A stretch of DNA of 64,000 bases from a virus: positions 1 through 64,000 of the IMG/VR virus record IMGVR_UViG_3300032087_005679; one strand, given 5' to 3'. The position numbers and the translations under genes were made by a program. Numbering within the stretch: position 1 is the first letter of the stretch; each line of letters opens with the position of its first letter. A model generated the notes under the pieces. That model was not told the origin of the DNA. It saw only the letters and a list, made by a program, of their open reading frames with translations, and did not search any database. This document shows, piece by piece, positions 1 through 64,000 of this stretch.

Positions 1-124
1 TATTTACATCTGAAAATGTTATGAGGAAGTCTGGGTTTCCAATCGCAGATATAATCATATCCTTGTTAGGATGTTGTGTAATCTGTAATTCTTCGTCTAT
101 AAGTTGGTCGATTATGGAACTCAT
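1..124 (-). CDS. Hypothetical protein, cut by the left window edge
   Basis: The first 41 codons of a gene that runs off the window. The N-terminus reads MSSIIDQLIDEELQITQHPN and the frame stays open to base 1. The ATG follows the stop of the preceding gene by 3 nt, and a GGAAG Shine-Dalgarno-like stretch lies inside the end of that gene, so it is probably co-translated with it. No family is recognised from this fragment. Confidence 0.6.
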   Translation of the reverse strand, partial: MSSIIDQLIDEELQITQHPNKDMIISAIGNPDFLITFSDVN

Positions 125-127
125 GTA

Positions 128-715
128 TTACCACTTCCTGCAAGACCAGTAACGAGCCTTTGTCTTAGGTCCTGGATTATCGCAGTTGTGGCGAGCACGG
201 AACGATTTACGGCGTTCAGGGTTAGACTTCTTAATCCTCATATTGGGATCACCGAAGTTTACTTTCTTAACATTGCCAGTCTTGGGATCTTTAACATAAA
301 CTTTAAATTTCTTTACGTCCCCACGCATTGGCTTGTTGAGTGTGACTTTGCGTCCTTGATATTCAGCCTCTACAAGTGTGTCGTCCCAAAACTCTATGTC
401 TTCAGCCAGAGTTCCATCATCATAAGATGCGTCCTCAATATGACAATATTCCACACTTTCTGTTTTTGTTCCAGAAGTCAAGAGGTAATCACGGCAAGCA
501 TTCATATGAGATGCTGCTACAGCGAGTTTGTTAGTCCACCAAGTTGGGAGTGCTTGGTCTTCTGGGACCATTTGAAGAGCCTGGAGAATTTCAGCAGCAT
601 CTTCACCGATGGTTAATAGGTCGCTCCTAGAAGATGGGACATCTGTGTGCCCTGCTTCTTTTAGGATTTCTTCCCTAATAATTTCTAATAGTTGAGACTT
701 TGCAATCTTCATCAT
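128..715 (-). CDS. Small phage protein: N-terminal helix plus basic Cys-containing C-terminus
   Basis: 195 residues in three parts. Residues 1-21 (MMKIAKSQLLEIIREEILKE) form a charged amphipathic helix, also seen at the start of other small proteins here. Residues about 35-80 are helical with a WW pair and a helix ending in CRDYLLT. The C-terminal 60 residues are basic, with SFRARHNCDNPGPKTKARYW followed by SCRKW. I recall similar C-terminal modules in marine T4-like phages but cannot name a characterised function. The helix ends in ILKE, which fits the [L/I]-x-E rule for cleavage by the T4 prohead protease, so packaging into the head is possible (inference). The start is supported by GGGAG just upstream, and it overlaps the preceding gene by ATGA. 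Confidence 0.8.
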   Translation of the reverse strand: MMKIAKSQLLEIIREEILKEAGHTDVPSSRSDLLTIGEDAAEILQALQMVPEDQALPTWWTNKLAVAASHMNACRDYLLTSGTKTESVEYCHIEDASYDDGTLAEDIEFWDDTLVEAEYQGRKVTLNKPMRGDVKKFKVYVKDPKTGNVKKVNFGDPNMRIKKSNPERRKSFRARHNCDNPGPKTKARYWSCRKW

Positions 716-999
716 AATTCTCCCTTTAGTAGCCCTTCAATATCAATTCCCAAGTGCTTTTGAAGAGCCGCATTCATTTGTGTTTTTACTTCTTGGAATT
801 CCTCTGGTGTTCGACCAGTTTCAGCAGGCCAGTCATCCATATCAAGGACCCAGTCTTGCCCTGCGTCATCCAAAGCATTTTCAATTTTCATCTTAAAATC
901 AGCGTGTTTTCCAAAATCTGCATCTCTATCGACAGATGCTTCTACATCGTAGTCAAATTCTTTTAGATACTTCCGCCATTCTGTTAGTAGTTTTTTCAT
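712..999 (-). CDS. Small acidic protein with possible capsid-targeting N-terminus
   Basis: 95 residues. It starts MKKLLTEWRKYLKEF, an amphipathic helix ending in YLKE, which matches the [L/I]-x-E cleavage rule known for T4 gp21 substrates. The rest is acidic (DYDVEASVDRDADFGKH, then DDAGQDWVLDMDDW) and probably helical, with no enzymatic motif. It overlaps both neighbours by ATGA junctions, so the three small genes form one translationally coupled block. The function is unknown. A small internal head protein is one reading, but it rests only on the N-terminal pattern. Confidence 0.75.
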   Translation of the reverse strand: MKKLLTEWRKYLKEFDYDVEASVDRDADFGKHADFKMKIENALDDAGQDWVLDMDDWPAETGRTPEEFQEVKTQMNAALQKHLGIDIEGLLKGEL

Positions 1000-1511
1000 C
1001 CTTTTTTACCTGCCTTTGATTTTTTGCCGTAGTTGCCTCGTTCTCCGCACGCTGATGGTGTGGGTCGGCACTTCGGATATTTTGCTCGTTTTTCGCCGCT
1101 TTCACGACCACAGGCACTACATTTCTTTCTGCCTGTCTTTTTGTCTTTGCGGCAAGTATTGCAATCTACCCAGCCGCTTTTGCCACCCTTTTCGCCCTTA
1201 CGTCCAAACCAATCCCTAAGACTGGTTTCTGAAGAAGGCTTTTTTGTGAGCTTTCGCTTTTCGTCTAGCTTTGAGAGTTCTGCCTCTACTAGTTCTCTAA
1301 TGCGATCACGGTCAATGTTTTCTTTTTTGCTGTTTCCCCAGTTTTTGGCACCGACTTTGCGGCACTTAACTAGGGCACCAGAAGCATAGGCTGAGGGCCA
1401 TACTTTGTAGCGTGATTTTACCTTGTGATAGCAAGCGTCCTTCTTGCCTTCTTTTTCAGCTAGTAGTTCTTCTTCTACTATCTTTCGTAATTCGTCTAAT
1501 GATATCTTCAC
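996..1511 (-). CDS. Basic Cys-rich phage protein with two zinc-ribbon-like modules
   Basis: 171 residues if translation starts at the GTG placed 6 nt after a perfect AGGAGG; an ATG nine codons upstream has no such site. Residues 1-17 (KISLDELRKIVEEEL) form the amphipathic helix shared with neighbouring small genes, and a second copy (DRDRIRELVEAELSKLDE) lies near residue 67. Between them is a KVKSRYKVWPSAYASGALVK module, a domain I recall from phage and giant-virus proteins (possibly DUF5872-like). The C-terminal 60 residues are Lys/Gly-rich with CNTC, CSAC and further Cys residues, suggesting a metal-binding ribbon. Nucleic-acid or head-associated binding is plausible because of the charge. 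The function is unknown. Confidence 0.8.
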   Translation of the reverse strand: MKISLDELRKIVEEELLAEKEGKKDACYHKVKSRYKVWPSAYASGALVKCRKVGAKNWGNSKKENIDRDRIRELVEAELSKLDEKRKLTKKPSSETSLRDWFGRKGEKGGKSGWVDCNTCRKDKKTGRKKCSACGRESGEKRAKYPKCRPTPSACGERGNYGKKSKAGKKG

Positions 1512-1521
1512 TGAGTGCCTC

Positions 1522-2469
1522 CTACATGGACAAAGCAATCCTCAATAAATAGGCATCTGAATCAATAAAAGGAGCCTTTTCTTTACGTTGCTGAAACACC
1601 TCTCTGGGCATCTCTCCAATGTCTTTATAACCTGAAGTGTCCATCATGCGGACCTCTATGTCGTAAGCCAACAATGCTTTTACAAGTCGCATCGCTTTTT
1701 TCTGAGCATCAGCATCCAACCCAAGCAGCACTGGAGTATCGTTCTTCACAATCTTCCTGAAGAGTTTACTGTCTTCCCGAAGTGTTGAGCCGAGCAGTGG
1801 AATGCTGTTCTCACCAGCAACAATAGCATCAAACACACCTTCTACAAGTGTGACCTCTCGCTCCCAGTCAACCAGCAGTTCGTTAAAGATGATGTCTTTG
1901 TTCCCTGGTCCGTTGAGATAAGGAGGCCAGATATTAGGGTCATATGTGCGGGAAGTAAAAAAGTTACAATAACCTTCTTCGTCAAATGATGGGAGAATAA
2001 TTCTATTTTTATATTCCCCACTTCCACAGTAGCCAATCTTCCAATACAGAATATCTTTTTCTGTTACCCCTCGTTTGTAAAGGTAGTTGAAGACCAGTCG
2101 TGATGACGGTGGGTGAGATCGACCAGTAAGTGTTTTGAACTCATTTGGAAGGTCAATTCGTTGACTAGTTTCTTCTTCCTTGGCGAATAGGTTGTCTAGG
2201 TCGCCTAACTCAATGTCGGCATCAAAATCTTTCCATCTATTGATGTGAGAAAAGTCGCCCCAACGCCTGACAAGGCGTCGTAAATTTTTGGTGCGGAAGT
2301 CACACGCCCAGCACTTCGCCACGTTCTTGTCAAAATTGACTGATAGTTTGGGCTTATGATGAGAACAGCAGCGGGAAGGGTAGAGATATTCCTTCCCCTG
2401 CTTGTACGGACGACCTAAGACCTCGTCAAGGATCTTCTTCTTTTTAGCTGAAGCTGGATCGTTGAACAA
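1522..2469 (-). CDS. DNA primase, CHC2 zinc finger and TOPRIM domain (T4 gp61 role)
   Basis: 315 residues, close in size to T4 gp61. A zinc-binding region near the N-terminus shows C34/C35, H37/H38, C53 and C56. The TOPRIM fold shows E210 in LVEGVFDAIVAGE, then D252 and D254 in LGLDADAQKK. Primases of this type synthesise the short RNA primers for lagging-strand DNA synthesis and act with a replicative helicase, which is not in this window. The gene is packed between a HAD phosphatase (adjacent stop and start) and the small-protein block. Identification is firm at family level; calling it the replisome primase rather than another TOPRIM nucleotidyltransferase follows from the paired CHC2 finger. 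Confidence 0.9.
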   Translation of the reverse strand: MFNDPASAKKKKILDEVLGRPYKQGKEYLYPSRCCSHHKPKLSVNFDKNVAKCWACDFRTKNLRRLVRRWGDFSHINRWKDFDADIELGDLDNLFAKEEETSQRIDLPNEFKTLTGRSHPPSSRLVFNYLYKRGVTEKDILYWKIGYCGSGEYKNRIILPSFDEEGYCNFFTSRTYDPNIWPPYLNGPGNKDIIFNELLVDWEREVTLVEGVFDAIVAGENSIPLLGSTLREDSKLFRKIVKNDTPVLLGLDADAQKKAMRLVKALLAYDIEVRMMDTSGYKDIGEMPREVFQQRKEKAPFIDSDAYLLRIALSM

Positions 2470-3075
2470 TTAGTACCCTAGTTCTTGGAGTTGCCTAATC
2501 GTATTATCCACATCATCTGGATTATGTTTAATAGCGATGCCACCACCCGCTCGGAACTCGTTGACGTATTTGTCTCGGTCGTCAATCAGAAGTCCTTGTT
2601 TTCCGTTCCAAACTCCGTAGGGTTCTTTACTATCAGAAAGATTGACTTTTTCTACTGGAAGTCCTAGTTCTCGCTCAACCCAGATTCGCTTACCAATCTT
2701 TGAACCTTCTTCCATGGGTGCCGACAAAATCTCAAGTCCTGGAATGTCCTTGATGTAGTCCCAAAGCTTTTTGCCGCCACGTTCCCAGCCGAGGTTCGCC
2801 CACAAATCGACATCGTTCTCAACGAGACGATACATGAAGTCTCTCGTGCGGTAGTTTCTTTTTAGGCTGCCCTCCATATCGGAGCGAGCAATATGCCAGC
2901 GGTTGATCTCTACGTCCCAGCCGCCAATCTCTTTGGCTGCTGAGCGAGCAAGTTTGTAATCAGGATGATCTGGTTGATTTTTTAGTTCCTGAAAACGTTT
3001 GTTCATGTACTTTAGAACGCCACCCTCAAAGTTGACGAGGACGCCATCCATATCGCTAAAGACTTGGTACTTCAT
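2470..3075 (-). CDS. HAD-superfamily phosphatase, 5'(3')-deoxyribonucleotidase-like
   Basis: 201 residues when started at the ATG preceded by GGGAGG at 7 nt; an upstream in-frame ATG would add 26 residues without support. HAD motif I is visible as FSDMDGVLVNF with D8 and D10, and the last motif as LLIDDRDKYVNEF. The cap region between them is helical. The layout (motif I at the extreme N-terminus, short cap, about 200 residues) resembles the 5'(3')-deoxyribonucleotidase group, which dephosphorylates nucleoside monophosphates. T4-like phages often carry such genes, and a role in nucleotide-pool turnover is likely, but the substrate cannot be read from sequence. A promoter-like sequence lies directly upstream. 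Confidence 0.8.
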   Translation of the reverse strand: MKYQVFSDMDGVLVNFEGGVLKYMNKRFQELKNQPDHPDYKLARSAAKEIGGWDVEINRWHIARSDMEGSLKRNYRTRDFMYRLVENDVDLWANLGWERGGKKLWDYIKDIPGLEILSAPMEEGSKIGKRIWVERELGLPVEKVNLSDSKEPYGVWNGKQGLLIDDRDKYVNEFRAGGGIAIKHNPDDVDNTIRQLQELGY

Positions 3076-3094
3076 AGGAGCACCTCCCTTCAGC

Positions 3095-3125
3095 ATTATA
3101 ATAGCATATGTTTTTAATAGGTCAA
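3095..3125 (-). promoter_or_regulatory. Candidate sigma70-like promoter upstream of the HAD phosphatase
   Basis: On the minus strand TTGACC (bases 3125-3120) is followed after 19 nt by a perfect TATAAT (3100-3095), ending 20 nt before the start codon. The spacing is 2 nt longer than ideal; TATTAT with a 16-nt spacer is an alternative -10. It occupies the only gap in this part of the gene array. Confidence 0.5.
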
Positions 3126-3130
3126 GAAGT

Positions 3131-3484
3131 TTATTTATCTTCTTGTGCGTCAAGATAGGCTGCTATAGCCATCTGTTGCTTTTTCTTTTTTGATTTGCCC
3201 TTGAACTGTGGGGCTTTTGATTTACGGAAATCGTCAACATATTCGCCGGCTGTTGCATCTTTGCCAAGCTTTTCTGTCATTTCATCATCACGGTTTGCTG
3301 CATCTCTCTCAGCGTCACGCAGTTTCATCTTGACTTGGTTCAAGATTGATGTAACTTCGGAACGTTCTAAGTTTGACAATGTAGCAAATATTGAAGAAAC
3401 CTTCTCTTCTTCCTCGTCGGATCCAAGAGCCTCGTTGATCTGCTCCTTGATTAGGTTTCTAATAATTTCTTTTGTTAGTTTCAT
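3131..3484 (-). CDS. Small charged protein with amphipathic N-terminal helix
   Basis: 117 residues. It begins MKLTKEIIRNLIKEQINEAL, another member of the helix family that opens several small proteins in this window. The middle (about 45-70) is a highly charged probable coiled coil (MKLRDAERDAANRDDEMTEK), followed by a lysine-rich stretch KGKSKKKKQQ. There is no enzymatic motif and no clear Shine-Dalgarno sequence; the leader reads CTATTTATTTT before the ATG. A DNA-binding or internal head protein fits the charge pattern, but this is inference. Confidence 0.75.
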   Translation of the reverse strand: MKLTKEIIRNLIKEQINEALGSDEEEEKVSSIFATLSNLERSEVTSILNQVKMKLRDAERDAANRDDEMTEKLGKDATAGEYVDDFRKSKAPQFKGKSKKKKQQMAIAAYLDAQEDK

Positions 3485-3499
3485 AAAATAAATAGTTTG

Positions 3500-4150
3500 T
3501 TAACTATCAATTTTCATCTTTGTTGTCAAGAATCCTTTAGAATCTTTATTCTTTATTAAGGATTCCGCATACCTAGCAATAACTATTGCGTCGGCACGAT
3601 CATCTACACCCTTAGAGTAGTTAACCCCATTCCTGTTGAAAGACCACGAAAACTTTGTCCCCTCTTTTTCGATGACTTTTTCAACTACCATTTTCTTTCT
3701 CGCTGCACTCTTAGTGCCACGAGGGAAAATAAGACCATAGTTAGTTCTTGCTTTACTCACATTTACTAAGATTGGCTTTATTCCAAAAATCTCATAACAG
3801 TTCCAACTCACCAAACCATTGAATCTAGCTAGAGCTAGCAAAATGTTAAGATTACTATTGAACCTGTGAGATAATCCACGCACAAAATCTTCGATGTATA
3901 TTTCTGTTATGTTATATTCTAACGACAACTGGTAAAGCTCAGCGGCTACAGCTTCTGCCTTAGTGAAGGAATCGGGATACTCTTTCTTGTCACCAATGTT
4001 CCAATTGGTACTAAGTAGGAGTTCTCTTTTTTCTGTTGTTATTTTGCTTCCATTGAAATCAACTGTTTGTGTCTCAGGTTCGCCCAGAACACAAACACCT
4101 ATCATGGTTGTAGATACATCAAGTCCTAAAATCATACCTGATGGTATCAC
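3500..4150 (-). CDS. RuvC-like (RNase H fold) Holliday-junction resolvase
   Basis: About 216 residues. The first strand reads MILGLDVSTTMIGV with the first catalytic Asp; a second acidic position is in EIYIEDFVRG, and the last acidic cluster is GVDDRADAIVIARYA. This order of acidic residues is that of RuvC-type nucleases, which cut four-way DNA junctions during recombination or before packaging. T4 uses an unrelated enzyme (gp49), so this could be its replacement. Two starts are possible: a GTG overlapping the upstream stop as GTGA, used here and typical of coupled translation, or an ATG five codons later. The order of motifs is clear; junction specificity is inferred from the family. Confidence 0.8.
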   Translation of the reverse strand: MIPSGMILGLDVSTTMIGVCVLGEPETQTVDFNGSKITTEKRELLLSTNWNIGDKKEYPDSFTKAEAVAAELYQLSLEYNITEIYIEDFVRGLSHRFNSNLNILLALARFNGLVSWNCYEIFGIKPILVNVSKARTNYGLIFPRGTKSAARKKMVVEKVIEKEGTKFSWSFNRNGVNYSKGVDDRADAIVIARYAESLIKNKDSKGFLTTKMKIDS

Positions 4151-5343
4151 ATGTCTAAGTTTAACTTAAACGTGAAACTATCAATTTCTTTTTTTAACAC
4201 TGGGTTTGCTAATTTAGCTACACCTATCAAATTTTTATCTTCGTCAAAAATTCCTATCTTAGTTATGAAAACTTGTTTTTCAAACTCTTTCTCATAGTCA
4301 CAATAGTCGCTTTGTACTGTGTTTTTTATCTCTATGTTGCTTGGCTCTACGTAACCATTTTCCCCTGATGTAATTTGCTGAGTCCAGTGTGATGCTGAGT
4401 ATGCTAGCCATGTTGGGTTCAGAGAATTGTTCGCTTCGCCAGCTTGAGCGGTTGCAAACATTGTCATAGTTGGGATTTTATGATGACCCTCAAATTCTAA
4501 CGAATAAAGACTTGCTGTTGCAGCAGATACATTATTGGCATACTGTAGCCATGTAGGAGGCTCTAAATCACCAGACCCTACGTAATCGTCTAGATTGTCC
4601 CCATATTCAGAAATTGCAGCAGATGATGTTAGCAAAATAAAACCTTCATTATACAAAACAACACCAACCGTTGAGCCGCTTGTTGGTCCAAGTGTTGAGA
4701 CTAATTCTCCATTTTGTTTATGATCTGTGGCTTGCCCTATCAAGGTACCAGTGTAGTAAAATTTTAAATCAACTGTTCCTTTTTCAATCCCGTCCGAGTA
4801 AAACACAGAAGGAACCTGAAGCATATTAACAGCACCAGTAACATAACTTCCAGTATATGCGTAACTATCGCTTATGTAGCGATAGTAGTCCATTGTGTTT
4901 TTTAGGGAAATAAGTCCACGGCGAGCATCCGCATATTCGTCTAATTGCTGTTCATAAACACTAACGCTTTCGCCAAGCACTGGTAGTTCTAATGGTTCTA
5001 TATAGTTCCTACTGATCGAAGAGGTCATTGGATAATAACCGTCGATTTGAGAACCTACAGATAAATCATTATAAGCAGATCCAGTAACAGTATTGGAACC
5101 AAGATTTATTGTATTATTATAGCCATCTTTAATGATAAAGGGCTTTATAAGCTGTTGATTTACTCCGTCTCTATCAACGTTATACTCAAATAGACTAACA
5201 GATCCTGTTGGGATATTTCTCCCCAAATCTCTCTCTTTGTTTAGGTATGTTTCACCTTCATACATAATAAGTTCATATGATGGCTTAGCCACCATACGAT
5301 TTATCAATATATCGTTTGGACCAAATAAATGAAGGTAGGACAT
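4147..5343 (-). CDS. Virion structural protein, tandem paralogue of the next gene
   Basis: 398 residues without enzymatic motif, Ser/Thr/Tyr/Gly rich and predicted mostly beta. The last 40 residues contain FITKIGIFDEDKNLIGVAKL, which aligns with YITTVGLYSEDNALLSVAKL in the neighbouring 358-residue protein. A second matching block is VVLYNEGFILLTSSA against LLFYQAGVAVLTASV. The two are therefore homologous, with the shared domain at the C-terminus. I recall this C-terminal block from structural proteins of marine and jumbo T4-like phages. Position at the end of the baseplate and tail module suggests a tail or fibre-associated part. Shine-Dalgarno AGAAGGGGG precedes the start. Confidence 0.8.
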   Translation of the reverse strand: MSYLHLFGPNDILINRMVAKPSYELIMYEGETYLNKERDLGRNIPTGSVSLFEYNVDRDGVNQQLIKPFIIKDGYNNTINLGSNTVTGSAYNDLSVGSQIDGYYPMTSSISRNYIEPLELPVLGESVSVYEQQLDEYADARRGLISLKNTMDYYRYISDSYAYTGSYVTGAVNMLQVPSVFYSDGIEKGTVDLKFYYTGTLIGQATDHKQNGELVSTLGPTSGSTVGVVLYNEGFILLTSSAAISEYGDNLDDYVGSGDLEPPTWLQYANNVSAATASLYSLEFEGHHKIPTMTMFATAQAGEANNSLNPTWLAYSASHWTQQITSGENGYVEPSNIEIKNTVQSDYCDYEKEFEKQVFITKIGIFDEDKNLIGVAKLANPVLKKEIDSFTFKLNLDM

Positions 5344-5355
5344 TTATACCCCCTT

Positions 5356-6432
5356 CTAGTAATCGTTCCTAACTCTTAGTATTAGCTCGCCGGAAGGTGT
5401 CTTCTTGATTGGCTCACTAAGTTTAGCAACACTTAGCAAAGCATTGTCTTCACTGTATAGACCAACCGTGGTTATGTATGACACAGGATTGTCAGCAGCA
5501 ACTTCTTTTACCCTCATCTTACTAGCGCTTAGATAAGTTGGGTTACTACTAAAGTTAAAGTCACCGTTGTTTAGCCTACAGAAGTAAATTGTAGAGTTAA
5601 GTTCTGTCGTATTATTGAAAGTAACGTTCTGCATTCTATGCCTGAAGGCATCACAGGCACCACTAATACTACTACTAACCAAAAGCGGAAGGGGTAGTAG
5701 ACCACCAGAGGTCATCTCACAGTCCTCTACAAAGTCGCTCAAGAAAACAGAAGCTGTAAGAACAGCAACACCAGCTTGATAAAAGAGTAGACCGCAAGGT
5801 TTTGGAGAGGCTGTTGGGAATCCTGAACCTGTTGCGTATAGGACATTGTATTCTCCGGCAGGAGAATTGGTAAAATATCCGTTTGGACCGTCTTTATCAT
5901 AAACAGTTAGGGTTTTGCCAAAAGGATTAGCATATGAGGCGCTAACTCCAAGAGTTAGTGTAAAACCATCCGCTTGTTTCTGGATTTCGTCCTTTGTCAG
6001 GAGTCTTGCAAAATTCATTGCAAACACTTCATTCATATTGTCTAGCACAATACCACTAGAAAAGTTACCACTAACGTTAAGACGATTGATACTTCCAGTA
6101 CTATCGTATCCAGCTAGAATTTGAGACAACTCATTGTAGATATCATTCTTTTGCTCTCTCATGTCAATGACCAGAGATCCAGATAGAAGCGAATCAGTCA
6201 CCCAGCCTGCTGTTAGGTCAATAATATGATTTGCAGAGGAACTTAAGTATGGATAATCATAAACACTCTGGAACATTCCGTGAGTGTAGTTCTTGATGTT
6301 TTCTTCGTTTGGATGGGCTCCAGCATATGTGCCAGAAACAATAGTACCTGTAATTGGGACAGACTCGTGAAGTTTTGTCCTTGTATAGGTAATATCAGTA
6401 TTTGAGTTTAGTGTTTTAAAACTAGTTGCCAT
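5356..6432 (-). CDS. Virion structural protein, paralogue of the downstream gene
   Basis: 358 residues. The C-terminal domain carries YITTVGLYSEDNALLSVAKL and, before it, FCRLNNGDFNFSSNPTYLSA, a signature I recall in large-phage virion proteins. The N-terminal half contains TITGTIVSGTYAG-like and Ser/Gly-rich strands. No catalytic motif, signal peptide or membrane helix is seen. It is followed after 12 nt by its 398-residue homologue, so a gene duplication within the tail module is likely. A GGGAA ribosome site precedes the start by about 7 nt. The location in the particle is not known. Confidence 0.8.
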   Translation of the reverse strand: MATSFKTLNSNTDITYTRTKLHESVPITGTIVSGTYAGAHPNEENIKNYTHGMFQSVYDYPYLSSSANHIIDLTAGWVTDSLLSGSLVIDMREQKNDIYNELSQILAGYDSTGSINRLNVSGNFSSGIVLDNMNEVFAMNFARLLTKDEIQKQADGFTLTLGVSASYANPFGKTLTVYDKDGPNGYFTNSPAGEYNVLYATGSGFPTASPKPCGLLFYQAGVAVLTASVFLSDFVEDCEMTSGGLLPLPLLVSSSISGACDAFRHRMQNVTFNNTTELNSTIYFCRLNNGDFNFSSNPTYLSASKMRVKEVAADNPVSYITTVGLYSEDNALLSVAKLSEPIKKTPSGELILRVRNDY

Positions 6433-6444
6433 AATTATTTCCCG

Positions 6445-7470
6445 TTATGATGTCTGCTTCAAGAGTTTGAGAGGTATTTCCAAGCGTGAACCAGTTGTTG
6501 TCCCAGTTACTCTAACAACAGTATTGATGTATTTGAACGAGAGCGGCGTACCATTGATGGTTATAGAAGTTGTGCCGCCGAGAGTGTCAAATAAATATGT
6601 GCTGTTCTGCAACTGAACGTCATTTTGTGATCTGAGAGAGAAGACAAGCCTGCTTCCGAGTCTGCCTGTCTGATCGTTAAGACCTATCTCGGATCTTTCA
6701 ACTCTCAACACGCCATCTTGTTGGATAGTGTCAAATTCTGGTTGTGCTCTTCCGCCAAGACCGCTTGGCTGTGAAGCAAAATATTCGCTGTTATTATTAA
6801 TAGACAACATATAAGATGCTATGTTGTCGTCGTCAATAAAAGAAGGCTGGGCTACAGGTCGTGGATTAGCTCCCATCGTTGTAGCCAAAGACAACAACCT
6901 GTGATCCATCTCAACCATGTAACTGGTTTCAAAAAGGCTTTGTTGTTGTTCGTTTCTGCCGTACAAAACCCCAACCGTTAGGTCACCAGTATCTAGCCCT
7001 TGATCACAAATTAGTCTTGATTCAACAGACGTCGCACCTGGGTGTGCCAATCGGTAACCCGCAGGTGAAGTGCCATTGTTTGCATTGGTTATGGCTGTAG
7101 ATGTTGTAGAATCTACTGATACATAGTAGCCGCCAGGGACGCCTGCTGCGGTAGATGACTCATTTTTTGTATTGAGTTTTACTACTGGTAGGTAAAGTAA
7201 AGAATTATCTGTGTATGTTACAAGACGATTTTTTAGAGATGTAGTATTGTTTGTGAAAGCTTCAAAAACTGGTAGCTTGAGAATTCTTAGATCTTCATAG
7301 CCAGAACCACTAGTTGGACTTGTATTATACAAAGAATAATCAACTTCGTCATCACCAACTGCAAATTTTGTAATTCTAAAACTGCCATCTCCCAGAGCAA
7401 GTCTTCGGCGACCTTCGTCGGTCAAGACGGCATCTAATATAATATCTCCACTATTGTCTAAAAATCCCAT
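6445..7470 (-). CDS. Virion structural protein with LTDEGRRRLALGDGSF N-terminal signature
   Basis: 341 residues. The N-terminus contains MGFLDNSGDIILDAVLTDEG and then RRRLALGDGSFRITKFAVGDD. This opening recurs in structural proteins of several large T4-like phages as I remember them. The 309-residue protein further upstream has a related opening (FLNQKEEVI, LTPYGRDKFSKGEFSPFYYAF). The rest is beta-rich with Asn/Ser/Thr repeats and ends in basic strands. The preceding 67-nt gap holds an AAAAAGGATATG ribosome site. A tail or baseplate-appendage role is likely from context, with no catalytic residues visible. Confidence 0.8.
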   Translation of the reverse strand: MGFLDNSGDIILDAVLTDEGRRRLALGDGSFRITKFAVGDDEVDYSLYNTSPTSGSGYEDLRILKLPVFEAFTNNTTSLKNRLVTYTDNSLLYLPVVKLNTKNESSTAAGVPGGYYVSVDSTTSTAITNANNGTSPAGYRLAHPGATSVESRLICDQGLDTGDLTVGVLYGRNEQQQSLFETSYMVEMDHRLLSLATTMGANPRPVAQPSFIDDDNIASYMLSINNNSEYFASQPSGLGGRAQPEFDTIQQDGVLRVERSEIGLNDQTGRLGSRLVFSLRSQNDVQLQNSTYLFDTLGGTTSITINGTPLSFKYINTVVRVTGTTTGSRLEIPLKLLKQTS

Positions 7471-7537
7471 AACATATCCTTTTTGAATCTACCAATCGGT
7501 TCCTAATAAATAGTTCCGATTTATCAATTTCATTCAT

Positions 7538-10500
7538 TTATGTTTGACCACCAATATTTTGACCATTAACTTTGACTCTAAAATTTAATTTCAGGTCAAA
7601 CTTTTTGCCTGTATCTTTGGAAGTTAGTCTAACAATTATTGTTTCATTTTCTAGAGGCTGACCTAGGCTTGAACCCAAACTACGTTCTCCATATATCCCA
7701 TCATCTCTTTGGCGGATCAAAGGAAAAGTTTGAATATTAGAAGGTTCAATCTTTATATATCTTGCTAAATTTTTAGTTGGTTTCTTAGTAGATATTCTTT
7801 TTGGCTCAACTCTCTCGATTTCTGGTACTAATAATCCCTTCTCAAGGTGTAATTTTATTCTAAATATTTGACTTGGATTTGATACGTTTCCGTGACGATC
7901 GGTAACCGTCACTGTATAAAAGTAGTCAACGTTTGGCTGAATATTGTTTTGAACGTCATAACACCTGACATACTCTGCTTCTATCTCATTGCGTAAGGTC
8001 TCTTCAAAATCTGTTGAATATCTGAAGACGTTTGCAGTTTCATTACTGAATGATCTGTATAAGTCTTTGTGACTTTCAACATTTAGATCCATTTGAGTTG
8101 TTCGGTATATTGTTATGTTCCTAACATCACTAAGAGTTTCGTTTGCGAACTCTAAAGTTCCTGGTTGAAGATTGTAGTTAGTAAACTCTTTTTGATAGTT
8201 ATATAATTCATCGATCCTATCTTGATCGCTCCCTAGATTAATTACTTCTAGAGCATCTTCTCCCAAGTATGATCCAACTTGAGGATCTACATTAATCGAA
8301 ATTTGTCTTGAATTTCCAACATAAGGATAAAAACTAACTTCTGGAGGAGAAGGTGGGCGATCTAAAACTTTCACCGATGGGTAAAAGAATCCAGATGGTG
8401 TACCTGGTAGAAACCTAACTTGTCTATAAAATTCTTTCTCATACAAAGGAATTTCATAAATCATAGCATTCTGTTCTTCTTCAACGTAGAATTGAAAATT
8501 TATTTTTGTTCTTTCCTGTAGTCCTGATCTGTTTAGATACCAGTCCAAAGCATTATCACAGTATTCCTTTGTTCCTATCGGTAACAAATTTCTTATCAAT
8601 GTCGTATCCAGCAATGGAGCGATTGCAGAAATCTTATATTTTGTCCCGTAGACAAGCCGATATTCATAAAGACTGTATTGATATTCTTTGCCATAAAGTA
8701 TCTGTGTATCGATATATGAACTTACCAGAGGTGCAACCTGCGATGATGGAGCGTTACCAATCACGATGTTTTGAATTGTTGCAGTGCTATTATCGTTCCT
8801 TTTCTCTATTCTATAACCCAATACTTCACTTGGTGTTATATATTCTGGATTTGTCAGGATAGAATTATATGCAAGCTCTGAATACTCTTCCGCTCTTCTA
8901 ATTGCAGCGTTCTCAACGTTTCTTAGTCTTTGCGCCTGGGTTGTGCTTAGGCGACCAGCAAAAGGCTCGTCTTTACTTACAGGTCCGCCCGGTGTTTGTA
9001 ATGGTTTGTTTTCCATCAAGACCAAAGAAGAGTTCAAATTTATATTTGCAGATTTCTGGAAGAATTCACCTAAATCAAAAGTTGTTACTGGAAGGTCTAA
9101 TCCTCTTGGTTGTGCGCCAGTACTAGTAGAAGATTCTTTCTGCTCCCCAGCGCTGTCACCCTCAGTTGCGATATAAGTTGTAATAAACTCTTTAACTGAT
9201 CGATTTGAGATTTCTGATCTCGCATCAAAATCTACTACCAATGACATCAAAGGGCTACTTATGTTATTTTCCCACAATTCATAACCTATTTCTCCAGGCT
9301 CTTCTCTGGTGAAAGAAATTTCTGCAAACATTGGATTTGTATATCTGTTTCTAGACGTTTCTGAAAAAACACCATATTCGCTTGATGGAATTACTAGGTT
9401 GGCGCATAGATTTGATATTTGAGAATTAGTTTCTAAACTAAACTCTCTTATACCATCTACATTATTAGAAACCACGCTACCATAGGAGTTAAAATATTCT
9501 GGTATTAGAGAGCCTCTAGACAGAGCAAAATTATTACCAATTCTTCTATCTAAGGTAACAGCAGTTTCATATCTTCTCAATAGATTTTCTGGTATGCTTC
9601 TATCGGGGGAACTGTATAGGTTTTTGACATAAGCATTAGGCAGTGAATTAACAGCACGTACACGATCTTCCTGGTTAATTACAGAACTTGAAACACCTAA
9701 TTCATATTCTTTATAGTAATAATTATATACGCTAGATGCCTTGGCTTCATACCCAAACTGCTCTACATCACCTTGTCTTCCTGTTAGATATTGATTTGTT
9801 GCCTGGGTTGTAGTGTATGGTGTTTCTAGTATAAGATTTAAATATTCATACAAGTTGTTGTTCTGGATGTCACTTGATAAAAGTGCTTCACGCACTAAGT
9901 TTTGTCTATCTTGAGGTATACTTTTTATTATAGAAACAGACAAGACATACAGATAAAAGTTAGACAACAAAGCCAAACTAGAAAACTGAACTGATCCATT
10001 ATCTGGAAATAGTCTAGAAAATTTATCCTCGGTCAGTGTTGATATGTTTGAGACCCTACTGGACAGGTCCAGTATCATTTCTCTTACATTCCTGAAGCTT
10101 CCTATATAATTCATCCTGCGCTCAGCGCCATTCGGTATTCCTTGAATGTAGAGCAAACTAAACTCATTTTCATTTTCAAAAATTACTCTGCTTATGTTTT
10201 CTCCTTCAGGATCATTTGAAAAGCTTTCAATAATTCTATAAGCAAAATCAAAATTTTCTTGTGTTTCGTTTGTCAATTCTCCCAATCGAAAGGATTCAAA
10301 ATAAGATCCGATATAACCACCCATTGTAGATGCATCTTCAGTAATCATTCGTGCATCCGTAATGATTTTTTCTATCATCTCCGCCGAAAAACTAGCGAGA
10401 GTACCGTTTTCATCTAGGTAAACATAATTGTTCTGGGCTGCATATTGACGCCCTAACATCTCCTGGGTGAGGGTGCTTCCATTGCCATACCTTAATTGAT

Positions 10501-10828
10501 CTTGAGAAGATGATATAAAATTCATCAAATCAAAAGAATCAGTTGGTGGATAGCTTGGATCTTCTGGACCAGGTGAACCACCAGCATTCCAAACAATGTG
10601 TGGCAATAGGTTTTGCATCTCTCCAAAATTAGGGATAAGTTCTCTTGCGTTACTAACATATAGTCTAGGATCAGAGAGCACTAAATCCGAACTAAATTCC
10701 GATGAGCCAGCAGCGCCACGCATCATAAGACTATAATCAAACATGTTCGTCTGTTTGTAATAAGTATGGAGAGGGTCTTGTCTTCTAGTATTAGGGTTAT
10801 TGCGAATATTTATAAGTCTTCTAGTCAT
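7538..10828 (-). CDS. Large virion protein with fibronectin-III-like C-terminal region
   Basis: 1096 residues. The first 800 are Asn/Tyr/Ser/Glu rich with many predicted turns and no recognised domain. Residues about 815-990 look like tandem Ig or FN3-type beta domains: DRPPSPPEVSFYPYVG opens one and YFYTVTVTDRHGNVSNPSQI closes another. Such domains decorate tail and baseplate proteins and often bind surface glycans weakly. The gene sits in an unbroken run of structural genes, 3 nt after its upstream neighbour. It is probably a baseplate-peripheral or tail-fibre-connector protein, judged from size and position only. Confidence 0.75.
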   Translation of the reverse strand: MTRRLINIRNNPNTRRQDPLHTYYKQTNMFDYSLMMRGAAGSSEFSSDLVLSDPRLYVSNARELIPNFGEMQNLLPHIVWNAGGSPGPEDPSYPPTDSFDLMNFISSSQDQLRYGNGSTLTQEMLGRQYAAQNNYVYLDENGTLASFSAEMIEKIITDARMITEDASTMGGYIGSYFESFRLGELTNETQENFDFAYRIIESFSNDPEGENISRVIFENENEFSLLYIQGIPNGAERRMNYIGSFRNVREMILDLSSRVSNISTLTEDKFSRLFPDNGSVQFSSLALLSNFYLYVLSVSIIKSIPQDRQNLVREALLSSDIQNNNLYEYLNLILETPYTTTQATNQYLTGRQGDVEQFGYEAKASSVYNYYYKEYELGVSSSVINQEDRVRAVNSLPNAYVKNLYSSPDRSIPENLLRRYETAVTLDRRIGNNFALSRGSLIPEYFNSYGSVVSNNVDGIREFSLETNSQISNLCANLVIPSSEYGVFSETSRNRYTNPMFAEISFTREEPGEIGYELWENNISSPLMSLVVDFDARSEISNRSVKEFITTYIATEGDSAGEQKESSTSTGAQPRGLDLPVTTFDLGEFFQKSANINLNSSLVLMENKPLQTPGGPVSKDEPFAGRLSTTQAQRLRNVENAAIRRAEEYSELAYNSILTNPEYITPSEVLGYRIEKRNDNSTATIQNIVIGNAPSSQVAPLVSSYIDTQILYGKEYQYSLYEYRLVYGTKYKISAIAPLLDTTLIRNLLPIGTKEYCDNALDWYLNRSGLQERTKINFQFYVEEEQNAMIYEIPLYEKEFYRQVRFLPGTPSGFFYPSVKVLDRPPSPPEVSFYPYVGNSRQISINVDPQVGSYLGEDALEVINLGSDQDRIDELYNYQKEFTNYNLQPGTLEFANETLSDVRNITIYRTTQMDLNVESHKDLYRSFSNETANVFRYSTDFEETLRNEIEAEYVRCYDVQNNIQPNVDYFYTVTVTDRHGNVSNPSQIFRIKLHLEKGLLVPEIERVEPKRISTKKPTKNLARYIKIEPSNIQTFPLIRQRDDGIYGERSLGSSLGQPLENETIIVRLTSKDTGKKFDLKLNFRVKVNGQNIGGQT

Positions 10829-10831
10829 CTA

Positions 10832-13800
10832 CTAATAACCTCTATTTCCCTGAAATTCGTTGAAAACATTCATATTATCTGAAACGCTTGTATTTCTGCT
10901 GCTTTCCGAGGAAGATCTTCCAGAAAAGTTCCAAGTGTTTCCTTCAGTGTTGTCATCTATCACACTTTGAGATATAATTTGTTCTTCGTCGCTTTCTTGT
11001 CCCTGCCCCAAATAAAAGTACTGATCATATATAGGCATAGAGAAAGAACTATTTAGTTCAAAAAATTCTGACACCTCTAAGCGATTGTCTGGGGTGATAA
11101 AATCACCAAACATGTCAACAAAATTATTAGGCTCTAGTTTTCTAACCCTACACAAGATTTTACCCCTGAACTCTCCGCTATTGACATAAGACATAACCTC
11201 TGATGTCATCTTTCTCCACTTGGTTAGACCAAGCTTTCTTGTGGTTGTGTATGGGACAACACCATTTGGATATGTTTCATCTGTTACTACAAGCGCACCA
11301 AAAGAATCAAGATATTCTACACAAGCTATATCTTTGTAGTTCATCCAAAATGTAAAAAAGTTTGTGAAAGACTTCATAGGATCATTTACCATTTTATATG
11401 GAGAACCTTCAGGGTCATCTGAAGCTACACTTACAAGGTCTGTCTTTGATGTGCTTGAACCTTCTGCTTTTATTTTTGGTCTACATGGCTCCAGGGAAGG
11501 TCCTGTTGATCCCTCAGTCAAAGGTAGAGATTCAGAAGTTGAAGTAATGGCTAGTAGATTCTTAATTTGGTTCGGAAGATTTACAATTGGGTCTGCCGCA
11601 AGCATTTCAGAAACATTCAATTCATTTATCCCAAGAACTTTTCTTAAACTAGTCATGGAATTATAGGACTTATTTTCCTTGGTATTGATGTATGTTTCAG
11701 AGGATGTTTCTAGCTTACCAAGTAATGACATAGATATATTCAATGGCTCATCATTTCTTTGTGACAGTGTAGACAAAGACAGCAAGCTGGGAGATATCTC
11801 TAGTTTATCTTTTTCCTTGATGGCTGTTTCAATCCTATCAATATATGACTGAGAGTCTAGCGACCCAAGACCGCCGACGATCGTTGCTATTAATGGAAGA
11901 CCTTTTGTCTGACCGCATTTTTCTTGGTCTGAGGTCGTAAAGGTAGTATCCATAGTTGGACCAGTCTTGACCCTCATGGTCGGAAAATCTAAAGACCTTC
12001 TTTTCGTAAAGGTGACACCATGTTTCTGCATCAACATTGTTGAAGAATTAGAAAACAATCTATTACTTTTAGTTTGTTGATCCACCATTCCAGACAAATT
12101 TGGGTAGTTCTGACCATTGTTGTCTACCTTATAGTTTATGTTTACCAAATCATTGAATAGTAATCCATATCTATCCAGGTCATATTCAACTGTTGTGTTG
12201 TTAGTTTTTGCAAAACTAGTTTGAACTATGTTTTCTCTATTGGGGGTAGATATAACAGCAGGCGTAAAATATGCATAAGATGAATCCGAGAAAGAACCCG
12301 ATGGTGCCTGATCTCCTGTTGTTCCAGGGGATTGGAAATATTTTCTAAATTCGCTTGTTCTATGATTGTCATACTCTATTGTTGAAATAAAGCCAAAACT
12401 ATTATCTTGCAAAGAAGTTGGCACATATGTGATACCAAGGTTTTTATTTTTACCAACTTCTACAGTGTCTGTAAAGATATGATTTATTGTGCTTATCGTA
12501 TTTCTAAAAGTCCCCAAACTCCCTCTATCTGGTGACTTCTTTACCATGTCTTGGTTGTGTCCGTAAGGATTGTTAGGATATGTTTTTTGTAGTTTTTTTT
12601 CAATAAAATCAACGCCTGACTGAACCAGTTTCATGAAGTTTTCAAACAAAGACACATTAACTCTGCCAAGTCTTTTGTCCATTTCTCTGATGTATACAGA
12701 AACAAAATCTACTTCTTCTTTTGTGTTGTTAAAGTAATTTATAATTTTGTTATATTCTGTTACCAGTTTTGCCATAACGTCATAAACACTATCTGGACTA
12801 TTCTCATCTAGGTAGATCTGCCTAAGACCAGTAGAAATTATACCGTTATTTGAAACAGTAATACCCTCTGTATTCACAATGAATTGATAAATTTTATTTG
12901 TTTGACTCTTTATATCAAGAAATCTATTGCCGATGTTTCTCAATAATTTACAAGATCCATCATAAAATGTAATCTCAACTTCATATCTAAAGTTACCTGC
13001 TATTTGATTGTTCTTTTCTAAGTCAGTATTGAAAGTGTCAACAACTTCGAAGAATTGTATTGAATTATTATCATTGTCTGTATTTCTTAGTGTGACATCT
13101 GTTGTTTTAACTTTAGCTAAAGGTATTCTTGGGAAAGTATCATTAGGACCAATCAGAGAGTTCCTTGACGAAGTACCAAGAGAGTTGCTTGTTCCAAAGC
13201 CTGTTGTAGAGCATGATCTTCTATAAACCACTATATTCTCAATGGACGATAGAGTGCTTGGAGACAAAGGTGTGCCACCAGATATCATCATTTGTAGCAA
13301 CTCTTTGTTTTCATATAATCCAGGGTGTGAACTATTGTCTGAAAAATAAGAAGCAAGATCTACAGCAAATAAAAGTTTATTGTTATTGTTTCTATCTCTA
13401 TTAACCCATAGGGTAGAGAAATAATTTGAACTGCTTATTATTTTTCGAACATCGTTTTTTCTTGTACCAGAAGAACCAAAAACTTTGTCTCTAGGCGAGA
13501 TATAATCTTCCACATTCAAGAAATCTGCTGTTGACAAGCTTGTTTCGTCAGATAGAGATAGAATATTACTATCCAAATTTAGTTGTATATTCTCTACAGT
13601 CGGTCCAGTTTTTACCTTGTTGATTGATATCGGAGCATAGAATGTCTTTTCACCAACCAGACAAACACTGTCAACGTATGACATTCCTGTTGTTATTGAA
13701 AAATCCATGCCTATTTTTCTGTTTGAGAAACCAGGGCGGTAAACATAAAGATAAAGAGACAAATTCTTATAATCAATTTTAGAATTATCAAAACCTAGAG

Positions 13801-14332
13801 AAATTTCTTTTAGATTTATTATTTCTGATCCCGAACTTGCTATATTCTTTTCGACATTTCCTGACGAATCCCTAGGGACTGCTTCTGACAGTGGGACATC
13901 GTAAAGCATTACTCCGTTTGGCAAGTTAGCGTCGGCTCCTATTTTTGTGTATCTCCTTCTAAACACAGGAGCAGTCAAATTTGAATTACTAGCGAAAGGA
14001 CTTAGGAACGAGTTATTGGACAATATGTTATTATTTCCAAGAGATTTGGCAATAAATTTATTGTAATTGTATACATTTACAAGACTTCGATACTGTTGGT
14101 CGGAATGAAATTCATTATATCTTTGTGAAATATAGTCAAGGCTTTTAGCAGTATCTTTCGAAAAACAAACAATCATCCTCACTCTATTTTTTGATATTTG
14201 CTCTTCCAGAGTAGTCAAATAGTTTGATGAAATTGTAATGTTTGATAAAACACTCATTACACTAGAAACACTATCATTATTTGCTACTACAGAAACATCT
14301 TCTATTTTAATATTTTTTATTATGCCAATCAT
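10832..14332 (-). CDS. Large virion-associated protein of unknown fold
   Basis: 1166 residues, rich in Asn, Ser and Thr. The N-terminus (MIGIIKNIKIEDVSVVANND) has no signal peptide. Around residues 525-560 there is a helical stretch (KLVTEYNKIINYFNNTKEEV), and the C-terminal 40 residues are low-complexity Ser/Asn/Arg (SGRSSSESSRNTSVSD). No enzyme motif is found. It is separated by 3 nt from each neighbour, inside the tail module. The function is not known; a baseplate or appendage component is likely from the neighbourhood. Confidence 0.7.
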   Translation of the reverse strand: MIGIIKNIKIEDVSVVANNDSVSSVMSVLSNITISSNYLTTLEEQISKNRVRMIVCFSKDTAKSLDYISQRYNEFHSDQQYRSLVNVYNYNKFIAKSLGNNNILSNNSFLSPFASNSNLTAPVFRRRYTKIGADANLPNGVMLYDVPLSEAVPRDSSGNVEKNIASSGSEIINLKEISLGFDNSKIDYKNLSLYLYVYRPGFSNRKIGMDFSITTGMSYVDSVCLVGEKTFYAPISINKVKTGPTVENIQLNLDSNILSLSDETSLSTADFLNVEDYISPRDKVFGSSGTRKNDVRKIISSSNYFSTLWVNRDRNNNNKLLFAVDLASYFSDNSSHPGLYENKELLQMMISGGTPLSPSTLSSIENIVVYRRSCSTTGFGTSNSLGTSSRNSLIGPNDTFPRIPLAKVKTTDVTLRNTDNDNNSIQFFEVVDTFNTDLEKNNQIAGNFRYEVEITFYDGSCKLLRNIGNRFLDIKSQTNKIYQFIVNTEGITVSNNGIISTGLRQIYLDENSPDSVYDVMAKLVTEYNKIINYFNNTKEEVDFVSVYIREMDKRLGRVNVSLFENFMKLVQSGVDFIEKKLQKTYPNNPYGHNQDMVKKSPDRGSLGTFRNTISTINHIFTDTVEVGKNKNLGITYVPTSLQDNSFGFISTIEYDNHRTSEFRKYFQSPGTTGDQAPSGSFSDSSYAYFTPAVISTPNRENIVQTSFAKTNNTTVEYDLDRYGLLFNDLVNINYKVDNNGQNYPNLSGMVDQQTKSNRLFSNSSTMLMQKHGVTFTKRRSLDFPTMRVKTGPTMDTTFTTSDQEKCGQTKGLPLIATIVGGLGSLDSQSYIDRIETAIKEKDKLEISPSLLSLSTLSQRNDEPLNISMSLLGKLETSSETYINTKENKSYNSMTSLRKVLGINELNVSEMLAADPIVNLPNQIKNLLAITSTSESLPLTEGSTGPSLEPCRPKIKAEGSSTSKTDLVSVASDDPEGSPYKMVNDPMKSFTNFFTFWMNYKDIACVEYLDSFGALVVTDETYPNGVVPYTTTRKLGLTKWRKMTSEVMSYVNSGEFRGKILCRVRKLEPNNFVDMFGDFITPDNRLEVSEFFELNSSFSMPIYDQYFYLGQGQESDEEQIISQSVIDDNTEGNTWNFSGRSSSESSRNTSVSDNMNVFNEFQGNRGY

Positions 14333-14335
14333 CTA

Positions 14336-15265
14336 CTATCTCCCCTCTCTCGATGAGACTTCATCAACGATATCACATATATCAGCAGGACTACTTTGGT
14401 CTGAACCTCTGTAGGTTGAAGATGTTCTTCCTTCTATTGGATCTGTTATTTCATTATCAACTGAGATGTTTAAGTAAAATTCTACAAACGTATGATCTAT
14501 CACAGGAAAGTTGGATCTTATTTCTTCATTGTTGCCTCTAATGTTTTCAGATAATTCTAGCGGATTTGCTGCTTGTTCCAAAAGATCAAACGAATTTGTT
14601 GATGCCTTATTTACAAACCCAAGAGGTCTAGTTCTAAAACCATTGCTCCTGCTCCCAGATATGAAAACTTCAACATCAAAGTTTCCGCCTCCATTGAATA
14701 TAGTATTGATTTCTTGGACGTCTAATAGTATTGAATTTGCCCCAAGAAGAGAATATGTTCTGTTTTCGCTTTCTGGTACATCAAAACTAAAATAATCTGT
14801 TTCAATTGTTGCGCTCATTTGAGGTACAGTGCCATTTGAAGTATATACCAAACCATCATTGAGTCCAATATCAGATTCAGTTGTTACATAGATTTCCCAA
14901 GCTGGTGCGTATGGAACCCAAGGACTACCTTTACCAAGAAACCTATAAAATGATGAATTCCATTCATTAGTTTCTAAAAACTTTCCGTCAGAGTCAAGAG
15001 TTTGACCTAGAGAGACGACAGGAGCAAGGCTGCTTGTAAATTTAGTAACTGGTTCCGTTGAAAGTGATCTTGTCTTTATCCTGCTAACTATACTATTTTG
15101 AGTTTCTGGAGCGGACCATTTTGCATAGCTGTTGTCATAAAGAACTGATTCATCATAAAAGGCATAATAAAACGGACTAAATTCTCCTTTGGAAAATTTG
15201 TCCCTGCCATAAGGAGTCAACTCTATTGAGATTACTTCTTCTTTTTGATTTAGAAACTTTACCAT
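14336..15265 (-). CDS. Virion structural protein with FLNQKEEVI/LTPYGR N-terminal signature
   Basis: 309 residues. The opening FLNQKEEVISIELTPYGRDK continues FSKGEFSPFYYAFYDES and resembles the opening of the 341-residue protein downstream in spacing and key residues (Leu-Thr-x-x-Gly-Arg, then Gly-x-Phe, then Ala-x-x-Asp/Glu). The two proteins probably share an N-terminal fold, perhaps the part that docks to the tail. The remainder is beta-rich. An AATAAATA octamer overlaps the preceding stop codon, 21 nt upstream of the start. Confidence 0.78.
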   Translation of the reverse strand: MVKFLNQKEEVISIELTPYGRDKFSKGEFSPFYYAFYDESVLYDNSYAKWSAPETQNSIVSRIKTRSLSTEPVTKFTSSLAPVVSLGQTLDSDGKFLETNEWNSSFYRFLGKGSPWVPYAPAWEIYVTTESDIGLNDGLVYTSNGTVPQMSATIETDYFSFDVPESENRTYSLLGANSILLDVQEINTIFNGGGNFDVEVFISGSRSNGFRTRPLGFVNKASTNSFDLLEQAANPLELSENIRGNNEEIRSNFPVIDHTFVEFYLNISVDNEITDPIEGRTSSTYRGSDQSSPADICDIVDEVSSREGR

Positions 15266-15285
15266 GCTATAATTATGATCCTGTC

Positions 15286-15293
15286 TATTTATT
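15286..15293 (-). promoter_or_regulatory. Possible T4-type late promoter octamer (AATAAATA)
   Basis: AATAAATA on the minus strand, 21 nt before the start of the 309-residue structural gene. T4 late promoters read TATAAATA, and NATAAATA has been described for marine T4-like phages. Late promoters of this kind are recognised by gp55, which is encoded in this window. In AT-rich DNA the octamer can occur by chance, so the call is weak. Confidence 0.3.
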
Positions 15294-18200
15294 CATTGTC
15301 GGAAAGCTTAACATTTTTAGCAATAGCTTCTATCTGGTTTACCAAACTTGTCTCCTGAGTGACTGTTAGAGAAGATCTGAGTTCCTCCTCTTGATATTCT
15401 TTATCAAGCTCAGGTCTAAATCCAACCTTTGCATTTATTTTTGCCAACTCAATCAAAGAACAATAATCATAAGGCCAGTTATAAGTTGGACTATCTAATG
15501 AATGTTTCTGTATGTAAACTTGTTTTGAGAACTCATCACGATCACCAAGGATTTTTTCTATCTCTTGTGTTGGAAGACCCTGAAGACTCATTAGCTCTTT
15601 AGAATTATCATACCCTAAAGCGTTTGGTCCATCAACTTCTTCAGCAATCAACTGCTCGTAACTAGTAATACCTCGTTGCTTCACCTTGAACACTAACCAT
15701 CTGATTTCTGGCACAAAACCATCAGAGCACTTTTCAGCTATATCTAATAGATCATATCGTGGGTGACCATCACGAACAACCCCAAGTTTGATTTGTTCTC
15801 TAAGAACCTCAGGGAATTGAGTTGTTTTTTCATCTATATTGTCCCCTGGCATATAATGATCTATCGCAGAATAACTAAAAGCTATCTTTCTTGATATGTC
15901 TGGCATTACATTTTGCCATATATCAGCCAAATCTTGTTTTGACAAAGAAACCTTGTGTTCCATCAAATACACAACAGGTGTTTGCAATAAGTCACTACCT
16001 TTTAAAGCTTCATCGTATTCATCTGGTCCAAATGGATTTATAACATCTGGAACCTGTGGGTAGCCTTTTGGAACTAGTCCTAACAACTTATATGACAATG
16101 AAGGTGGCAAAGAATACTTTGTAAAGTTTTTACGGAATTCTTTAATTTTTGGACCTAGCTTATTTGCGGGGGCTTGAACATTTACTAATCGAGGTGAGCC
16201 GGCATCATCCAAGTAGAATGGAAGCGCAAGTATTGCTTCTGAAATAGAATTTTCACCATCATCAGCAAGCTGTCCTAACCTCTTTGCTTTCTTGGGGTCG
16301 AAACCTTTTCTCATAATCTCTTTTGGGTCAAAACCACACAAGTCTGCAAGTGACTCAACAGTTCTGCCAGAATCAATCACATATTTTGGTGTTTTCTTGA
16401 CGTAGTGATACGATCCTGAGAAGTCTGTGTAGGGAACAGGCTTTGTCCCAGTTGTTACAAAAGATCTAGCAACAAGATCATATTCTTCATGCTCTCCTGT
16501 GGGAATATCTTTTATGTACAGATAGACACCATTATCTTCTTGAGGTTCAACTCCATATTGGTGCCACATTCCCTGTGTTGTTTGGGTATACTCCCCTGGT
16601 GTTACAGATGAAGAAAAGTCATAACTTGTATCACTTACAGGTCTATTTGGGAAATCTAAAATTGGACTTTCCCATTTTGTCATGATAGTCCACTTGTTTG
16701 GATCTGATGATTTATATTTGTTTCCATTGCCTGTTTCAAATTCATTATTGATGAATATAGATGCATCAATATCCATTCTGTTTAGCCACGCACGATTCCA
16801 TCCATATCCTGGCATAACGGAGGATGTAATCTCTGCCCCTGTTGAATCAACAAAAGACCCAGAACTTATATCGTAATAACTTCCACTCTCATTGATAAAA
16901 TCAACGAACACTTCCCCTCTGTCATTATTAATAATTTCATCCAAAGTATATTCTTCTTTAGTTCCGTTTGGCATAAATGTTATTCTCACTACAGACGGTC
17001 CATAGTAATATGGCGCAGTAAAGGGAGCGAACTCGCCACGGTGTCTAGGCCATGCGGGATGGTTTGGAACAAAACTACCACTAGCCTTTAGTGTATCCCA
17101 AGTGTTTATCTGAGCGTGTGTAAAAGTAGCTGGCCCAAAGGCATGTGGGTTGCTATACAAATTAAACTGATCTGTTTTTATTAGACCAATTTCCATCATA
17201 TATGCTGAGTTCGAATCAACTGAAACTTTTCTCTCTGGAGAACTAGCCTCTTGAGATCCCTTTGGAGCAGAGCCAAACTGAGATACAAATTTTGTTAGTT
17301 TTCCATCATGACCATATCTGTTGCTCTTATTTTTCAGGAAAAAGTGGGGGACATTAGCTAAGAAATTTGATATTGACTTTTTATAAAGAAAAGTATCTGT
17401 CAAAGCAGATGGCTCAATAGATGCGCTAGCATAAACATATTGCCAATAATCTGTACTATCATTTGAAATAATAGGTGAAAAAGATCCCGTAGAAAGATAG
17501 TTTTCTGGTGCTAAAATCGAATCAAATGGTAAACGGTCGCCATAAAACAAAGCTTTGTTTATAGTTCCTTCATCATCAGATCCAAAATTCATATTCTGCA
17601 ATCTTCTTGAATTGCTTGGCAGCAATCCATTACTAGCTATATTATCATCAAGTGCTAGGATCTCTTCATAAGTTAACGCATACAAGCCGCCATTATATAG
17701 CGGAGAACCCATCTTGGACAATTCCTTGTTAGTAAATCGATTAAATATCTCAGGATTTATTAGAGCCCAAGAAAGTGGATAGTCCCTATCTGCCCTTCTT
17801 ACTGGGTAATCAACAGCTACACCCGATTTAATTGAGTTATAAAGAATCCCAGGAGAAAAGAAGGGTCTCAACACTGTTCTCAATGCTCTTCTTTCGCCCG
17901 CATTAGTGCCCTCAAATTGAAAGGAGCTTGAGTATGATTCAGAAAAATGTGTTGCTATTTGAAGCGTTCTATTTACTGGGTAAAAGCCTTCGTATGGCAA
18001 CAGTTTAACAATCGCATCGCTGCTAATCTCAAACTGTCTAGGAAAATTATTGAAGATATAATTTTTATCTGATTTGTCAAATGACATAAAGTCTTCTAAA
18101 AATTGCATTTGATCTGTAGTTGCATATCGATCATAAAAGCCAGTACTGGTGCTGTCATATATGTCCCTGCTAGCACCTGTTAACTCTAGTGACGACTCAA

Positions 18201-21200
18201 CAACAGAAAGAAAAGAAGCGTTATCTTTATACTCTCGTATATGTTCGCTGACTCTAAACTCTGGAATAATTGTATGATCTTTGCCAACCAGTCGAATATC
18301 TTCAACGTACTTTTCATATGAATTATAAAATGGATAAGATGGCTCTAAAAGTTGCCCTCTCAAAGGTCCATCAATATATCTTCTGCTCCCACCAGCAGTC
18401 CATTTTGGTAGTGTATAAACATTCCCAGGAACTCTTGGCTCTGGTTGATATTGATTAGGAGATGAAATGTAAGCTCCAGTAACATGAGCCGTAGTGTGGA
18501 CGTATTGTGCGGAAACTATGTTTGTTTGATAAGTTCCTAAAGTACCGTAACTACTCGTCAAACCATTCAAGGAATCAATAGCGTTTGTATTGTTATCATC
18601 TACCGCATAAAAATAAGGGGTCATCAACTCACCAGACCCAAGAGTTGATTGGTCTGCTAGAAGAACTGGTGTGTTGAAAGTTCCTGTGAGTTGTGCCTCA
18701 TAGACACTAATCTGATCGGACCACAGAAAAGAATCTAAAGGCCATATAGACCCAAGTCCAGGTCCTGATGCCCTAGGGAATGAAGAATCAAAGAAACTAT
18801 ATGGAGATTGTTCTTGTGCTCTTGCTCCATAACCCTGAGAATTTGTAAGTCCAGTTCTTATTCTATACCATTGGCTATTATATTGTTCTGAGGTTTCTGA
18901 TCCATCTATTATGTCATCTATTCTAAAGCTATAAAAGTTAGAGAATATAAGATAACCAGAATCTGTTGAAGTTAGTATACTTTTGTTATCTCTCCAAAAG
19001 TTGTTGTCAAAAGATAAACGAGACCTAGACCCTGACATATAAGTGTATTGATCTTTTGGATAAATCGTTTCTTCGTATATGAATTGCTTTATGGTTTTTA
19101 TATCATTTAGATCACGAGATAATTCATCAGAAGCTTGTTCTCTAAGTAATTCGTATGGTCTCTTCACTTTCCCGAAAGAATGCTTTGGACTACCCAATAT
19201 CTCGGTGTTTAAATCTTGGTTAGCAAACCCGAGAAGCGAAGTACCATAAGAATAATCAACACCAACATCTATATCAGTTTTTTTACCAGTCTCTTCGGAG
19301 ACTACCGAGGTTGTTATAGTGTGCCTAAGCGGCTTGTATTTAGAACTTATTGGGGACTCGTAAAATCTCTTAGAATAAAAAGATGTTCTAGAGTTCCCTG
19401 TTTGGTCAAATGAGACTCTCTGAAATGTTGATGGGTCAAACTTTTTCGATGGAGAATCTTTACCTAATGTTTCAAAAGAAACTGTTTTAGGAGAAATCTC
19501 ATAGAGATTATTTTTTCTGTAAAATCTTGCAACATTTTTATTTGCTGCTCTAAGCTGGGTCCACGGAGCACTATACTCTGTTCCGTAATCAGTCCAAATA
19601 AAGTGCGGTAATCCATCAGACCCTGTGAAAACAGATGGTCCATAATAAGTACCAAAAGCATCAGACCCGCCAGTAAAATCTGTCGTTGTGGCTGCTCCAC
19701 CTATAACATTACCAGCTATTGTTGTATTCCCGCCAGAACCAGCAGTCCCTTGTGTCAACTGAACTATTGCGCTTGGAATAAAAACAGGTGTTGGTATAAT
19801 GTCTAGATTACCATCAACATTAGCTTGAGCGACCCCTAGTCTAATTACTTCTGCATATTCAGTTGCTTGTGTGTACCCATTAATACCTAGTTGATATTCT
19901 GTTGGTCCGACTTGAACAACGGAGTCTCCAGCTTTCGAACTAAGAAATGTAAATTCTACTGTATTAGGTGTAGATTCATTATCGGTAAGTTCAAGGACTT
20001 TTGTGTTCCAATCTGCCTCAAGCCCTGATCCTGCTGTAACTGTTCCTGCGGCATTTACAGCAGCGACTGGAAATTGTAAACTTGCTTTTGTTAGTTCCAT
20101 TAGTGCTGGGTATCTAGACCCAGATAACACGTACTTGCTGTAAGTGTCTGTGTCGGAACCAGATAAAGAATAGAACCACTGTGTACTGTCTCCAGCAGGT
20201 ATTGGTCTCATGCAAAAATATGTATCGTATTGAGTTCCTGTTACGAACGTTAAAGTTGGTGACGTCGTATCTATCTCAAGCCTTTGTGTTGAATTTCTTT
20301 GTGTTTTTTCCAAAGCTGCGACTGTTGTACTCGTCCCTAAGTAACCACCTTGCCCTGTATGTGTGCCAAGATCTTTTATAAAAGGCTTTCTAACCACAAC
20401 GTTTCGAAATGGAAGAGCATTATTTGGAGAAAATTGATCGGATCTAACATCTCTAAACAACTGGCTGGAATCTGTTTTTGAACCAGGAGAAGAAAAACGA
20501 CCAGCTATTATTGTTTTGTTGGTCTTTCTAGAAGCCACCTGTCTTGGTGCTGGATAATCTGCCGAACCTGTTCTGTCAAGTGCTCGCATCTCTATCGTTG
20601 TTAGGAATGCTGTTGGAGCATTATGAGCATAGTTTTCGCTATTATAGGCGAAATCCATATTTGTTGCTGAACGGTCTACAGTCTGTACGGTTTCATATTT
20701 TTTAATGTAGTTGCCAACAACACGGATACTATCAGATGTAAATAAGGTTTCTATGTTTTGGATATTTATTGGAGCTTTGGCTCCGTGTCCTCGCAAAAAA
20801 TCACCCTGTGGGTTTCCAGCAGTTGGGCGATTCATTGACCTACCAGCAGAACCACCGCCAAAAGCAGGTGCTGTTATTTCACTTTCTGTAATAGGTGTTC
20901 CAGTAAAAGCCTCTCCATTATCACGAGTCCCTACAAAAGTTCCAACTATGTCTACCTCATTTGCAGAGCCACCTATTGAAGCAACAATAGGCAAGCCATC
21001 ATCTGTGGCTGAAGCATTTAAACTATTAACCAAAGCTTGAGCTACGTGATTCTGATTTGAAGCGTCAGCAATACCTATGAGAGATTTCGTAGAATCTGCA
21101 ATATCAGTGAATGAATCAAATGTCCCTGTATAAGTTACTCCGCCCAAAGTGATAGTAATAGATTCTGTGTCAAAAGTAGTCTCTGGGTCAGCCGTTGGAA

Positions 21201-21954
21201 CAACTGTTAAGGTTGTTGAAGCAACGGAAGCGAGAGGACCCATTGTGAGGACAAATGATTCTCTTCTTTCGGAGGTTTTCATTGGAGCATTATGGCGGGA
21301 AAGCATACCTCCCACAAATCTTTCCGTAAATGGACCCTGCATGGGTATTTCACCCTGATAGGACTGAATCTTATCGTCATGAAGATTTTCAAAACTAACG
21401 TCGCTGACGCCTCTAGATATAAGAGACGCTTGGTACCCAGATGTCACACTAGAACTAAAAAGACTAAATGGTACAATTTGTTCGCCAACATATGATTCGC
21501 CATCCATTGTAGCACCAAAAGATACTCTCTTTTTAGTATTTGGATACACCAGGTCTGTTATGTCAAGTTCTGTATCAAAATCACCAATCGTTATGTCACC
21601 CAGATGATACTTTTTATTCTTAGGTTGATTACTTCCACCATAAAAAACATCGGCGAACTCTGCATCGTGTTTAAAATTTCTACTGTGGTCTAAGTTTCTA
21701 AGAGCTTCTCTCTGTACTGCTTGACGAGAATAAAGATTATCTCCAGAACTTGAGAGCGCCGTGGCATATCTTTCTGCTCTGTGTTGCCACCAAGATGCAT
21801 TCTCGTTCTCAAGACCTGAGATAGGAGCATGATTATACTTCCAACTGGTTGGACTTTGCAGTCTTGTCCTTAGGGTACTTCTTTGGTTTGAGCCACCTAT
21901 CACTCTTTTATTTGGGCTAGGAGGTATTGTATCAATTATTGTTTTATTTGCCAT
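15289..21954 (-). CDS. Giant virion structural protein with internal beta-domain inserts
   Basis: 2221 residues, the largest protein in the window. Two stretches differ from the Tyr/Ser/Asn-rich remainder: residues about 245-370 and about 650-765 are Thr/Gly/Ala/Val rich, low in aromatics, and look like inserted beta domains (TITLGGVTYTGTFDSFTDIA in the first; AIVQLTQGTAGSGGNTTIAG in the second). I remember comparable inserts in large phage structural proteins. The C-terminal 300 residues are more charged and helical (LMEHKVSLSKQDLADIWQNV). There is no enzyme motif, signal peptide or coiled coil of tape-measure type. It lies downstream of gp6 and gp25 homologues, so a baseplate-peripheral or fibre role is likely. 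Confidence 0.78.
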   Translation of the reverse strand: MANKTIIDTIPPSPNKRVIGGSNQRSTLRTRLQSPTSWKYNHAPISGLENENASWWQHRAERYATALSSSGDNLYSRQAVQREALRNLDHSRNFKHDAEFADVFYGGSNQPKNKKYHLGDITIGDFDTELDITDLVYPNTKKRVSFGATMDGESYVGEQIVPFSLFSSSVTSGYQASLISRGVSDVSFENLHDDKIQSYQGEIPMQGPFTERFVGGMLSRHNAPMKTSERRESFVLTMGPLASVASTTLTVVPTADPETTFDTESITITLGGVTYTGTFDSFTDIADSTKSLIGIADASNQNHVAQALVNSLNASATDDGLPIVASIGGSANEVDIVGTFVGTRDNGEAFTGTPITESEITAPAFGGGSAGRSMNRPTAGNPQGDFLRGHGAKAPINIQNIETLFTSDSIRVVGNYIKKYETVQTVDRSATNMDFAYNSENYAHNAPTAFLTTIEMRALDRTGSADYPAPRQVASRKTNKTIIAGRFSSPGSKTDSSQLFRDVRSDQFSPNNALPFRNVVVRKPFIKDLGTHTGQGGYLGTSTTVAALEKTQRNSTQRLEIDTTSPTLTFVTGTQYDTYFCMRPIPAGDSTQWFYSLSGSDTDTYSKYVLSGSRYPALMELTKASLQFPVAAVNAAGTVTAGSGLEADWNTKVLELTDNESTPNTVEFTFLSSKAGDSVVQVGPTEYQLGINGYTQATEYAEVIRLGVAQANVDGNLDIIPTPVFIPSAIVQLTQGTAGSGGNTTIAGNVIGGAATTTDFTGGSDAFGTYYGPSVFTGSDGLPHFIWTDYGTEYSAPWTQLRAANKNVARFYRKNNLYEISPKTVSFETLGKDSPSKKFDPSTFQRVSFDQTGNSRTSFYSKRFYESPISSKYKPLRHTITTSVVSEETGKKTDIDVGVDYSYGTSLLGFANQDLNTEILGSPKHSFGKVKRPYELLREQASDELSRDLNDIKTIKQFIYEETIYPKDQYTYMSGSRSRLSFDNNFWRDNKSILTSTDSGYLIFSNFYSFRIDDIIDGSETSEQYNSQWYRIRTGLTNSQGYGARAQEQSPYSFFDSSFPRASGPGLGSIWPLDSFLWSDQISVYEAQLTGTFNTPVLLADQSTLGSGELMTPYFYAVDDNNTNAIDSLNGLTSSYGTLGTYQTNIVSAQYVHTTAHVTGAYISSPNQYQPEPRVPGNVYTLPKWTAGGSRRYIDGPLRGQLLEPSYPFYNSYEKYVEDIRLVGKDHTIIPEFRVSEHIREYKDNASFLSVVESSLELTGASRDIYDSTSTGFYDRYATTDQMQFLEDFMSFDKSDKNYIFNNFPRQFEISSDAIVKLLPYEGFYPVNRTLQIATHFSESYSSSFQFEGTNAGERRALRTVLRPFFSPGILYNSIKSGVAVDYPVRRADRDYPLSWALINPEIFNRFTNKELSKMGSPLYNGGLYALTYEEILALDDNIASNGLLPSNSRRLQNMNFGSDDEGTINKALFYGDRLPFDSILAPENYLSTGSFSPIISNDSTDYWQYVYASASIEPSALTDTFLYKKSISNFLANVPHFFLKNKSNRYGHDGKLTKFVSQFGSAPKGSQEASSPERKVSVDSNSAYMMEIGLIKTDQFNLYSNPHAFGPATFTHAQINTWDTLKASGSFVPNHPAWPRHRGEFAPFTAPYYYGPSVVRITFMPNGTKEEYTLDEIINNDRGEVFVDFINESGSYYDISSGSFVDSTGAEITSSVMPGYGWNRAWLNRMDIDASIFINNEFETGNGNKYKSSDPNKWTIMTKWESPILDFPNRPVSDTSYDFSSSVTPGEYTQTTQGMWHQYGVEPQEDNGVYLYIKDIPTGEHEEYDLVARSFVTTGTKPVPYTDFSGSYHYVKKTPKYVIDSGRTVESLADLCGFDPKEIMRKGFDPKKAKRLGQLADDGENSISEAILALPFYLDDAGSPRLVNVQAPANKLGPKIKEFRKNFTKYSLPPSLSYKLLGLVPKGYPQVPDVINPFGPDEYDEALKGSDLLQTPVVYLMEHKVSLSKQDLADIWQNVMPDISRKIAFSYSAIDHYMPGDNIDEKTTQFPEVLREQIKLGVVRDGHPRYDLLDIAEKCSDGFVPEIRWLVFKVKQRGITSYEQLIAEEVDGPNALGYDNSKELMSLQGLPTQEIEKILGDRDEFSKQVYIQKHSLDSPTYNWPYDYCSLIELAKINAKVGFRPELDKEYQEEELRSSLTVTQETSLVNQIEAIAKNVKLSDNE

Positions 21955-21987
21955 TTAGTAACTAGTCTCTAATTGTATATCTTATTG

Positions 21988-24900
21988 TCAAATGCCACCA
22001 ATATTAGGATTGAAATCATCATTAGGAGGCAACCCTGGTGTATTACCGTTCTCACGATCATCTCGAACTTGTGGTTGTCCTGCATTTGGATCTGGTCCAA
22101 AACCTCTTGAAGGCGCATTTGAAGGCGGTTGCTCTCTGGGTGGTTGCTGTCTTTCAACTCTGTTTCCACCAAGATTGTTTACGTCAGAATTATATCCATT
22201 TGGTGCAAGCGGTCTTTGCGGAGGAAAAGAAGAGGGATGATTAGGGTCTCCTGCTACACCCATGGGCTCATAACTTCCGCCTATATTTGCTATTGGTCCA
22301 GAAGCTCCAACTCCCCAAGGGTAGGCATATTTTATAATTGGCGGCTTGTGTTGAATTTTATTTCTTTCAAGCGTATGACTCTCAACAACATTTCTAACAT
22401 TGGGTGCATACCTAGCAGAAATAGGGAACATCTGCTGTATCATGTCACCAACAGCAGAATCTAACCACTTGTAATATTGTAAATATTTTTCTAGGTCTAT
22501 TGTCTCATTTCTTACTTTGCGAAAGAATATTTCTCTCAACTTTTCCATCTTCTTGTAGTTCATTCTGTATTTATTTACAGGTTCACCAACAAGATTATTG
22601 AATTCTTTTATTGATGCAAAAAGATGAAGCATCCTATTTGAAATACCTCTATACATGCTTTTCTCTATTGCATAGAAGCTACTAGCTGGCTTTTTATAGG
22701 TTCCAAAAACTTGGTCGTCATTTGACATAACCTTAACCATCTCAGTTGAAGAGATATATTCTAAAGGTAAAAGTTTCTCTGAATAGACATATTGCTTCTT
22801 AGCTGGTGTGGCATAAGCTGTAAAAAAGTCACCACGTCCAGGGTGTTGCCGTAAATTGATATCACTAAGGACCGACCCTTGATAGTTTCCAATATACTCT
22901 GAGTCTGCTGAGCCAGATGACAAATCCAAGACTGTAAACCTTCCAGATGCGTCACTTGTTGTAATATCAGAAAACTCCCAATTTAAAGCAAGTGTCTGAA
23001 TTGATGGTGTATAAGTCGTGATTGACCCTGTCTGAAAAAGATAGGGGTTACGGCTTGGATGTAAGACACCATGTGTGTCTGTTTCTTTAGCCTGCAAATC
23101 TAAAATATCGGTAGACAAAAAGTCAGACCAATACCTCACACTGGAAACTCTAACATCTGTCTGTACTTCTACAGAGCCTGTGAAGTTTGTTCTATGTGCC
23201 CCTGCGTATACTCGCTTAGCGTTGGATAAAAGATTTGAACCCGTTGTATATGTTACAGTGGTCGTCTCAGAAAAGCTGTGCTTTTTCTGTCCTAGGTCAT
23301 AGTTTACTCCATATAGTTGAAGTTCATATTCACTTGTCCCGACAGCAGTTCCGAGAACACTATCAGAAAACGGATATTTTGTTGGCTTCAAAGTCAAAGA
23401 AAGGTTCCACTTTTTATTTTCATATACATTTCGATAAATGCTAGAAGTCAGAAGAGTATCGCCTGCACGATTCTTTACAACAAAAAATGCATCCTTAACT
23501 TTGTGAGTTGGAGATGTAATCTCTGAAAATTCTCCTGGTGACTTTACAGCATATATTTGCAATCCATAATCATCGTTTATGCTATCAGGCCAGGTAAGAT
23601 CATTAGAAGTACCATCAAGAACTTTTGGATTGTGGAATCCAAACAGAGAAGAACTAACAACTTGTGGTACTTGGTTGCTTGTATTATAAATTGGTTGTTT
23701 GTCTGGAAACAAAAATTCAGCTTGCAAAGTAAACGCATACTGATCTAGATCAAGAGAACTGCTTATTAGTCCTGATGAATTTGATATTGAAGAATCATAG
23801 TATTGATATACAGTTGCGTCTGCGTCTGTACTTGTTGATAGCGATGAGAAATCAATGTATTTCTTCTCGCTGACTGTTGATAAATAACTACTACTTATTT
23901 CATAGTCAGCGTCATTGGAATAACTGTTTAGTGTTATAACTTCTTCCCCAACACCAAAACACCTTATGAAATTTCTAATTGCTTTTTCATTACCCTTTGA
24001 TTTAAGAATATAACTCAAGTTATTATAAACATTCTTATAAATTGAATTCTTTATGTCTTCCAGGTGCTGATCAAAGTTTATACTTTCATCACGCTGCATG
24101 AATTGTTCTAATATTCCTATATTCTCAAACAATTCAGGTGTATCAATGCCTAAGTTTTCTATCAATCTGTCGTTATATGGAAACTCGTCAATTGAATTAG
24201 TCAAAGAGCCGCTAATGTACTTGTTGTACTTAAGCTCCCTTAGGGCGGTAACTTGGTTATAGATCGTATCAAAATAACTCGATATTATTTGAGTTATTTT
24301 TTCAATCTCATTGTCTGCTTTTTCTTCTTCCTCTATTATCCACGCTGGTAAATGATTTAAAAGTCTAGCATTGTTTTCATAATCATACCTTGACCCTGAG
24401 TGTTGGTAAGATGCTTTTGTGGAACTTAAGGTAGGGTTTGTGCTTCTAACTATTGGATCGCCACGTTCTGTTACAGAAGTTATGTTTTGCTGATCAATTG
24501 CTGAACCTGTGTTTCTGGAATAATTGGCATCATACCCAACGTACAAACCATTAGATACTCTCCCTGAATAATCTAACACTACCTGATCTAAGCTGGCTGT
24601 TTGTGTGATACCTTCGTTAAACTTATAATACACGCCAAGACTAACGTTAGCATCGTATTTATCAGACCCGCCATTGACATTATCAAACCAATACCTGCCA
24701 ATTTGTTCAGAAGTTCTTTTTGTCTTCCAAAATCTAAATTCATCCAAAGAGGCGGATAACTTACCAGCACCCTCATAAGTTGCAGGAAGTGAACCTGTTG
24801 GGTTTTGTCTAAGTGCGCCGATGTTTCCTATCATAGTGCCAGTTACTTCATTTACAACTTTTGCGCCAGCACCATTGGATTGAATTCCAGTTTCGATACA

Positions 24901-25734
24901 TACGCCGTTGAGGTAAAAGTCTAAAAGACCAACATTATTAGATGTATCAAAGACAAACCCAAAGTTTCTCCAAGTACCATCAGATATGGTAATTTGTCCT
25001 GCTGTTGATGGTACCAAAACATTATCGAACCCAGAATTACCAGACAACATTGTGACTCTAAATTGAGTTTCAGACCCTGAGACTAGTTCTATTCTTAGTC
25101 TACCATAGTCATCCGCAGATGTGTCAGACTGTCCGTTCGTTAAGTCAAATATTACTTGATTAGGAGACTGGGATCCTGAATCTATTAATTCGTTTTTCTG
25201 GAGAAAGAACTCAACTGTAGACCCACTTGGACCACCGAACTCCAGATTGGAAGTTCTGTTTTTATCTGCATCGTATTTAGTTCCAATATGTGGTCCACCT
25301 TTGATTTGGATATACTGATCTAAAGAAGAAGAATAATAACCAACTGAGTTGGAATATATTGTTCCATACTCAACTCCATTGGTTACAAATCCTGTTGATC
25401 TTGGATAAATTACATCAAGAGTATATTTCTCCAGTGGGTTTATCTCGTTGTAAAAATTTGTTTTTTCATACCCAGAACCATCATAGGGATAGTAGCTGGT
25501 TATATAATCAAAAGCATTAGTATAGTACTGATAAGCCGACCCAAACCGAACAAAGTTTTCTGGTTTTGAATAATCTATTGGTGGAAGAAAATAATTCTTT
25601 TTCTTTTGTAAGGCTGATAAATGTTCTGAGGACTCTATTCCATTACTTAGAGACTCTGGCGAACTTGGTGGCAGATACTTGTTTACTAAAGTACCTTTTT
25701 TCTTATTGCGATATAAGTCTTTTAAGCTGCTCAT
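21988..25734 (-). CDS. Large baseplate or tail protein with LamG-like domain
   Basis: 1248 residues. Residues about 135-360 look like a concanavalin/LamG jelly roll: GPSGSTVEFFLQKNE, GTWRNFGFVFD, LLDFYLNGVCIETG and LSASLDEFRFWKTKR are the characteristic strands. Such domains bind glycans, and one at the baseplate would suit recognition of host polysaccharide. Residues 480-640 are helical. The C-terminal 80 residues are Pro/Asn/Gly/Arg-rich and probably disordered. The gene overlaps the upstream DNRLRE-type gene by 4 nt. By position after gp6 it could fill the place of T4 gp7, but I see no sequence evidence for that. Confidence 0.78.
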   Translation of the reverse strand: MSSLKDLYRNKKKGTLVNKYLPPSSPESLSNGIESSEHLSALQKKKNYFLPPIDYSKPENFVRFGSAYQYYTNAFDYITSYYPYDGSGYEKTNFYNEINPLEKYTLDVIYPRSTGFVTNGVEYGTIYSNSVGYYSSSLDQYIQIKGGPHIGTKYDADKNRTSNLEFGGPSGSTVEFFLQKNELIDSGSQSPNQVIFDLTNGQSDTSADDYGRLRIELVSGSETQFRVTMLSGNSGFDNVLVPSTAGQITISDGTWRNFGFVFDTSNNVGLLDFYLNGVCIETGIQSNGAGAKVVNEVTGTMIGNIGALRQNPTGSLPATYEGAGKLSASLDEFRFWKTKRTSEQIGRYWFDNVNGGSDKYDANVSLGVYYKFNEGITQTASLDQVVLDYSGRVSNGLYVGYDANYSRNTGSAIDQQNITSVTERGDPIVRSTNPTLSSTKASYQHSGSRYDYENNARLLNHLPAWIIEEEEKADNEIEKITQIISSYFDTIYNQVTALRELKYNKYISGSLTNSIDEFPYNDRLIENLGIDTPELFENIGILEQFMQRDESINFDQHLEDIKNSIYKNVYNNLSYILKSKGNEKAIRNFIRCFGVGEEVITLNSYSNDADYEISSSYLSTVSEKKYIDFSSLSTSTDADATVYQYYDSSISNSSGLISSSLDLDQYAFTLQAEFLFPDKQPIYNTSNQVPQVVSSSLFGFHNPKVLDGTSNDLTWPDSINDDYGLQIYAVKSPGEFSEITSPTHKVKDAFFVVKNRAGDTLLTSSIYRNVYENKKWNLSLTLKPTKYPFSDSVLGTAVGTSEYELQLYGVNYDLGQKKHSFSETTTVTYTTGSNLLSNAKRVYAGAHRTNFTGSVEVQTDVRVSSVRYWSDFLSTDILDLQAKETDTHGVLHPSRNPYLFQTGSITTYTPSIQTLALNWEFSDITTSDASGRFTVLDLSSGSADSEYIGNYQGSVLSDINLRQHPGRGDFFTAYATPAKKQYVYSEKLLPLEYISSTEMVKVMSNDDQVFGTYKKPASSFYAIEKSMYRGISNRMLHLFASIKEFNNLVGEPVNKYRMNYKKMEKLREIFFRKVRNETIDLEKYLQYYKWLDSAVGDMIQQMFPISARYAPNVRNVVESHTLERNKIQHKPPIIKYAYPWGVGASGPIANIGGSYEPMGVAGDPNHPSSFPPQRPLAPNGYNSDVNNLGGNRVERQQPPREQPPSNAPSRGFGPDPNAGQPQVRDDRENGNTPGLPPNDDFNPNIGGI

Positions 25735-27248
25735 ACATCATCTTCTTTTATCGTAAACTTAAACAATTCATTTTGCTCTCTATATTCACCTTGTAAATAG
25801 TAAGCGAACTGAATTCCATACGAATATCCTGGTTCTAAGAAAGATGTATCTAGTTCGAAATAACTTCCACTAACATCGTAAGATAATCGTGTAAAGTTAT
25901 TAACAACACTGCCTGTGCCAAACGGAACTATTTCAAGATTGTCTATCGTTCTAGTGATCCTATAGTAAGCATCTTCTATAATAGTTGGCAAAATCTCTTG
26001 TGTTGCGACTGTGTATATGTTAGGACTCCAGTCTTTTTCTCTGGTAAACACTCTTAGTTTTGGCTTTTGCCCCTTAGTATAAGAGTTTTCCAAGTTCGTA
26101 ATACTAGTGATATACTCTGTATCATATAATAAATCTGAAGTCTCTACTGGAACAGGCTCGTAAGAACCTGTAAAGAAATTTATTCTCGACGCCCCTGAGC
26201 CTGTGTGCCACACATCGAAAACTACATCTAAAGAACTTGTAGAAGCAAAAGAAGCAGTATATATGCCTGTTGCTATCACACCATTTTCTTTCAATAGTCC
26301 AGCGGTCAAGGATGTTACTGTGGCTCCATCTGAATCAACAACAGTGAGAGGGGAACCTACTGGTGTCAAAGTGCCAGAATATAGTTCTACATTCATAAGA
26401 TTGTTATTAAGACCAGGAACATTAGACAACTGACCTCTGATAACGTTATATAAGTATAGAGTATTTATATTGTCATCAGATGTAGCAAGGCTGCTACTAA
26501 TGTAGAAATTTCCTCTGTTATCTTTCCTTGAAGAATCCCATCTAGCCTCAAGGGTTGGTTGATAGTGATAGAATTCGCTAGTTCTTGAAAAGAACTTTTT
26601 AGAATATAAAGTTTGAGAGGATGATAAGTCTGTATCAGGGAACTTTATCAAGAACCCATAATTCTCTATCTGATTTGAGTTATCAAGCCACTTATAAACC
26701 TGTTCGGAGACATCTATAGATATATTCTCCAAACCTGTTTCAAAAGATATACTAGCAGACGTATTGAGACCAGAAATAAAAGTAGATCCTGTAACGTCCC
26801 AATCAACTGTTGATGTCGCCTTGTCCCAGTTACTATAGCCTTCATCTGTGTAACTGTCCATATCTAACCCACGACCTTCACTCCAACTTTGAGATACCAT
26901 ACAAAGATCAAGAGTGAAATTTTCTGGCAAAGTGTCACCGTGTGGAGCATTATACAAGTTCAGATGAAATTTTATGCTAGAAGAATCCGATGGGATAACT
27001 CCTGCTGTCATATCTGCTGAAATACTGTTAACAGGAAATTGAATAAGTATCCTACTTTGTTCTGCAATTTGGGCGTTGTTTAGGGATGGTGTATCATCAA
27101 TTGAGGCAGAGTTTTGTCCGTGAATAACAAATGCCTCCAATATATCAGAAGCACCCATATTCGAACCAGTAGCACGAGTAATAAGGTTTGGCTCAAAAGC
27201 GTTTGTTATAGTATTGTCTAGTGTCGCAAAATATTTCTTAATACCCAT
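25731..27248 (-). CDS. Virion protein with DNRLRE-like beta domain
   Basis: 505 residues. The first 240 residues resemble the DNRLRE/disaggregatase-related beta-sandwich: an early RILIQFPVNSISADM strand, SIKFHLNLYNA, then LCMVSQSWSEGRGLDMDSYT and ISIDVSEQVYKWLDNSNQIE, in the order of that family (load-bearing strands, W-S-E-G, then V-x-x-W). The family occurs in extracellular and adhesion proteins. The second half is beta-rich with no named domain. It overlaps gp6 by a single base, so it belongs to the baseplate operon and is probably a wedge-associated or fibre-connector protein. Confidence 0.72.
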   Translation of the reverse strand: MGIKKYFATLDNTITNAFEPNLITRATGSNMGASDILEAFVIHGQNSASIDDTPSLNNAQIAEQSRILIQFPVNSISADMTAGVIPSDSSSIKFHLNLYNAPHGDTLPENFTLDLCMVSQSWSEGRGLDMDSYTDEGYSNWDKATSTVDWDVTGSTFISGLNTSASISFETGLENISIDVSEQVYKWLDNSNQIENYGFLIKFPDTDLSSSQTLYSKKFFSRTSEFYHYQPTLEARWDSSRKDNRGNFYISSSLATSDDNINTLYLYNVIRGQLSNVPGLNNNLMNVELYSGTLTPVGSPLTVVDSDGATVTSLTAGLLKENGVIATGIYTASFASTSSLDVVFDVWHTGSGASRINFFTGSYEPVPVETSDLLYDTEYITSITNLENSYTKGQKPKLRVFTREKDWSPNIYTVATQEILPTIIEDAYYRITRTIDNLEIVPFGTGSVVNNFTRLSYDVSGSYFELDTSFLEPGYSYGIQFAYYLQGEYREQNELFKFTIKEDDV

Positions 27249-29044
27249 TATCTGACAACTCCTATTATGTCTGTGTTTGGATACAAAATTTCTGCCGCTG
27301 AGTCTTGCGGAATATTGAGATATCTCCCGTCAGAGGACAAATTAGAATCTATATCATAACTGTAATTACTATAAAGACCACCTACTACGTTGTATAACTC
27401 AACATTTCTGGCATCTGTAACTCCTGGCACATCATTGAGGAGCCTGAGAATATCTGAAATAAACACGGACTCTCCTAAAGAAAATTTTATATACAACATC
27501 TTGTCGATTAACTTTCTGTTGCACCTTTCTAGAAGATCATATCTATTAACATCAAGATCAGCAATAACCTCATATCGAATTCCGATGTTTATAATTTTAC
27601 CATCCAATATATCAATGGTGTCATTAATCATTTTGTATCTTTCTAGCCAAGTTTTTAGATTTTCTTTCAGGACTAGATTAGGTTGTGCCAGATTTCCATT
27701 ACTATCTTCAGTCAACACGTACATGTTTAAGTTTCTCTTGAGAGAATCTTCGTCTCGCACAACGTTAGCTCTTTTTATTTTTCCAAATTTTGGGTTCATT
27801 CGATAAGCTACGTTTATGTAATCTTCTCTTGTAACAGCACGACTTTGTGATGCAAAGGTCCCAAGAGCACGTACTTTTACTTCGTCAGCACTAAGTGGTG
27901 ACAGATCACCAAGAATTGCATCCTCGTTTTCTACCTCTATAGAACCAAGCATAGTTGATATAACAGTCTCAGATAACAATGATCTGTTGCGAAACAAAAG
28001 ACTTGGACTTATGATGCCCGTTATTGTGCCAACAGAAGCATTTGAGACAGGTGTTGTATTTGCAGTATAACTAATTGTCAAAGTAGTGTTAGTAGGCACA
28101 ACACCGAATTTGTCTGTCTTGATAAGATTAGTAGGATCAAATGTTTCATCTGTAACGTATGGTTTGCCACTAACATTCAGAACAACATCTGCTGGGTCTG
28201 CTAATAAATTTCCAGTAATGTTATCCTCAGACCCATAACCAAATTGAACATGTGTTCTGTTTTCTAAATCATGCTCCACTACAAATCTTCTTGGGACTGG
28301 CTTCAACCTCATTGTATAGGGCACAGTTTCTCTAGAGTTATCGTCTGTGTTTTTTACTTGTGCGACAACTACATCTTGAGATAGGTTATCAACTTCATAA
28401 TATTCATGACCTTGAGAATCTTTGATGGATAATATCTCTGTAATATTTGATCTATCAAGAGTAAGTTTTAAAAATCTTTCGTAGTTACCAACTTCTATTT
28501 GTTCTTGGTAGTTTTGACCTGACATTACTTCGCCAAATGCTTTTACCGCAAAGTATGTTGGGTTACCTGTTGTTTCATCTGTTCTTGCAACAGTTAGCTC
28601 GTTGTTTGGATCAGTAAAATCAACATCAGCTATTAAAGTATATACAGATCCATTTTCACTGCTAAATGTTGATCCTGCTTCCAAAATTGGAAAGTAATTT
28701 AAATCTGGTTCTCTTGAGTTCGATGTTACTGGTACAAGCATATAAATAGAAACTTGCCCTGTTGATTTGCCAGCGCCTTGGTGCTTGTACCCAAGAGTTT
28801 TTGCTAACCTTACAACATTGTCATATCTAATTGCGGTATCTAAGAAACTTTCGTTTGCCTGGAAGTCTGCATAAAACGAAAGTTGATCGCCAACATAAGC
28901 TACCATATCAAGCATCAAAGAACCAAAAGATGCCTCAGTGAAATCTTTAAATGTACTGGGATAATATCTTTTGGCGTAATTCTCTAGATCATTCTTGATA
29001 CTCTCAAAGTCTCTACTAGTATAATTTATTGGTCTCTTAGGCAT
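27248..29044 (-). CDS. 6: Baseplate wedge protein, T4 gp6 / phage J family
   Basis: 598 residues, near the 660 of T4 gp6. The N-terminal signature INYTSRDFESIKNDLENYAK, then FTEASFGSLMLDMVAYVGDQ and LSFYADFQANESFLDTA, is characteristic of gp6-like proteins. In T4, gp6 dimers form the inner baseplate ring and, with gp7 and gp53, hold the wedges around the hub. The C-terminal part (DVNRYDLLERCNRKLIDKML) contains the helices typical of the J-like core domain. The neighbour upstream in transcription is gp25, as expected for an inner-baseplate block conserved in contractile tails. Confident family assignment. Confidence 0.92.
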   Translation of the reverse strand: MPKRPINYTSRDFESIKNDLENYAKRYYPSTFKDFTEASFGSLMLDMVAYVGDQLSFYADFQANESFLDTAIRYDNVVRLAKTLGYKHQGAGKSTGQVSIYMLVPVTSNSREPDLNYFPILEAGSTFSSENGSVYTLIADVDFTDPNNELTVARTDETTGNPTYFAVKAFGEVMSGQNYQEQIEVGNYERFLKLTLDRSNITEILSIKDSQGHEYYEVDNLSQDVVVAQVKNTDDNSRETVPYTMRLKPVPRRFVVEHDLENRTHVQFGYGSEDNITGNLLADPADVVLNVSGKPYVTDETFDPTNLIKTDKFGVVPTNTTLTISYTANTTPVSNASVGTITGIISPSLLFRNRSLLSETVISTMLGSIEVENEDAILGDLSPLSADEVKVRALGTFASQSRAVTREDYINVAYRMNPKFGKIKRANVVRDEDSLKRNLNMYVLTEDSNGNLAQPNLVLKENLKTWLERYKMINDTIDILDGKIINIGIRYEVIADLDVNRYDLLERCNRKLIDKMLYIKFSLGESVFISDILRLLNDVPGVTDARNVELYNVVGGLYSNYSYDIDSNLSSDGRYLNIPQDSAAEILYPNTDIIGVVR

Positions 29045-29061
29045 CGTTTTTTTTCCTTGCT

Positions 29062-29466
29062 TTAACTAGTTGTTGTGTGAGTTATTACTAGATTATCTTG
29101 AGCGTTTAAGGGTAAAATATTATACATAACATTGATCCTAACCTCATTGAAGTGCAGAGATGGATCCTCATCGCTTGTAATAAAATCAACACCTGTAAGA
29201 TTAATAATTGGCATATAGATAGAAATTTGTTCTTTCATTCTGTCTACCACTTGACCGAACGCTGTTTCACTTATGTTCTCAAATAGAAACCTTCGTAGAC
29301 CAACTCCAAACTCTGGCTCCATTATTCTTTCACCAGGAGAGGTCAACAATAACATCTTAAAATTTTGCTTTACAGCATCTAAAAGATTGCTGTTTAACTC
29401 ATACGGACCATAGGTCTTGCTGTAGACTAGTGGTACTTTTGGAGATATGCCTTGTAGTTTACTCAT
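29062..29466 (-). CDS. 25: Baseplate wedge protein, T4 gp25-like
   Basis: 134 residues, the usual size of gp25 (132 in T4). The diagnostic line is TSPGERIMEPEFGVGLRRFL, which continues FENISETAFGQVVDRMKEQI. In T4, gp25 sits at the junction of baseplate and sheath and initiates sheath polymerisation; its EPR motif binds gp6 and gp53, and here a similar MEPEFG stretch is present. It overlaps the 2020-residue gene by 8 nt and is followed at 17 nt by gp6, preceded by an AAGGAAAAA ribosome site. Older annotations call the family a lysozyme (GPW), which is not supported structurally. Confidence 0.93.
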   Translation of the reverse strand: MSKLQGISPKVPLVYSKTYGPYELNSNLLDAVKQNFKMLLLTSPGERIMEPEFGVGLRRFLFENISETAFGQVVDRMKEQISIYMPIINLTGVDFITSDEDPSLHFNEVRINVMYNILPLNAQDNLVITHTTTS

Positions 29467-32400
29467 TTGAACTAATTAGTCCTCTAAGATTTATAGTTTC
29501 AGTTCTTATATTTGCAACCCTACTACTGCCTTCAGAATATATTTCAAACAAATTAGTCCTAAAGAAGTCCCTAGCAAACAATTTACCCATTCTTATAGAC
29601 AAGTCATCACTGTATTCTGGCGGATCGCCTGCGCCGCTTTGTCGTGAGGAACGGTCGCTAATGGGAGTATCAGATCCATATTCTAAATTGTATCTATTAT
29701 TTCTACTTTCCCATGCACCAAAGTTACCAAGAAGATATCTTCCATAGACGTTTAGTAGATTGCCAACCACCTCAAAATAAACATCTGTTGTGTTTTCTGT
29801 TGGAACAAACTCATATAGTTCTTGAACTGTTATTCCCATTTCATCTGCTGCATTGATTATTGATCTTACAACAGCTTCGTGTCCATATTTATAAACGTGC
29901 AAATTGTTTTCCTTAAAAGCAGTGATCTCAAGCGCTTCGACTAAAGGATCTGGAGCGTTAGGATCTGGCACTCCTAAATTTTGCAGAAACCCTTCTGCAT
30001 CCTCCTCAAGGTTATCACGCTCGGTTTGAGGTATAAACCTTCCCTCTCCCACACTTCTGTAATTTGAGTCTGTAAATAATCTTCTAAGAGTTGCTGCTTT
30101 AGCAGTAAAATCAGTAACTGCATTATTTCGAACTGACAATGCTTGATCTTGCGGTATTGGCGGAATAAAGTATCTTGCTATTACCCTACCAGTTACAGAT
30201 CTAAGACCCCAAATGCCACTATATAATCTTTCTAATTCTTGCAAATTATTTATGGACAGTAATTGTTGTAGTGAAATTATGCCTGTACTATCAACATCCA
30301 ATCCTTGCAAATAGTCAATTCTATCTAAAACCTGATCTTTAGTATAGTATGTTATAACTCTTGAACCATCATAAGCTGGAACAGATACAGGAAACCCTGT
30401 ATAGATTTCTGAGAATTTGCTTATAAACTGACCTTTTGCGGCTGTAAGCAAATTATCGTCGGCACCAGCGATTTCTACTTCAAACCTAAAATAAGTGTCA
30501 GAATATCTTTCAGCAAATCTTATTGCTCGGTCGTAATAAATCAAATATGAAGCCACCTGAAATGCTACTGGGAAATAATATGCGCCTAATTTTAGCCCTA
30601 AGGGTGTTACATCTTCAACCAAACCTGGAAAACCTTCATCGTTAAATTCGATACATTCAAACAAAAGATCACTTACCTTTTCTCGATCATTTTCAGGAAT
30701 ACCAAAGAATTGAGTTGATCTCGGCGCAGCAGCATCTGCTCTCAGTGCAGACACTACACCCCTATAAAATTTACCTAACATCCTTCTGTATCTTCGTCCG
30801 TTTTCATTATTGGCAGAAAATAATGATAGAGATACTTCTGAGCCTGCGTGTTTTTGTATATTCCTTAACATGCCATACAAAATAGATTCTACTATATTAG
30901 CCATATTTTGCTCTGGTGTATTTGTTTGCAATATTACTGGATTGTTTTCAACGCCATCTAGATAATTTTCGTCATCTTTTTCTAGCCTTGGATAAACTTC
31001 TGAAATCGCAGGTATCAAGCTATAAAAAGCACCTAATATTTCTTTTTGTTCGAGTTCTTTTTTAATATTTCTAGTAAAATAGTCCGACAGCATTCGAATT
31101 GTACCAAGAGACCCCCAGGAAGGATATACAGAAGTGAGCGGTCTCATGTTGACAAGAGACCTTTGCATTCTTGTCTGTATACATTGAATAGCTGATTCAG
31201 CCCTAAATCTAACCTCTCTGTCTAGACATGGCTCGTCAGACTCAGATAAAGGCTTTCTGTTTAGAGCAGAAATATATCTTGGTAAATTTCTTTTACCATC
31301 TCTGAGAACAGCAGAATTATTTATTGTAGAGTCAATCCTTATTGTGTAGTTGTTCATACTCAAACAATCGAAATCACGCTCAAGCGCTGATTTTGTAGAA
31401 TCAGCCGAACTGCTTACATTTGTTGTTGGTGTCCCAATGGAAAAGTTTCCATAAGTATTTTGAAAGTCTATATTTGTATTTAAAGGTAAGACAATATTTT
31501 CGTTTTGATCCAAAGTGCTAACAACAAGTTGATTTCTAGCATCAACCTTTATATTGTAGTTGCCTTCTGTGGAACCTTGTTCTGTGAAAATTCCATAATC
31601 TACGTCCGTCAGGTCTCCTGTTGACCCAGGACGATAAACGCTTGCTTCAAACCTATTGTTATTTGCAATATCAAATTCTGCCACTTTATCAGAATTTCCT
31701 ATAACCTTTTCATAAAATATTCCTATCTGGTTCTGACGAGGTGTTAAACGAGTGTAACCTGTAGAACCCTCATAAGGAATTGAAGTTCTAGAGTCTACAA
31801 AATAATCATACACCACTTGAGATACATCAGATAAAAAGTCTAGTTCATTGTTATTTCGATCACCAGAGAATCTACTTCTGGCGATAGAGGCGTCGGGAAG
31901 ATTTCTTTCTATTCTTTCTTGTAGTTCTGGGCTGCCATGCCTTAAGGAATAGTAAGCAATATCCCAAACATCGTAATGATTTTGAGTAGGGGTTCTATAT
32001 TGAGGAATTGGAATCCTAGGAGGACGAGCCGTTATAAAATTATTTACATGACTCTGTGTTTGGTTCCCAACTGTCTCTATTATATTACTTCCTAGTAGCT
32101 CTGCCACGTCATCCTCGTTTCGAAATCTAGCAGCTTGGTTAGCAACATAAATTTCACCACCATAATTCGCTGGTGTTATGTAATTTGCAAATCTTACTAC
32201 CTGGTTGACTTCCCCAGGCACAAAAGAAGGTCTATAATATACTTGACTAATCGGAACTTGTCTGAGTGTTGGAAAAATTTGAAAAAATAACTCAACACCC
32301 AGTTGTGTGTGGTAAAGATTAAACTCTGGTGGCTTTTCTGGTGCGGGGTCTTTGCCAAATAGGTCATCAAATAAGCTAGCAAGCCAGTTTGCCACATAGT

Positions 32401-35400
32401 TACTCAAGTTAGCTATTTCTCTTAGAAGATCATCGTACCACGTCATAAGAGGAAGCGAAGCAATCAATTCTTCAAGTTCAGTCCTAATCCTTAATGCATC
32501 TCTAAGCCAATCACAAAGATTGTTGATCTTATTTATTTTATCGCTAACTAAGAAACTATATTGTGCTGCTGCGTCATCAACATCTAGTTGTAAAGCAAGA
32601 GGATTTATAAATCCTTCCCTGTCAGCACAATATGCCTCTAATGGAGTAAGACCTCGATCAGAGTTTATATCCCCAGAAAATGCTCCTATCTCTAAAAAGA
32701 AATCAGAAATTTTTTGCTCTGTAATTTCAAAATTCTTATACACATCTGGAACAATGATTACTTCTTCTGGTTCAGCCTCCGCAAACTGTTGATAGGTTCT
32801 AGTATATGTGAACCCCTTAGCTGTTTCTGGGTTTCCTAAACTCTCGTATAAATGTTCCAAGAGTACTAAAGGTGCCTCACCACTTAATAGTTGTTCTGCT
32901 TCCGCTGGTGTTACCATATTGGAGACATCTAATATAAATCTTTTTATTTGCGATAATCTTGGAGGTGTTTTTGTGACTTGTTCGGTGCCATCTACAACCT
33001 CCCTTTTGTAGTTAAAGATGTTTGATTTTTCAGCAGCAGCAACAAGATCGACCTCTGTCACATAGTCATTTATATCTGCAAGACCATAACTATAAAGTTT
33101 TATTGGATCTGAAAGTTGTTCTTCTGGTGTAGCACAACCAAGCACTGCATTCAAAACATCTTTCGCTATCCCAGCGACAACTGATTTCAGGAAATTCAGT
33201 ATGATTGTTTCAATTGCTTTTTGATATAAGTCTGACTGTCTTGTCTTTAGACCAATCATTTTTGTTTTCTTTAGCTCTATCTTGATTGGCTTATCAAGTG
33301 TCTCTCTAACTAGTTGATTCGCAACAGGGGGTGCGCCAACTGGATCTAAGAAATTATCTTCTATAAAGTCACCCAGCACGTCCAAAGAGCAGGAAATCTG
33401 TTCGTTTATATATTTTTCTATATCTCGTCTAGCCCTATTTTGATCGACAAAGTAAGAGTTAGGGTCGTCTGACGCATAAACCGAATAACTCGATAAGAAA
33501 GCTGCTGTTTCAGCGTCTACTATCGCTTCTTGTTTTAGAAGAATTATTGTTTGTCTTATGAGTGACCTAATTTTTGTTTTAGAAGTACTAGCCTGCCAAA
33601 AAGCCAAAGCATATTTAGCTGCTTTAGCTTGACCTGTATCACAATCTATAGTAGATAAAGTCGAAGCAATCCTATACTTTAAGTCTCTTTTAGAAAACAT
33701 CTGTTGATAAAGATTTAGATTTTCCCCAGGTGCAGATAGATCTGTCAACAACTCGAAAACATTCTTTTTCCTCTTGTTAATCAGGTTTAATCTTTTTTGG
33801 TCGAAAGCTCTGTTTGCCTGGATCGCACTTATATCAATAGATGGATAGGCATAGGTACTTAAGAAGTTGAGAACATCTACTTTTCTTGATTGAGAAGTTA
33901 TTACAGATTCGTTATAAATCTCAGATGAGTTGCTTATAAATGAGAAACTTGTTGAAGTCAACAATGAAAAAGCATTCAAAACTCTTAGAACTTCTTCTGT
34001 ATTGTTCAAATAAATTCTGTTGCCACATCCGTGAGCATAAAAATTACCATTGACGCAGATATGGTCTAAAGTATAATCTTCACTAAAATACATCTCCAAA
34101 AGATCTTCGTCTTGTATAGAGATTTGGTTATAGTTGTAAAACAACGCCAATAGATCAAAGAAAGAGTTTAGTCGATCTACTTCTTTTTCTAAATCAATAT
34201 TTGAAATCATGGATGGAGTAATATTACTTTCAATCAAATCTGATTCATAACCCCTTAGGGCGCTTCTTACATAAGACATATCTCTTAGTAATTCTTCGAC
34301 AACAAACTTCTTACTGAATGAGCTTTTGTTAACCAAAATATCATCGGACAGATCACTATGTTTGATTATCCTTCTTGCTTTCTCAAGAGGAGATAAACTA
34401 TAATCTTGGAACGATGGCAAATTCAAATCACTACTTTCGTCTAACGGGAGCAGTGTTATAATTCTAGATGGTATCTTTACTGCGTACATCCATCTAGAGC
34501 CTGGTCTTGTATCTTTAAAAGTCAATAGAGGAAACTTTGTTGGCGGAAATCCGATTTTTCTCGCAACAACATCAAAGTTATCACTAGAATATCGACCAGT
34601 CATCTTTAGTATCTCTCTCAATGCCTTATTCATAAGAGACCGATAATTATCTTTTATCGCTTGAGGAGATGAGTACCAAACAGAATTTATATCATCTTGA
34701 GATATAGGACCACCTCCAAACAGAGTGCCAGACAAAGCAGTAATAATAGATTCTGTTTCTTCATTATTTATTTGTAGTTCTAAAGTCCTTTTCATCTGAC
34801 TCATCGTACTAAGAGTCCCTATGAGATCATTTGAAATATCATTGGTTCTAGCTGTAAAATAGTAATGAGAATCAGCAGAGTTATAATAGGTTCTGTTTGA
34901 CTCGTCCCCTGGTTCGCAATTATTTCTCCAGTCATATAGATCTACATTCGTGTCTGATCCAACATAAGTACTAATATCAGGTGGTAAGTCCAACAAGTCT
35001 AAGCCAACGTCTGTACTATACTGTATGGTTTCAAGACCGAGAGAAGTTCTTAGTTTATTCTTATAGATCCTTGAGTGATTACTCGGTATAGAGATGAGTT
35101 TTGCAATTTCTTCCTCTTGCTGATATTCCCTAAGGTAATATTCTGGAGAAGATAATGTAGAGTACTCTTCAAGAACATCTAGACCATTAAGTCTAGAAAC
35201 TAGTCTTCTTAATTCTCCTAATGATTCCTCAATGCTGATAGGTTGCGGTGTTTGGTCTACCAGTTTTCCATTTTGTGGGTAAAGAGCAAAGTAAGCCCTA
35301 AAATCAGCTAGTGTTATTTCAACACTTTGGTCTTGTATGATCGTTCCAGGTTCTGGAAATTTAAAGAAATAAAGATAGCTTTCATGTATAGCATCTATAA

Positions 35401-35521
35401 TAAATTTCTTTGTTTCATTTCCATAATCGTACTCAACACCACTTCGATAACTATCATTATAGTTTTCTGGAAATGGGTTTACGATTGATTTTTGTCTATC
35501 TGATAAACTTATTATAGCCAT
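29459..35521 (-). CDS. Giant baseplate-operon protein of unknown function
   Basis: 2020 residues. The N-terminal 400 residues are mixed alpha/beta (MAIISLSDRQKSIVNPFPEN). Residues about 570-900 are mostly helical and charged with few Gly residues. A helical hydrophobic patch lies near residue 1040 (LSNYVANWLASLFDDLFG), and the C-terminal third alternates acidic helices with Asn/Tyr-rich loops. I find no protease, nuclease, glycosidase or tape-measure signature. It is transcribed between the spike-like protein and gp25, and overlaps gp25 by 8 nt, so a central baseplate or hub role, or an ejected protein, is likely. T4 has no protein of this size there. Confidence 0.72.
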   Translation of the reverse strand: MAIISLSDRQKSIVNPFPENYNDSYRSGVEYDYGNETKKFIIDAIHESYLYFFKFPEPGTIIQDQSVEITLADFRAYFALYPQNGKLVDQTPQPISIEESLGELRRLVSRLNGLDVLEEYSTLSSPEYYLREYQQEEEIAKLISIPSNHSRIYKNKLRTSLGLETIQYSTDVGLDLLDLPPDISTYVGSDTNVDLYDWRNNCEPGDESNRTYYNSADSHYYFTARTNDISNDLIGTLSTMSQMKRTLELQINNEETESIITALSGTLFGGGPISQDDINSVWYSSPQAIKDNYRSLMNKALREILKMTGRYSSDNFDVVARKIGFPPTKFPLLTFKDTRPGSRWMYAVKIPSRIITLLPLDESSDLNLPSFQDYSLSPLEKARRIIKHSDLSDDILVNKSSFSKKFVVEELLRDMSYVRSALRGYESDLIESNITPSMISNIDLEKEVDRLNSFFDLLALFYNYNQISIQDEDLLEMYFSEDYTLDHICVNGNFYAHGCGNRIYLNNTEEVLRVLNAFSLLTSTSFSFISNSSEIYNESVITSQSRKVDVLNFLSTYAYPSIDISAIQANRAFDQKRLNLINKRKKNVFELLTDLSAPGENLNLYQQMFSKRDLKYRIASTLSTIDCDTGQAKAAKYALAFWQASTSKTKIRSLIRQTIILLKQEAIVDAETAAFLSSYSVYASDDPNSYFVDQNRARRDIEKYINEQISCSLDVLGDFIEDNFLDPVGAPPVANQLVRETLDKPIKIELKKTKMIGLKTRQSDLYQKAIETIILNFLKSVVAGIAKDVLNAVLGCATPEEQLSDPIKLYSYGLADINDYVTEVDLVAAAEKSNIFNYKREVVDGTEQVTKTPPRLSQIKRFILDVSNMVTPAEAEQLLSGEAPLVLLEHLYESLGNPETAKGFTYTRTYQQFAEAEPEEVIIVPDVYKNFEITEQKISDFFLEIGAFSGDINSDRGLTPLEAYCADREGFINPLALQLDVDDAAAQYSFLVSDKINKINNLCDWLRDALRIRTELEELIASLPLMTWYDDLLREIANLSNYVANWLASLFDDLFGKDPAPEKPPEFNLYHTQLGVELFFQIFPTLRQVPISQVYYRPSFVPGEVNQVVRFANYITPANYGGEIYVANQAARFRNEDDVAELLGSNIIETVGNQTQSHVNNFITARPPRIPIPQYRTPTQNHYDVWDIAYYSLRHGSPELQERIERNLPDASIARSRFSGDRNNNELDFLSDVSQVVYDYFVDSRTSIPYEGSTGYTRLTPRQNQIGIFYEKVIGNSDKVAEFDIANNNRFEASVYRPGSTGDLTDVDYGIFTEQGSTEGNYNIKVDARNQLVVSTLDQNENIVLPLNTNIDFQNTYGNFSIGTPTTNVSSSADSTKSALERDFDCLSMNNYTIRIDSTINNSAVLRDGKRNLPRYISALNRKPLSESDEPCLDREVRFRAESAIQCIQTRMQRSLVNMRPLTSVYPSWGSLGTIRMLSDYFTRNIKKELEQKEILGAFYSLIPAISEVYPRLEKDDENYLDGVENNPVILQTNTPEQNMANIVESILYGMLRNIQKHAGSEVSLSLFSANNENGRRYRRMLGKFYRGVVSALRADAAAPRSTQFFGIPENDREKVSDLLFECIEFNDEGFPGLVEDVTPLGLKLGAYYFPVAFQVASYLIYYDRAIRFAERYSDTYFRFEVEIAGADDNLLTAAKGQFISKFSEIYTGFPVSVPAYDGSRVITYYTKDQVLDRIDYLQGLDVDSTGIISLQQLLSINNLQELERLYSGIWGLRSVTGRVIARYFIPPIPQDQALSVRNNAVTDFTAKAATLRRLFTDSNYRSVGEGRFIPQTERDNLEEDAEGFLQNLGVPDPNAPDPLVEALEITAFKENNLHVYKYGHEAVVRSIINAADEMGITVQELYEFVPTENTTDVYFEVVGNLLNVYGRYLLGNFGAWESRNNRYNLEYGSDTPISDRSSRQSGAGDPPEYSDDLSIRMGKLFARDFFRTNLFEIYSEGSSRVANIRTETINLRGLISSNE

Positions 35522-35530
35522 TTCATTTAC

Positions 35531-36646
35531 TTAGTTTACATTATTATATTTGCTTCTAAAATCATAATATGCAAAAGGATTGCTTTTGCTGTAATTTAAC
35601 TTATGTAGAGCAAAGTTTTTCTGCTGAATTGATAGGTTGATAATTTCAATTGGAAGCCTCTGTATCAAAGATTGCAATTTGATCGCAGATGCAGTACCAG
35701 CACCTGGGATTAGAGACATAACTGCTGTTACCAAAAGCTCCAAAGTAAATGACGTAGAAGAGTGTAAATCAGATATCAAATCAGCTAAGTTATCTAACAC
35801 CGCAGCCAAATCGTCACCCTTGACCATTGGCTGGAGGTCGCTGTCATCATTCCCAGCAATAAGGTCAATCCCCTGAATATTGTCTTTTATCAACATTCCA
35901 GACGCACCGTTATATGAATCGCCGCCAGTAACTAACTTGATACCCTCTCTACCAATCAGTCTAACAGAGTCTGCTTTTATTGCAATCGCAGATCTATTTG
36001 TCAGATTTCCCACTCTACCTTTTGCTAGATTAAAATATTCTTTACCATCAATGTCTGCCCTCTGAGAGATGTAAATTCTAGCTGCGTCAAGTTGTGGGCT
36101 TTTGTTTGTTCTTACTCTTGCCCCTTCACTATTAACTTCTCTTGCTAAGATTCCAGACAGTCCTGCTATTATATCGATACAACCAACGTGAGAATTTGGC
36201 TTTGCACCCTTTCCCTCTTCTTTGGTTCCTGGTCTATCTTTGCCTAAAATTATTATGGAGTTATGTTGACCTTTAATTACATTTTCAGTTTCGGCAACAT
36301 TGTATATTGGATTTGGCTCTATTAATTGTGTCTGGTTGAAGCCAGAATGTGTTCTTCCTTGGTTTGGTCCAAGTTTTTCTTTTAGCTCAACTTTTGTTGC
36401 CGATAATAAAGAATCTGTTATGGTTGGTCTAGTAGGTCCAGTCCCTGGCGGTTGTTGAGGAGCCTGTCCTCTACTTGGCGTCTGTGGTCTTCTCTTGAAG
36501 GATAAGTCCCCCGCTGCGTCATTTGAATATCTTGCTGCTAGCTCTTCGGCTGCTGCTGCGATTTCTGCCTCAGAAGAATTTGGATTATTATATTGCTCTA
36601 GGAACTCATTCAATTCTTCTTGTGATAATTCTCTAGGACCACTCAT
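35531..36646 (-). CDS. Spike-like baseplate protein (gp5 C-terminal beta-prism type)
   Basis: 371 residues. The N-terminal 90 residues are disordered and Pro/Gln-rich. Residues about 170-260 contain short strands in gp5/VgrG style, such as AARIYISQRADI, SAIAIKADSVRLIGREGIKL and TGGDSYNGAS; the repeated I/V-x-I pattern with a polar turn is that of trimeric spike stems. A hydrophobic stretch (LLVTAVMSLIPGAG) near 305 may be buried in the trimer or touch membrane. It follows the M23/OB-fold hub gene with a 1-nt overlap, which fits a hub plus spike pair split over two genes. The assignment is structural inference. Confidence 0.6.
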   Translation of the reverse strand: MSGPRELSQEELNEFLEQYNNPNSSEAEIAAAAEELAARYSNDAAGDLSFKRRPQTPSRGQAPQQPPGTGPTRPTITDSLLSATKVELKEKLGPNQGRTHSGFNQTQLIEPNPIYNVAETENVIKGQHNSIIILGKDRPGTKEEGKGAKPNSHVGCIDIIAGLSGILAREVNSEGARVRTNKSPQLDAARIYISQRADIDGKEYFNLAKGRVGNLTNRSAIAIKADSVRLIGREGIKLVTGGDSYNGASGMLIKDNIQGIDLIAGNDDSDLQPMVKGDDLAAVLDNLADLISDLHSSTSFTLELLVTAVMSLIPGAGTASAIKLQSLIQRLPIEIINLSIQQKNFALHKLNYSKSNPFAYYDFRSKYNNVN

Positions 36647-37857
36647 TATACAACCCTCCAGAAGCTCATACTCATAAATCCTTTAGGATCTAAGTATTGC
36701 TCTTTGTTTCCTGGGTCGTTGCCAAGAATCCACTCAAGATGTAAGTGAGGTCCTGTAATTCTTCCAGAAGAAGCAGACTGTCCCAGCAAGCTCCCTTTAA
36801 ATACTGGCTGTCCTGCCTTAACAATAGGGATAGCGTTAGGATCTTGTAGGTGACAATACCTCAAGAAAAAACTAACAGGGTCTCCACTTGGTCCATCTTT
36901 TGAGTATTGGTTATATTTTACAAGAACATAGTGACCCCAGCCTGATTCATAATCAATCCTATCGACTATACCATCGAGTGCGGAAACTATAAATGTACCC
37001 TGAGGGGCTTTCATGTCAACCCCACGGTGCATTCTTGTTTTTGCTTCAGTTTCACCTTTAGCCTTTAGTGTTCTCATGCCAAAAGGTGATCCATAAACTT
37101 TATTTTGAGTAATGACAGGCCAAAGTGGCTTTTCACCTGGTGTGTTTGTTCCTGCTTGGACTAATTCACTGCCAGCTGTTGGATTTGTGTATTCAAGCTT
37201 TTTTACTTGTCCGCACTCTTCAATACTTATCTGTTGTCCTGGTTCAGGAAGTGGTGGTAAACTAAGAATACAGTTTTCACCAAATGTTCTCTCAAGATAG
37301 CCTCCTGTTTCCGCCCAGACTTGAGTTACTTTCCCGACCTCTGCGTTGCTGGAAAATTGCGTTCCCGGATGATTGAATTCAACGGATACAACTGCACCAA
37401 ACTTTAAAGGCGCTGCACCTTCAGTTATATTATGAATTACAAGTGGATGGAAATTACTAGTTGGATCAGCTTGATCCATTGGTACAGGGATCCAAAAATG
37501 TCTTGGGTCAGACAATACCCTAACTCTACAAAGTTGTATGTTATCAAAATTTTCTTCGCCCTTGATTGTATTAACAATAGGGGAATGTCTTTCATCCGCA
37601 GATACTACCACTGCATATTTTGCAATCTTTACGCCCTCAACTAATTTAGGAGAGTAAAATTTGCTATACAACCTCTTAATTGCCTTTAGTGGCGAAGTAA
37701 GTTCAGGGTCGTAATACTCTTGCCCTAACGGTTGACCTGCTTCAGACTCCTCTAAGAAGTGCTTAATACCTTGTGGATCAAGTAGATCCTTACCGTAAGA
37801 GGAGTCTACTCTCTTTTTAGGTCCATTTTTTGTGGTCTTGGTATTGTTTGTAGTCAT
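36646..37857 (-). CDS. Baseplate hub protein with C-terminal M23 peptidoglycan endopeptidase
   Basis: 403 residues. Residues about 70-185 look like the OB-fold of T4 gp5 (LCRVRVLSDPRHFWIPVPMD, FGAVVSVEF, NAEVGKVTQVW). Residues about 250-390 are an M23 metallopeptidase: H277 and D281 in RMHRGVDMKAPQGT, H336 in RYCHLQD, and H371-L-H373 in TGPHLHLEW, the complete zinc and catalytic set. T4 gp5 carries a T4-type lysozyme in this place; here a LytM-like endopeptidase that cuts peptide cross-links appears to do the job during tail-tube entry. It is 1 nt from the spike-like gene, matching a hub/spike pair. The peptidase call is strong; the OB-fold part is moderate. Confidence 0.85.
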   Translation of the reverse strand: MTTNNTKTTKNGPKKRVDSSYGKDLLDPQGIKHFLEESEAGQPLGQEYYDPELTSPLKAIKRLYSKFYSPKLVEGVKIAKYAVVVSADERHSPIVNTIKGEENFDNIQLCRVRVLSDPRHFWIPVPMDQADPTSNFHPLVIHNITEGAAPLKFGAVVSVEFNHPGTQFSSNAEVGKVTQVWAETGGYLERTFGENCILSLPPLPEPGQQISIEECGQVKKLEYTNPTAGSELVQAGTNTPGEKPLWPVITQNKVYGSPFGMRTLKAKGETEAKTRMHRGVDMKAPQGTFIVSALDGIVDRIDYESGWGHYVLVKYNQYSKDGPSGDPVSFFLRYCHLQDPNAIPIVKAGQPVFKGSLLGQSASSGRITGPHLHLEWILGNDPGNKEQYLDPKGFMSMSFWRVV

Positions 37858-37858
37858 T

Positions 37859-38149
37859 CTACTCGTTCTTTAGTATATCAAATAACTGATCTTTGTCATC
37901 ATCAGTCAATCCTGTTTGAGTAGAACTGTGATCCTTCTTATAAACTAGGTTGGCTAGTTTTACTAATTGTTCATTACTTCTTTGAAGTGTTTCAACAAAT
38001 TTAGCTGCTGTTCCGCCAGCCTCTGAATATCTCTCTTTAGCGACATTCATATATTCTGTTAGGTTTTCTAACAGTAATTCTGTTTGTTGTCGATCTTTGT
38101 TTATATTATCGAGTGCTTGCTCTATGAGCGAATTAAGGTCTTTTTTCAT
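37859..38149 (-). CDS. Small helical protein, unknown
   Basis: 96 residues, almost wholly alpha-helical (MKKDLNSLIEQALDNINKDR, then RQQTELLLENLTEYMNVAKE), with a charged C-terminus (LTDDDKDQLFDILKNE). No motif is recognised. It lies 1 nt upstream of the M23 hub gene and 15 nt after the gp55-like sigma factor, so it is in the operon that joins late regulation to the baseplate. A small chaperone or assembly factor would fit, but nothing in the sequence shows it. Confidence 0.7.
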   Translation of the reverse strand: MKKDLNSLIEQALDNINKDRQQTELLLENLTEYMNVAKERYSEAGGTAAKFVETLQRSNEQLVKLANLVYKKDHSSTQTGLTDDDKDQLFDILKNE

Positions 38150-38164
38150 ACACTAATTAGGGTG

Positions 38165-38851
38165 CTAATTAAAATCTCCTTCGTTCCACTTCTTTTTAAA
38201 TAAGCGATATTTTTCTCTCATTTTATTAAGGGCACTCACAATCTGTTTAGTGTTAAGACCTGTAATCTCTCTCATATAAAGATAAATTGCTTTCTTATTG
38301 AATATCTCTATTTGTTCTATGTTTTCCATCAAAGTAATGACGGCGTTGAGAACCTTCTCTTCGTTGGGTTTTAGTTTTAAGTTTTGCCATGTGTTTATTT
38401 CGGACATCAAAGACATCCAAAATTGCTGATCTTCTAAATCGGAATAAAAGTCGCCACTATTATTATCGTCTAAAATTTCTACTTCCCTTATCATCTGATC
38501 GTAGGGAACTTCTCTTTTGTTCTTCTTTGTCTGCTTCTTAGCCTTGTGTGTAAACCAGTTCTTTGTTACAACTGAAAAGTAAGAGAAGGCTTTCTTATTC
38601 TTAGATGGATCAAATTTACTTAAGATTGTTGTAAGCCATATCTTACAATCATCTTTGTGTAATTCAATATTTTCGAGGGACGTAAACTTATAAGTATAAA
38701 CAATCTTATTTACAAGCTCATCAAAAGCAGGTTGGATATGTTCTATATAGAGATCAGACCTTATCTGTGTGTCGTCGGTATTACAATAACTTACGATAGC
38801 CTCTTCTGTTTTTTCAGTGAAGTAATAATTTTTCTTTTTCTTTTTAGTCAT
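38165..38851 (-). CDS. 55: Late-transcription sigma factor, T4 gp55-like
   Basis: 228 residues. Features shared with gp55: a Lys-rich start, a helical region 2-like core with SKFDPSKNKKAFSYFSVVTK followed by NWFTHKAKKQTKKNKREVPY, and an acidic linker (VEILDDNNSGDFYSDLED). The FDPxKxKxAFSYFS segment is the best marker I know for this family in marine T4-like phages. In T4, gp55 replaces the host sigma factor on RNA polymerase to read late promoters of the form TATAAATA, with gp33 and the sliding clamp gp45. The gene overlaps the upstream membrane-protein gene by 8 nt. A generic sigma70 region 2 protein is the only real alternative. Confidence 0.8.
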   Translation of the reverse strand: MTKKKKKNYYFTEKTEEAIVSYCNTDDTQIRSDLYIEHIQPAFDELVNKIVYTYKFTSLENIELHKDDCKIWLTTILSKFDPSKNKKAFSYFSVVTKNWFTHKAKKQTKKNKREVPYDQMIREVEILDDNNSGDFYSDLEDQQFWMSLMSEINTWQNLKLKPNEEKVLNAVITLMENIEQIEIFNKKAIYLYMREITGLNTKQIVSALNKMREKYRLFKKKWNEGDFN

Positions 38852-39140
38852 TGCTTTCCTCTAAAACAGATTGGTTAGTGTCAAGATATGTGTCTAAATC
38901 TCCTACGAGATCATTAGTGTGTTTAAGAAGCGCTTCTAATACTGGTTCACCAAAAAACAAATCTCTATTGTAAACTTCTGATAGGTGATTTTCGTACTCC
39001 ACGATTGATTCAAGAACCACCCTAGTATCAGAATCCATATTGTAAACATAGGTGATAAGCTTTTTACAATACCAAAGTAACATAATATTAGCAATAACTG
39101 AAATAGCTAATATCGGTATCGTGATCCATAGAACATTCAT
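38844..39140 (-). CDS. Small protein with one N-terminal membrane helix
   Basis: 98 residues. Residues 4-27 (LWITIPILAISVIANIMLLW) are a clear membrane-spanning helix, followed by a short Lys-containing segment and an acidic helical tail with EYENHLSEVYNRDLFFG. There is no signal-peptidase site, so it is probably a membrane anchor with its C-terminal domain on one side of the host membrane. T4-like phages carry several such inner-membrane proteins for lysis control or exclusion, but none is recognised here. It overlaps both neighbours by 4-8 nt. Confidence 0.72.
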   Translation of the reverse strand: MNVLWITIPILAISVIANIMLLWYCKKLITYVYNMDSDTRVVLESIVEYENHLSEVYNRDLFFGEPVLEALLKHTNDLVGDLDTYLDTNQSVLEESND

Positions 39141-39397
39141 TTTTTATACACTCTTTTACTTATTTTACTTTTGTAGTTTTTTAACTCTTCTCTTCCTTCT
39201 TCTATAGCTTCTAAAACTTTACTTCCTCTTTTTTCCTTGCCACCATCTGTCTTTTTAACTGTTTGTAAAATAGAAGACAGGTTCTTCTTTATATTCTTAG
39301 AGCCACATTCCAGACAAGAAATGTCCTTATCTTTATACGAATGTCTTATCTGTGATTGCTTCTTGCATTCTAAGCAATCATAAAGATATAGTGGCAT
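39137..39397 (-). CDS. FmdB-like zinc ribbon protein
   Basis: 86 residues. It starts MPLYLYDCLECKKQSQIRHS and continues to ISCLECGSKN, giving the CxxC...CxxC zinc ribbon of the FmdB/putative regulatory family at residues 8-36. The C-terminal half is a basic helix (YKSKISKRVYKK). FmdB-like ribbons are common in bacteria and in T4-like phages, usually with unknown role; nucleic-acid binding or regulation is assumed. The start codon overlaps the preceding stop (TAATG). Confidence 0.82.
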   Translation of the reverse strand: MPLYLYDCLECKKQSQIRHSYKDKDISCLECGSKNIKKNLSSILQTVKKTDGGKEKRGSKVLEAIEEGREELKNYKSKISKRVYKK

Positions 39398-39576
39398 TAT
39401 TCAACTTCGAAAGCTGGCTTTGTTGGTGCAAAAGTTGGTGGATTAGTTACAACAATCTCGTCGTCTTTCACTTCTAGATCCCAGTCCGATAGAAGTTCTG
39501 TAATATCACTTTCTTCTGCTAAGCACTTCTGCAAAGTCATCAAAAGGGCACCAATTGCTTGATTAGATAGTTTCAT
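39397..39576 (-). CDS. Small acidic conserved-type protein, 59 residues
   Basis: A 59-residue reading frame: MKLSNQAIGALLMTLQKCLA, then an acidic helix (EESDITELLSDWDL) and a beta C-terminus with VVTNPPTFAPTKPAF. It has AAGGAGA 7 nt upstream of the ATG and its TAA shares a base with the next ATG, so it is very likely translated. I have a memory of similar short proteins near gp55 in marine T4-like phages. A gp33-type late coactivator is conceivable by position, but there is no sequence proof. It sits at the boundary between the sugar cassette and the regulatory block. Confidence 0.7.
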   Translation of the reverse strand: MKLSNQAIGALLMTLQKCLAEESDITELLSDWDLEVKDDEIVVTNPPTFAPTKPAFEVE

Positions 39577-39612
39577 TTATTTTCTCCTTGTCTTTATCAT
39601 ACATAAGTTTTG

Positions 39613-40488
39613 CTAATTGTTTAAATGTAGTTCCTTTTTAAGGTTCTCAAAACACTCAGCAATACCTTGCCTAATGTCTATTTCAGCATACCATCCTAGA
39701 TTATTTATTGGCTCAATATCTGCCTGAGTGAATAGAATATCTCCCGGTCGATCTGGAACATATTCAAATTCAATATCTGGAAAGTGCTCCAGTACTATTT
39801 TCTTTATCTCATTTAGCGATATGTTTTTTCCGGTACCAATATCAAAATATTGTCCGTGAAAATCTGTTTCTGATTCCATTGCAAAGATATTGGCGCTAAC
39901 CACATCTTTTACATTTACCATGTCCCTTCTTTGTTCTCCATCGCCAGTAATAAAAGGATTACGACCATCCCTAATATACTGCATATAGTTTGATATGGCT
40001 GTAGCATATGGTCCAGTTGCCGATTGGTCTGGGGAATAAACATTGAAATATCTAAGAGTTACTGTATCGATGTCGAAAACTTTTGCATATAAACGGCACT
40101 CCATTTCTGATATCAATTTTTGAAGACCGTAAGGACTATTGGGGCTTGTACCATCACCAACAACAGATGATGACCCAGAGTAAACTACTCTCTTAGCCTT
40201 TACTTTCCTAGCAAAATTCAATACCTTGGTAGTAGCCAAAACATTATTTGTCATGGTTTCTACAGGGTATTCCATACTATAAGCCACTCTAGGGATACAT
40301 GCCATGTGAAAAATAACTTCTGGCTTGAACCATTCATAAGCTTTATCATTATCAAACACAGATAATAAATCTTGATTTGGATCATTTTTATAATCAATGC
40401 CTATAACTTCGTGACCTTGATTTTCTAGCTCTTTAAATAAATGAGTACCAATATAACCTTGGTGACCTGTAACTAAACATCTAGTCAT
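39613..40488 (-). CDS. NAD-dependent sugar-nucleotide epimerase/dehydratase (extended SDR)
   Basis: 291 residues. The Rossmann glycine motif is VTGHQGYIGTHLF; the catalytic Y-x-x-x-K is in SPNSPYGLQKLISE; and FNVYSPDQS with RRDMVNVKDV are conserved extended-SDR blocks. It resembles GalE/WbpP-type UDP-hexose 4-epimerases, but the exact reaction (4-epimerase, 4,6-dehydratase or decarboxylase) cannot be fixed. It is the last gene transcribed in the sugar cassette, overlapping fcl by 8 nt, and probably supplies an activated sugar to the glycosyltransferases encoded upstream. Confidence 0.82.
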   Translation of the reverse strand: MTRCLVTGHQGYIGTHLFKELENQGHEVIGIDYKNDPNQDLLSVFDNDKAYEWFKPEVIFHMACIPRVAYSMEYPVETMTNNVLATTKVLNFARKVKAKRVVYSGSSSVVGDGTSPNSPYGLQKLISEMECRLYAKVFDIDTVTLRYFNVYSPDQSATGPYATAISNYMQYIRDGRNPFITGDGEQRRDMVNVKDVVSANIFAMESETDFHGQYFDIGTGKNISLNEIKKIVLEHFPDIEFEYVPDRPGDILFTQADIEPINNLGWYAEIDIRQGIAECFENLKKELHLNN

Positions 40489-41416
40489 TTGTTTTGCCTC
40501 TTATGTTAGGATAATTATTTACAAACCACTCACAAGACTTTTTTATTCCTGTATCGAATTTAGTATATTTATTTTCATCCCACCCTAAATCAAGTAAGTT
40601 CTTGTTACTGCTTGGTTTTCTAAACTGTCCGTTTGGCATATTAGGATTCCAGGAAATTTCTCCTTGGTATCCTAAATTACTACACAAAGATTCAGCAACC
40701 TCTCGAATAGAGAGTTCGTCTGTGTATCCTATGTTTATCGGCTCAGATTCACCATAGTTGTCAATTAAGTAAAATAAAATTTCTGCAATGTCGAGAGAAT
40801 AAGTAAACTCACGCCTTGGAGATCCATCACCCCACACTTCCACGGTAGGATCATCGTTTAGTTTTGCCTCATATATTCGTCTCATAAGGGCAGGTATGAC
40901 ATGTCCGTCTTCAAGGTGGTAGTTATCATTCTCACCATATAAATTGTTAGGAATAGCACACATAAAATTACAGCCATATTGTTGGCGATATGCTCTACTT
41001 TGTACCTCAATCATTCTTTTAGAGTATGCATACCCAAAATTAGATGAGTGAGGAGGTCCTAAATGTAATTGCTCCTCAGTAATTGGATAGGTTACACTGT
41101 CTGGATAGACGCAAGTAGAAAGCATCGATACAACTTTATTAACACCAGAAAGCATACTTGAGTGCAAAACATTTGAATTTATCTTACAATTTTCAGTAAA
41201 AAAATCACCAACGTAATCTGTGTTTGCTTTTACTCCACCCACACGAGCAGCTAAATGAATGACTGTATCATAATGCCCGCTTTTGATAAAGTCAAGAACT
41301 TCTTCCTCATTGACTAGATCAAGATCAGATCGAGTCGGGAAGTCAGCGTCAGGTTTCACTTGCTTTATAGCATGTCCGACCATACCAGAACCACCAGTAA
41401 CTAATATTTTACTCAT
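40481..41416 (-). CDS. fcl: GDP-L-fucose synthase (GDP-4-keto-6-deoxymannose epimerase/reductase)
   Basis: 311 residues, near the 321 of E. coli Fcl. It has TGGSGMVGHAI for NADPH, the epimerisation acid/base residues C102 (MLSTCVYPDS) and H172 (DGHVIPALMRRIYEA), and the reductase Tyr/Lys pair in Y129-A-Y-S-K133. PNNLYGENDNY and WGDGSPRREFTYSLDIAEIL are further Fcl hallmarks. The enzyme makes GDP-L-fucose from GDP-4-keto-6-deoxymannose. The preceding enzyme, GDP-mannose 4,6-dehydratase, is not obvious in the window, so the substrate may come from the host or from another part of the genome. A GT11-like fucosyltransferase candidate lies three genes away. Confidence 0.9.
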   Translation of the reverse strand: MSKILVTGGSGMVGHAIKQVKPDADFPTRSDLDLVNEEEVLDFIKSGHYDTVIHLAARVGGVKANTDYVGDFFTENCKINSNVLHSSMLSGVNKVVSMLSTCVYPDSVTYPITEEQLHLGPPHSSNFGYAYSKRMIEVQSRAYRQQYGCNFMCAIPNNLYGENDNYHLEDGHVIPALMRRIYEAKLNDDPTVEVWGDGSPRREFTYSLDIAEILFYLIDNYGESEPINIGYTDELSIREVAESLCSNLGYQGEISWNPNMPNGQFRKPSSNKNLLDLGWDENKYTKFDTGIKKSCEWFVNNYPNIRGKTND

Positions 41417-42278
41417 CGATAACTGCCCTGCCTTTTAGTTTTTCCCAGTCTTTTTCAGGTCTTACTTCTAAATTTTTTTCCCAGACTGCTCTGAGTACTT
41501 GTGGTCTTACACCAATTTTATCCATCATATAAATCATAGCATTAACATCTTTAGGAAAACAAGAGCCACCAAAGCCTCTTTTTCCATCAGGTCCTGGAAC
41601 AGAGAAGTGACTTGTACCAATTCTAGTGTCATACACCGAAGCTTCCACAACCCTGTTATAGTCAGCATTTAGACTGTCACATAGTTGCCTCATTTCATTA
41701 GCAAATGAAACTTTAGTAGCGAGGTAACAGTTACAGAAATATTTAGTTATTTCTGCTTCTAAAGACCCACACATAACATACGGGACTTCTGGAAATTGCC
41801 TCATGTACATTGTCTTAATTTTTTCAAGTGATTCATTGCAATTATCCCCACCCAAAACAATCCTTTTCTGATTCTTAAAATCTTCTATATGATTTGCTTC
41901 CGTTAAAAACTCAGGATTGAAGATCACATCTATGAATTGAGAAGTCTCTTGCTGCAATCTATAAGTTGTGCCTGGAGGGACTGTTGATTTGACGACAACA
42001 ATTTTGTTACTGTATTGATTAGTGGCAGTTAGCTTGTCTATTTCGAAAACTGTTTGCTGTACTAGAGATATATCACACGAACCATCTTGCCTCATTGGAG
42101 TAGGAAGGCAAACAAAAAGTATATTAGATTTAGATACTAATTCTTCTAAATTCTTAACAGTCGATAAATCTTCATTGTATTTATCATAAGTTTCAACTTT
42201 GTTTTTTTCGCACAGTCCAGTTCTGATGGAAGATCCGACGAAGCCACAACCAACTATCCCAATTCTTGTATTATTCAT
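41409..42278 (-). CDS. Short UDP-glucose/GDP-mannose dehydrogenase family protein
   Basis: 289 residues. The Rossmann start is IGIVGCGFVGSSI; the central helical domain shows FNPEFLTEAN and FCNCYLATKVSFANEM; the catalytic Cys is C240 in GFGGSCFPKDV. Full-length members run to about 430 residues with a third, UDP-binding domain, which is missing here. All first- and second-domain catalytic residues are present, so NAD-dependent oxidation of an NDP-sugar at C6 is possible, with substrate binding shared between subunits. It may act on a UDP-hexose to give a uronic acid for the cassette. The gene overlaps both neighbours by 8 nt. Confidence 0.82.
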   Translation of the reverse strand: MNNTRIGIVGCGFVGSSIRTGLCEKNKVETYDKYNEDLSTVKNLEELVSKSNILFVCLPTPMRQDGSCDISLVQQTVFEIDKLTATNQYSNKIVVVKSTVPPGTTYRLQQETSQFIDVIFNPEFLTEANHIEDFKNQKRIVLGGDNCNESLEKIKTMYMRQFPEVPYVMCGSLEAEITKYFCNCYLATKVSFANEMRQLCDSLNADYNRVVEASVYDTRIGTSHFSVPGPDGKRGFGGSCFPKDVNAMIYMMDKIGVRPQVLRAVWEKNLEVRPEKDWEKLKGRAVIDE

Positions 42279-42948
42279 AAGTTATATTGTTATCCACTGA
42301 AATTATTAATATCAACTTGTCATCTTGTGCTTTGTGATATGTAAAACTAGATACCTTCTCAGAAGTTTCTAATATATTTTCTAGATAATCTTTATTTATG
42401 TAGACATACTGGCAAACTACTTGATCTTTAATAATGATTCTATCTTCTATTGTTGCAGTAGAAGTGGTTTCATATGGAAATCCTCCGTTATAGCGACTTA
42501 AATTTTCTAAATATTCTTTCTGAAAAGGTTTAAATAAAGATATAAATATTTCCTTAGATGCAACTCTAATAAGTTCTTCGACGGCTGATTTAGTGTCTTT
42601 TACATGATTCAATACATCATGGCAAATGACACACTCATAAGAATTATCCCCAAATGGTAATCTCTCTATAGGAGTTTCATGGACATCTATACCATTATCC
42701 TTACCTATTTTAACATATTTTGGTGTTATCTCAGTTGCTGAATATTTTATATCATATCCATCACCTAGAAACCCATAGTATTCACTAAATATGCCTGCGC
42801 CAACATCCAAGACACTTTTATATCCCCTCGCACGAATCACCTGTCTTGTCTCAACCTTGAATTGTGATTTTTTATTTCCACACCATTCAGCAAACTGGCT
42901 GACATCAAGATGGTTTTCCCAATAACTAACTTCTTTTTTTATTCCCAT
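42271..42948 (-). CDS. Class I SAM-dependent methyltransferase
   Basis: 225 residues from the ATG that follows AAGGGTTGGAAC; a TTG three codons upstream is an alternative. The SAM site is visible as KSVLDVGAGIFSEYYG, motif II as YSATEITPKYVKIGKDN, then ERLPFGDNSYECVICHDVLNH, all typical of the Methyltransf_11 group. The acceptor is not identifiable; in this setting a sugar hydroxyl or amino group on the glycan or nucleotide sugar is likely. It overlaps the GT11-like gene by 10 nt. Confidence 0.83.
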   Translation of the reverse strand: MGIKKEVSYWENHLDVSQFAEWCGNKKSQFKVETRQVIRARGYKSVLDVGAGIFSEYYGFLGDGYDIKYSATEITPKYVKIGKDNGIDVHETPIERLPFGDNSYECVICHDVLNHVKDTKSAVEELIRVASKEIFISLFKPFQKEYLENLSRYNGGFPYETTSTATIEDRIIIKDQVVCQYVYINKDYLENILETSEKVSSFTYHKAQDDKLILIISVDNNITYE

Positions 42949-43766
42949 TTGTTCCAACCCTTAAAATTTACTTGACTTAGGTTTTTATTTGAGGCACCTT
43001 TCCAAGGTCGCCAAGGTCCATATACACTAACTTGAGATGCATCACTTAGTGCTGAAGCCCACCACCCAAGGGTCCCATGTTGAAACATTATATTATCAAA
43101 AGATCTTATAAAATTAAAATCTTCTACAATTGTTCTTTTTTCCATGATTGGTTTATATTCTGCAAAACCTTCAACGAATGAATTGAAATAATCGACCGAC
43201 TCTTGGGGAGATACTCTATTTTCAACGGGAACGTTATAATGAAAACTCATATTGGCTAATTCTGTCTCATCTATAAAATCCCACTTAGGCATATCAGTTA
43301 CGATATGAAGTTTATTAAAATCAAATTTCTCTATTGCACGTTTATAATTTTCCACTTGTGGTTTTGAATAAAATTCATTCTTATAAAAAAGCCTGTCTCC
43401 AGCCCTAAAGTGTATAACTAGGTCTTTATCTTTTCTTTTTTCTACCTTGGGATACCAAGATTTTATCTTGTTTATGTCGTCACTAAAGTATCGATAATCT
43501 TCAAAGTATCCTGACAAGATGAATGTTTCGTTTTTGTATTTTTTATCGAAACACATCTTATATGCATTTTCTGAAACCATTATACCAGAAACACTTGTGC
43601 TCTTGATGAACTTGACACCTAATGATTCTAACGAACTAATAGCATAATAATCTTCACTTGGAGGAATACAGAACACCTCTTGCTCTAGATGTTCGGCTAA
43701 CAGCCTAGCTGCATTGTATTGAAAAAGGTTATTCCCAAAACCATTTGTCAATATAGATGCAATCAT
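42939..43766 (-). CDS. GT11-like fucosyltransferase candidate
   Basis: 275 residues. The N-terminus ILTNGFGNNLFQYNAARLLA matches the GxGNxLFQ opening of alpha-1,2-fucosyltransferases (GT11). A mid-protein VIHFRAGDRLFYKNEFY corresponds to the H-x-R-x-G-D motif that binds the GDP-sugar. A later FDNIMFQHGTLGWWASALSD resembles the family's SxFSWWAAYL block. Fucosyl transfer from GDP-L-fucose agrees with an fcl gene nearby. No membrane anchor is visible. Some GT11 members use other acceptors, so the linkage is unknown. Confidence 0.7.
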   Translation of the reverse strand: MIASILTNGFGNNLFQYNAARLLAEHLEQEVFCIPPSEDYYAISSLESLGVKFIKSTSVSGIMVSENAYKMCFDKKYKNETFILSGYFEDYRYFSDDINKIKSWYPKVEKRKDKDLVIHFRAGDRLFYKNEFYSKPQVENYKRAIEKFDFNKLHIVTDMPKWDFIDETELANMSFHYNVPVENRVSPQESVDYFNSFVEGFAEYKPIMEKRTIVEDFNFIRSFDNIMFQHGTLGWWASALSDASQVSVYGPWRPWKGASNKNLSQVNFKGWNKWE

Positions 43767-43772
43767 TCTATC

Positions 43773-44444
43773 TTATCCTAAAACAACATTTTTAGTCATG
43801 ATGACTGGTTCGAACTGAGGGTGTTTATTTGTTAGTTTCCAGTTTTTACTTTGTTCTATAAACTCATCTATCGCAACATTTACACCTTGTTTGTCTTCTG
43901 AGTTTTCTAAATCGACAAACATATGCTTCACATGTTCATGTGTACTTTCTTCACTATAAAAGGCATCTTTTCCTGCGTGCTTACCATTATAATCATCAGC
44001 AAAACAGATTGCTTTTTCTTCTGTTATTTTATCAAAAAACTTTAATTCTTGAGACACTGTTGAATAATTGTGATCCCCATCTAGCAAGATACAATCAAAC
44101 TTTATACCTTGTTTTTCCAGTTCAGGTAAATAATTTAAGCTGTTCTCAATTACATAATAATAATTTGGATTTTTACTATTTGTATGTATCTTGTTTTCAA
44201 AACAAAATGCAGGTCGAACTCCATTCAAGAATTGCAGTTGTGTCTTGAATGTCTCATCCTCACGAACATCAACTCCAACAAAGATAAAGTTTATACCCAA
44301 AGTTGTCAAGTTACTCAATAGAGGCATAGCTGTCTGGGCTTTATCAACACCAATTTCCAATATTTTAACTGGTCTCGATGGATTTTCTTTATAGACTGCC
44401 TTACAAAATTCAGTCATCGTATTGACATATCCTAAATATGACAT
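43773..44444 (-). CDS. Class I SAM-dependent O-methyltransferase-like protein
   Basis: 223 residues from the ATG preceded by AAAGGAAATGTAA; a longer frame runs into the preceding gene. SAM motif I is ILEIGVDKAQTAMPLLS, motif II IFVGVDVREDETF, and a metal/SAM-binding IKFDCILLDGDHNYSTV is typical of TylF/Methyltransf_24 proteins, which O-methylate sugars in macrolide and cell-wall pathways. It is likely to decorate a sugar of the cassette product, though the target is inferred from context. The last segment (NKHPQFEPVIMTKNVVLG) has no known role. Confidence 0.8.
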   Translation of the reverse strand: MSYLGYVNTMTEFCKAVYKENPSRPVKILEIGVDKAQTAMPLLSNLTTLGINFIFVGVDVREDETFKTQLQFLNGVRPAFCFENKIHTNSKNPNYYYVIENSLNYLPELEKQGIKFDCILLDGDHNYSTVSQELKFFDKITEEKAICFADDYNGKHAGKDAFYSEESTHEHVKHMFVDLENSEDKQGVNVAIDEFIEQSKNWKLTNKHPQFEPVIMTKNVVLG

Positions 44445-44445
44445 T

Positions 44446-45246
44446 TTACATTTCCTTTCTAATAACTGGATCAACAAGTGAGCCATCATGGTTTATTAGT
44501 TTTTCTTCTTTATTCCTATGAGGAAATTCAGTTATAGGCTGTGATTTATCATAGCCATAAAATGGCAAACAAATGCTTGGTATCAAAATCGTTTCAAAAG
44601 AATTTATCCTAATGTAGTCTTCTAGTGCTAACTCTGGGCAAGGAAAATTATTATCGGTCCTGGATTCATCTTCACCATCAAGATATACGAAAGAACAATA
44701 TGTATCAAATGTTTTTTGATTACAGAAAGAAAAAAACCATGGGTCCCTATGTCCGCTAGGATAAACTGTGCTATACAGTCTATTATCCTGTATCGCAAAT
44801 TGTGACATGTCTACAGGCACTGGAAAATGAGAGTTATCTGGTCGTAGTCTTACAACTATATCATATTCAAAACCTTGCTGATTTGCATATTCTTTTGCCA
44901 TCAGGAAGCCTTTTCGAATGTTTCTCATTTGATTATTCATTTTCCTTTTAAAATAACCTAAAGTGCCAAAATCATCAGAATCTAAATTTTCATATTCATC
45001 AATATACAAGTCTTTGATTCGATCTCCATAAACTGCTTTTATTTCCTCTGCTAATTTTTCGGATGGTATTGCTGTTGTTGTTTTATACTCTTGTGTTATA
45101 TTATCTCCAACTGTATGCATAGTATTTTTATTACAAGCATAGATAAAAACATCCATGTTATTAACGTCGATCAAGTGATTGATGTGGTTCAAAGCATTTA
45201 CTTTATAATCTCTAAGTTGTCCTGTAATAACCGCCGCTATTCTCAT
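44446..45246 (-). CDS. Glycosyltransferase-like protein of GT-A type, unknown specificity
   Basis: 266 residues. It starts MRIAAVITGQLRDYKVNALN, a form of the opening of capsule-type transferases that I know only loosely (I-x-x-x-G-Q-x-R-x-Y). The middle has YDIVVRLRPDNSHFPVPVDM, where the RxDN-like acidic residue may bind the sugar donor, and CPELALEDYIRINSFETILI. No C-terminal membrane segment is seen. It overlaps the C-methyltransferase gene by 4 nt. Donor and acceptor cannot be read from the sequence. Confidence 0.65.
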   Translation of the reverse strand: MRIAAVITGQLRDYKVNALNHINHLIDVNNMDVFIYACNKNTMHTVGDNITQEYKTTTAIPSEKLAEEIKAVYGDRIKDLYIDEYENLDSDDFGTLGYFKRKMNNQMRNIRKGFLMAKEYANQQGFEYDIVVRLRPDNSHFPVPVDMSQFAIQDNRLYSTVYPSGHRDPWFFSFCNQKTFDTYCSFVYLDGEDESRTDNNFPCPELALEDYIRINSFETILIPSICLPFYGYDKSQPITEFPHRNKEEKLINHDGSLVDPVIRKEM

Positions 45247-46439
45247 ATTACTTCTACCTTTGGAAAATACTTAATAAATTTTAAAGATGAATTAGTAATT
45301 TCATTAGCCCTGTTACTAATTTCCCTAAAAAAGTTCCAGGCTAGTGGCACTACGACTAATTTATCTTTATCTTCTGATACTAATGACGTTGGGTTTTTGA
45401 TTTCTATATTTCTTCCTGGAGTCATTAGATCCCATTTCAACTCATTGTCATCCACAATGTAATCTAAATCTATCTCAGCAAAGTTTAGAAAAGTATTACC
45501 TTTTGCGGCAGCACCGTACCCTACCACCTTATATCCATCAGACTTAAATTTCTCAACAACATTCCGAAAATCGTTTACAACACTTAGGCAGTTGTTTGCA
45601 TACTGTTTATATGTCTCTGAATTATAAAGCCCTCTGTTATTTTCGTTTTGAATTTGTTTGTCTGCAAGAGACTCGTCTCTATCCCCTAATTGTAAAACAA
45701 AGACATAACTCCCACCATGGACCTCTGTCTTCCTTACATCCACCAGAGAAAACCCATTTATATTAGCACACATCTTCATCGATAAAGAACTAAAAAATGA
45801 AAGATGTTCGTGATAAATGGTATCAAACTGACTATCAAGTATCATGTCTGCTTGGGAAGTTTGTATAATAACATAACCATCATCATTTAGGCTGACAACA
45901 CAAGCTTGAAGAAAATCATGCACGTCGTCAACATGGGCGAAGACATTTTGCGCTGTTATAAGATCAAACTTTGTTTGAAATGATAGGGCTACCTCAGGAT
46001 TCCAATATTCGCATAATACATTATGATTATCTTTACTAAGTGGGTATAAATTTTCTGCTGGGTCAACGCCGAAAGTTTCCCACCCCTGTTCTTTGAATTT
46101 ATCTAATTGAGTACCATCATTACAAGCAATATCTAAAACCTTGCCTTTTTTCTTGGTGTATTCTTCGCACAAACCTACAAAATCAGAAAAATATTGGTGT
46201 AGAGTCTTACTTGTGCCACTAACATATAAATAATCTCTAAACATCAAGTCTGGATTTACTACGACGCTTAGTTGTGTGTGAAAACAATCATTACAGGTGC
46301 AAATTTTCAAAGGATAAGATTTTTGATCTTCCCCTTTATGGTAACTATTGGCTAGAGGTTGCTTATTTAAATCCAAAACCTCAGTTAGATTTTCTGATTT
46401 ACAAACTCTACAATTATTTACTTCTGTATATTCTAGCAT
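45243..46439 (-). CDS. NDP-hexose C-methyltransferase (TylCIII/EvaC type)
   Basis: 398 residues, near the typical 410. The three parts of this family are present: an N-terminal zinc site (C10xxC13, then C49xxC52 in ICTCNDCFHTQL), a class I SAM domain (GKVLDIACNDGTQLDKFKEQ), and a C-terminal Rossmann-like domain with KVVGYGAAAKGNTFLNF. The YHEHLSFFS block near residue 210 is a hallmark; equivalent Tyr and His residues are catalytic in TcaB9. Such enzymes add a methyl group to C3 of NDP-4-keto-2,3,6-trideoxy-type sugars, giving branched deoxysugars. It agrees with deoxysugar enzymes nearby. Confidence 0.87.
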   Translation of the reverse strand: MLEYTEVNNCRVCKSENLTEVLDLNKQPLANSYHKGEDQKSYPLKICTCNDCFHTQLSVVVNPDLMFRDYLYVSGTSKTLHQYFSDFVGLCEEYTKKKGKVLDIACNDGTQLDKFKEQGWETFGVDPAENLYPLSKDNHNVLCEYWNPEVALSFQTKFDLITAQNVFAHVDDVHDFLQACVVSLNDDGYVIIQTSQADMILDSQFDTIYHEHLSFFSSLSMKMCANINGFSLVDVRKTEVHGGSYVFVLQLGDRDESLADKQIQNENNRGLYNSETYKQYANNCLSVVNDFRNVVEKFKSDGYKVVGYGAAAKGNTFLNFAEIDLDYIVDDNELKWDLMTPGRNIEIKNPTSLVSEDKDKLVVVPLAWNFFREISNRANEITNSSLKFIKYFPKVEVI

Positions 46440-47361
46440 CTGATCTGTTCCCCATATTCATGGAATTATAATTATCTACCAGTGATTTGGTAATACTCTC
46501 CACTGTCTCTTCAAATTCAAAATCAAACTCTTTTTCAAATTTTTCGGGGTTTATCAAAAAATCATACGCTTTTGCTTGAAGCTTAACATTTGTTATAATT
46601 TCTGGTGGTTTGTCGGATATAACCAATTCAGCACCTGTTACTTTAGCTACCCCAGATGCAATATCTTTGGCATTTGAATTAAAAGAAGCCAGGTTATACA
46701 TCCCTTTGTTAGACTCATTACCTTTTTCTATGATTGTTTTAACCGCTCGACATAAGTCAGAAATACCAAGTATTGGTCGATTGACTTCTGGATTGAAACA
46801 AAATATCTTTTTGTTTTCTATCGCATTATAGGTCATAGCATTAATCATAATATCGTTTCTCAAGTTAGGAGAATATCCGTTGACAGTTCCAAACCTAAGT
46901 CCAAAATAAGTCTTACTTGACAATTCTGCATATGAGTCTATTTCATGCTTAGATAAATCATAAAAGTTATTTGGCTTAAACTTTGAATAAGATTCATCTA
47001 CCACTCTGGTACCAGTGTCACCATAAACAGAGGAACTACTTGCATATATAAACAATTGTTTGTCATCGATCTTACCTAGTAGTTCGGCAAAATTTACCAC
47101 GTTATTTCTTAGTGTTGACATCATATTATTTTCGCACATTTTTACACTAGAATGCCCGGCTAAAAGAATAACAACACTTTTATCAATCAAGTCTCCATCA
47201 TTTATGGAGTTCATATCCTTGTCTAGATTATTAGGATTACAAAAGTTACCAAACCATTCAGTGTCAATAGTTGACACATCATACTCTTCCTTGAGGTGAT
47301 TATATAAACGAGTACCAATGTACCCACAACCACCAATTATTAGAACCTTCTTTTTTACCAT
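46414..47361 (-). CDS. NAD-dependent epimerase/dehydratase (extended SDR)
   Basis: 315 residues. The NAD motif is IIGGCGYIGTRLYN, SSSVYGDTG the usual S-containing strand, and YDLSKHEIDS the catalytic Y-x-x-x-K. The substrate-binding half is less conserved than in the other epimerases (NRPILGISDLCRAVKTIIEK), so no specific reaction can be given; NDP-hexose 3- or 5-epimerase, 4-ketoreductase or 4,6-dehydratase are possible. The C-terminus overlaps the C-methyltransferase start by 26 nt, which argues for joint expression in deoxysugar synthesis. Confidence 0.8.
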   Translation of the reverse strand: MVKKKVLIIGGCGYIGTRLYNHLKEEYDVSTIDTEWFGNFCNPNNLDKDMNSINDGDLIDKSVVILLAGHSSVKMCENNMMSTLRNNVVNFAELLGKIDDKQLFIYASSSSVYGDTGTRVVDESYSKFKPNNFYDLSKHEIDSYAELSSKTYFGLRFGTVNGYSPNLRNDIMINAMTYNAIENKKIFCFNPEVNRPILGISDLCRAVKTIIEKGNESNKGMYNLASFNSNAKDIASGVAKVTGAELVISDKPPEIITNVKLQAKAYDFLINPEKFEKEFDFEFEETVESITKSLVDNYNSMNMGNRSDARIYRSK

Positions 47362-47663
47362 ATCCTGTGGCGACCTCTTAATATTTCATAAAACATGATC
47401 CAATCACATGCCTTAGCTTTTAACGTGGTCCAGCCGTAATCTTTTTTACCTTCCCATGCTAAAGGTTTGTTTTTTTCGAAAACGCCATGAGCGACCCAAG
47501 CAAAAGGATAAACAACTAAAGGAATGAGCGGGAATAAAAACCAGTACCAATTATACACTACTGTAAAAGTAAATGCAATTGTAAACAACTGACCTAAGAA
47601 GTGTAATAGTTTACACTTTGGGTGTTGATGTAGTGTTAGATAAAATTCGTAGTATTCTTTCAT
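47355..47663 (-). CDS. Mpo1-like (DUF962) membrane protein, putative 2-hydroxy fatty acid dioxygenase
   Basis: 102 residues. The family pattern is clear: FYLTLHQHPKCKLLHFLGQL with H12, H14 and H21, then WVAHGVFEKNKPLAW with H59, and a C-terminal MFYEILRGR. Two membrane segments (residues about 24-38 and 40-58) separate the histidine blocks. Yeast Mpo1 uses Fe and these histidines to shorten 2-hydroxy fatty acids by alpha-oxidation; bacterial members are uncharacterised. In a phage it could alter host lipids or act on a lipid-linked glycan. An AAGGAGACAAAAT leader gives a strong start. An AATAAATA octamer lies 27 nt upstream. Confidence 0.8.
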   Translation of the reverse strand: MKEYYEFYLTLHQHPKCKLLHFLGQLFTIAFTFTVVYNWYWFLFPLIPLVVYPFAWVAHGVFEKNKPLAWEGKKDYGWTTLKAKACDWIMFYEILRGRHRIW

Positions 47664-47679
47664 ATTTTGTCTCCTTACA

Positions 47680-48609
47680 TTAGTTTTGATATTTATTATC
47701 TATCTTAACTAATGGGAAAACTTTCAAAAGCTCATCAATACCATCTTCAACTGTAATAGTAGTTTCAAAACCTAAGGAATTAATTTTATCATACGAAACA
47801 ACATAGTTTCTCTTATCAACATCTCCATCGAAGTCAGCATAATGTACATAACATTCTGTTCTAGACTGAATTAGATCACAAACATCTCTCTTGGAATAAT
47901 TCATGGAATTTGACCCGACGTTATAAACCTCACCACTCATCTTATCAGAATTGTTTACAGCGAACTCAAACACTCTTGCAATATCTCTAACATGTATAAA
48001 AGTTCTCATAAAATGAGATTCATAAATAACTATGTATTTTTGAGTGTGTGCCAAGTAAGATAAATCATTTACAAGCAAATCTAATCGTAATCTTGGACTT
48101 ACACCAAAAGCGGTAGCAAAACGAAAGGCGCTGCTGTTTTCATATTTCATCACCTCTTGTTCACCAAGAGTCTTACTTATACCATAAATACTCAAGGGAT
48201 TTAGTGGTGTTTCTTCAGTACATACGTCTTCAACTGCTCCATAGTTTGAACCTGTAGAACCATAAACTAAAAACTGTTTACCATCCAAACAAGAAATAAC
48301 ATTTTTAGTACCCTGGTGATTTACTGCGTGGGCTAATTCCTCATCTCTGCGACAAGCAGCATAGCCTACAATAGCTGCAAGGTGTATGATAATGTCCTGT
48401 CCTTCTGTTGCTTTTTTTAATTCATCAACATCAAGTATATCACCCTTGATGAATCTAAAGTTGGGTTCACCAAAATTATGAATAAGCCCACTACCATCAA
48501 CAGTCAAGTTATCATATACAGTAACTTGATGACCGTTCTTCAACAACAAAGGGACTAATGTTGTGCCGATATAACCAGCACCACCAGTCACAAGTATCTT
48601 TTTACTCAT
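47680..48609 (-). CDS. NAD-dependent epimerase/dehydratase (extended SDR)
   Basis: 309 residues from the ATG with GGAG at 6 nt; an ATG four codons earlier is weaker. NAD motif VTGGAGYIGTTLVP, S-T-G strand LVYGSTGSNYG, catalytic Tyr and Lys in YGISKTLGEQE, and a typical late block MRTFIHVRDIARVFEFA. It most resembles NDP-hexose 4-epimerases or reductases of deoxysugar operons. The substrate is unresolved. It is transcribed between the Fcl-like protein and the Mpo1-like gene. Confidence 0.82.
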   Translation of the reverse strand: MSKKILVTGGAGYIGTTLVPLLLKNGHQVTVYDNLTVDGSGLIHNFGEPNFRFIKGDILDVDELKKATEGQDIIIHLAAIVGYAACRRDEELAHAVNHQGTKNVISCLDGKQFLVYGSTGSNYGAVEDVCTEETPLNPLSIYGISKTLGEQEVMKYENSSAFRFATAFGVSPRLRLDLLVNDLSYLAHTQKYIVIYESHFMRTFIHVRDIARVFEFAVNNSDKMSGEVYNVGSNSMNYSKRDVCDLIQSRTECYVHYADFDGDVDKRNYVVSYDKINSLGFETTITVEDGIDELLKVFPLVKIDNKYQN

Positions 48610-48657
48610 TTTTTTCTCCATATCAAATATAAATTATAATTTTTGTTTCGTAAAGAT

Positions 48658-49575
48658 CTAAAGATTTTCTTTATAAAAGTCAACTGTGTTCCTGATACCC
48701 TCTTTATGGTCGTAAAAAGAAAAGTCAGGAAACTTTTCCCGGAACAATTCTGTCGATAGAATTTTTACGGGATCGCCGTCTGGATACTGGGTGTCAAATA
48801 CTAACTCTCCTTCAAAACCGCAAGCCTCTTGGATAAGAAGTGCTGATTCCTTAATTGAGTATCCCTTAGCTTGACCTACATTTACAGGGTATTCGAGATG
48901 ATCTATATCCATAGCTCGGATTAGTACCTCTACGAAATCATCAACGTAAGCCCACTCTCTAACAGGATTGCCAGTCCCCCAAACAACAAACTCGCCATCT
49001 CCAGCTTGTTGTGCTTTTAGCATTCTTATAACCATACCATTCAAGGCATGAGTCTTAGTTGGATCGAGGGAATCCCCAGGTCCGTATGTGTTAGGTAGTA
49101 GCAAATTTACAGTTTTTACCCCATATTGATTGTAATAACATTGAGATAGGTAATAAATTGCTCTTTTAGAATTACCAAAAGAAAAAACCGAATCGTGAAC
49201 TCCTCCATCGAGCCAGTTCTCTTCTAATTGAATTGAACTATCTCCAGGGTACGAACAGTTGGAAAACGGTTGAATTATTTTTATCTCAGGATTATAATCT
49301 AGCACCGCCTTGTAAACATTCAAATTCATCTGAAGGTTATCACCATATACGTCAGCAGCATACTTTCTAACATACATCATACTGCCACCATGAGATGCAA
49401 GGTTATAAATCAGGTCAGGATTTTCTTTTTCCAAAAAATTTCTAAAGGATTGGTAATCTAAAAGATCAAGACCTAAAGTCTTGGACGTCCTTGATACAGT
49501 ATGCCCGTCACTAACAAGACGATCATATACTTTTTCACCAATAAAACCAGTACCACCAAGTACTAAAATCTTCAT
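48658..49575 (-). CDS. Fcl-like epimerase lacking the catalytic tyrosine
   Basis: 305 residues, started at the ATG after CTGGAGAATAGA. Overall it is a second GDP-fucose-synthase homologue: VLGGTGFIGEKVY, QPFSNCSYPGDS with C107, VNLLLPNTYGPGDSL, THALNGMVIRML with H176, and VWGTGNPVREWAYVDDFVEV. The residues used for C3/C5 epimerisation in Fcl (Cys and His) remain. The reductase Tyr of Y-x-x-x-K is Phe here (F133-G-N-S-K137). If the alignment holds, the enzyme could epimerise a 4-keto sugar but not reduce it, or it uses another residue. Confidence 0.8.
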   Translation of the reverse strand: MKILVLGGTGFIGEKVYDRLVSDGHTVSRTSKTLGLDLLDYQSFRNFLEKENPDLIYNLASHGGSMMYVRKYAADVYGDNLQMNLNVYKAVLDYNPEIKIIQPFSNCSYPGDSSIQLEENWLDGGVHDSVFSFGNSKRAIYYLSQCYYNQYGVKTVNLLLPNTYGPGDSLDPTKTHALNGMVIRMLKAQQAGDGEFVVWGTGNPVREWAYVDDFVEVLIRAMDIDHLEYPVNVGQAKGYSIKESALLIQEACGFEGELVFDTQYPDGDPVKILSTELFREKFPDFSFYDHKEGIRNTVDFYKENL

Positions 49576-49576
49576 T

Positions 49577-50260
49577 CTATTCTCCAGAGTATTTGAAAGT
49601 GTAGCCATGGATCCTTATTTTGGGTCCATATCCATTATAATAAGTTGATTTTATGATTTTGTCTAGTTCTTCTTTTGAAATATCAATATCAATATTTTCC
49701 AATTTGTCAATATCTCTTATTCGCCCTGTTTTTTTGCCCCACTCATCCGTATTTTCAGAAGATATTCTAGACAACTCTTTAGGTCCTTGAACTGTTATCG
49801 TGTGTATTATATTTGAAAAAGAATCAAATTGACATCTGTGAACCTTCTCTAATAAGCTTTCTACATTATCTTCATCTTCTATGACTACTCTGTAAACATT
49901 TATTATGGGTCCATTGTCAACATTCTTATTCATATAGTGAACTGTTACCCCAGTTTCAGCGTCTTCGTTATATAAAGCCCAATTTATACCACCAGACCCT
50001 GGGTACTTGGGGTGTGATGGGTGAAAGTTTATAGCTGCAATACTAGCCTTATTTATGAACTGTTCTGGCAAGATACAATAAGACTTATAATGAAATATAT
50101 AATCTCCACTCCACTCTTCAATTTCTTTCGGTATTTTACTGCCTCTTTTTTTTGATGCTTTCCAGAAGGTTGTTTCAAAACCTTTTGACACAAGAAGGTC
50201 TACAGCGTTGTTGCTGTATCGACAATCTTCAAAGCCTATAAATAGTGCTTTGCTAGTCAT
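49577..50260 (-). CDS. Sugar N-formyltransferase (formyl_trans_N family)
   Basis: 227 residues from the ATG that overlaps the aminotransferase stop (AATGACTAG); a longer frame inside that gene is not credible. The catalytic set of 10-formyl-THF transferases is visible: N78-F-H80 in AAINFHPSHPKYPGSGGINW and D115 in MNKNVDNGPIINVYRVVIED. Methionyl-tRNA formyltransferases are longer (about 310) with a C-terminal tRNA domain absent here, while sugar N-formyltransferases such as WbtJ or VioF act on dTDP-4-amino-4,6-dideoxyglucose. The coupled aminotransferase gene directly before it supports an amino-sugar substrate. Confidence 0.85.
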   Translation of the reverse strand: MTSKALFIGFEDCRYSNNAVDLLVSKGFETTFWKASKKRGSKIPKEIEEWSGDYIFHYKSYCILPEQFINKASIAAINFHPSHPKYPGSGGINWALYNEDAETGVTVHYMNKNVDNGPIINVYRVVIEDEDNVESLLEKVHRCQFDSFSNIIHTITVQGPKELSRISSENTDEWGKKTGRIRDIDKLENIDIDISKEELDKIIKSTYYNGYGPKIRIHGYTFKYSGE

Positions 50261-50846
50261 TCTTAAACACATCCATTTGAGATAGATCAGGCCAGTCAGT
50301 ATAGACCCACTCCTTTGGTTTAGTAATCTTTGCGTTAGGTAGTTTCTTGAGACCAAGCTCTGCCGTTTCTGGTGTCATATAGTAATGATAACCTATGGTC
50401 TTAATATTCTGAACTGACCAGGAAAGATCTGGACTTCTTCCATCATAAGACATTCTTTTCAAGGTGTCATACTCTTCCTTGTTATCAAATAAAATAACCC
50501 CACCCCTGCCAAGGCTTAAGTGTTTTCGAAATTGAAAACTGATACACATATATGTCCCTGGAATGTAGCTATTTTCTTTCCAGTGAACGGCGGCGTCGAT
50601 AATGTTTTCTGTTAGATAATAATAATCTTTCCACTTTTCATCGGTCCATTCTAGTCCTATGCTTAGTTTATCTGCCAACATAGGCACAGACAAATAAGTG
50701 TGTCTTGGTACTTTTATTTTACTTGTGCCCTTCATGCGTAAACATAATTCTAATCCATGTGTGCAACAATCAACAGCAACCGCATAAGGTGCCCCAAAAA
50801 AATTAGCTATCTCATTTTCAAAATCTTTTATTGCTTGAAATGACAT
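50253..50846 (-). CDS. Compact DegT/DnrJ/EryC1-type aminotransferase
   Basis: 197 residues; family members usually have about 370. Still recognisable: DFENEIANFFGAPYAVAVDC at the N-terminus (the usual E-x-x-x-A-x-x-x-G-x-x-x-A-V), a short central part, the PLP-lysine region SFQFRKHLSLGRGGVILFD with K108 as the candidate, and GYHYYMTPETAELGLKKLP (usual N-Y-R-M-S-E-L-x-A-A-L-G-L). The C-terminal small domain is nearly gone. If functional it adds the amino group to a keto sugar; the following gene is an N-formyltransferase. The reduction could be a deletion remnant, but codon use and a tight overlap look normal. Confidence 0.75.
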   Translation of the reverse strand: MSFQAIKDFENEIANFFGAPYAVAVDCCTHGLELCLRMKGTSKIKVPRHTYLSVPMLADKLSIGLEWTDEKWKDYYYLTENIIDAAVHWKENSYIPGTYMCISFQFRKHLSLGRGGVILFDNKEEYDTLKRMSYDGRSPDLSWSVQNIKTIGYHYYMTPETAELGLKKLPNAKITKPKEWVYTDWPDLSQMDVFKND

Positions 50847-51784
50847 TATGAATCTCCAATCTTGTTTATAAGATGTTGTGCCATACGTTCCCAGGTATAT
50901 TTTTGTGATGCTATCTCAAAAGCATTTTCAATTATTTTATTCCTAGCATCATCATTAGATAAGTAATATTCAAGTTTTTCATCAAAATCTGACAGGTCAT
51001 TCTCAAACAAAACGCAATTTTCTCCATCTACAAAAACATTCTCATATTCATACGGCATGTTGTTACAGAACAATAAAGTCTTTGATAGCATGACCTCAAA
51101 ATACCTTGGACTTACATCATTATTTGGTCCTGTAGTAGCAAGCCAAATCTTGCTTTCTCTCATTATTTTAGCGTATTCTTCAACGGAAGAAATTCTATAA
51201 CTAAGGTCCCCCTCTTTACTAGAGTTCCAGAAAACATTGTACTTAGTTTTTTCTAACCTTTCATGCACTCGATCTCTAAGATTCATGGTTGGTCCAGGAA
51301 TCTTTCCTCCACCATGAGAAGCGCCACTAAAACCAAAATCATACTTTTTATTTTCAAAAGACGGATAGAATACATCTGGATTAGCTGTGAACCAAAACCT
51401 TATCGGGACCGAGTTTGTTATTTCTCCGTACTCTTTGTAGGTTATATTCGTATCCATAAGAATGCTGATATTATTAACTTTACAAAATTGTAATTTTTCT
51501 TGCAACATTGTCTGAGGTTTATGTAACATACAAACAACTGGAATGCCTACGTCTTTCAATCCTTTGATCTCTTTATAAACATCTGGGTTTGTTTGTGTAA
51601 AATATCCTAAACCAAAAATAATACAATCAATATTACTGTTTTTGATTGTCTCAAAATTATGAACTCTGTTTTGAAATAGGTGTACGGTTGCCTTCTTTTT
51701 CAATTCTCGGTATAGATCACCATAATATTGATACATATAGTTATCAGCAACTGTATTGCCATGATCTATGTATAAGATATTCAC
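50846..51784 (-). CDS. Glycosyltransferase, GT-B fold (Glyco_trans_1_2 / CgeB-like)
   Basis: 312 residues. The C-terminal half has SPRYFEVMLSKTLLFCNNMP and VFVDGENCVLFENDLSDFDE, the donor-site signature of the Glyco_trans_1_2 family (PF13524), followed by YTWERMAQHLINKI. The N-terminal half is a Rossmann-like domain (MNILYIDHGNTVADNYMYQY, VVCMLHKPQTMLQ). These are typically cytoplasmic NDP-sugar-dependent transferases in capsule, spore-coat or O-antigen loci. It overlaps its neighbours by 1-4 nt. Sugar and linkage are unknown. Confidence 0.8.
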   Translation of the reverse strand: MNILYIDHGNTVADNYMYQYYGDLYRELKKKATVHLFQNRVHNFETIKNSNIDCIIFGLGYFTQTNPDVYKEIKGLKDVGIPVVCMLHKPQTMLQEKLQFCKVNNISILMDTNITYKEYGEITNSVPIRFWFTANPDVFYPSFENKKYDFGFSGASHGGGKIPGPTMNLRDRVHERLEKTKYNVFWNSSKEGDLSYRISSVEEYAKIMRESKIWLATTGPNNDVSPRYFEVMLSKTLLFCNNMPYEYENVFVDGENCVLFENDLSDFDEKLEYYLSNDDARNKIIENAFEIASQKYTWERMAQHLINKIGDS

Positions 51785-52683
51785 TTAGAATTATCCTTTA
51801 CTCCTGGGGCATAATCACAAAGATGACGTAGAGCACCTTGACTGTGGTATCCTTCGTCTACAGTTTTTAGATCATATATGTTGTCCCCATGGTGTATGAG
51901 GTAAAACAAACTGTTTACGTCATTATCCCCCCATCTATACTTGTAAATGCCACCATATTGATTCACAGCGTTGATCCACTGTTTCCATTCAGGCGTTTCA
52001 AACATAGAAATCTTAACAACATATGAATCGGCACAAGGATAGAAATGAAAGTTTTTATCAGCCTCTGGATCTGATAATAAATTTTTCATAAACTGGGATT
52101 TTGGCTCAACGTTATAATGTTTCAAATAGCCTTTTACAAACTTCCAAAGATTGATTCTGGTATCAAAGTTTCCCTGGTGAGGTAGTTTCTTTGTTTGATC
52201 ATACACCTTCAAAGCACCCATCGGCTCAACTTGATTCTTCATAACCTCAAATGGATCGTAAGTCATAGGCTTGATAAACATAGATTCATCATCTACACTC
52301 ATTGTATAATCATATTTTTCAAATTCAGTATTCGGGTAACCATAATAATTTGACATAAAGTGACACATGTGTAGGTACCCCTTACGAGATATTGGGAATT
52401 GTGTTCTTGAATACCATAAATCATTTCTATTATAAAAAAGATCCTCCTCTTTTATATGTTTTGGTGTTTCATAGGGAATAGAAACAAAATTTACATTCTG
52501 AGGTGTTTGACTTCTAACAGATTGTCTGAATTCTTCTGAATCGTAAATATCGTCAAAGTAATAAACATACACAGGATAGTTGTGTTTGTGGTTGTAGTTT
52601 TCCCAAAGAGCTTTTAAGCTATGTGGTATACATGCTTTCCTAGAAGAAATATAGGTTATACAGGCTTTTAATTTATCGCTCAT
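51781..52683 (-). CDS. GT15-like glycosyltransferase (KRE2/MNT1 mannosyltransferase family)
   Basis: 300 residues. Blocks shared with fungal alpha-1,2-mannosyltransferases: YPVYVYYFDDIYDSEEFRQS near the start, HMCHFMSNYYGYPNTEFEKY then DYTMSVDDESMFIKPMTYDP (the Y-x-W-R-V-E-P-D region, here with Asp/Asp/Glu), and near the end WINAVNQYGGIYKYRWGDND, equal to the GGFYxERWGDAPVHS block that holds the catalytic pocket. The fungal enzymes are Golgi type II membrane proteins; this one has no anchor. It is likely a retaining transferase using GDP-mannose or another NDP-sugar. Confidence 0.8.
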   Translation of the reverse strand: MSDKLKACITYISSRKACIPHSLKALWENYNHKHNYPVYVYYFDDIYDSEEFRQSVRSQTPQNVNFVSIPYETPKHIKEEDLFYNRNDLWYSRTQFPISRKGYLHMCHFMSNYYGYPNTEFEKYDYTMSVDDESMFIKPMTYDPFEVMKNQVEPMGALKVYDQTKKLPHQGNFDTRINLWKFVKGYLKHYNVEPKSQFMKNLLSDPEADKNFHFYPCADSYVVKISMFETPEWKQWINAVNQYGGIYKYRWGDNDVNSLFYLIHHGDNIYDLKTVDEGYHSQGALRHLCDYAPGVKDNSK

Positions 52684-53689
52684 AATATTTTACTCCTGCG
52701 TTTGTGTATATGTCCGATATCAATGATAGGCAGTTTTCTGATTCTGTTATCATAAAACTGTCAAGATTACTGTATAATTCAGGGTGGTTAGGACAAGAAC
52801 CTCTGTAGTTACCATAAGAATTTGACTCCTTAGGGTTTTCCAGTAATTTTATCTTTTCTTTATATTGTTTCTCTGTTTCTTTATCAATAAATTCTGACTT
52901 TGTAACTTTATCAAGCGCCTTACCACCAAGTTCAATATAGCCATTCTCAGCTAAAATAGATATAGTGCATTCTATGTTGGTTGGTTCACTTGCTATAGTT
53001 ACTTCGATAGTTCCACCAAAACTTCCAAAGTCAACTAAAGAATATACTGTGTCCTCAATTGAGTAGTCAACGTGTTTCGTATTATACAACAATGAAGACT
53101 GAACTTTTGGCTTGCCAAAAAGATAGCACATGATATCTAAGTAATGAATTCCACATTCATGCAAAGTCCCACCACCAACTTCTGGGATACCCCGCCAATT
53201 TTGAAAATACTCCTTTGGTCTTTGCCATCTTTGAGTGAGACTAATTCCTCTTATTTTTCCAAGTAAATTGGTTTCTAGTAATTCTTTCGTAAAAGAAACT
53301 ACTGGATTAAGCCTCACTTGTAAAACACAGTGAGCTTTCTGGCTGTTCGCATCCGCAATTGTTTTTAGTTCTTGTATCAAGTTGTGATCTAAGCACGCTG
53401 GTTTTTCTACCAAAACATCACAACTGTTTTCTAGACAGTATTTTGCTTGAGAATAATGTAATGAGTTAGGGGTTGCAATGACTACAAAATTTATATCTTC
53501 TTTAGATAACATATCTTTATAATCAACATACCCGCTTACACCTCTTTTTGACGCCTCTAGATCTACAATGTTTTGATCTAAGTCACACAAAGATACTAGT
53601 TCAAAATTTTTATTTCTATCTATAGCTTCCAGGTGTCTGACAAGGATTTTACCACACCCAATTATACCTACCTTATACTCTGCTTTCAT
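52673..53689 (-). CDS. Gfo/Idh/MocA oxidoreductase, WlbA/WbpB-like
   Basis: 338 residues. The N-terminal NAD domain (YKVGIIGCGKILVRHLEAID) and the E95-K96-P97 motif are standard for Gfo/Idh/MocA. The block QRPKEYFQNWRGIPEVGGG followed by TLHECGIHYLDIM resembles UDP-GlcNAcA 3-dehydrogenases (WlbA/WbpB), which oxidise C3 before an aminotransferase adds nitrogen. A DegT-type gene is present nearby, so a 3-amino sugar route is a possible reading. The start is supported by CTGGAGAAAACAT; it overlaps the GT4 gene by 17 nt. Confidence 0.82.
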   Translation of the reverse strand: MKAEYKVGIIGCGKILVRHLEAIDRNKNFELVSLCDLDQNIVDLEASKRGVSGYVDYKDMLSKEDINFVVIATPNSLHYSQAKYCLENSCDVLVEKPACLDHNLIQELKTIADANSQKAHCVLQVRLNPVVSFTKELLETNLLGKIRGISLTQRWQRPKEYFQNWRGIPEVGGGTLHECGIHYLDIMCYLFGKPKVQSSLLYNTKHVDYSIEDTVYSLVDFGSFGGTIEVTIASEPTNIECTISILAENGYIELGGKALDKVTKSEFIDKETEKQYKEKIKLLENPKESNSYGNYRGSCPNHPELYSNLDSFMITESENCLSLISDIYTNAGVKYYER

Positions 53690-54575
53690 ATGTTTTCTCC
53701 AGGAAAGAGTGGTATAACTCTGCCGTGTCCTTTATATTACAACTATATTTTGTTTTGTTTAATACAGTCCTTGAAAAATCAAGAGTTGGTGGATTGTATA
53801 ATTCAACTGGCTTGAAATCCCAATCTTCTTCCTCAACAACAATTGCATTATCGCCAGCGATCTCTTTTGTTCCGCCAGCACTAGAGCATATAATCTGACA
53901 CCCTGAAGCATAAGCATCTACCACAACATTAGGACAATGATCTAACCATGCTAGGTGTAGGAAATATTTTGAAGCTTTATATACAGAGTATAGTTGTTGC
54001 TGAGAAAGGTTACCAAAATAAGCAACCTTTTTGTCTTCTATTTTATCTTCTGGATTTACATTTCCAGCAACAACAAGTAGATCTTTCTCCCCAGAGTGCT
54101 CTAAAAAATATCTAATATTGTCTTTCAGTCTCTTATGGGGTCTCCAAGAGGAAGCACAACACCATACATTCTCATACACGTCATTCTTCATAGCTGGAGT
54201 TTTTTTGATAGATTCTAGATCCGCTCCATTGTGAATTACAGTAGAGTTCTTGTGTTTACCAAAATACCTTTCTATCAATTCTTTGTTGAATTCCGATTGG
54301 TATACTACACCTTCACACATTTGATATGTTCTTAGGATATTCTGGTTTTGCAGATTATAGTTCTGTGCTGTATTGAAGTAAATCCCATCTAGCCTTAGCA
54401 CTTGAGGTATATTGAGTTTTTGCCTTGGTGATTCAATAAAACACAACGAAAGATCTGCGTCTGAAATGTTTGTTATCTCATAGCCAAGATTTACTAGATT
54501 TGGGACTATCTTTTTTGCAAAAGAATTTGGTCCACTAGAACTGTTGAGGTTGACATTCTCTAAATGTAGCTTCAT
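53673..54575 (-). CDS. Glycosyltransferase family 4 (GT-B)
   Basis: 300 residues. The N-terminal domain reads MKLHLENVNLNSSSGPNSFA, a glycine/serine donor-loop opening common in GT4; the C-terminal donor domain has NVWCCASSWRPHKRLKDNIR, VAYFGNLSQQQLYSVYKASK and HLAWLDHCPNVVVDAYASGC, where E is replaced by D in the usual E-x(7)-E region (VVVDAYASG). It is a soluble retaining transferase. The D-for-E change is tolerated in some GT4 members. Donor and acceptor are unknown. Confidence 0.82.
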   Translation of the reverse strand: MKLHLENVNLNSSSGPNSFAKKIVPNLVNLGYEITNISDADLSLCFIESPRQKLNIPQVLRLDGIYFNTAQNYNLQNQNILRTYQMCEGVVYQSEFNKELIERYFGKHKNSTVIHNGADLESIKKTPAMKNDVYENVWCCASSWRPHKRLKDNIRYFLEHSGEKDLLVVAGNVNPEDKIEDKKVAYFGNLSQQQLYSVYKASKYFLHLAWLDHCPNVVVDAYASGCQIICSSAGGTKEIAGDNAIVVEEEDWDFKPVELYNPPTLDFSRTVLNKTKYSCNIKDTAELYHSFLEKTYESRV

Positions 54576-54576
54576 A

Positions 54577-56190
54577 TTATAACTTATTATACTTTTGTTT
54601 TTGTCTTATTTCAAGCATATAATCGTGTTGTTTCTTTGCTTTAGTTTTATTCACAGCGTTAGGATTTGACACGTTATAAACGTATGTTACTTCGGGGATG
54701 TATTTTGATCTTTTCCCAGCCATTTCTAAAAGAGGAAGCATCATAGCTTGATCGTAAGAAATCTCATAAAAGTTACCTTCTTTATTTAAAAGGTCTTCCT
54801 TCTTCACTTTATTCCACAGGTGAAATTTAAATGTTTTCAAATGAGATGCACGCCAAACATCTTCTCTAAAACCATTTGATTCTATGACTTCTTGAGGGTA
54901 CTCGCTGGCTTCTTGCCCTATGCCACCATCTGGGAATCTAGCAAAACTACCATAAGTCATTAGACAGTCTTCATTCATATAGTAATGATTAAGTTGAGAC
55001 AACACATTTTGATTAGGGAACCAATCGTCGCCGTCCAAGACCACTATAACATCTTCAGGATCAGGATTTGATTCAGCGATCATGTCATAGATGTTCTTAA
55101 GGGCATATTTCTTTTCTTCACCCCTTGATATGAAAAACTTGCTATTATCTGAAAAGTTGCTAGCTAATTCAAATGTTTTATCAGTTGATATATCGTCCCC
55201 CACATAACATTCAAAGTTATCATATTCTTGTTCTTTTACACTTTCTAGAGACTTTTCAATCCAATTTTCAGCATTGTATACTGGGACTATTACTTTGAAG
55301 TTTGTTTTCTTTTCCTCTTCAAAGTTTTGAGAAACCCTTTCACCCATAGATTTATAAACTGTTTTCCAAAAAAATGGTGCCCTAGATTCTAGATACTCAA
55401 TTGTTGACTCTCTATCTCCCAAAAACCATTCTTCATTTTTGTGTTGCACGTTTTCGTTGAGAATCAATTCACAACCAAGAAGCTTTGCTTCAATCACTGT
55501 TCTAGGACACGTATCAGAACCTTCTGGTAGAAATATAAAACCTTTTGATTGTGAGAATTTCTTTAGCATCTCTTGATAACTAACCCCCGAAAATGTCTCA
55601 AAAGGTAAGTTATTTTTCTTTGCGTATTCAACTGATTTTGAAGAACCTTTTACCCAGGATGGAGAATCTTGTATCAGCCAAACGTCTTTTTTGTTCTGGT
55701 TCTGTAGTGAATTTATGTGCTCTAAAGTTTGTTTACTAAAAATTGAACTCAAAACATAAGTTGAATCCTTTTTTAGAAAAGGAAAGAGATCATAATAAAT
55801 ATCTCTTTGCGCCGCCGACATAAACCACAAATTTTTTGCTCTCTCAAAAAGGATAGAGAACAATTTTCCTCGTGTTGTATTTTCACATTCACACTTACCT
55901 TCTGCCGCTATGTGTTTTTCTCGTAATCGGTAAGAACAAAACTTATAATCATATTCAATCACAGAATATTCTAAATTTTTACAAGCATACAAAAGAATAT
56001 CATTGGACATACCAGCACAGTTGCCAAAGATCCAGTACCTATCTTTATAAGTATCAATAATTTGCTTTGTTAGCTGATGAGATCTTACACATGCCACGGG
56101 TAGTTTTGTGCCATCTATGATAGCTTGTGTTGTTAGTTCGCCACCACCAACATAGTCATCAACAAATAAATCTTGTACGAAAATAATCAT
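54577..56190 (-). CDS. Two-domain glycosyltransferase, GT-B-like half fused to GT2
   Basis: 537 residues. Residues 1-285 resemble a GT-B donor domain (MIIFVQDLFVDDYVGGGELT, KGFIFLPEGSDTCPRTVIEA, KLLGCELILNENVQH). Residues about 297-537 are a GT2 (GT-A) domain: FKVIVPVYNAENWIEKSLES, YVGDDISTDKTFE and VVLDGDDWFPNQNVL with the DxD-type metal site. Two transferase units on one chain would allow two successive sugar additions, as in polymer synthases. No membrane helix is visible. It is separated by 1 nt from each neighbour. Confidence 0.8.
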   Translation of the reverse strand: MIIFVQDLFVDDYVGGGELTTQAIIDGTKLPVACVRSHQLTKQIIDTYKDRYWIFGNCAGMSNDILLYACKNLEYSVIEYDYKFCSYRLREKHIAAEGKCECENTTRGKLFSILFERAKNLWFMSAAQRDIYYDLFPFLKKDSTYVLSSIFSKQTLEHINSLQNQNKKDVWLIQDSPSWVKGSSKSVEYAKKNNLPFETFSGVSYQEMLKKFSQSKGFIFLPEGSDTCPRTVIEAKLLGCELILNENVQHKNEEWFLGDRESTIEYLESRAPFFWKTVYKSMGERVSQNFEEEKKTNFKVIVPVYNAENWIEKSLESVKEQEYDNFECYVGDDISTDKTFELASNFSDNSKFFISRGEEKKYALKNIYDMIAESNPDPEDVIVVLDGDDWFPNQNVLSQLNHYYMNEDCLMTYGSFARFPDGGIGQEASEYPQEVIESNGFREDVWRASHLKTFKFHLWNKVKKEDLLNKEGNFYEISYDQAMMLPLLEMAGKRSKYIPEVTYVYNVSNPNAVNKTKAKKQHDYMLEIRQKQKYNKL

Positions 56191-56191
56191 T

Positions 56192-57466
56192 TTATTCTGG
56201 ACTTGTCAAAGAAGCAAACATTTTTGCGATCTCGTCATCTGTCTCGGACGTATCAAGATACGACATAAAAATGTCTTGATATTTTTGATGTATCTTATCT
56301 TCACTAAATTCTTTTATTAGGTGCTCTTGTAGCCCTTTTGCACGAATTTTTCTGAAATTAGTATTCGTATACACCTCTCTCATTTTCTTTTTGAAACTTT
56401 TCTCTTCTGGATAACACCACTGAGACTCTTGTGTAACTACTTTGTCCCAAACAACTTCTTTTGGAACTTGACCTATGGTGAATTTAACCTTCTCAAAAAG
56501 TGGCTGCATTGTTACTTTTTTTGATTTAGGATTCTCTACAGGTGCATACAAGAAATCATTCTGTCCCGACCAAGCAGGTGCAATTACAGGCAATCCCGAA
56601 TAAGCAGCCTCAAAAATAGGAAGACCGTAACCTTCTCCATGTGTAGTTGTTATATAACATTTCACACTTGGGTGAGTATAGAGAGCATGGATTTCTGCTT
56701 CGGTCATATCGCCATGCAGAAGGTGAATCTTACACTTACGAGTATCTCCATATTCCTGCATCATCTGTGCTAACATGACCTGGAGCTTTCTTCTATCAAG
56801 AATTGACATATTGAGTTGGTGGGTTTTAATAATCAGACCAACATCTGCATCATTTTTGAACTCTTCTACAAACCACTTAATACAATTGGCAATATTTTTT
56901 CTTGGTCCCCACTGAGCGACTGTTAGAAAGTTATATTTCGTAGAGAACTCTAAAGAAGATACTTTCTCATCTGGTGCTGTGTTTCTCACAGGGTAACCAA
57001 TAATCTCAATGGGTGTATTACAAGTTAGACTTGAGATAGCGCCAGTTTGCTTATTTTGTATTTGATAACTTGTCTTTTCATAAACACTTTTACTATGTTT
57101 TGAAATTGTAATGATCTTGTCCATCAAAGCGCTTTGCTGTAACCAGTGGGGATCAACACGATCTGTCTCTATCCCAGCAGTTATTCCAATATTGACTGGT
57201 GCGGCTTTTTTCCATTCGTTAGGAATTGTCACCTGAATAGATAAGTCAAATTGTGGTGGTGGTGAGGACATTCTGTTTATATCATCCATGATATGTGGTC
57301 CAACTTCTTTCTCTGGTTCAAGGATCCAAGAGCTTTTCCCCCACTCAATGGCAGCAACATACACAGTTACAGAGTCTAGTTTCTTTAGAGCTTTGTAAAC
57401 TAATCGAGCATGTTCGCCATAACCACTCCTAGAGAGAATTGGTGCAACAAGTAGAACGTTTTTCAT
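56192..57466 (-). CDS. Glycosyltransferase family 4 (GT-B)
   Basis: 424 residues. The opening VLLVAPILSRSGYGEHARLV, then a mid-protein NFLTVAQWGPRKNIANCIKW, and the donor signature TTTHGEGYGLPIFEAAYSGL with E-x(7)-E-type spacing followed by PVIAPAWSGQNDFL are those of GT4 enzymes. A retaining NDP-sugar transferase acting in the cytoplasm is expected. It shares a 4-nt overlap with the next GT4 gene, which resembles it in length and layout, so the pair may have arisen by duplication. Confidence 0.87.
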   Translation of the reverse strand: MKNVLLVAPILSRSGYGEHARLVYKALKKLDSVTVYVAAIEWGKSSWILEPEKEVGPHIMDDINRMSSPPPQFDLSIQVTIPNEWKKAAPVNIGITAGIETDRVDPHWLQQSALMDKIITISKHSKSVYEKTSYQIQNKQTGAISSLTCNTPIEIIGYPVRNTAPDEKVSSLEFSTKYNFLTVAQWGPRKNIANCIKWFVEEFKNDADVGLIIKTHQLNMSILDRRKLQVMLAQMMQEYGDTRKCKIHLLHGDMTEAEIHALYTHPSVKCYITTTHGEGYGLPIFEAAYSGLPVIAPAWSGQNDFLYAPVENPKSKKVTMQPLFEKVKFTIGQVPKEVVWDKVVTQESQWCYPEEKSFKKKMREVYTNTNFRKIRAKGLQEHLIKEFSEDKIHQKYQDIFMSYLDTSETDDEIAKMFASLTSPE

Positions 57467-58734
57467 ATTTCAAATTTCTCCCAGCGAGTATAATTTTTTC
57501 TATCAGACCATGAACCTAGTCGTTCATGTAAACCTTGGAGGTAGTCAACCCAAAACTTCTTGTAATTCTCAAAGGAGTAGTTCTTCTCAACATGTTCCCT
57601 TCCTGCATCTCCAAGTTTTTGTCTTTCTTCGTCAGACATTTCATATATTTTAGTAAGCGCATCAACAACTGCTTCTTCTGATAACCTGTCCTCGTAAATA
57701 TAAGGTACCTGTTGAGATCCGATGATCGCTTTAGATACTGGTTCAATACCTACACCGAACCAATTTTCTCCGTCGGTTACTTGTTCTTGTAAGCCGCCAG
57801 TCATAGTATTGATAACAGGTTTACTACAAGATAAAGCTTCAAGAGAACTTAGTCCAAAACCTTCAGCATCTGCAATATTTAGAACACAATCTGCAAGATT
57901 ATAAAGCTTAGATAAATCGTCAGGAAGAAGCTTTTGTTTTGAGAATATCAATTGTCCCTGGTTTAGACCCAAAGTATTGGCTAAGAATTCTAGCGGTTGT
58001 CCGTGTGGGTCATTTGTATCTGTATGCATTATTAGCGCCGCTTTATCATGACCGACCTTATCAAGGAATGCTTTAAACCAATATACTAAAGAACCGCTTT
58101 GTTTTCTTCTTGCATTTCTGTTATTCCAAAAGAAGACGACTTTGTCCTCAAGGGACATTCTTTTTCTTAATTCGTTTATTTGGCTTATAGATTCTTTATC
58201 TGTTTTTTTCTTGAAAATAGCAGGATCAACAGCGTGAGGTAGGTACACCTCCTCAACCTCTGGTGCTGCTTTCTTTACAATTTCACTAGTGACCTTTGAT
58301 ATTGTTACCACAGCATCGTTAGATTCATAAAATGGCTTATTAAACATTGGAGTTGGGAAGTTATCCCAAACATGGTAATAAACCATTGGCACAACTTTTC
58401 TTATCTCTGATTCCATTTGCCATAGCCACTCATAGAACCTTGGATCCGTCATAAACCAGAGTATGTCTGGTTTTTCTTGAAGCAGCAAACTTCTCAACTG
58501 TTGCGGTGTTCCATAGCCATCTACAGGGATTATTTTCCATGATGCTCCGAACTTTTCAATGCCAACTTCCTTGACATTATAATCTGAGTGTTTGATTGCG
58601 CCGCCAAAAGATATAACCTCAAAGTTCCCGCTCTCAAGCAGACCTTCAATCATATATTTTGTTTGTGTAGCAACACCAGATGGTAGTAAAGGATGATCGC
58701 CAATTGTAAATACTTTTATTTTCTTCTTTGACAA
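57463..58734 (-). CDS. Glycosyltransferase family 4 (GT-B)
   Basis: 423 residues. VFTIGDHPLLPSGVATQTKY at the N-terminus, KVVFFWNNRNARRKQSGSLV in the hinge, and NIADAEGFGLSSLEALSCSK with PVINTMTGGLQEQVTDGENW in the donor domain identify GT4. The N-rich hinge motif (FFWNNRN) is shared with phage and capsule GT4 enzymes. It is the first gene transcribed in the sugar cassette, 15 nt downstream of a RecB-like nuclease gene, and the cassette has no promoter of its own that I can see, so read-through from the PhoH operon is likely. Confidence 0.87.
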   Translation of the reverse strand: MSKKKIKVFTIGDHPLLPSGVATQTKYMIEGLLESGNFEVISFGGAIKHSDYNVKEVGIEKFGASWKIIPVDGYGTPQQLRSLLLQEKPDILWFMTDPRFYEWLWQMESEIRKVVPMVYYHVWDNFPTPMFNKPFYESNDAVVTISKVTSEIVKKAAPEVEEVYLPHAVDPAIFKKKTDKESISQINELRKRMSLEDKVVFFWNNRNARRKQSGSLVYWFKAFLDKVGHDKAALIMHTDTNDPHGQPLEFLANTLGLNQGQLIFSKQKLLPDDLSKLYNLADCVLNIADAEGFGLSSLEALSCSKPVINTMTGGLQEQVTDGENWFGVGIEPVSKAIIGSQQVPYIYEDRLSEEAVVDALTKIYEMSDEERQKLGDAGREHVEKNYSFENYKKFWVDYLQGLHERLGSWSDRKNYTRWEKFEI

Positions 58735-58749
58735 ACTAAATTTCTCCCA

Positions 58750-59589
58750 TTATGGACAGTACTCTGTCTGATAAAATTCACAGGTTCCAAAACGGTCCTT
58801 ACAATCAGTACAAGAGTTTCTATTTTTTACGTAATTTTGTTTATTGATGTTATGCAGTGCTCTTAGTAGCAAATTCATAGCATCAGTTGTTCTTTTCTTT
58901 GCTGCTGTTACTCTTACAAACTCTGCTTTTTTCCCTGGTTTAGCAGTTCGCTTTAGTAACACAAAGTGACAATCAATATCTTTAGGCTCAACTTCATACT
59001 TTTGAGCGTAAAAGTGTTTGTAGAAAACTAACTGATAGGCTAAAATCTTATCACTCTTTTTTTGTGGTTTCCATCCCCACGAGCAAGTCTTCCAATCAAT
59101 AAGGTGAACTTTGCCATCCTTTTTCGAATACACTACAAGGTCAATAAAACCTTTGAATTTCTTTTCTGCTTCCGTGAATTCTGTGATGGGTTCGTAGAGT
59201 TGCTCTTCGGCTGCCAAAACTTCCCAGTCCTCACCGAGTTTACCGAACTTGTCAGCAAGACAGCGGTAAAGGTCAGGAATGATTTGAACGCCATTTAGAA
59301 GCCACTCTTTGAGCGCAAAATCTCTTTTAGCTTCCGTTTGTGCCTCGTCGGGCAGGGCGTTGAGTTCAGCGATGAATTGTTCTTTAACTAACTCCTCGAT
59401 CTTGCCAGGTTCTCTGTACTTTTCAGGGGAAGTCAAAGTGAATTCACAAACGGTGTGAATCGCCTTACCAAAAGCAGTATAGATATTACCCTCGAACTGA
59501 GTAACTTTATCAATATAAGTTAGTTTGTGGTAGTGAGGGCAAATATGCCAATTCTTCCACTCAGAGTAGGAAATATGTTTTCCAGCCAA
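58750..59589 (-). CDS. PD-(D/E)XK nuclease, Cas4/RecB-like, with Fe-S cluster cysteines
   Basis: 279 residues. The nuclease core is KGFIDLVVYSKKDGKVHLID followed by WKT, holding the D...D-x-K set near residues 148-167; a preceding QLYEPITEF strand and YQLVFYKHFY helix complete the RecB fold. C17 (HICPHYHKL) and four C-terminal cysteines (C260, C263, C270, C278) form the 1+3 pattern of Cas4/AddB iron-sulphur clusters, with one extra. It is most likely a 5'-3' exonuclease used in phage recombination or DNA degradation. No cas gene or CRISPR repeat is present. Confidence 0.83.
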   Translation of the reverse strand: MAGKHISYSEWKNWHICPHYHKLTYIDKVTQFEGNIYTAFGKAIHTVCEFTLTSPEKYREPGKIEELVKEQFIAELNALPDEAQTEAKRDFALKEWLLNGVQIIPDLYRCLADKFGKLGEDWEVLAAEEQLYEPITEFTEAEKKFKGFIDLVVYSKKDGKVHLIDWKTCSWGWKPQKKSDKILAYQLVFYKHFYAQKYEVEPKDIDCHFVLLKRTAKPGKKAEFVRVTAAKKRTTDAMNLLLRALHNINKQNYVKNRNSCTDCKDRFGTCEFYQTEYCP

Positions 59590-59601
59590 TGTAACCTGCT
59601 T

Positions 59602-60264
59602 TCAGTTATCTTTTACAATTGTATCGATTTTATTATATAGTACAGGACTAATGTCTTTAAGTTTTTCTTTTTTGCCTAAAAAGTAAGCCTCCATACCAGT
59701 AGCGAAATACTCACGAATTGAAACAGCGGCATATGGTCGGATGAAGATACCTGATACCATCATCTTCAATAGTTTTGGTCCAATCCTTTGGTACAGAAAA
59801 TCATCTAGATCCTTGTTGTATTGTAGATTTTCAAAGTCGTAATCCTTGGTCCAATAACCCTCTGACCTAGCTTCAAAATTTAATTGAAACCTTTTTTGCA
59901 AGAACTCTTTTTTTAGATCCTGGTCTGCGTAGATTGTGTTTGGGTATAACATCTCAATATGGTGTGCGAATTCATGAACGATATCGTCTATGATGTCATT
60001 TGCATCCTCTTGTTTATTGGAGATATAAAAAATACCATCTTTGTAAATTGCATTAGCGTTTCTTTGGTCGAATTCAGGCAGATGTTCGATCCGAATCTGC
60101 TTCAATCCATTAAAGAACTTTGAAGGTAATAAATCTTCAAGACTACGGAAAATAGCCTGTAGATCAATATTATTAGTTATTTGATCTACCTCAATAACGT
60201 CTATGTTTCCAAATTTGATATATCGAGTTGTATTTTTTGTTTTTTCAAAAATATATTCTCTCAC
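59602..60264 (-). CDS. Zincin metallopeptidase with HEFAHHIE motif
   Basis: 220 residues. The zinc motif is H97-E98-F-A-H101 in IIDDIVHEFAHHIEMLYPN; a downstream REYFATGMEAYFLG with E185 or E192 is the likely third ligand. This spacing and the E-Y-F-A segment resemble lethal-factor/ATLF-like and other single-domain zincins. There is no signal peptide, so it acts in the host cytoplasm or is packaged. It overlaps phoH by 4 nt and sits 12 nt from the RecB-like nuclease, so all three are co-expressed. The target protein is unknown. Confidence 0.78.
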   Translation of the reverse strand: MREYIFEKTKNTTRYIKFGNIDVIEVDQITNNIDLQAIFRSLEDLLPSKFFNGLKQIRIEHLPEFDQRNANAIYKDGIFYISNKQEDANDIIDDIVHEFAHHIEMLYPNTIYADQDLKKEFLQKRFQLNFEARSEGYWTKDYDFENLQYNKDLDDFLYQRIGPKLLKMMVSGIFIRPYAAVSIREYFATGMEAYFLGKKEKLKDISPVLYNKIDTIVKDN

Positions 60265-61565
60265 AGTATCTCCGAAGCCAATGTTGCTAGTTGTGATCTT
60301 TCACCCTTGGTTAATGTGATATGTCCTGCTATGTCGTACTGTTTGAACTTTTCAACAGCATGAGTCAACCCGTTCGATACTGAATCAACATACGAATTGT
60401 CAATCTGTTGGATATCTCCTGTTAGTACGAGTTTGGTGCCGTGACCTACCCTTGTTATTATAGTCTTTAATTCGTGTGCCGTCAAGTTCTGAGCTTCATC
60501 TACGATCAAAAAAGCATTTGCGATTGATCGACCACGAATGTAAGTCATTGCTTCTATTTCGATTGTGCCTTGTTCTATCTGCATGTCTAGTGCTGTACGA
60601 TCACCGAATAGGTGTTCTAGGTTATCACGTATTGGAGCAATCCATGGGAGCATCTTTTCCTCTAGAGTGCCTGGTAGGAAGCCAATGTCTCTACCCATAG
60701 GCTGAACGGGTCTTGTTATAATAAGTTTATCATATCCACCGCTTGCACCCGTTGTGTTTATCACTTGCTCTAAAGCGCAAGCAGTAGCTAACAAAGTTTT
60801 ACCAGTTCCAGCAGGACCAGTCAAAGAAATGACATGTATATCCTTGTCAAACAAAAGATCCATTGCATACTGTTGTTCTTTATTTTTTGCAGAAAGACCC
60901 CATATGTTTTTGAATTTATTTACTTTTCTAAGTGGTTTATCATATCCCTCAAACTTACAAATAGCTGATTTATTGGTAGCTTCATTTTTAAGAGTAAGGT
61001 ATTGATTTGGATATAGTTTAACTTTCTGCTCTTCTAACATAAACGGCTCACCTGTATAGAACCTATCAATAGTACTGAATTCTACCTCTAGTTCTTGTGT
61101 GCCTGTGAATAGATTCTCCACTGAGTTGATTACTTTTTGTGGCTGATAGTCATAACACTCGATCCCATGAGCGTCACATTTAACCCTCATATTGAGATCT
61201 CTAGATACGACTGCTATCTCATGTCCTTTTTCTTTTAGTCTTAGAGCTATAGCAATTATTTTATTGTCTGAATCGTTTTGATCCATACCAGGTGGCATAT
61301 ATTTAGCATCAAAGTGTGCTGCAAAGATTTTTCCTTTTCCTCTGCCAATGGCGACACCGTCCATCAGGCTGCCTTTTTTTCTAAGTGAGTCTAGAACTCT
61401 ATTCATTGTTCTAGCATTAAGACCTGCTGTATCTTGCCTGTGTTTATGTCTATCTATTTCGTCGAGAACAATTGTTGGGATTGCTATATTGTTTTTCCCG
61501 AATGCTAATATAGAACCTGCTTCAGTGAGATACACATTGGTATCTAAGATTATAGTTTTCTTCAT
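60261..61565 (-). CDS. phoH: PhoH family ATPase with N-terminal PIN domain
   Basis: 434 residues. PIN domain at 1-145: acidic D8 in TIILDTNVY, E36 in VLDEIDRHK, D98/D100 in QNDSDNK and D123 in VVSRDLNMR form a nuclease site. The PhoH domain has Walker A G250-PAGTGK-T257, Walker B with D356-E357 in FLIVDEAQN, and KLVLTGDIQQIDN as sensor. Bacterial PhoH2 proteins are RNA helicases/RNases; phage phoH is common in marine phages and is often taken as a marker of phosphate-related or RNA metabolism. A ribosome site GGGGAAAAG lies directly before the ATG. Confidence 0.92.
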   Translation of the reverse strand: MKKTIILDTNVYLTEAGSILAFGKNNIAIPTIVLDEIDRHKHRQDTAGLNARTMNRVLDSLRKKGSLMDGVAIGRGKGKIFAAHFDAKYMPPGMDQNDSDNKIIAIALRLKEKGHEIAVVSRDLNMRVKCDAHGIECYDYQPQKVINSVENLFTGTQELEVEFSTIDRFYTGEPFMLEEQKVKLYPNQYLTLKNEATNKSAICKFEGYDKPLRKVNKFKNIWGLSAKNKEQQYAMDLLFDKDIHVISLTGPAGTGKTLLATACALEQVINTTGASGGYDKLIITRPVQPMGRDIGFLPGTLEEKMLPWIAPIRDNLEHLFGDRTALDMQIEQGTIEIEAMTYIRGRSIANAFLIVDEAQNLTAHELKTIITRVGHGTKLVLTGDIQQIDNSYVDSVSNGLTHAVEKFKQYDIAGHITLTKGERSQLATLASEIL

Positions 61566-61623
61566 CTTTTCCCCGTAAAAAGTGGGTTTATATAACTAGT
61601 TCTGAGCGGGTAATTAAAGTAAT

Positions 61624-61646
61624 AAAAAAGCCGCCCGAAGGCGGCT
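61624..61646 (-). terminator. Intrinsic terminator of the tmRNA gene
   Basis: Minus strand: AGCCGCC-TTCG-GGCGGCT, a perfect 7-bp stem with a C(UUCG)G tetraloop, followed by TTTTTT. The first base of the stem is the last base of the encoded CCA end, so termination and the 3' end of the RNA are next to each other. A 58-nt stretch then separates it from phoH. Confidence 0.9.
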
Positions 61647-61972
61647 GGTGGAGGTAGGGAGAATTGAACTCCCGTCTTGTCCGTTTCCAAATCAAGGTCA
61701 TTCACAAGGTTGGACTAGCTTTTATCGTCGGCAAGTCTCTAGACTATATTATCTGTTTCGCTACACACAAATAATCAAAAGCGTTTATAGGACAAAAATA
61801 CGACTTTCTGTTTTTCGGTTGTCGCCACCTCAAGTCTAGTCAGGTTATTAAGCTGCTAGTGCTAGTTCTGCGTTGTTGTTTGCAGTTATAGTTTTAAGCG
61901 TTTTTAGTGAGCCACGCTTCCCTCACCCTTGCACCCATTCATCTTTCACGTCAATCGATTCCGGTTACCCCC
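61646..61972 (-). ncRNA. ssrA: Transfer-messenger RNA (tmRNA), one-piece
   Basis: About 327 nt. The 5' end GGGGGUA pairs with 3' UACCUCC (7 bp, one G-U), followed by discriminator A and an encoded CCA. A T arm reads GGGAG-UUCAAUU-CUCCC. An H-type pseudoknot (PK1) lies at 61896-61926: GUGAG/CUCAC (61922-61926 with 61907-61911) and AAGCGU/ACGCUU (61914-61919 with 61896-61901). Twelve nt later is the resume codon GCA, opening a tag frame for ANNNAELALAA closed by TAATAA. tmRNA with SmpB rescues stalled ribosomes and tags the nascent chain for proteolysis; SmpB is not in the window. No break of the two-piece type is seen. The RNA has its own promoter and terminator. Confidence 0.95.
61848..61883 (-). 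other. tmRNA tag reading frame (ANNNAELALAA)
   Basis: Reading on the minus strand from the resume codon: GCA, AAC three times, GCA, GAA, CTA, GCA, CTA, GCA, GCT, then TAA; a second TAA follows in frame. The final LAA is what ClpXP-type proteases recognise, and the AN start fits the SmpB/SspB-type signals of bacterial tags. The middle (NNAEL) is not that of E. coli (ANDENYALAA). Confidence 0.92.
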
Positions 61973-61982
61973 TTAGGTAAAT

Positions 61983-62011
61983 GTTATAAACTATAAAGAA
62001 TATTTTGTCAA
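61983..62011 (-). promoter_or_regulatory. Sigma70-type promoter of the tmRNA gene
   Basis: Minus strand TTGACA (62011-62006), 17-nt spacer, then TATAAC (61988-61983). The -10 box ends 10 nt before the mature 5' end, leaving room for a short leader removed by RNase P. The -35 box is perfect and -10 differs at one position, so host RNA polymerase should read it without phage factors. Confidence 0.85.
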
Positions 62012-62122
62012 GTTATTTACTCTTCTATATATGCTAGCAATCTTTGAAGCTGTCATAAAGCTAGAAAAAGTAGTAATAATAGAAAGAAAAGTTTTGATTT
62101 GGCTGTTTATGAGCTTGCAGCT

Positions 62123-62150
62123 ATTATAACGAAGCCTAGAAAGGTGTTAA
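62123..62150 (-). promoter_or_regulatory. Second sigma70-like promoter upstream of the tmRNA
   Basis: Minus strand TTAACA (62150-62145), 16-nt spacer, perfect TATAAT (62128-62123), about 150 nt upstream of the tmRNA 5' end. The 110 nt between the two promoters hold no supported gene. It may add transcription of the tmRNA or yield a small RNA. Confidence 0.5.
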
Positions 62151-62162
62151 GGGCAAGAATGA

Positions 62163-62933
62163 TTAAATATCTAATTCCATATCAACACCAGTTTCATCAG
62201 AGTCTGTAGTGTCTTCTTTTTCCTCTTCATATTCTGGTGTAGAAACATCTGGAAGTGTGTTTGATAGTTCATCTTCAAACTTATCAAAATAGAGAAGCAA
62301 GTTTGTGATAAGGTAATCATAGAAAATGTCTTGATCTGTTTCATCTGCTAGCATGTCATAAGCATCAACAATTTGCTTTTCAACTTTCTTAAAAGTAATT
62401 GCAGCAAAGTTACGACCTGTTTCATTCTGATCGTCTAGTTTTACAAAATCATCTTCTTTACCGTCATTATCGATATCAATAAATTCACCTTCTACAGATT
62501 GTTCTTCTTTCCCGTCATCTTGTGGGTCTAGGTCAATTGATATTTTCTCTAGGAGAGTGTCTTTGTCGATTTCATACTCAATGCTTTCTAGCTGATCCTC
62601 AGCTTGACCTTGCGCTTCAATTGGACGAAGAGCATTCTCAACAGCATGAACAATGTGGTTTCTAAACGAATCTCTTTGCTCTTTATCGCTAGTAAGCATT
62701 TTGTAATCGTTTTCAATAGTTGGAATAACTTTTTCCAGCAAATCAGCTAGAACATTAATACCAGTGCTACGACTTGCTTCCTCTGTTCCTGTTTCGGCTT
62801 CAATTAGTTTGCGAACTACTTTTCTTATCTTTTCTTCAGCAAGTCTTTGCTGTTCAAGCTTCATGACAATCCTTTTACGGACATGTTCTCTAATAAGTTC
62901 TTCAGCTATTAGTTGGTTTCGGTCAATAGTCAT
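62163..62933 (-). CDS. Acidic helical protein with dockerin-like Ca loop, possible head/scaffold protein
   Basis: 256 residues when started at the ATG preceded by GGAGATAA; a longer frame runs into the preceding gene. Residues 1-50 are two amphipathic helices (DRNQLIAEELIREHVRKR, then RLAEEKIRKVVRKLIEAE), similar to the short helix of other small proteins here. Residues about 115-165 are strongly acidic; EFIDIDNDGKEDDF fits the D-x-D-x-D-G calcium-loop pattern. The C-terminal third is helical with QIVDAYDMLADETDQDIFYD. A T4-style internal scaffold or core protein is one possibility, because such proteins are acidic and helical. The function is not established. Confidence 0.75.
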   Translation of the reverse strand: MTIDRNQLIAEELIREHVRKRIVMKLEQQRLAEEKIRKVVRKLIEAETGTEEASRSTGINVLADLLEKVIPTIENDYKMLTSDKEQRDSFRNHIVHAVENALRPIEAQGQAEDQLESIEYEIDKDTLLEKISIDLDPQDDGKEEQSVEGEFIDIDNDGKEDDFVKLDDQNETGRNFAAITFKKVEKQIVDAYDMLADETDQDIFYDYLITNLLLYFDKFEDELSNTLPDVSTPEYEEEKEDTTDSDETGVDMELDI

Positions 62934-62943
62934 AGTATTATAA

Positions 62944-64000
62944 TTATCTCCGTCTTTGACGTTTTGCTCTTCTAACTTTAGGTTTGGACGATTTTGGTTT
63001 TTTGAAAGAGTTGTAATTGTTAGGTGGACCAAACCCTCCAGCATAACCAGCAACAGCCCCTCCGCCCATTGCAGACATTTCGTCTAAAGTGTCATCAATA
63101 AAATTCGTCACATCTTCAATAGTTGTAGTGAGCGCCGCCCAGATAGCATCAGCATCTGCATTTGGCGGAATATAAGAAATAAAAGTTTCCTTATCGCCAT
63201 CGGCAATAGCCTTTCTCATATCACGGGCACTATAAACAACTCCAGCACGAGACTGAACTGGGTCTTCAACGATGTCCTCGACATTTACACCAGGGTTATG
63301 GCGTTCAGCGTATGATTGCGCTCTGTCAAAGCGAGTATCCCCTACATCCTTACTACTCTTCACTAAAAGGATTGTATCTCCCTCTTTAGCAGTTGCTGGA
63401 TCAGCAACAAATTCATAAACTGCTTGGACTGGGCTGCGGTAGTCTGCAATTTTTGCAGTGATGTTGGGTTCTCCGTTTTCGAGATATTCATTCCAGATCT
63501 TGAGAGCCTGAGCGTTGCTTACTTCTGGGTAATCGACGGGAGAAATTAAAACAACAACTTCATCAACATCAGGTCGTTTAGCAATCTTATTTACATAATC
63601 AAAGTGACCTCGATGGGGTGGCTTAAACTTACCAGGGAATAGAGCTATACGCTTACCCTCTTTTTCAGTAATGACCTGGGTAGTGTTATTTAGTGATTCG
63701 TTTCTTTGGGCTGGTGCTGTTTTTTCTTTAGAAATTTGTTGCTGTAGTTCAGCCTCAATAACATTAGCATCTTTTACTGCTTTTTCTCCAGAAGCAATGC
63801 CAGTATTCCTGTCTCCGTAAGTAAAGTAGTTGTCAATATTATCCGAAAGACTTTTTGTAGCCCCGAACAGATTCTCTACTGTTTCGCCCAACACATCCAT
63901 ATATTTTTCAGCAATTTTTACTATTTGGTCATTGTTAGTTGGCAGACTAGCTACTACTCCAAACCCAGTTACAGATTGAGGTAATCCTCCTTTGTTGCTA
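62944..64000 (-). CDS. Nucleotidyltransferase (HxGH, NMN/phosphopantetheine-type), cut by the right edge
   Basis: The frame is open to the last base of the window (33 more codons before the first internal ATG at 63900, reading SNKGGLPQSVTGFGVVASL), so the true start lies outside. Downstream, FPGKFKPPHRGHFDYVNKIA is the class I cytidylyl/adenylyltransferase motif with HRGH, followed by EVVVLISPVDY and SARDMRKAIADGDKETF, corresponding to the family's (S/T)-x-x-x-R block. The substrate (NMN, phosphopantetheine or another phosphate) is not clear. About 130 residues before the domain and a basic C-terminal tail (KPKVRRAKRQRRR) are unusual extensions. Confidence 0.8.
   Translation of the reverse strand, partial: SNKGGLPQSVTGFGVVASLPTNNDQIVKIAEKYMDVLGETVENLFGATKSLSDNIDNYFTYGDRNTGIASGEKAVKDANVIEAELQQQISKEKTAPAQRNESLNNTTQVITEKEGKRIALFPGKFKPPHRGHFDYVNKIAKRPDVDEVVVLISPVDYPEVSNAQALKIWNEYLENGEPNITAKIADYRSPVQAVYEFVADPATAKEGDTILLVKSSKDVGDTRFDRAQSYAERHNPGVNVEDIVEDPVQSRAGVVYSARDMRKAIADGDKETFISYIPPNADADAIWAALTTTIEDVTNFIDDTLDEMSAMGGGAVAGYAGGFGPPNNYNSFKKPKSSKPKVRRAKRQRRR

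Follow-up and report, generated by a model that had tools for sequence, protein, structure and literature searches.

N-terminal tags with features of capsid targeting sequences on a modular set of small proteins in marine T4-like phages

The locus and its genes

The window, a stretch of 64,000 nucleotides of viral DNA, comes from a record of 74,195 bases. This record represents a myovirus; it carries baseplate genes and shows a late-sigma-like match, though a weak one. Reading its open reading frames gives four small genes near one end, all on the minus strand, at 128–715 (195 aa), 712–999 (95 aa), 996–1511 (171 aa, with GTG at 1511 as start codon) and 3131–3484 (117 aa). Stop and start codons overlap along the first three. 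An earlier note on this DNA had described four small proteins with short charged N-terminal helices, and all four were recovered at genuine genes with 27–36 bits in the profile scan described below. Their features, together with a fifth protein that the note had grouped with them, are listed here.

656–715, minus strand: type A tag of gene 128–715, (M)MKIAKSQLLEIIRE/EILKE, with IRE and LKE as candidate gp21-type sites (profile, 30.9 bits)
401–655, minus strand: first cargo module of gene 128–715, residues 21–105, ending in GTLAE (blastp, alignment)
131–367, minus strand: HVA1-like basic module of gene 128–715, residues 117–195 (AEYQGRKV...), directly behind LVE (phrog_7595, E 1.3e-14)
958–999, minus strand: type B tag of gene 712–999, MKKLLTEWRKYLKE, followed by FDYD... 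(35.6 bits)
1455–1511, minus strand: type A tag of gene 996–1511, MKISLDELRKIVEEELLAE, with the site LAE and VEE at the standard position (28.9 bits)
1332–1454, minus strand: KKDACYHKVKSRY...AKNWG module (DACYHKVK module) of gene 996–1511 (sequence matches)
1260–1319, minus strand: internal tag-like helix of gene 996–1511, NIDRDRIRELVEAELSKLDE, between two modules (sequence)
999–1223, minus strand: SLRDWF... Cys-rich basic module of gene 996–1511 (comparison by eye)
3443–3484, minus strand: type A tag of gene 3131–3484, MKLTKEIIRNLIKE, followed by QINEA... (27.4 bits)
3134–3262, minus strand: C-terminal module of gene 3131–3484, EYVDDFRKSKAPQFKGKSKKKKQQMAIAAYL (comparison with related contigs)
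62163–62933, minus strand: fifth protein of the earlier note, with ATG at 62933 (profile scores, homologous loci)

Pfam and PHROGs scans of the four proteins yielded little besides phrog_7595 (HVA1-like) and phrog_727. In the protein encoded at 128–715 the tag is followed by a module found alone elsewhere, by GTLAE/DIEFWDDTLVE and by the HVA1-like domain; blastp against the ORFs of further loci showed that the first module forms a small tagged protein of its own in other phages (L303, L361, L281). The protein encoded at 996–1511 holds two modules. The KKDACYHKVKSRY...AKNWG module occurs in 366 phage records, nearly all from T4-like cyanophages and belonging to gene cluster T4-GC119, and comparison by eye places the SLRDWF module in T4-GC119 as well; Roseobacter phage CRP-7 has an ORF that resembles this module and stands alone. 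Both modules are thus found in T4-GC119, whose S-E7 member has the annotation of a structural protein, and the sequences in CRP-7 look like stand-alone versions of the modules. The helix between the two modules gives the impression of a fusion between two tagged proteins, and similar internal helices are present at two further loci (L048 and L265). The EYVDDFRKSKAPQFKGKSKKKKQQMAIAAYL module of the protein encoded at 3131–3484 recurs in related contigs on proteins that otherwise differ.

The protein near 62.9 kb does not belong to this class. It begins with basic helices, its remainder is very acidic, and it scores −18.1 bits with the type A and −23.0 bits with the type B profile; with 80 homologous loci it represents a separate, widely conserved family.

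The record ends inside the group of tagged genes. In a related record of 190,528 bases (G006) the order is a tagged gene like that at 3131, a nucleotidase, a primase, a tagged gene like that at 996 and a tagged HVA1 gene. The order of the window is thus kept, and a long run of tagged genes comes next in G006, indicating that the cut end of the window lies inside a tag island. No gene for an S77 prohead protease was found on the 74-kb window record, consistent with a 74-kb fragment of a genome of about 190 kb.

Two tag types with a common site

All four N-termini belong to one of two types, type A, which resembles MKITKSQLRxIIKEE, and type B, which resembles MKKLLTEWRKYLKE. Both reduce to hxxh[LI]xE with hydrophobic residues at positions 8 and 11, [LI] at 12 and E at 14. 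The earlier note had stated that some of the helices end in [L/I]-x-E; the motif is indeed present, but its main copy occupies residues 12–14 with more sites beyond, and there are two types of tag instead of one. Profiles were built from G006 alone, with one seed set for type A (MKITKSQLRQLIKEE...) and one for type B (MKKLLTEWRKYLKE...), and eight other records were scanned with a threshold of 12 bits. The tags of the window scored 31, 36, 29 and 27 bits (128–715, 712–999, 996–1511 and 3131–3484), and among internal protein windows of the 9 genomes 29 of 380,959 reached at least 12 bits. The scan gave 4 tagged genes in the window record and up to 25 elsewhere (G006 25, G003 16, G016 16, G009 15, G020 11, G018 6, G012 2, G001 2). 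Most full-length relatives thus carry 10–25 tagged proteins, and two carry few (G012 and G018). The strict A/B profile found no match in immuto or C48C1, where the tags have a T4-like or shorter form, and it is therefore not a universal detector. Immuto, a Flavobacterium phage with S77, carries N-termini of the type MKKSQLR(E/Q)II(R/K).

How firmly is the putative cleavage site fixed? Among tagged proteins from genomes outside the seed set, 55 of 72 have [LI] at 12 together with E at 14, as compared to a mean of 2.2 and a maximum of 8 in 1000 rounds of shuffled N-termini. When genes were selected on residues 2–8 only, which keeps the site outside the selection criterion, 46 of 58 had the motif in place against a baseline of 5.1% of all genes. 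Conservation per column across unrelated proteins falls from 2–3 bits to less than 1 past residues 14–16, and a drop directly behind the site is as expected of a removable peptide. A T4 precedent comes from the capsid targeting sequence (CTS) of IPIII, in which residues 4 and 7 drive targeting and residues 8 and 10 processing (PMC9026906); this is the same spacing as that of residues 8, 11, 12 and 14 of the tags.

The separability of targeting and processing residues in T4 (PMC9026906) also opens an alternative, namely that the helix docks proteins to the scaffold or core for incorporation into the head and is then retained, uncut by the protease. The 17 of 72 tags in which the standard position does not hold a perfect [LI]xE (V or M at 12, or Q or D at 14) would fit such a function, albeit some [LI]xE lies within residues 5–28 in 67 of the 72. 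Few features are as fixed as the site, and conservation stops there; both points speak against retention, as do the junctions in front of HVA1 domains, where free versions of the domain start, and a tag swap that keeps the site. Taken together we regard a retained helix as improbable.

These junctions are informative because HVA1 also exists as a free protein. In 13 of 14 phages without S77 protease the start of the protein coincides with that of the domain or lies only a few residues from it, and the free proteins of the closest relatives begin with MAKYQG... or MATYKG...; the 14th is fused to a sequence that by eye resembles an HK97-type (S78) prohead protease. In contrast, an N-terminal extension is found on the HVA1 protein of 4 of 4 S77-bearing isolates. 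[LI]xE stands directly before the domain in 9 of 10 T4-like junctions, the other being VVE; an automated count gave 13, a total that also takes in a partial repeat in immuto and two of the free proteins. The sites are LVE, IEE, LEE, LDE or LTE before AEYQG or GEYRG. The junction is LEE followed by AEFQG in HTVC008M and MME followed by SEYQG in Melnitz.

Cargo diversity and exchange of tags

Behind the tags lies a large variety of proteins, as 97 tagged proteins fall into 76 clusters, that is at least 76 unrelated cargos. Family scans revealed a zeta-toxin-like P-loop kinase (E 7e-9), and with weaker matches a nucleotidyltransferase behind a type B tag in a relative of the window (G016:190163) and DUF3293 in three tagged proteins; weak matches were also obtained to LigT phosphoesterase, SAM lyase, acetyltransferase (GNAT) and HAD proteins. 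Several cargos with YHYT, LFHYS or VYRG starts look like ADP-ribosyltransferases by eye.

One pair of loci documents that the tags move. L084 encodes MRITKSQLRQIIKEEVSSVLNE followed by EEEYYHI and L086 encodes MKKLLTEWRQFLNE followed by EEEYYHI, the same gene, which has a type A tag in one phage and a type B tag in its near-identical relative. The cargos are identical at 109 of 111 positions (98%), the upstream neighbour gene is the same, and the site LNE is retained at the same joint, indicating that the tag types are interchangeable on one protein and that the cleavage site is kept. Types A and B are also mixed within two further cargo clusters.

Tagged genes often lie in tandem, which raises the question whether the similarity reflects nothing but recent paralogy within a tandem-duplicated family of small genes, the N-terminus having no role in targeting. 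Codons at identical tag residues match somewhat more often than expected in 4 of 5 genomes (0.49–0.58 versus 0.38–0.44), which would fit such an origin. However, this excess is small and missing in G009 (0.37 versus 0.39), and duplication explains neither 76 unrelated cargo clusters nor two different tags swapped on one cargo, and it leaves the association with S77 described below unexplained. Paralogy as the sole cause is therefore very improbable.

Association with the prohead protease and the capsid protein

If the tags were cut by a gp21-type protease they should accompany such an enzyme, and all relatives of at least 168 kb carry both the S77 protease (PF03420) and the Gp23 capsid protein (PF07068). 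Among contigs chosen only by tag-A-encoding DNA, which are fragments, S77 was detected in 16 of 20, the T4 portal protein in 17 of 20 and S78 in 0 of 20. Control contigs of 40–402 kb chosen by a ThyX motif, possibly from another habitat than the tagged contigs, had S77 in 0 of 17 as compared to 16 of 20 (p 4e-7).

The capsid proteins themselves seem to follow the same rule. In seven relatives they have four invariant [LI]xE within the N-terminal 60–65 residues, the last of which (LL[RK]E) is found shortly upstream of the conserved GFAxVAFPIVRRVF; these are candidate maturation sites of the same protease. A conserved gene between the protease and the capsid gene encodes an N-terminal helix like type A (MKKSELKNIIKE in G006), and in four genomes (G012, G016, G018, G020) the protease gene has tagged genes as direct neighbours or a few genes away.

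The helix could also direct proteins to the membrane, the replication compartment or the tail, or be a generic leader for solubility or translation. Its helical hydrophobic moment is raised (0.36 versus 0.24), and some tagged genes are located near tail or baseplate genes. A fixed protease-site motif and tags beside protease and capsid genes argue against any such destination, as do the enzymes with the same motif detected by mass spectrometry in S-CREM2 virions. Of the alternatives weighed this appears the least probable and hardly credible. T4 late promoters (TATAAATA) were not found upstream of tagged genes, and late expression can therefore not be argued by that route.

Virion proteins of marine T4-like phages

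Are proteins with such N-termini found in virions? SAM hydrolase, kinase and NMNAT/cytidylyltransferase occur in purified virions of the T4-like cyanophages S-CREM2, S-SZBM1, S-SCSM1 and S-SM1, and those whose sequences were compared start with a T4-spaced CTS. The S-CREM2 virion (PMC10665884, Table 3) includes a SAM hydrolase that starts with MKDFDSFLEE, an APH-like kinase (MKRFDAFLTE), a cytidylyltransferase (MKNFSSFLTE), the small ORF13 (MKDLHSFLTE) and ORF136 (MQTFSMFFSE). The cytidylyltransferase of the S-SZBM1 virion begins with MRFRQFIIE followed by A (PMC9146016), its orthologues in P-SSM2 and S-SM2 begin with MKSFSQFLTE and MKSFFQFLSE, and the S-SM1 orthologue (T4-GC190) was detected in virions (PMC3037559).

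Among the S-CREM2 ORFs covered here, a strict T4-spaced CTS is found in 4 of 41 that were detected by mass spectrometry and in none of the 173 that were not (p 0.0012; PMC10665884), a pattern written after the detected N-termini were known; ORF14 (MKRFDAFLTE), which was missed by gene calling, is a fifth such protein outside this count. A looser pattern gives 4 of 44 versus 2 of 106 (p 0.06, or p 0.011 with tail proteins excluded), and the effect size in this part of the data hence depends on the pattern. The phrase 'capsid target' is absent from the S-CREM2 paper (PMC10665884), and in the passages covered here the cyanophage virion papers propose no targeting signal for such enzymes. Mass spectrometry thus covers the T4-spaced form in S-CREM2 and S-SZBM1; the cyanophage tags are of this short form, type A was not seen there, and it is the swaps and the spacing that would tie type A to packaging.

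Discussion

The earlier note had proposed a capsid-targeting signal, and the spacing of the T4 CTS, the end of conservation at the site, the 76 cargos, the co-occurrence with S77, the swap that keeps the site and the strict CTS on S-CREM2 virion proteins all favor this reading. The shared N-terminal helix is very probably a capsid targeting sequence with a gp21-type site that belongs to an expanded modular system. The tags show every defining feature of a T4 CTS that is testable by sequence. At the same level the comparisons demonstrate the tag, the modularity, the site, the protease link and tag exchange, and for the window lineage packaging of tagged proteins is strongly supported by inference. 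We infer that the tagged proteins are actually cleaved, bind the core and are injected. An N-terminal address of 14–20 residues would recruit cargo into the core of the assembling prohead, the gp21-type (S77) prohead protease would cut behind hxxh[LI]xE, and the mature cargo would stay among the packaged DNA and probably be ejected into the host at infection. The two interchangeable tags would serve unrelated proteins, up to about 25 of them in one genome, either singly or on fusions of small basic modules split by further [LI]xE sites.

The closest known system is that of T4, in which IPI, IPII, IPIII and Alt carry a CTS processed by gp21. As here, a short N-terminal peptide has hydrophobic or aromatic residues three apart followed by [LI]xE, the cargos are non-homologous and include an ADP-ribosyltransferase in T4, and the relatives of the window have a gp21-type protease and a gp23-type capsid protein. 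T4 has about four CTS proteins with a tag of 10 residues, whereas the core of the present tags is displaced by 4 residues, two exchangeable consensus types exist, most relatives carry 10–25 cargos per genome, and multi-module fusions contain internal sites. In the Dar system of P1 an N-terminal signal (DarB) suffices for incorporation of a foreign protein into the head, and antirestriction cargo is delivered at infection, but unlike the tags the Dar proteins share no common consensus (PMC9024508); family scans of the tagged proteins gave no Dar-like annotation. Giant phages such as phiKZ and SPN3US have propeptides cleaved by the prohead protease on many ejected head proteins, some with identical N-termini on otherwise diverged proteins, but several of these propeptides exceed 100 residues and there is no short common tag on many cargos (PMC5694885). 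The novelty lies in the scale, in the pair of exchangeable codes and in modular cargo that carries internal sites. In a search of the open-access literature that covered few subscription journals, we found no description of the type A tag or of capsid targeting in marine phages.

It is fairly likely that many marine T4-like phages load up to about 25 proteins into the head by means of two interchangeable N-terminal codes, with recombination moving tags between cargos; SAM-lyase-like enzymes, ADP-ribosyltransferase-like enzymes and predicted nucleotidyltransferases would be among these proteins. With such tags it might also become possible to load proteins of choice into phage heads. If this reading is true, cyanophage virion enzymes (NMNAT, kinase, SAM hydrolase, Cas9-like nuclease) would have a common explanation, and a motif of 14 residues would allow particle-packaged, probably injected proteins to be predicted among the hypothetical proteins of viruses that abound in the ocean. 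Which proteins are delivered with the phage DNA would become a testable question from genomes, and the packaged and injected repertoire of uncultured phages would be readable by sequence alone.

Neighbouring genes and proteins with possible targeting sequences

The product of 62163-62933 (minus strand) is possibly a prohead core or scaffold-like protein. Its basic N-terminal helices are followed by a strongly acidic remainder (computed net charge +2 for the first 60 residues and -42 for the rest), several [LI]xE sites lie within it, and its gene adjoins a KxDG/nucleotidyltransferase gene:

62944-66309 of the record (L001:1444-4809 in the fetched locus): 1121-residue protein; KxDG motif like that of ligases, C-terminal domain resembling NMNAT

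The family of the 62163-62933 protein is conserved, with 80 relatives kept at identities of 37-86%. The 1121-residue protein starts without a tag, and its ligase-like motif was judged by eye to be EEKVDGQNL. Proteins of the phages C48C1 and Melnitz that resemble it by eye have N-termini like capsid targeting sequences (CTS; DFKNFITE, FSKYITE).

The cytidylyltransferase of C48C1 (L205:15373) probably starts further upstream than annotated; the in-frame sequence preceding the annotated start, VIKNFSQYLLEEEREVYFTFGRMNPP, reads as a CTS-like N-terminus. ORF12 of cyanophage S-CREM2 (L415:7704-10313), a Cas9-like nuclease reported to be present in the virion (PMC10665884), contains the CTS-like stretch FASFMAE some 25 residues into the protein.

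Additional modules

The C-terminal module encoded at 3134-3262 (minus strand), EYVDDFRKSKAPQFKGKS..KKQQMAIAAYL, is also C-terminal in otherwise unrelated proteins of other contigs and may be a second sorting or binding module.

In Roseobacter phage CRP-6 (L218), an apparent HK97-type (S78) prohead protease has an HVA1 domain fused at its N-terminus, a fusion hinting that HVA1 may serve as a head-interior module in T4-like phages and beyond.

Follow-up and report, generated by a model that had tools for sequence, protein, structure and literature searches.

A compact DegT-type protein coupled to a sugar N-formyltransferase in a marine phage record, with a predicted role in GDP-N-formylperosamine-type synthesis

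We identified, in a surface-sugar cluster of an uncultured virus, a compact DegT-type protein, here called mini-DegT, encoded together with a sugar N-formyltransferase. The two are predicted to catalyze, and in our assessment probably do catalyze, the final two reactions in a pathway of the GDP-N-formylperosamine type, with GDP-N-formylperosamine as the most likely product of the pair. We also lean slightly towards a broader reading, in which mini-DegT, at ~195 residues, has full sugar aminotransferase activity without the C-terminal domain of fold-type-I enzymes. It would then be a minimal PLP aminotransferase that is widespread, disseminated mainly by marine phages, and so far undescribed, and the pathway seen here would be the first in a phage to yield an N-formyl amino sugar.

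The gene pair and its sugar cluster

The window, the whole stretch of DNA analyzed (64,000 nucleotides), corresponds to bases 1-64000 of the IMG/VR virus record IMGVR_UViG_3300032087_005679, which is 74,195 bases long. Baseplate, primase, and PhoH genes are present in this record, and its baseplate wedge protein is nearest to those of phages of Microcystis and Flavobacterium (32-33% identity). The source is probably an uncultured phage, a marine T4-like myovirus. About 20 surface-sugar genes and glycosyltransferases span ~39.6-58.7 kb of the window; those that bear on the pair are the following.

39397-39613, minus strand: 59-aa ORF only, where the closest relative has a GDP-mannose 4,6-dehydratase (L108 6797-7768)
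40481-41416, minus strand: GDP-L-fucose-synthase-like SDR (NF047922, 265.6 bits, cut-off 500)
45243-46439, minus strand: sugar C-methyltransferase-type protein (Methyltransf_13/23/14)
46414-47361, minus strand: NDP-sugar epimerase/dehydratase-like SDR
47355-47663, minus strand: Mpo1-like (PF06127) small protein, within the conserved block
47680-48606, minus strand: NDP-sugar epimerase/dehydratase-like SDR with YxxxK, in the same conserved block as the pair
48658-49575, minus strand: GDP-L-fucose-synthase-like SDR, 305 aa from the ATG at 49575, with Phe in place of the SDR catalytic Tyr; in synteny with the pair
49577-50260, minus strand: predicted sugar N-formyltransferase, 227 aa (N78/H80/D115), overlapping the aminotransferase gene by 8 nt
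50253-50846, minus strand: predicted compact DegT-type PLP aminotransferase (mini-DegT), 197 aa, with Schiff-base Lys K108 and D84, T29, S103, and Y51, without the C-terminal domain
50846-51784, minus strand: glycosyltransferase (Glyco_trans_1_2), directly upstream of and abutting the aminotransferase gene
51781-52683, minus strand: GT15-like glycosyltransferase (PF01793)
52673-53689, minus strand: GFO/IDH/MocA-type sugar dehydrogenase

The DegT-like ORF runs on the minus strand from an ATG at 50846 to a TAG ending at 50253, and the formyltransferase ORF from an ATG at 50260 to a TAG ending at 49577; they overlap by 8 nt (50253-50260) in the sequence AATGACTAG. A longer ORF-finder version of the latter, with a TTG start at 50356, is unlikely, as its relatives begin at or near the ATG. 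The pair and its overlap had been reported in a preliminary description made from the sequence, and both ORFs were recovered at those positions with family matches above cut-off: PF01041 for the DegT-like ORF (56.6 bits, cut-off 19.8) and PF00551 for the formyltransferase (75.4 bits, cut-off 26.1). Comparison with the closest relative, L004, gave dN/dS values of 0.067 and 0.095, respectively. Both ORFs are therefore under strong purifying selection, and the pair is not a product of chance.

Three SDRs and the C-methyltransferase are syntenic with the pair. In the SDR at 48658-49575, the Phe in place of the YxxxK Tyr (SFGNSK) is kept in eight related contigs, and Tyr is found in L019 and L073. 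The Mpo1-like gene, of the 2-hydroxy fatty acid dioxygenase family, sits within the sugar cluster and is kept in six related phage contigs. The GT15-like glycosyltransferase shows 70-92% conservation across six related contigs, the pair being present in five; PF01793 is a family known mainly from fungi, which we take to use GDP-mannose. The SDR at 40481-41416, judged by its sequence, suggests that GDP-4-keto-6-deoxymannose may serve elsewhere in the cluster. By eye, L002 (7839-8777; 9177-10891) carries near the record end an ORF resembling a trypsin-like serine protease that is secreted; the opposite strand has two secreted-looking ORFs, one of them cysteine-rich with a VWA-like stretch.

Architecture of mini-DegT

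Fold-type-I aminotransferases are two-domain dimers of ~350-450 residues. A domain map of one of them is available (PMC5936713). Mini-DegT has 197 aa versus 376-403 aa for the full-length DegTs in neighbouring loci. Its PF01041 match falls into two pieces, the better of which stops at profile position 237 of 360, and profile alignment to sixteen full-length DegTs (hhalign, probability 99.6, E 6e-24) showed that the first ~38 positions, ~45 internal residues ahead of the Asp motif, and ~110 residues at the C-terminus are missing. The protein thus has neither the N-terminal arm nor any of the C-terminal domain. Because the C-terminal small domain is absent, with the profile match ending at 237/360, mini-DegT is a compact DegT variant and not an ordinary PF01041 member. 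The preliminary description had named the type and had overlooked the half-size architecture.

The AlphaFold2 model (pLDDT 94.1) matched many DegT structures in the PDB with Foldseek at a probability of 1.00, the match being to the PLP domain; mini-DegT has the large PLP-binding domain of fold type I, itself ~45 residues shorter. T29, Y51, D84, S103, and K108 are invariant in 37 sequences with identity down to 36% and align with the full-length DegT motifs, so that the Schiff-base Lys in SFxxxK, the Asp for the pyridine N, and the Thr/Ser for the phosphate are all kept. The five correspond to residues that, in Spr1654, are described as binding the phosphate or the ring or forming the Schiff base (PMC5936713). 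Two features of the usual enzymes are not kept, namely the Gln/His found three residues past the Asp and the GxNxR motif, which reads GYHYYM in mini-DegT. The Asn of GxNxR contacts the phosphate in usual DegT enzymes and is supplied by the second subunit. Taken from the model, mini-DegT would be a reduced DegT fold consisting of the PLP-binding core only, and is predicted to be an enzyme.

The short length was common to all 84 homologues measured: 78 of them have about 195-221 aa, the majority falling within 195-213 aa, and the longest (250 aa) carry unrelated C-terminal tails. This uniformity, together with the dN/dS of 0.067, ruled out truncation, a frameshift, or a pseudogene as the cause. 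An enzyme split over two genes was also ruled out, as a profile of the C-terminal domain matched only full-length DegTs.

Predicted substrate and alternative readings

Structure searches with each protein, run separately, point to the same GDP-linked sugar, with small margins. For mini-DegT, Foldseek ranks 1-3 are GDP-perosamine synthase, slightly ahead of ArnB (1.9e-10 versus 1.1e-9), and GDP-perosamine synthase was also first in a sequence profile search (3bn1, 6.6e-12). For the formyltransferase (model pLDDT 91.4), ranks 1-5 are Brucella WbkC, including the GDP-perosamine complex 5vyu (TMq 0.82); a Pantoea sugar N-formyltransferase completes the first six, and ranks 7-8 are Fmt structures. 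The modelled protein is predicted to share the fold and the Asn/His/Asp set of the WbkC/VioF/WbtJ class. This catalytic set, noted in the preliminary description, held up, with Asn78, His80, and Asp115 invariant in 13 formyltransferases from related loci.

Gene neighbourhoods point the same way. A canonical GDP-mannose 4,6-dehydratase gene lies immediately downstream of mini-DegT in about 70 of ~102 loci, a count that includes several near-duplicate contigs, so that independent cases are fewer. Upstream neighbours of mini-DegT include hexapeptide and GNAT acyltransferases, a methyltransferase, and formyltransferases, and a Prochlorococcus single-cell contig carries cupin, formyltransferase, mini-DegT, and dehydratase genes side by side in that order. 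The order seen in the window, mini-DegT followed by the formyltransferase, recurs in six other contigs; these, the window, and two contigs without the formyltransferase form one clade (support 99/94). Formyltransferases of other subfamilies lie upstream of mini-DegT in L021, L059, L096, and L103. The pairing seems to have more than one origin, since the formyltransferases lie upstream or downstream and come from divergent subfamilies. In all, the formyltransferase of the pair or a relative touches mini-DegT in eleven loci. In one phage contig (L041:8993-10836), a full-length DegT is joined directly to a formyltransferase, mini-DegT also being present.

The dehydratase was found above its family cut-off in all six window-type relatives and not in L008 and L010, which have no adjacent formyltransferase. 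No GDP-mannose dehydratase was found in the 74-kb record, an absence overlooked in the preliminary description. Neither was a decayed copy present in the window, where the syntenic place holds just the 59-aa ORF; in L108, the dehydratase gene follows the counterpart of the 39.6-kb SDR. Since the relative G006 has its dehydratase ~47 kb away, that of this phage may lie beyond the sampled 74 kb, or the host may supply the enzyme.

In the predicted pathway, GDP-mannose from the host would be converted to GDP-4-keto-6-deoxy-D-mannose by a GDP-mannose 4,6-dehydratase of the host or of the unsampled part of the phage genome. Mini-DegT, with PLP on Lys108, would then move an amino group (from glutamate, by analogy) to C4 to give GDP-perosamine, as its residues, fold, and neighbourhood suggest; it would presumably do so as a homodimer whose shared active site is independent of the C-terminal domain, although in known enzymes the N-terminal arm and the C-terminal domain, both missing here, help form the active site. 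From its residues and fold, the formyltransferase would formylate the 4-amino group with 10-formyl-THF as donor, and glycosyltransferases of the cluster would attach the sugar to a glycan, which would be the LPS of the host (during infection) or part of the virion. The likely use, by analogy, is a change of the host surface during infection, as proposed for other cyanophages with sugar clusters (PMC9602691, PMC7824862), or a decoration of virions like that in Mimivirus (PMC4691112). This account gives no role to the adjacent SDRs and the C-methyltransferase, which counts against it.

These syntenic genes are one reason to consider a different nucleotide sugar. The pair might act on a TDP- or UDP-linked 4-keto (or 3-keto) sugar of the host and yield Qui4NFo, Fuc3NFo, or, through the neighbouring SDRs and C-methyltransferase, a C-methyl-branched formamido sugar. 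The aminotransferase and formyltransferase folds are common to TDP-, UDP-, and GDP-sugar enzymes, and by sequence the formyltransferase is as close to ArnA as to WbkC. We nevertheless regard this as unlikely, given the dehydratase that accompanies the pair in 6/6 relatives and follows mini-DegT in most loci; moreover, nine records yielded neither a dTDP-glucose dehydratase above cut-off nor a sugar nucleotidyltransferase (NTP_transferase), on which grounds the TDP-sugar route was rejected. Of the two substrates put forward in the preliminary description, the comparative evidence thus favours GDP-4-keto-6-deoxymannose over dTDP-4-keto-6-deoxyglucose, and its proposal of an N-formylated amino sugar gains support from fold, catalytic residues, and the recurrent pairing, seemingly of independent origin, with formyl- or acyltransferases in phages and bacteria. 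A far more remote reading makes the formyltransferase a PurN or Fmt enzyme that lies next to the aminotransferase by coincidence. Its best PHROG match, PHROG 9240, is indeed named phosphoribosylglycinamide formyltransferase, a label that traces to genes like that of P-SSM7, and both models match it, yet far below their cut-offs (PurN, 62.5 bits against 150.1; Fmt, 59.7 bits against 201.5). The protein, with 227 aa, is also much shorter than the 315-position Fmt model, and its top six structure matches are sugar N-formyltransferases. The GSGSN loop is the phosphate-binding motif of PurN, and inspection of the N-terminus, MTSKALFIGFEDCRYSNNA, did not reveal it. Scores, length, and fold thus ruled out either identity, and the eleven loci in which such a gene adjoins mini-DegT argue against coincidence. 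The P-SSM7 gene (L107:5812-6387), which carries the phosphoribosylglycinamide formyltransferase annotation and shares the PHROG name, is not in a sugar cluster.

It is also conceivable, if rather improbable, that mini-DegT binds PLP or derives from DegT without being a sugar aminotransferase, acting as a PLP-dependent dehydratase or as a non-catalytic partner of a full-length DegT of the host. Its half length, its missing C-terminal domain, and the GYHYYM in place of the phosphate-binding Asn motif would fit this, and some mini-DegT loci also encode a full-length DegT. However, most loci examined, the window included, have none in the stretch covered, and the neighbours are the dehydratase and N-acyl- or formyltransferases. 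The Schiff-base Lys is kept, whereas ColD-type dehydratases have a His at this position, and Lys, Asp, Thr, and Ser do not vary, even where identity falls to 36%.

Distribution and comparison with known systems

The compact form is common in marine phage contigs and rare in cells. Relatives of mini-DegT were found in at least 597 candidate stretches of viral contigs but in only seven GenBank phage records; a 195-aa relative in S-SCSM2R is annotated as 3-amino-5-hydroxybenzoic acid synthase. A scan of cellular DNA gave 17 contigs, from Marinimicrobia, Prochlorococcus, Alphaproteobacteria, and other groups, and the form is compact in 16 of these; the sampled genomes with mini-DegT numbered 7/245 in the Marinimicrobia phylum and 1/244 in the cyanobacterial phylum. 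None was found in plasmids, and in the tree the cellular copies are scattered among phage copies. Two contigs (L019:1767-4995 and L048:551-6588) carry two mini-DegT genes each, one being only ~36% identical to that of the window, and Flavobacterium phage immuto (L087:4277-9196) encodes, besides a full-length DegT, a mini-DegT with a PglD-like hexapeptide acyltransferase after it.

The compact form seems undescribed to date. A literature search, with subscription papers mostly outside its reach, found nothing joining phages with N-formylperosamine synthesis, or DegT with phages and perosamine, in agreement with the earlier remark that no characterised phage pathway for an N-formyl sugar is known. 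Because mini-DegT is common in marine phage contigs but scores far below curated NCBI models, phages probably have a class of surface-sugar pathways that has escaped notice. A half-size form, conserved and with its cofactor site intact, would reveal how much of the fold can be dispensed with, and would offer a small scaffold for the synthesis of rare amino sugars. N-formylperosamine on the infected cell or the virion would be a testable means of altering what is seen by other phages or by grazers.

GDP-perosamine synthase (PerA/RfbE, Caulobacter 3bn1/3dr4/3dr7), the best structural and profile match of mini-DegT, shares with it the DegT fold, the Schiff-base Lys, the pyridine-N Asp, the phosphate-binding Thr/Ser, and, in most mini-DegT loci but not in this 74-kb record, the genetic link to GDP-mannose 4,6-dehydratase. 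It differs in length (~373 versus 197 aa), in having the N-terminal arm, the ~45 internal residues, and the C-terminal domain, and in reading GYNYRM where mini-DegT has GYHYYM. Brucella WbkC (GDP-perosamine N-formyltransferase, 5vyr-5vyu), the best structural match of the formyltransferase, has the same fold, the same Asn/His/Asp set, and the substrate expected here. The window protein is only ~17-19% identical to it, is shorter (227 versus 261 aa), is phage-borne, and is coupled to a compact aminotransferase. Among viruses, the T4-like cyanophages P-SSM2 and S-SCSM1 are large marine myoviruses with GDP-mannose dehydratase, fucose synthase, epimerases, and glycosyltransferases, for which a role in changing the surface of the host has been proposed; their clusters, as described in the accessible parts of those reports, include no N-formyl sugar step and no compact aminotransferase (PMC9602691, PMC7824862). 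The Mimivirus R141-L136-L142 pathway to UDP-viosamine likewise pairs a virus-encoded aminotransferase with an N-acyltransferase to make an N-acylated 4-amino-4,6-dideoxyhexose, but it derives from UDP-glucose, adds an N-acetyl rather than an N-formyl group, and belongs to a eukaryotic giant virus (PMC4691112).
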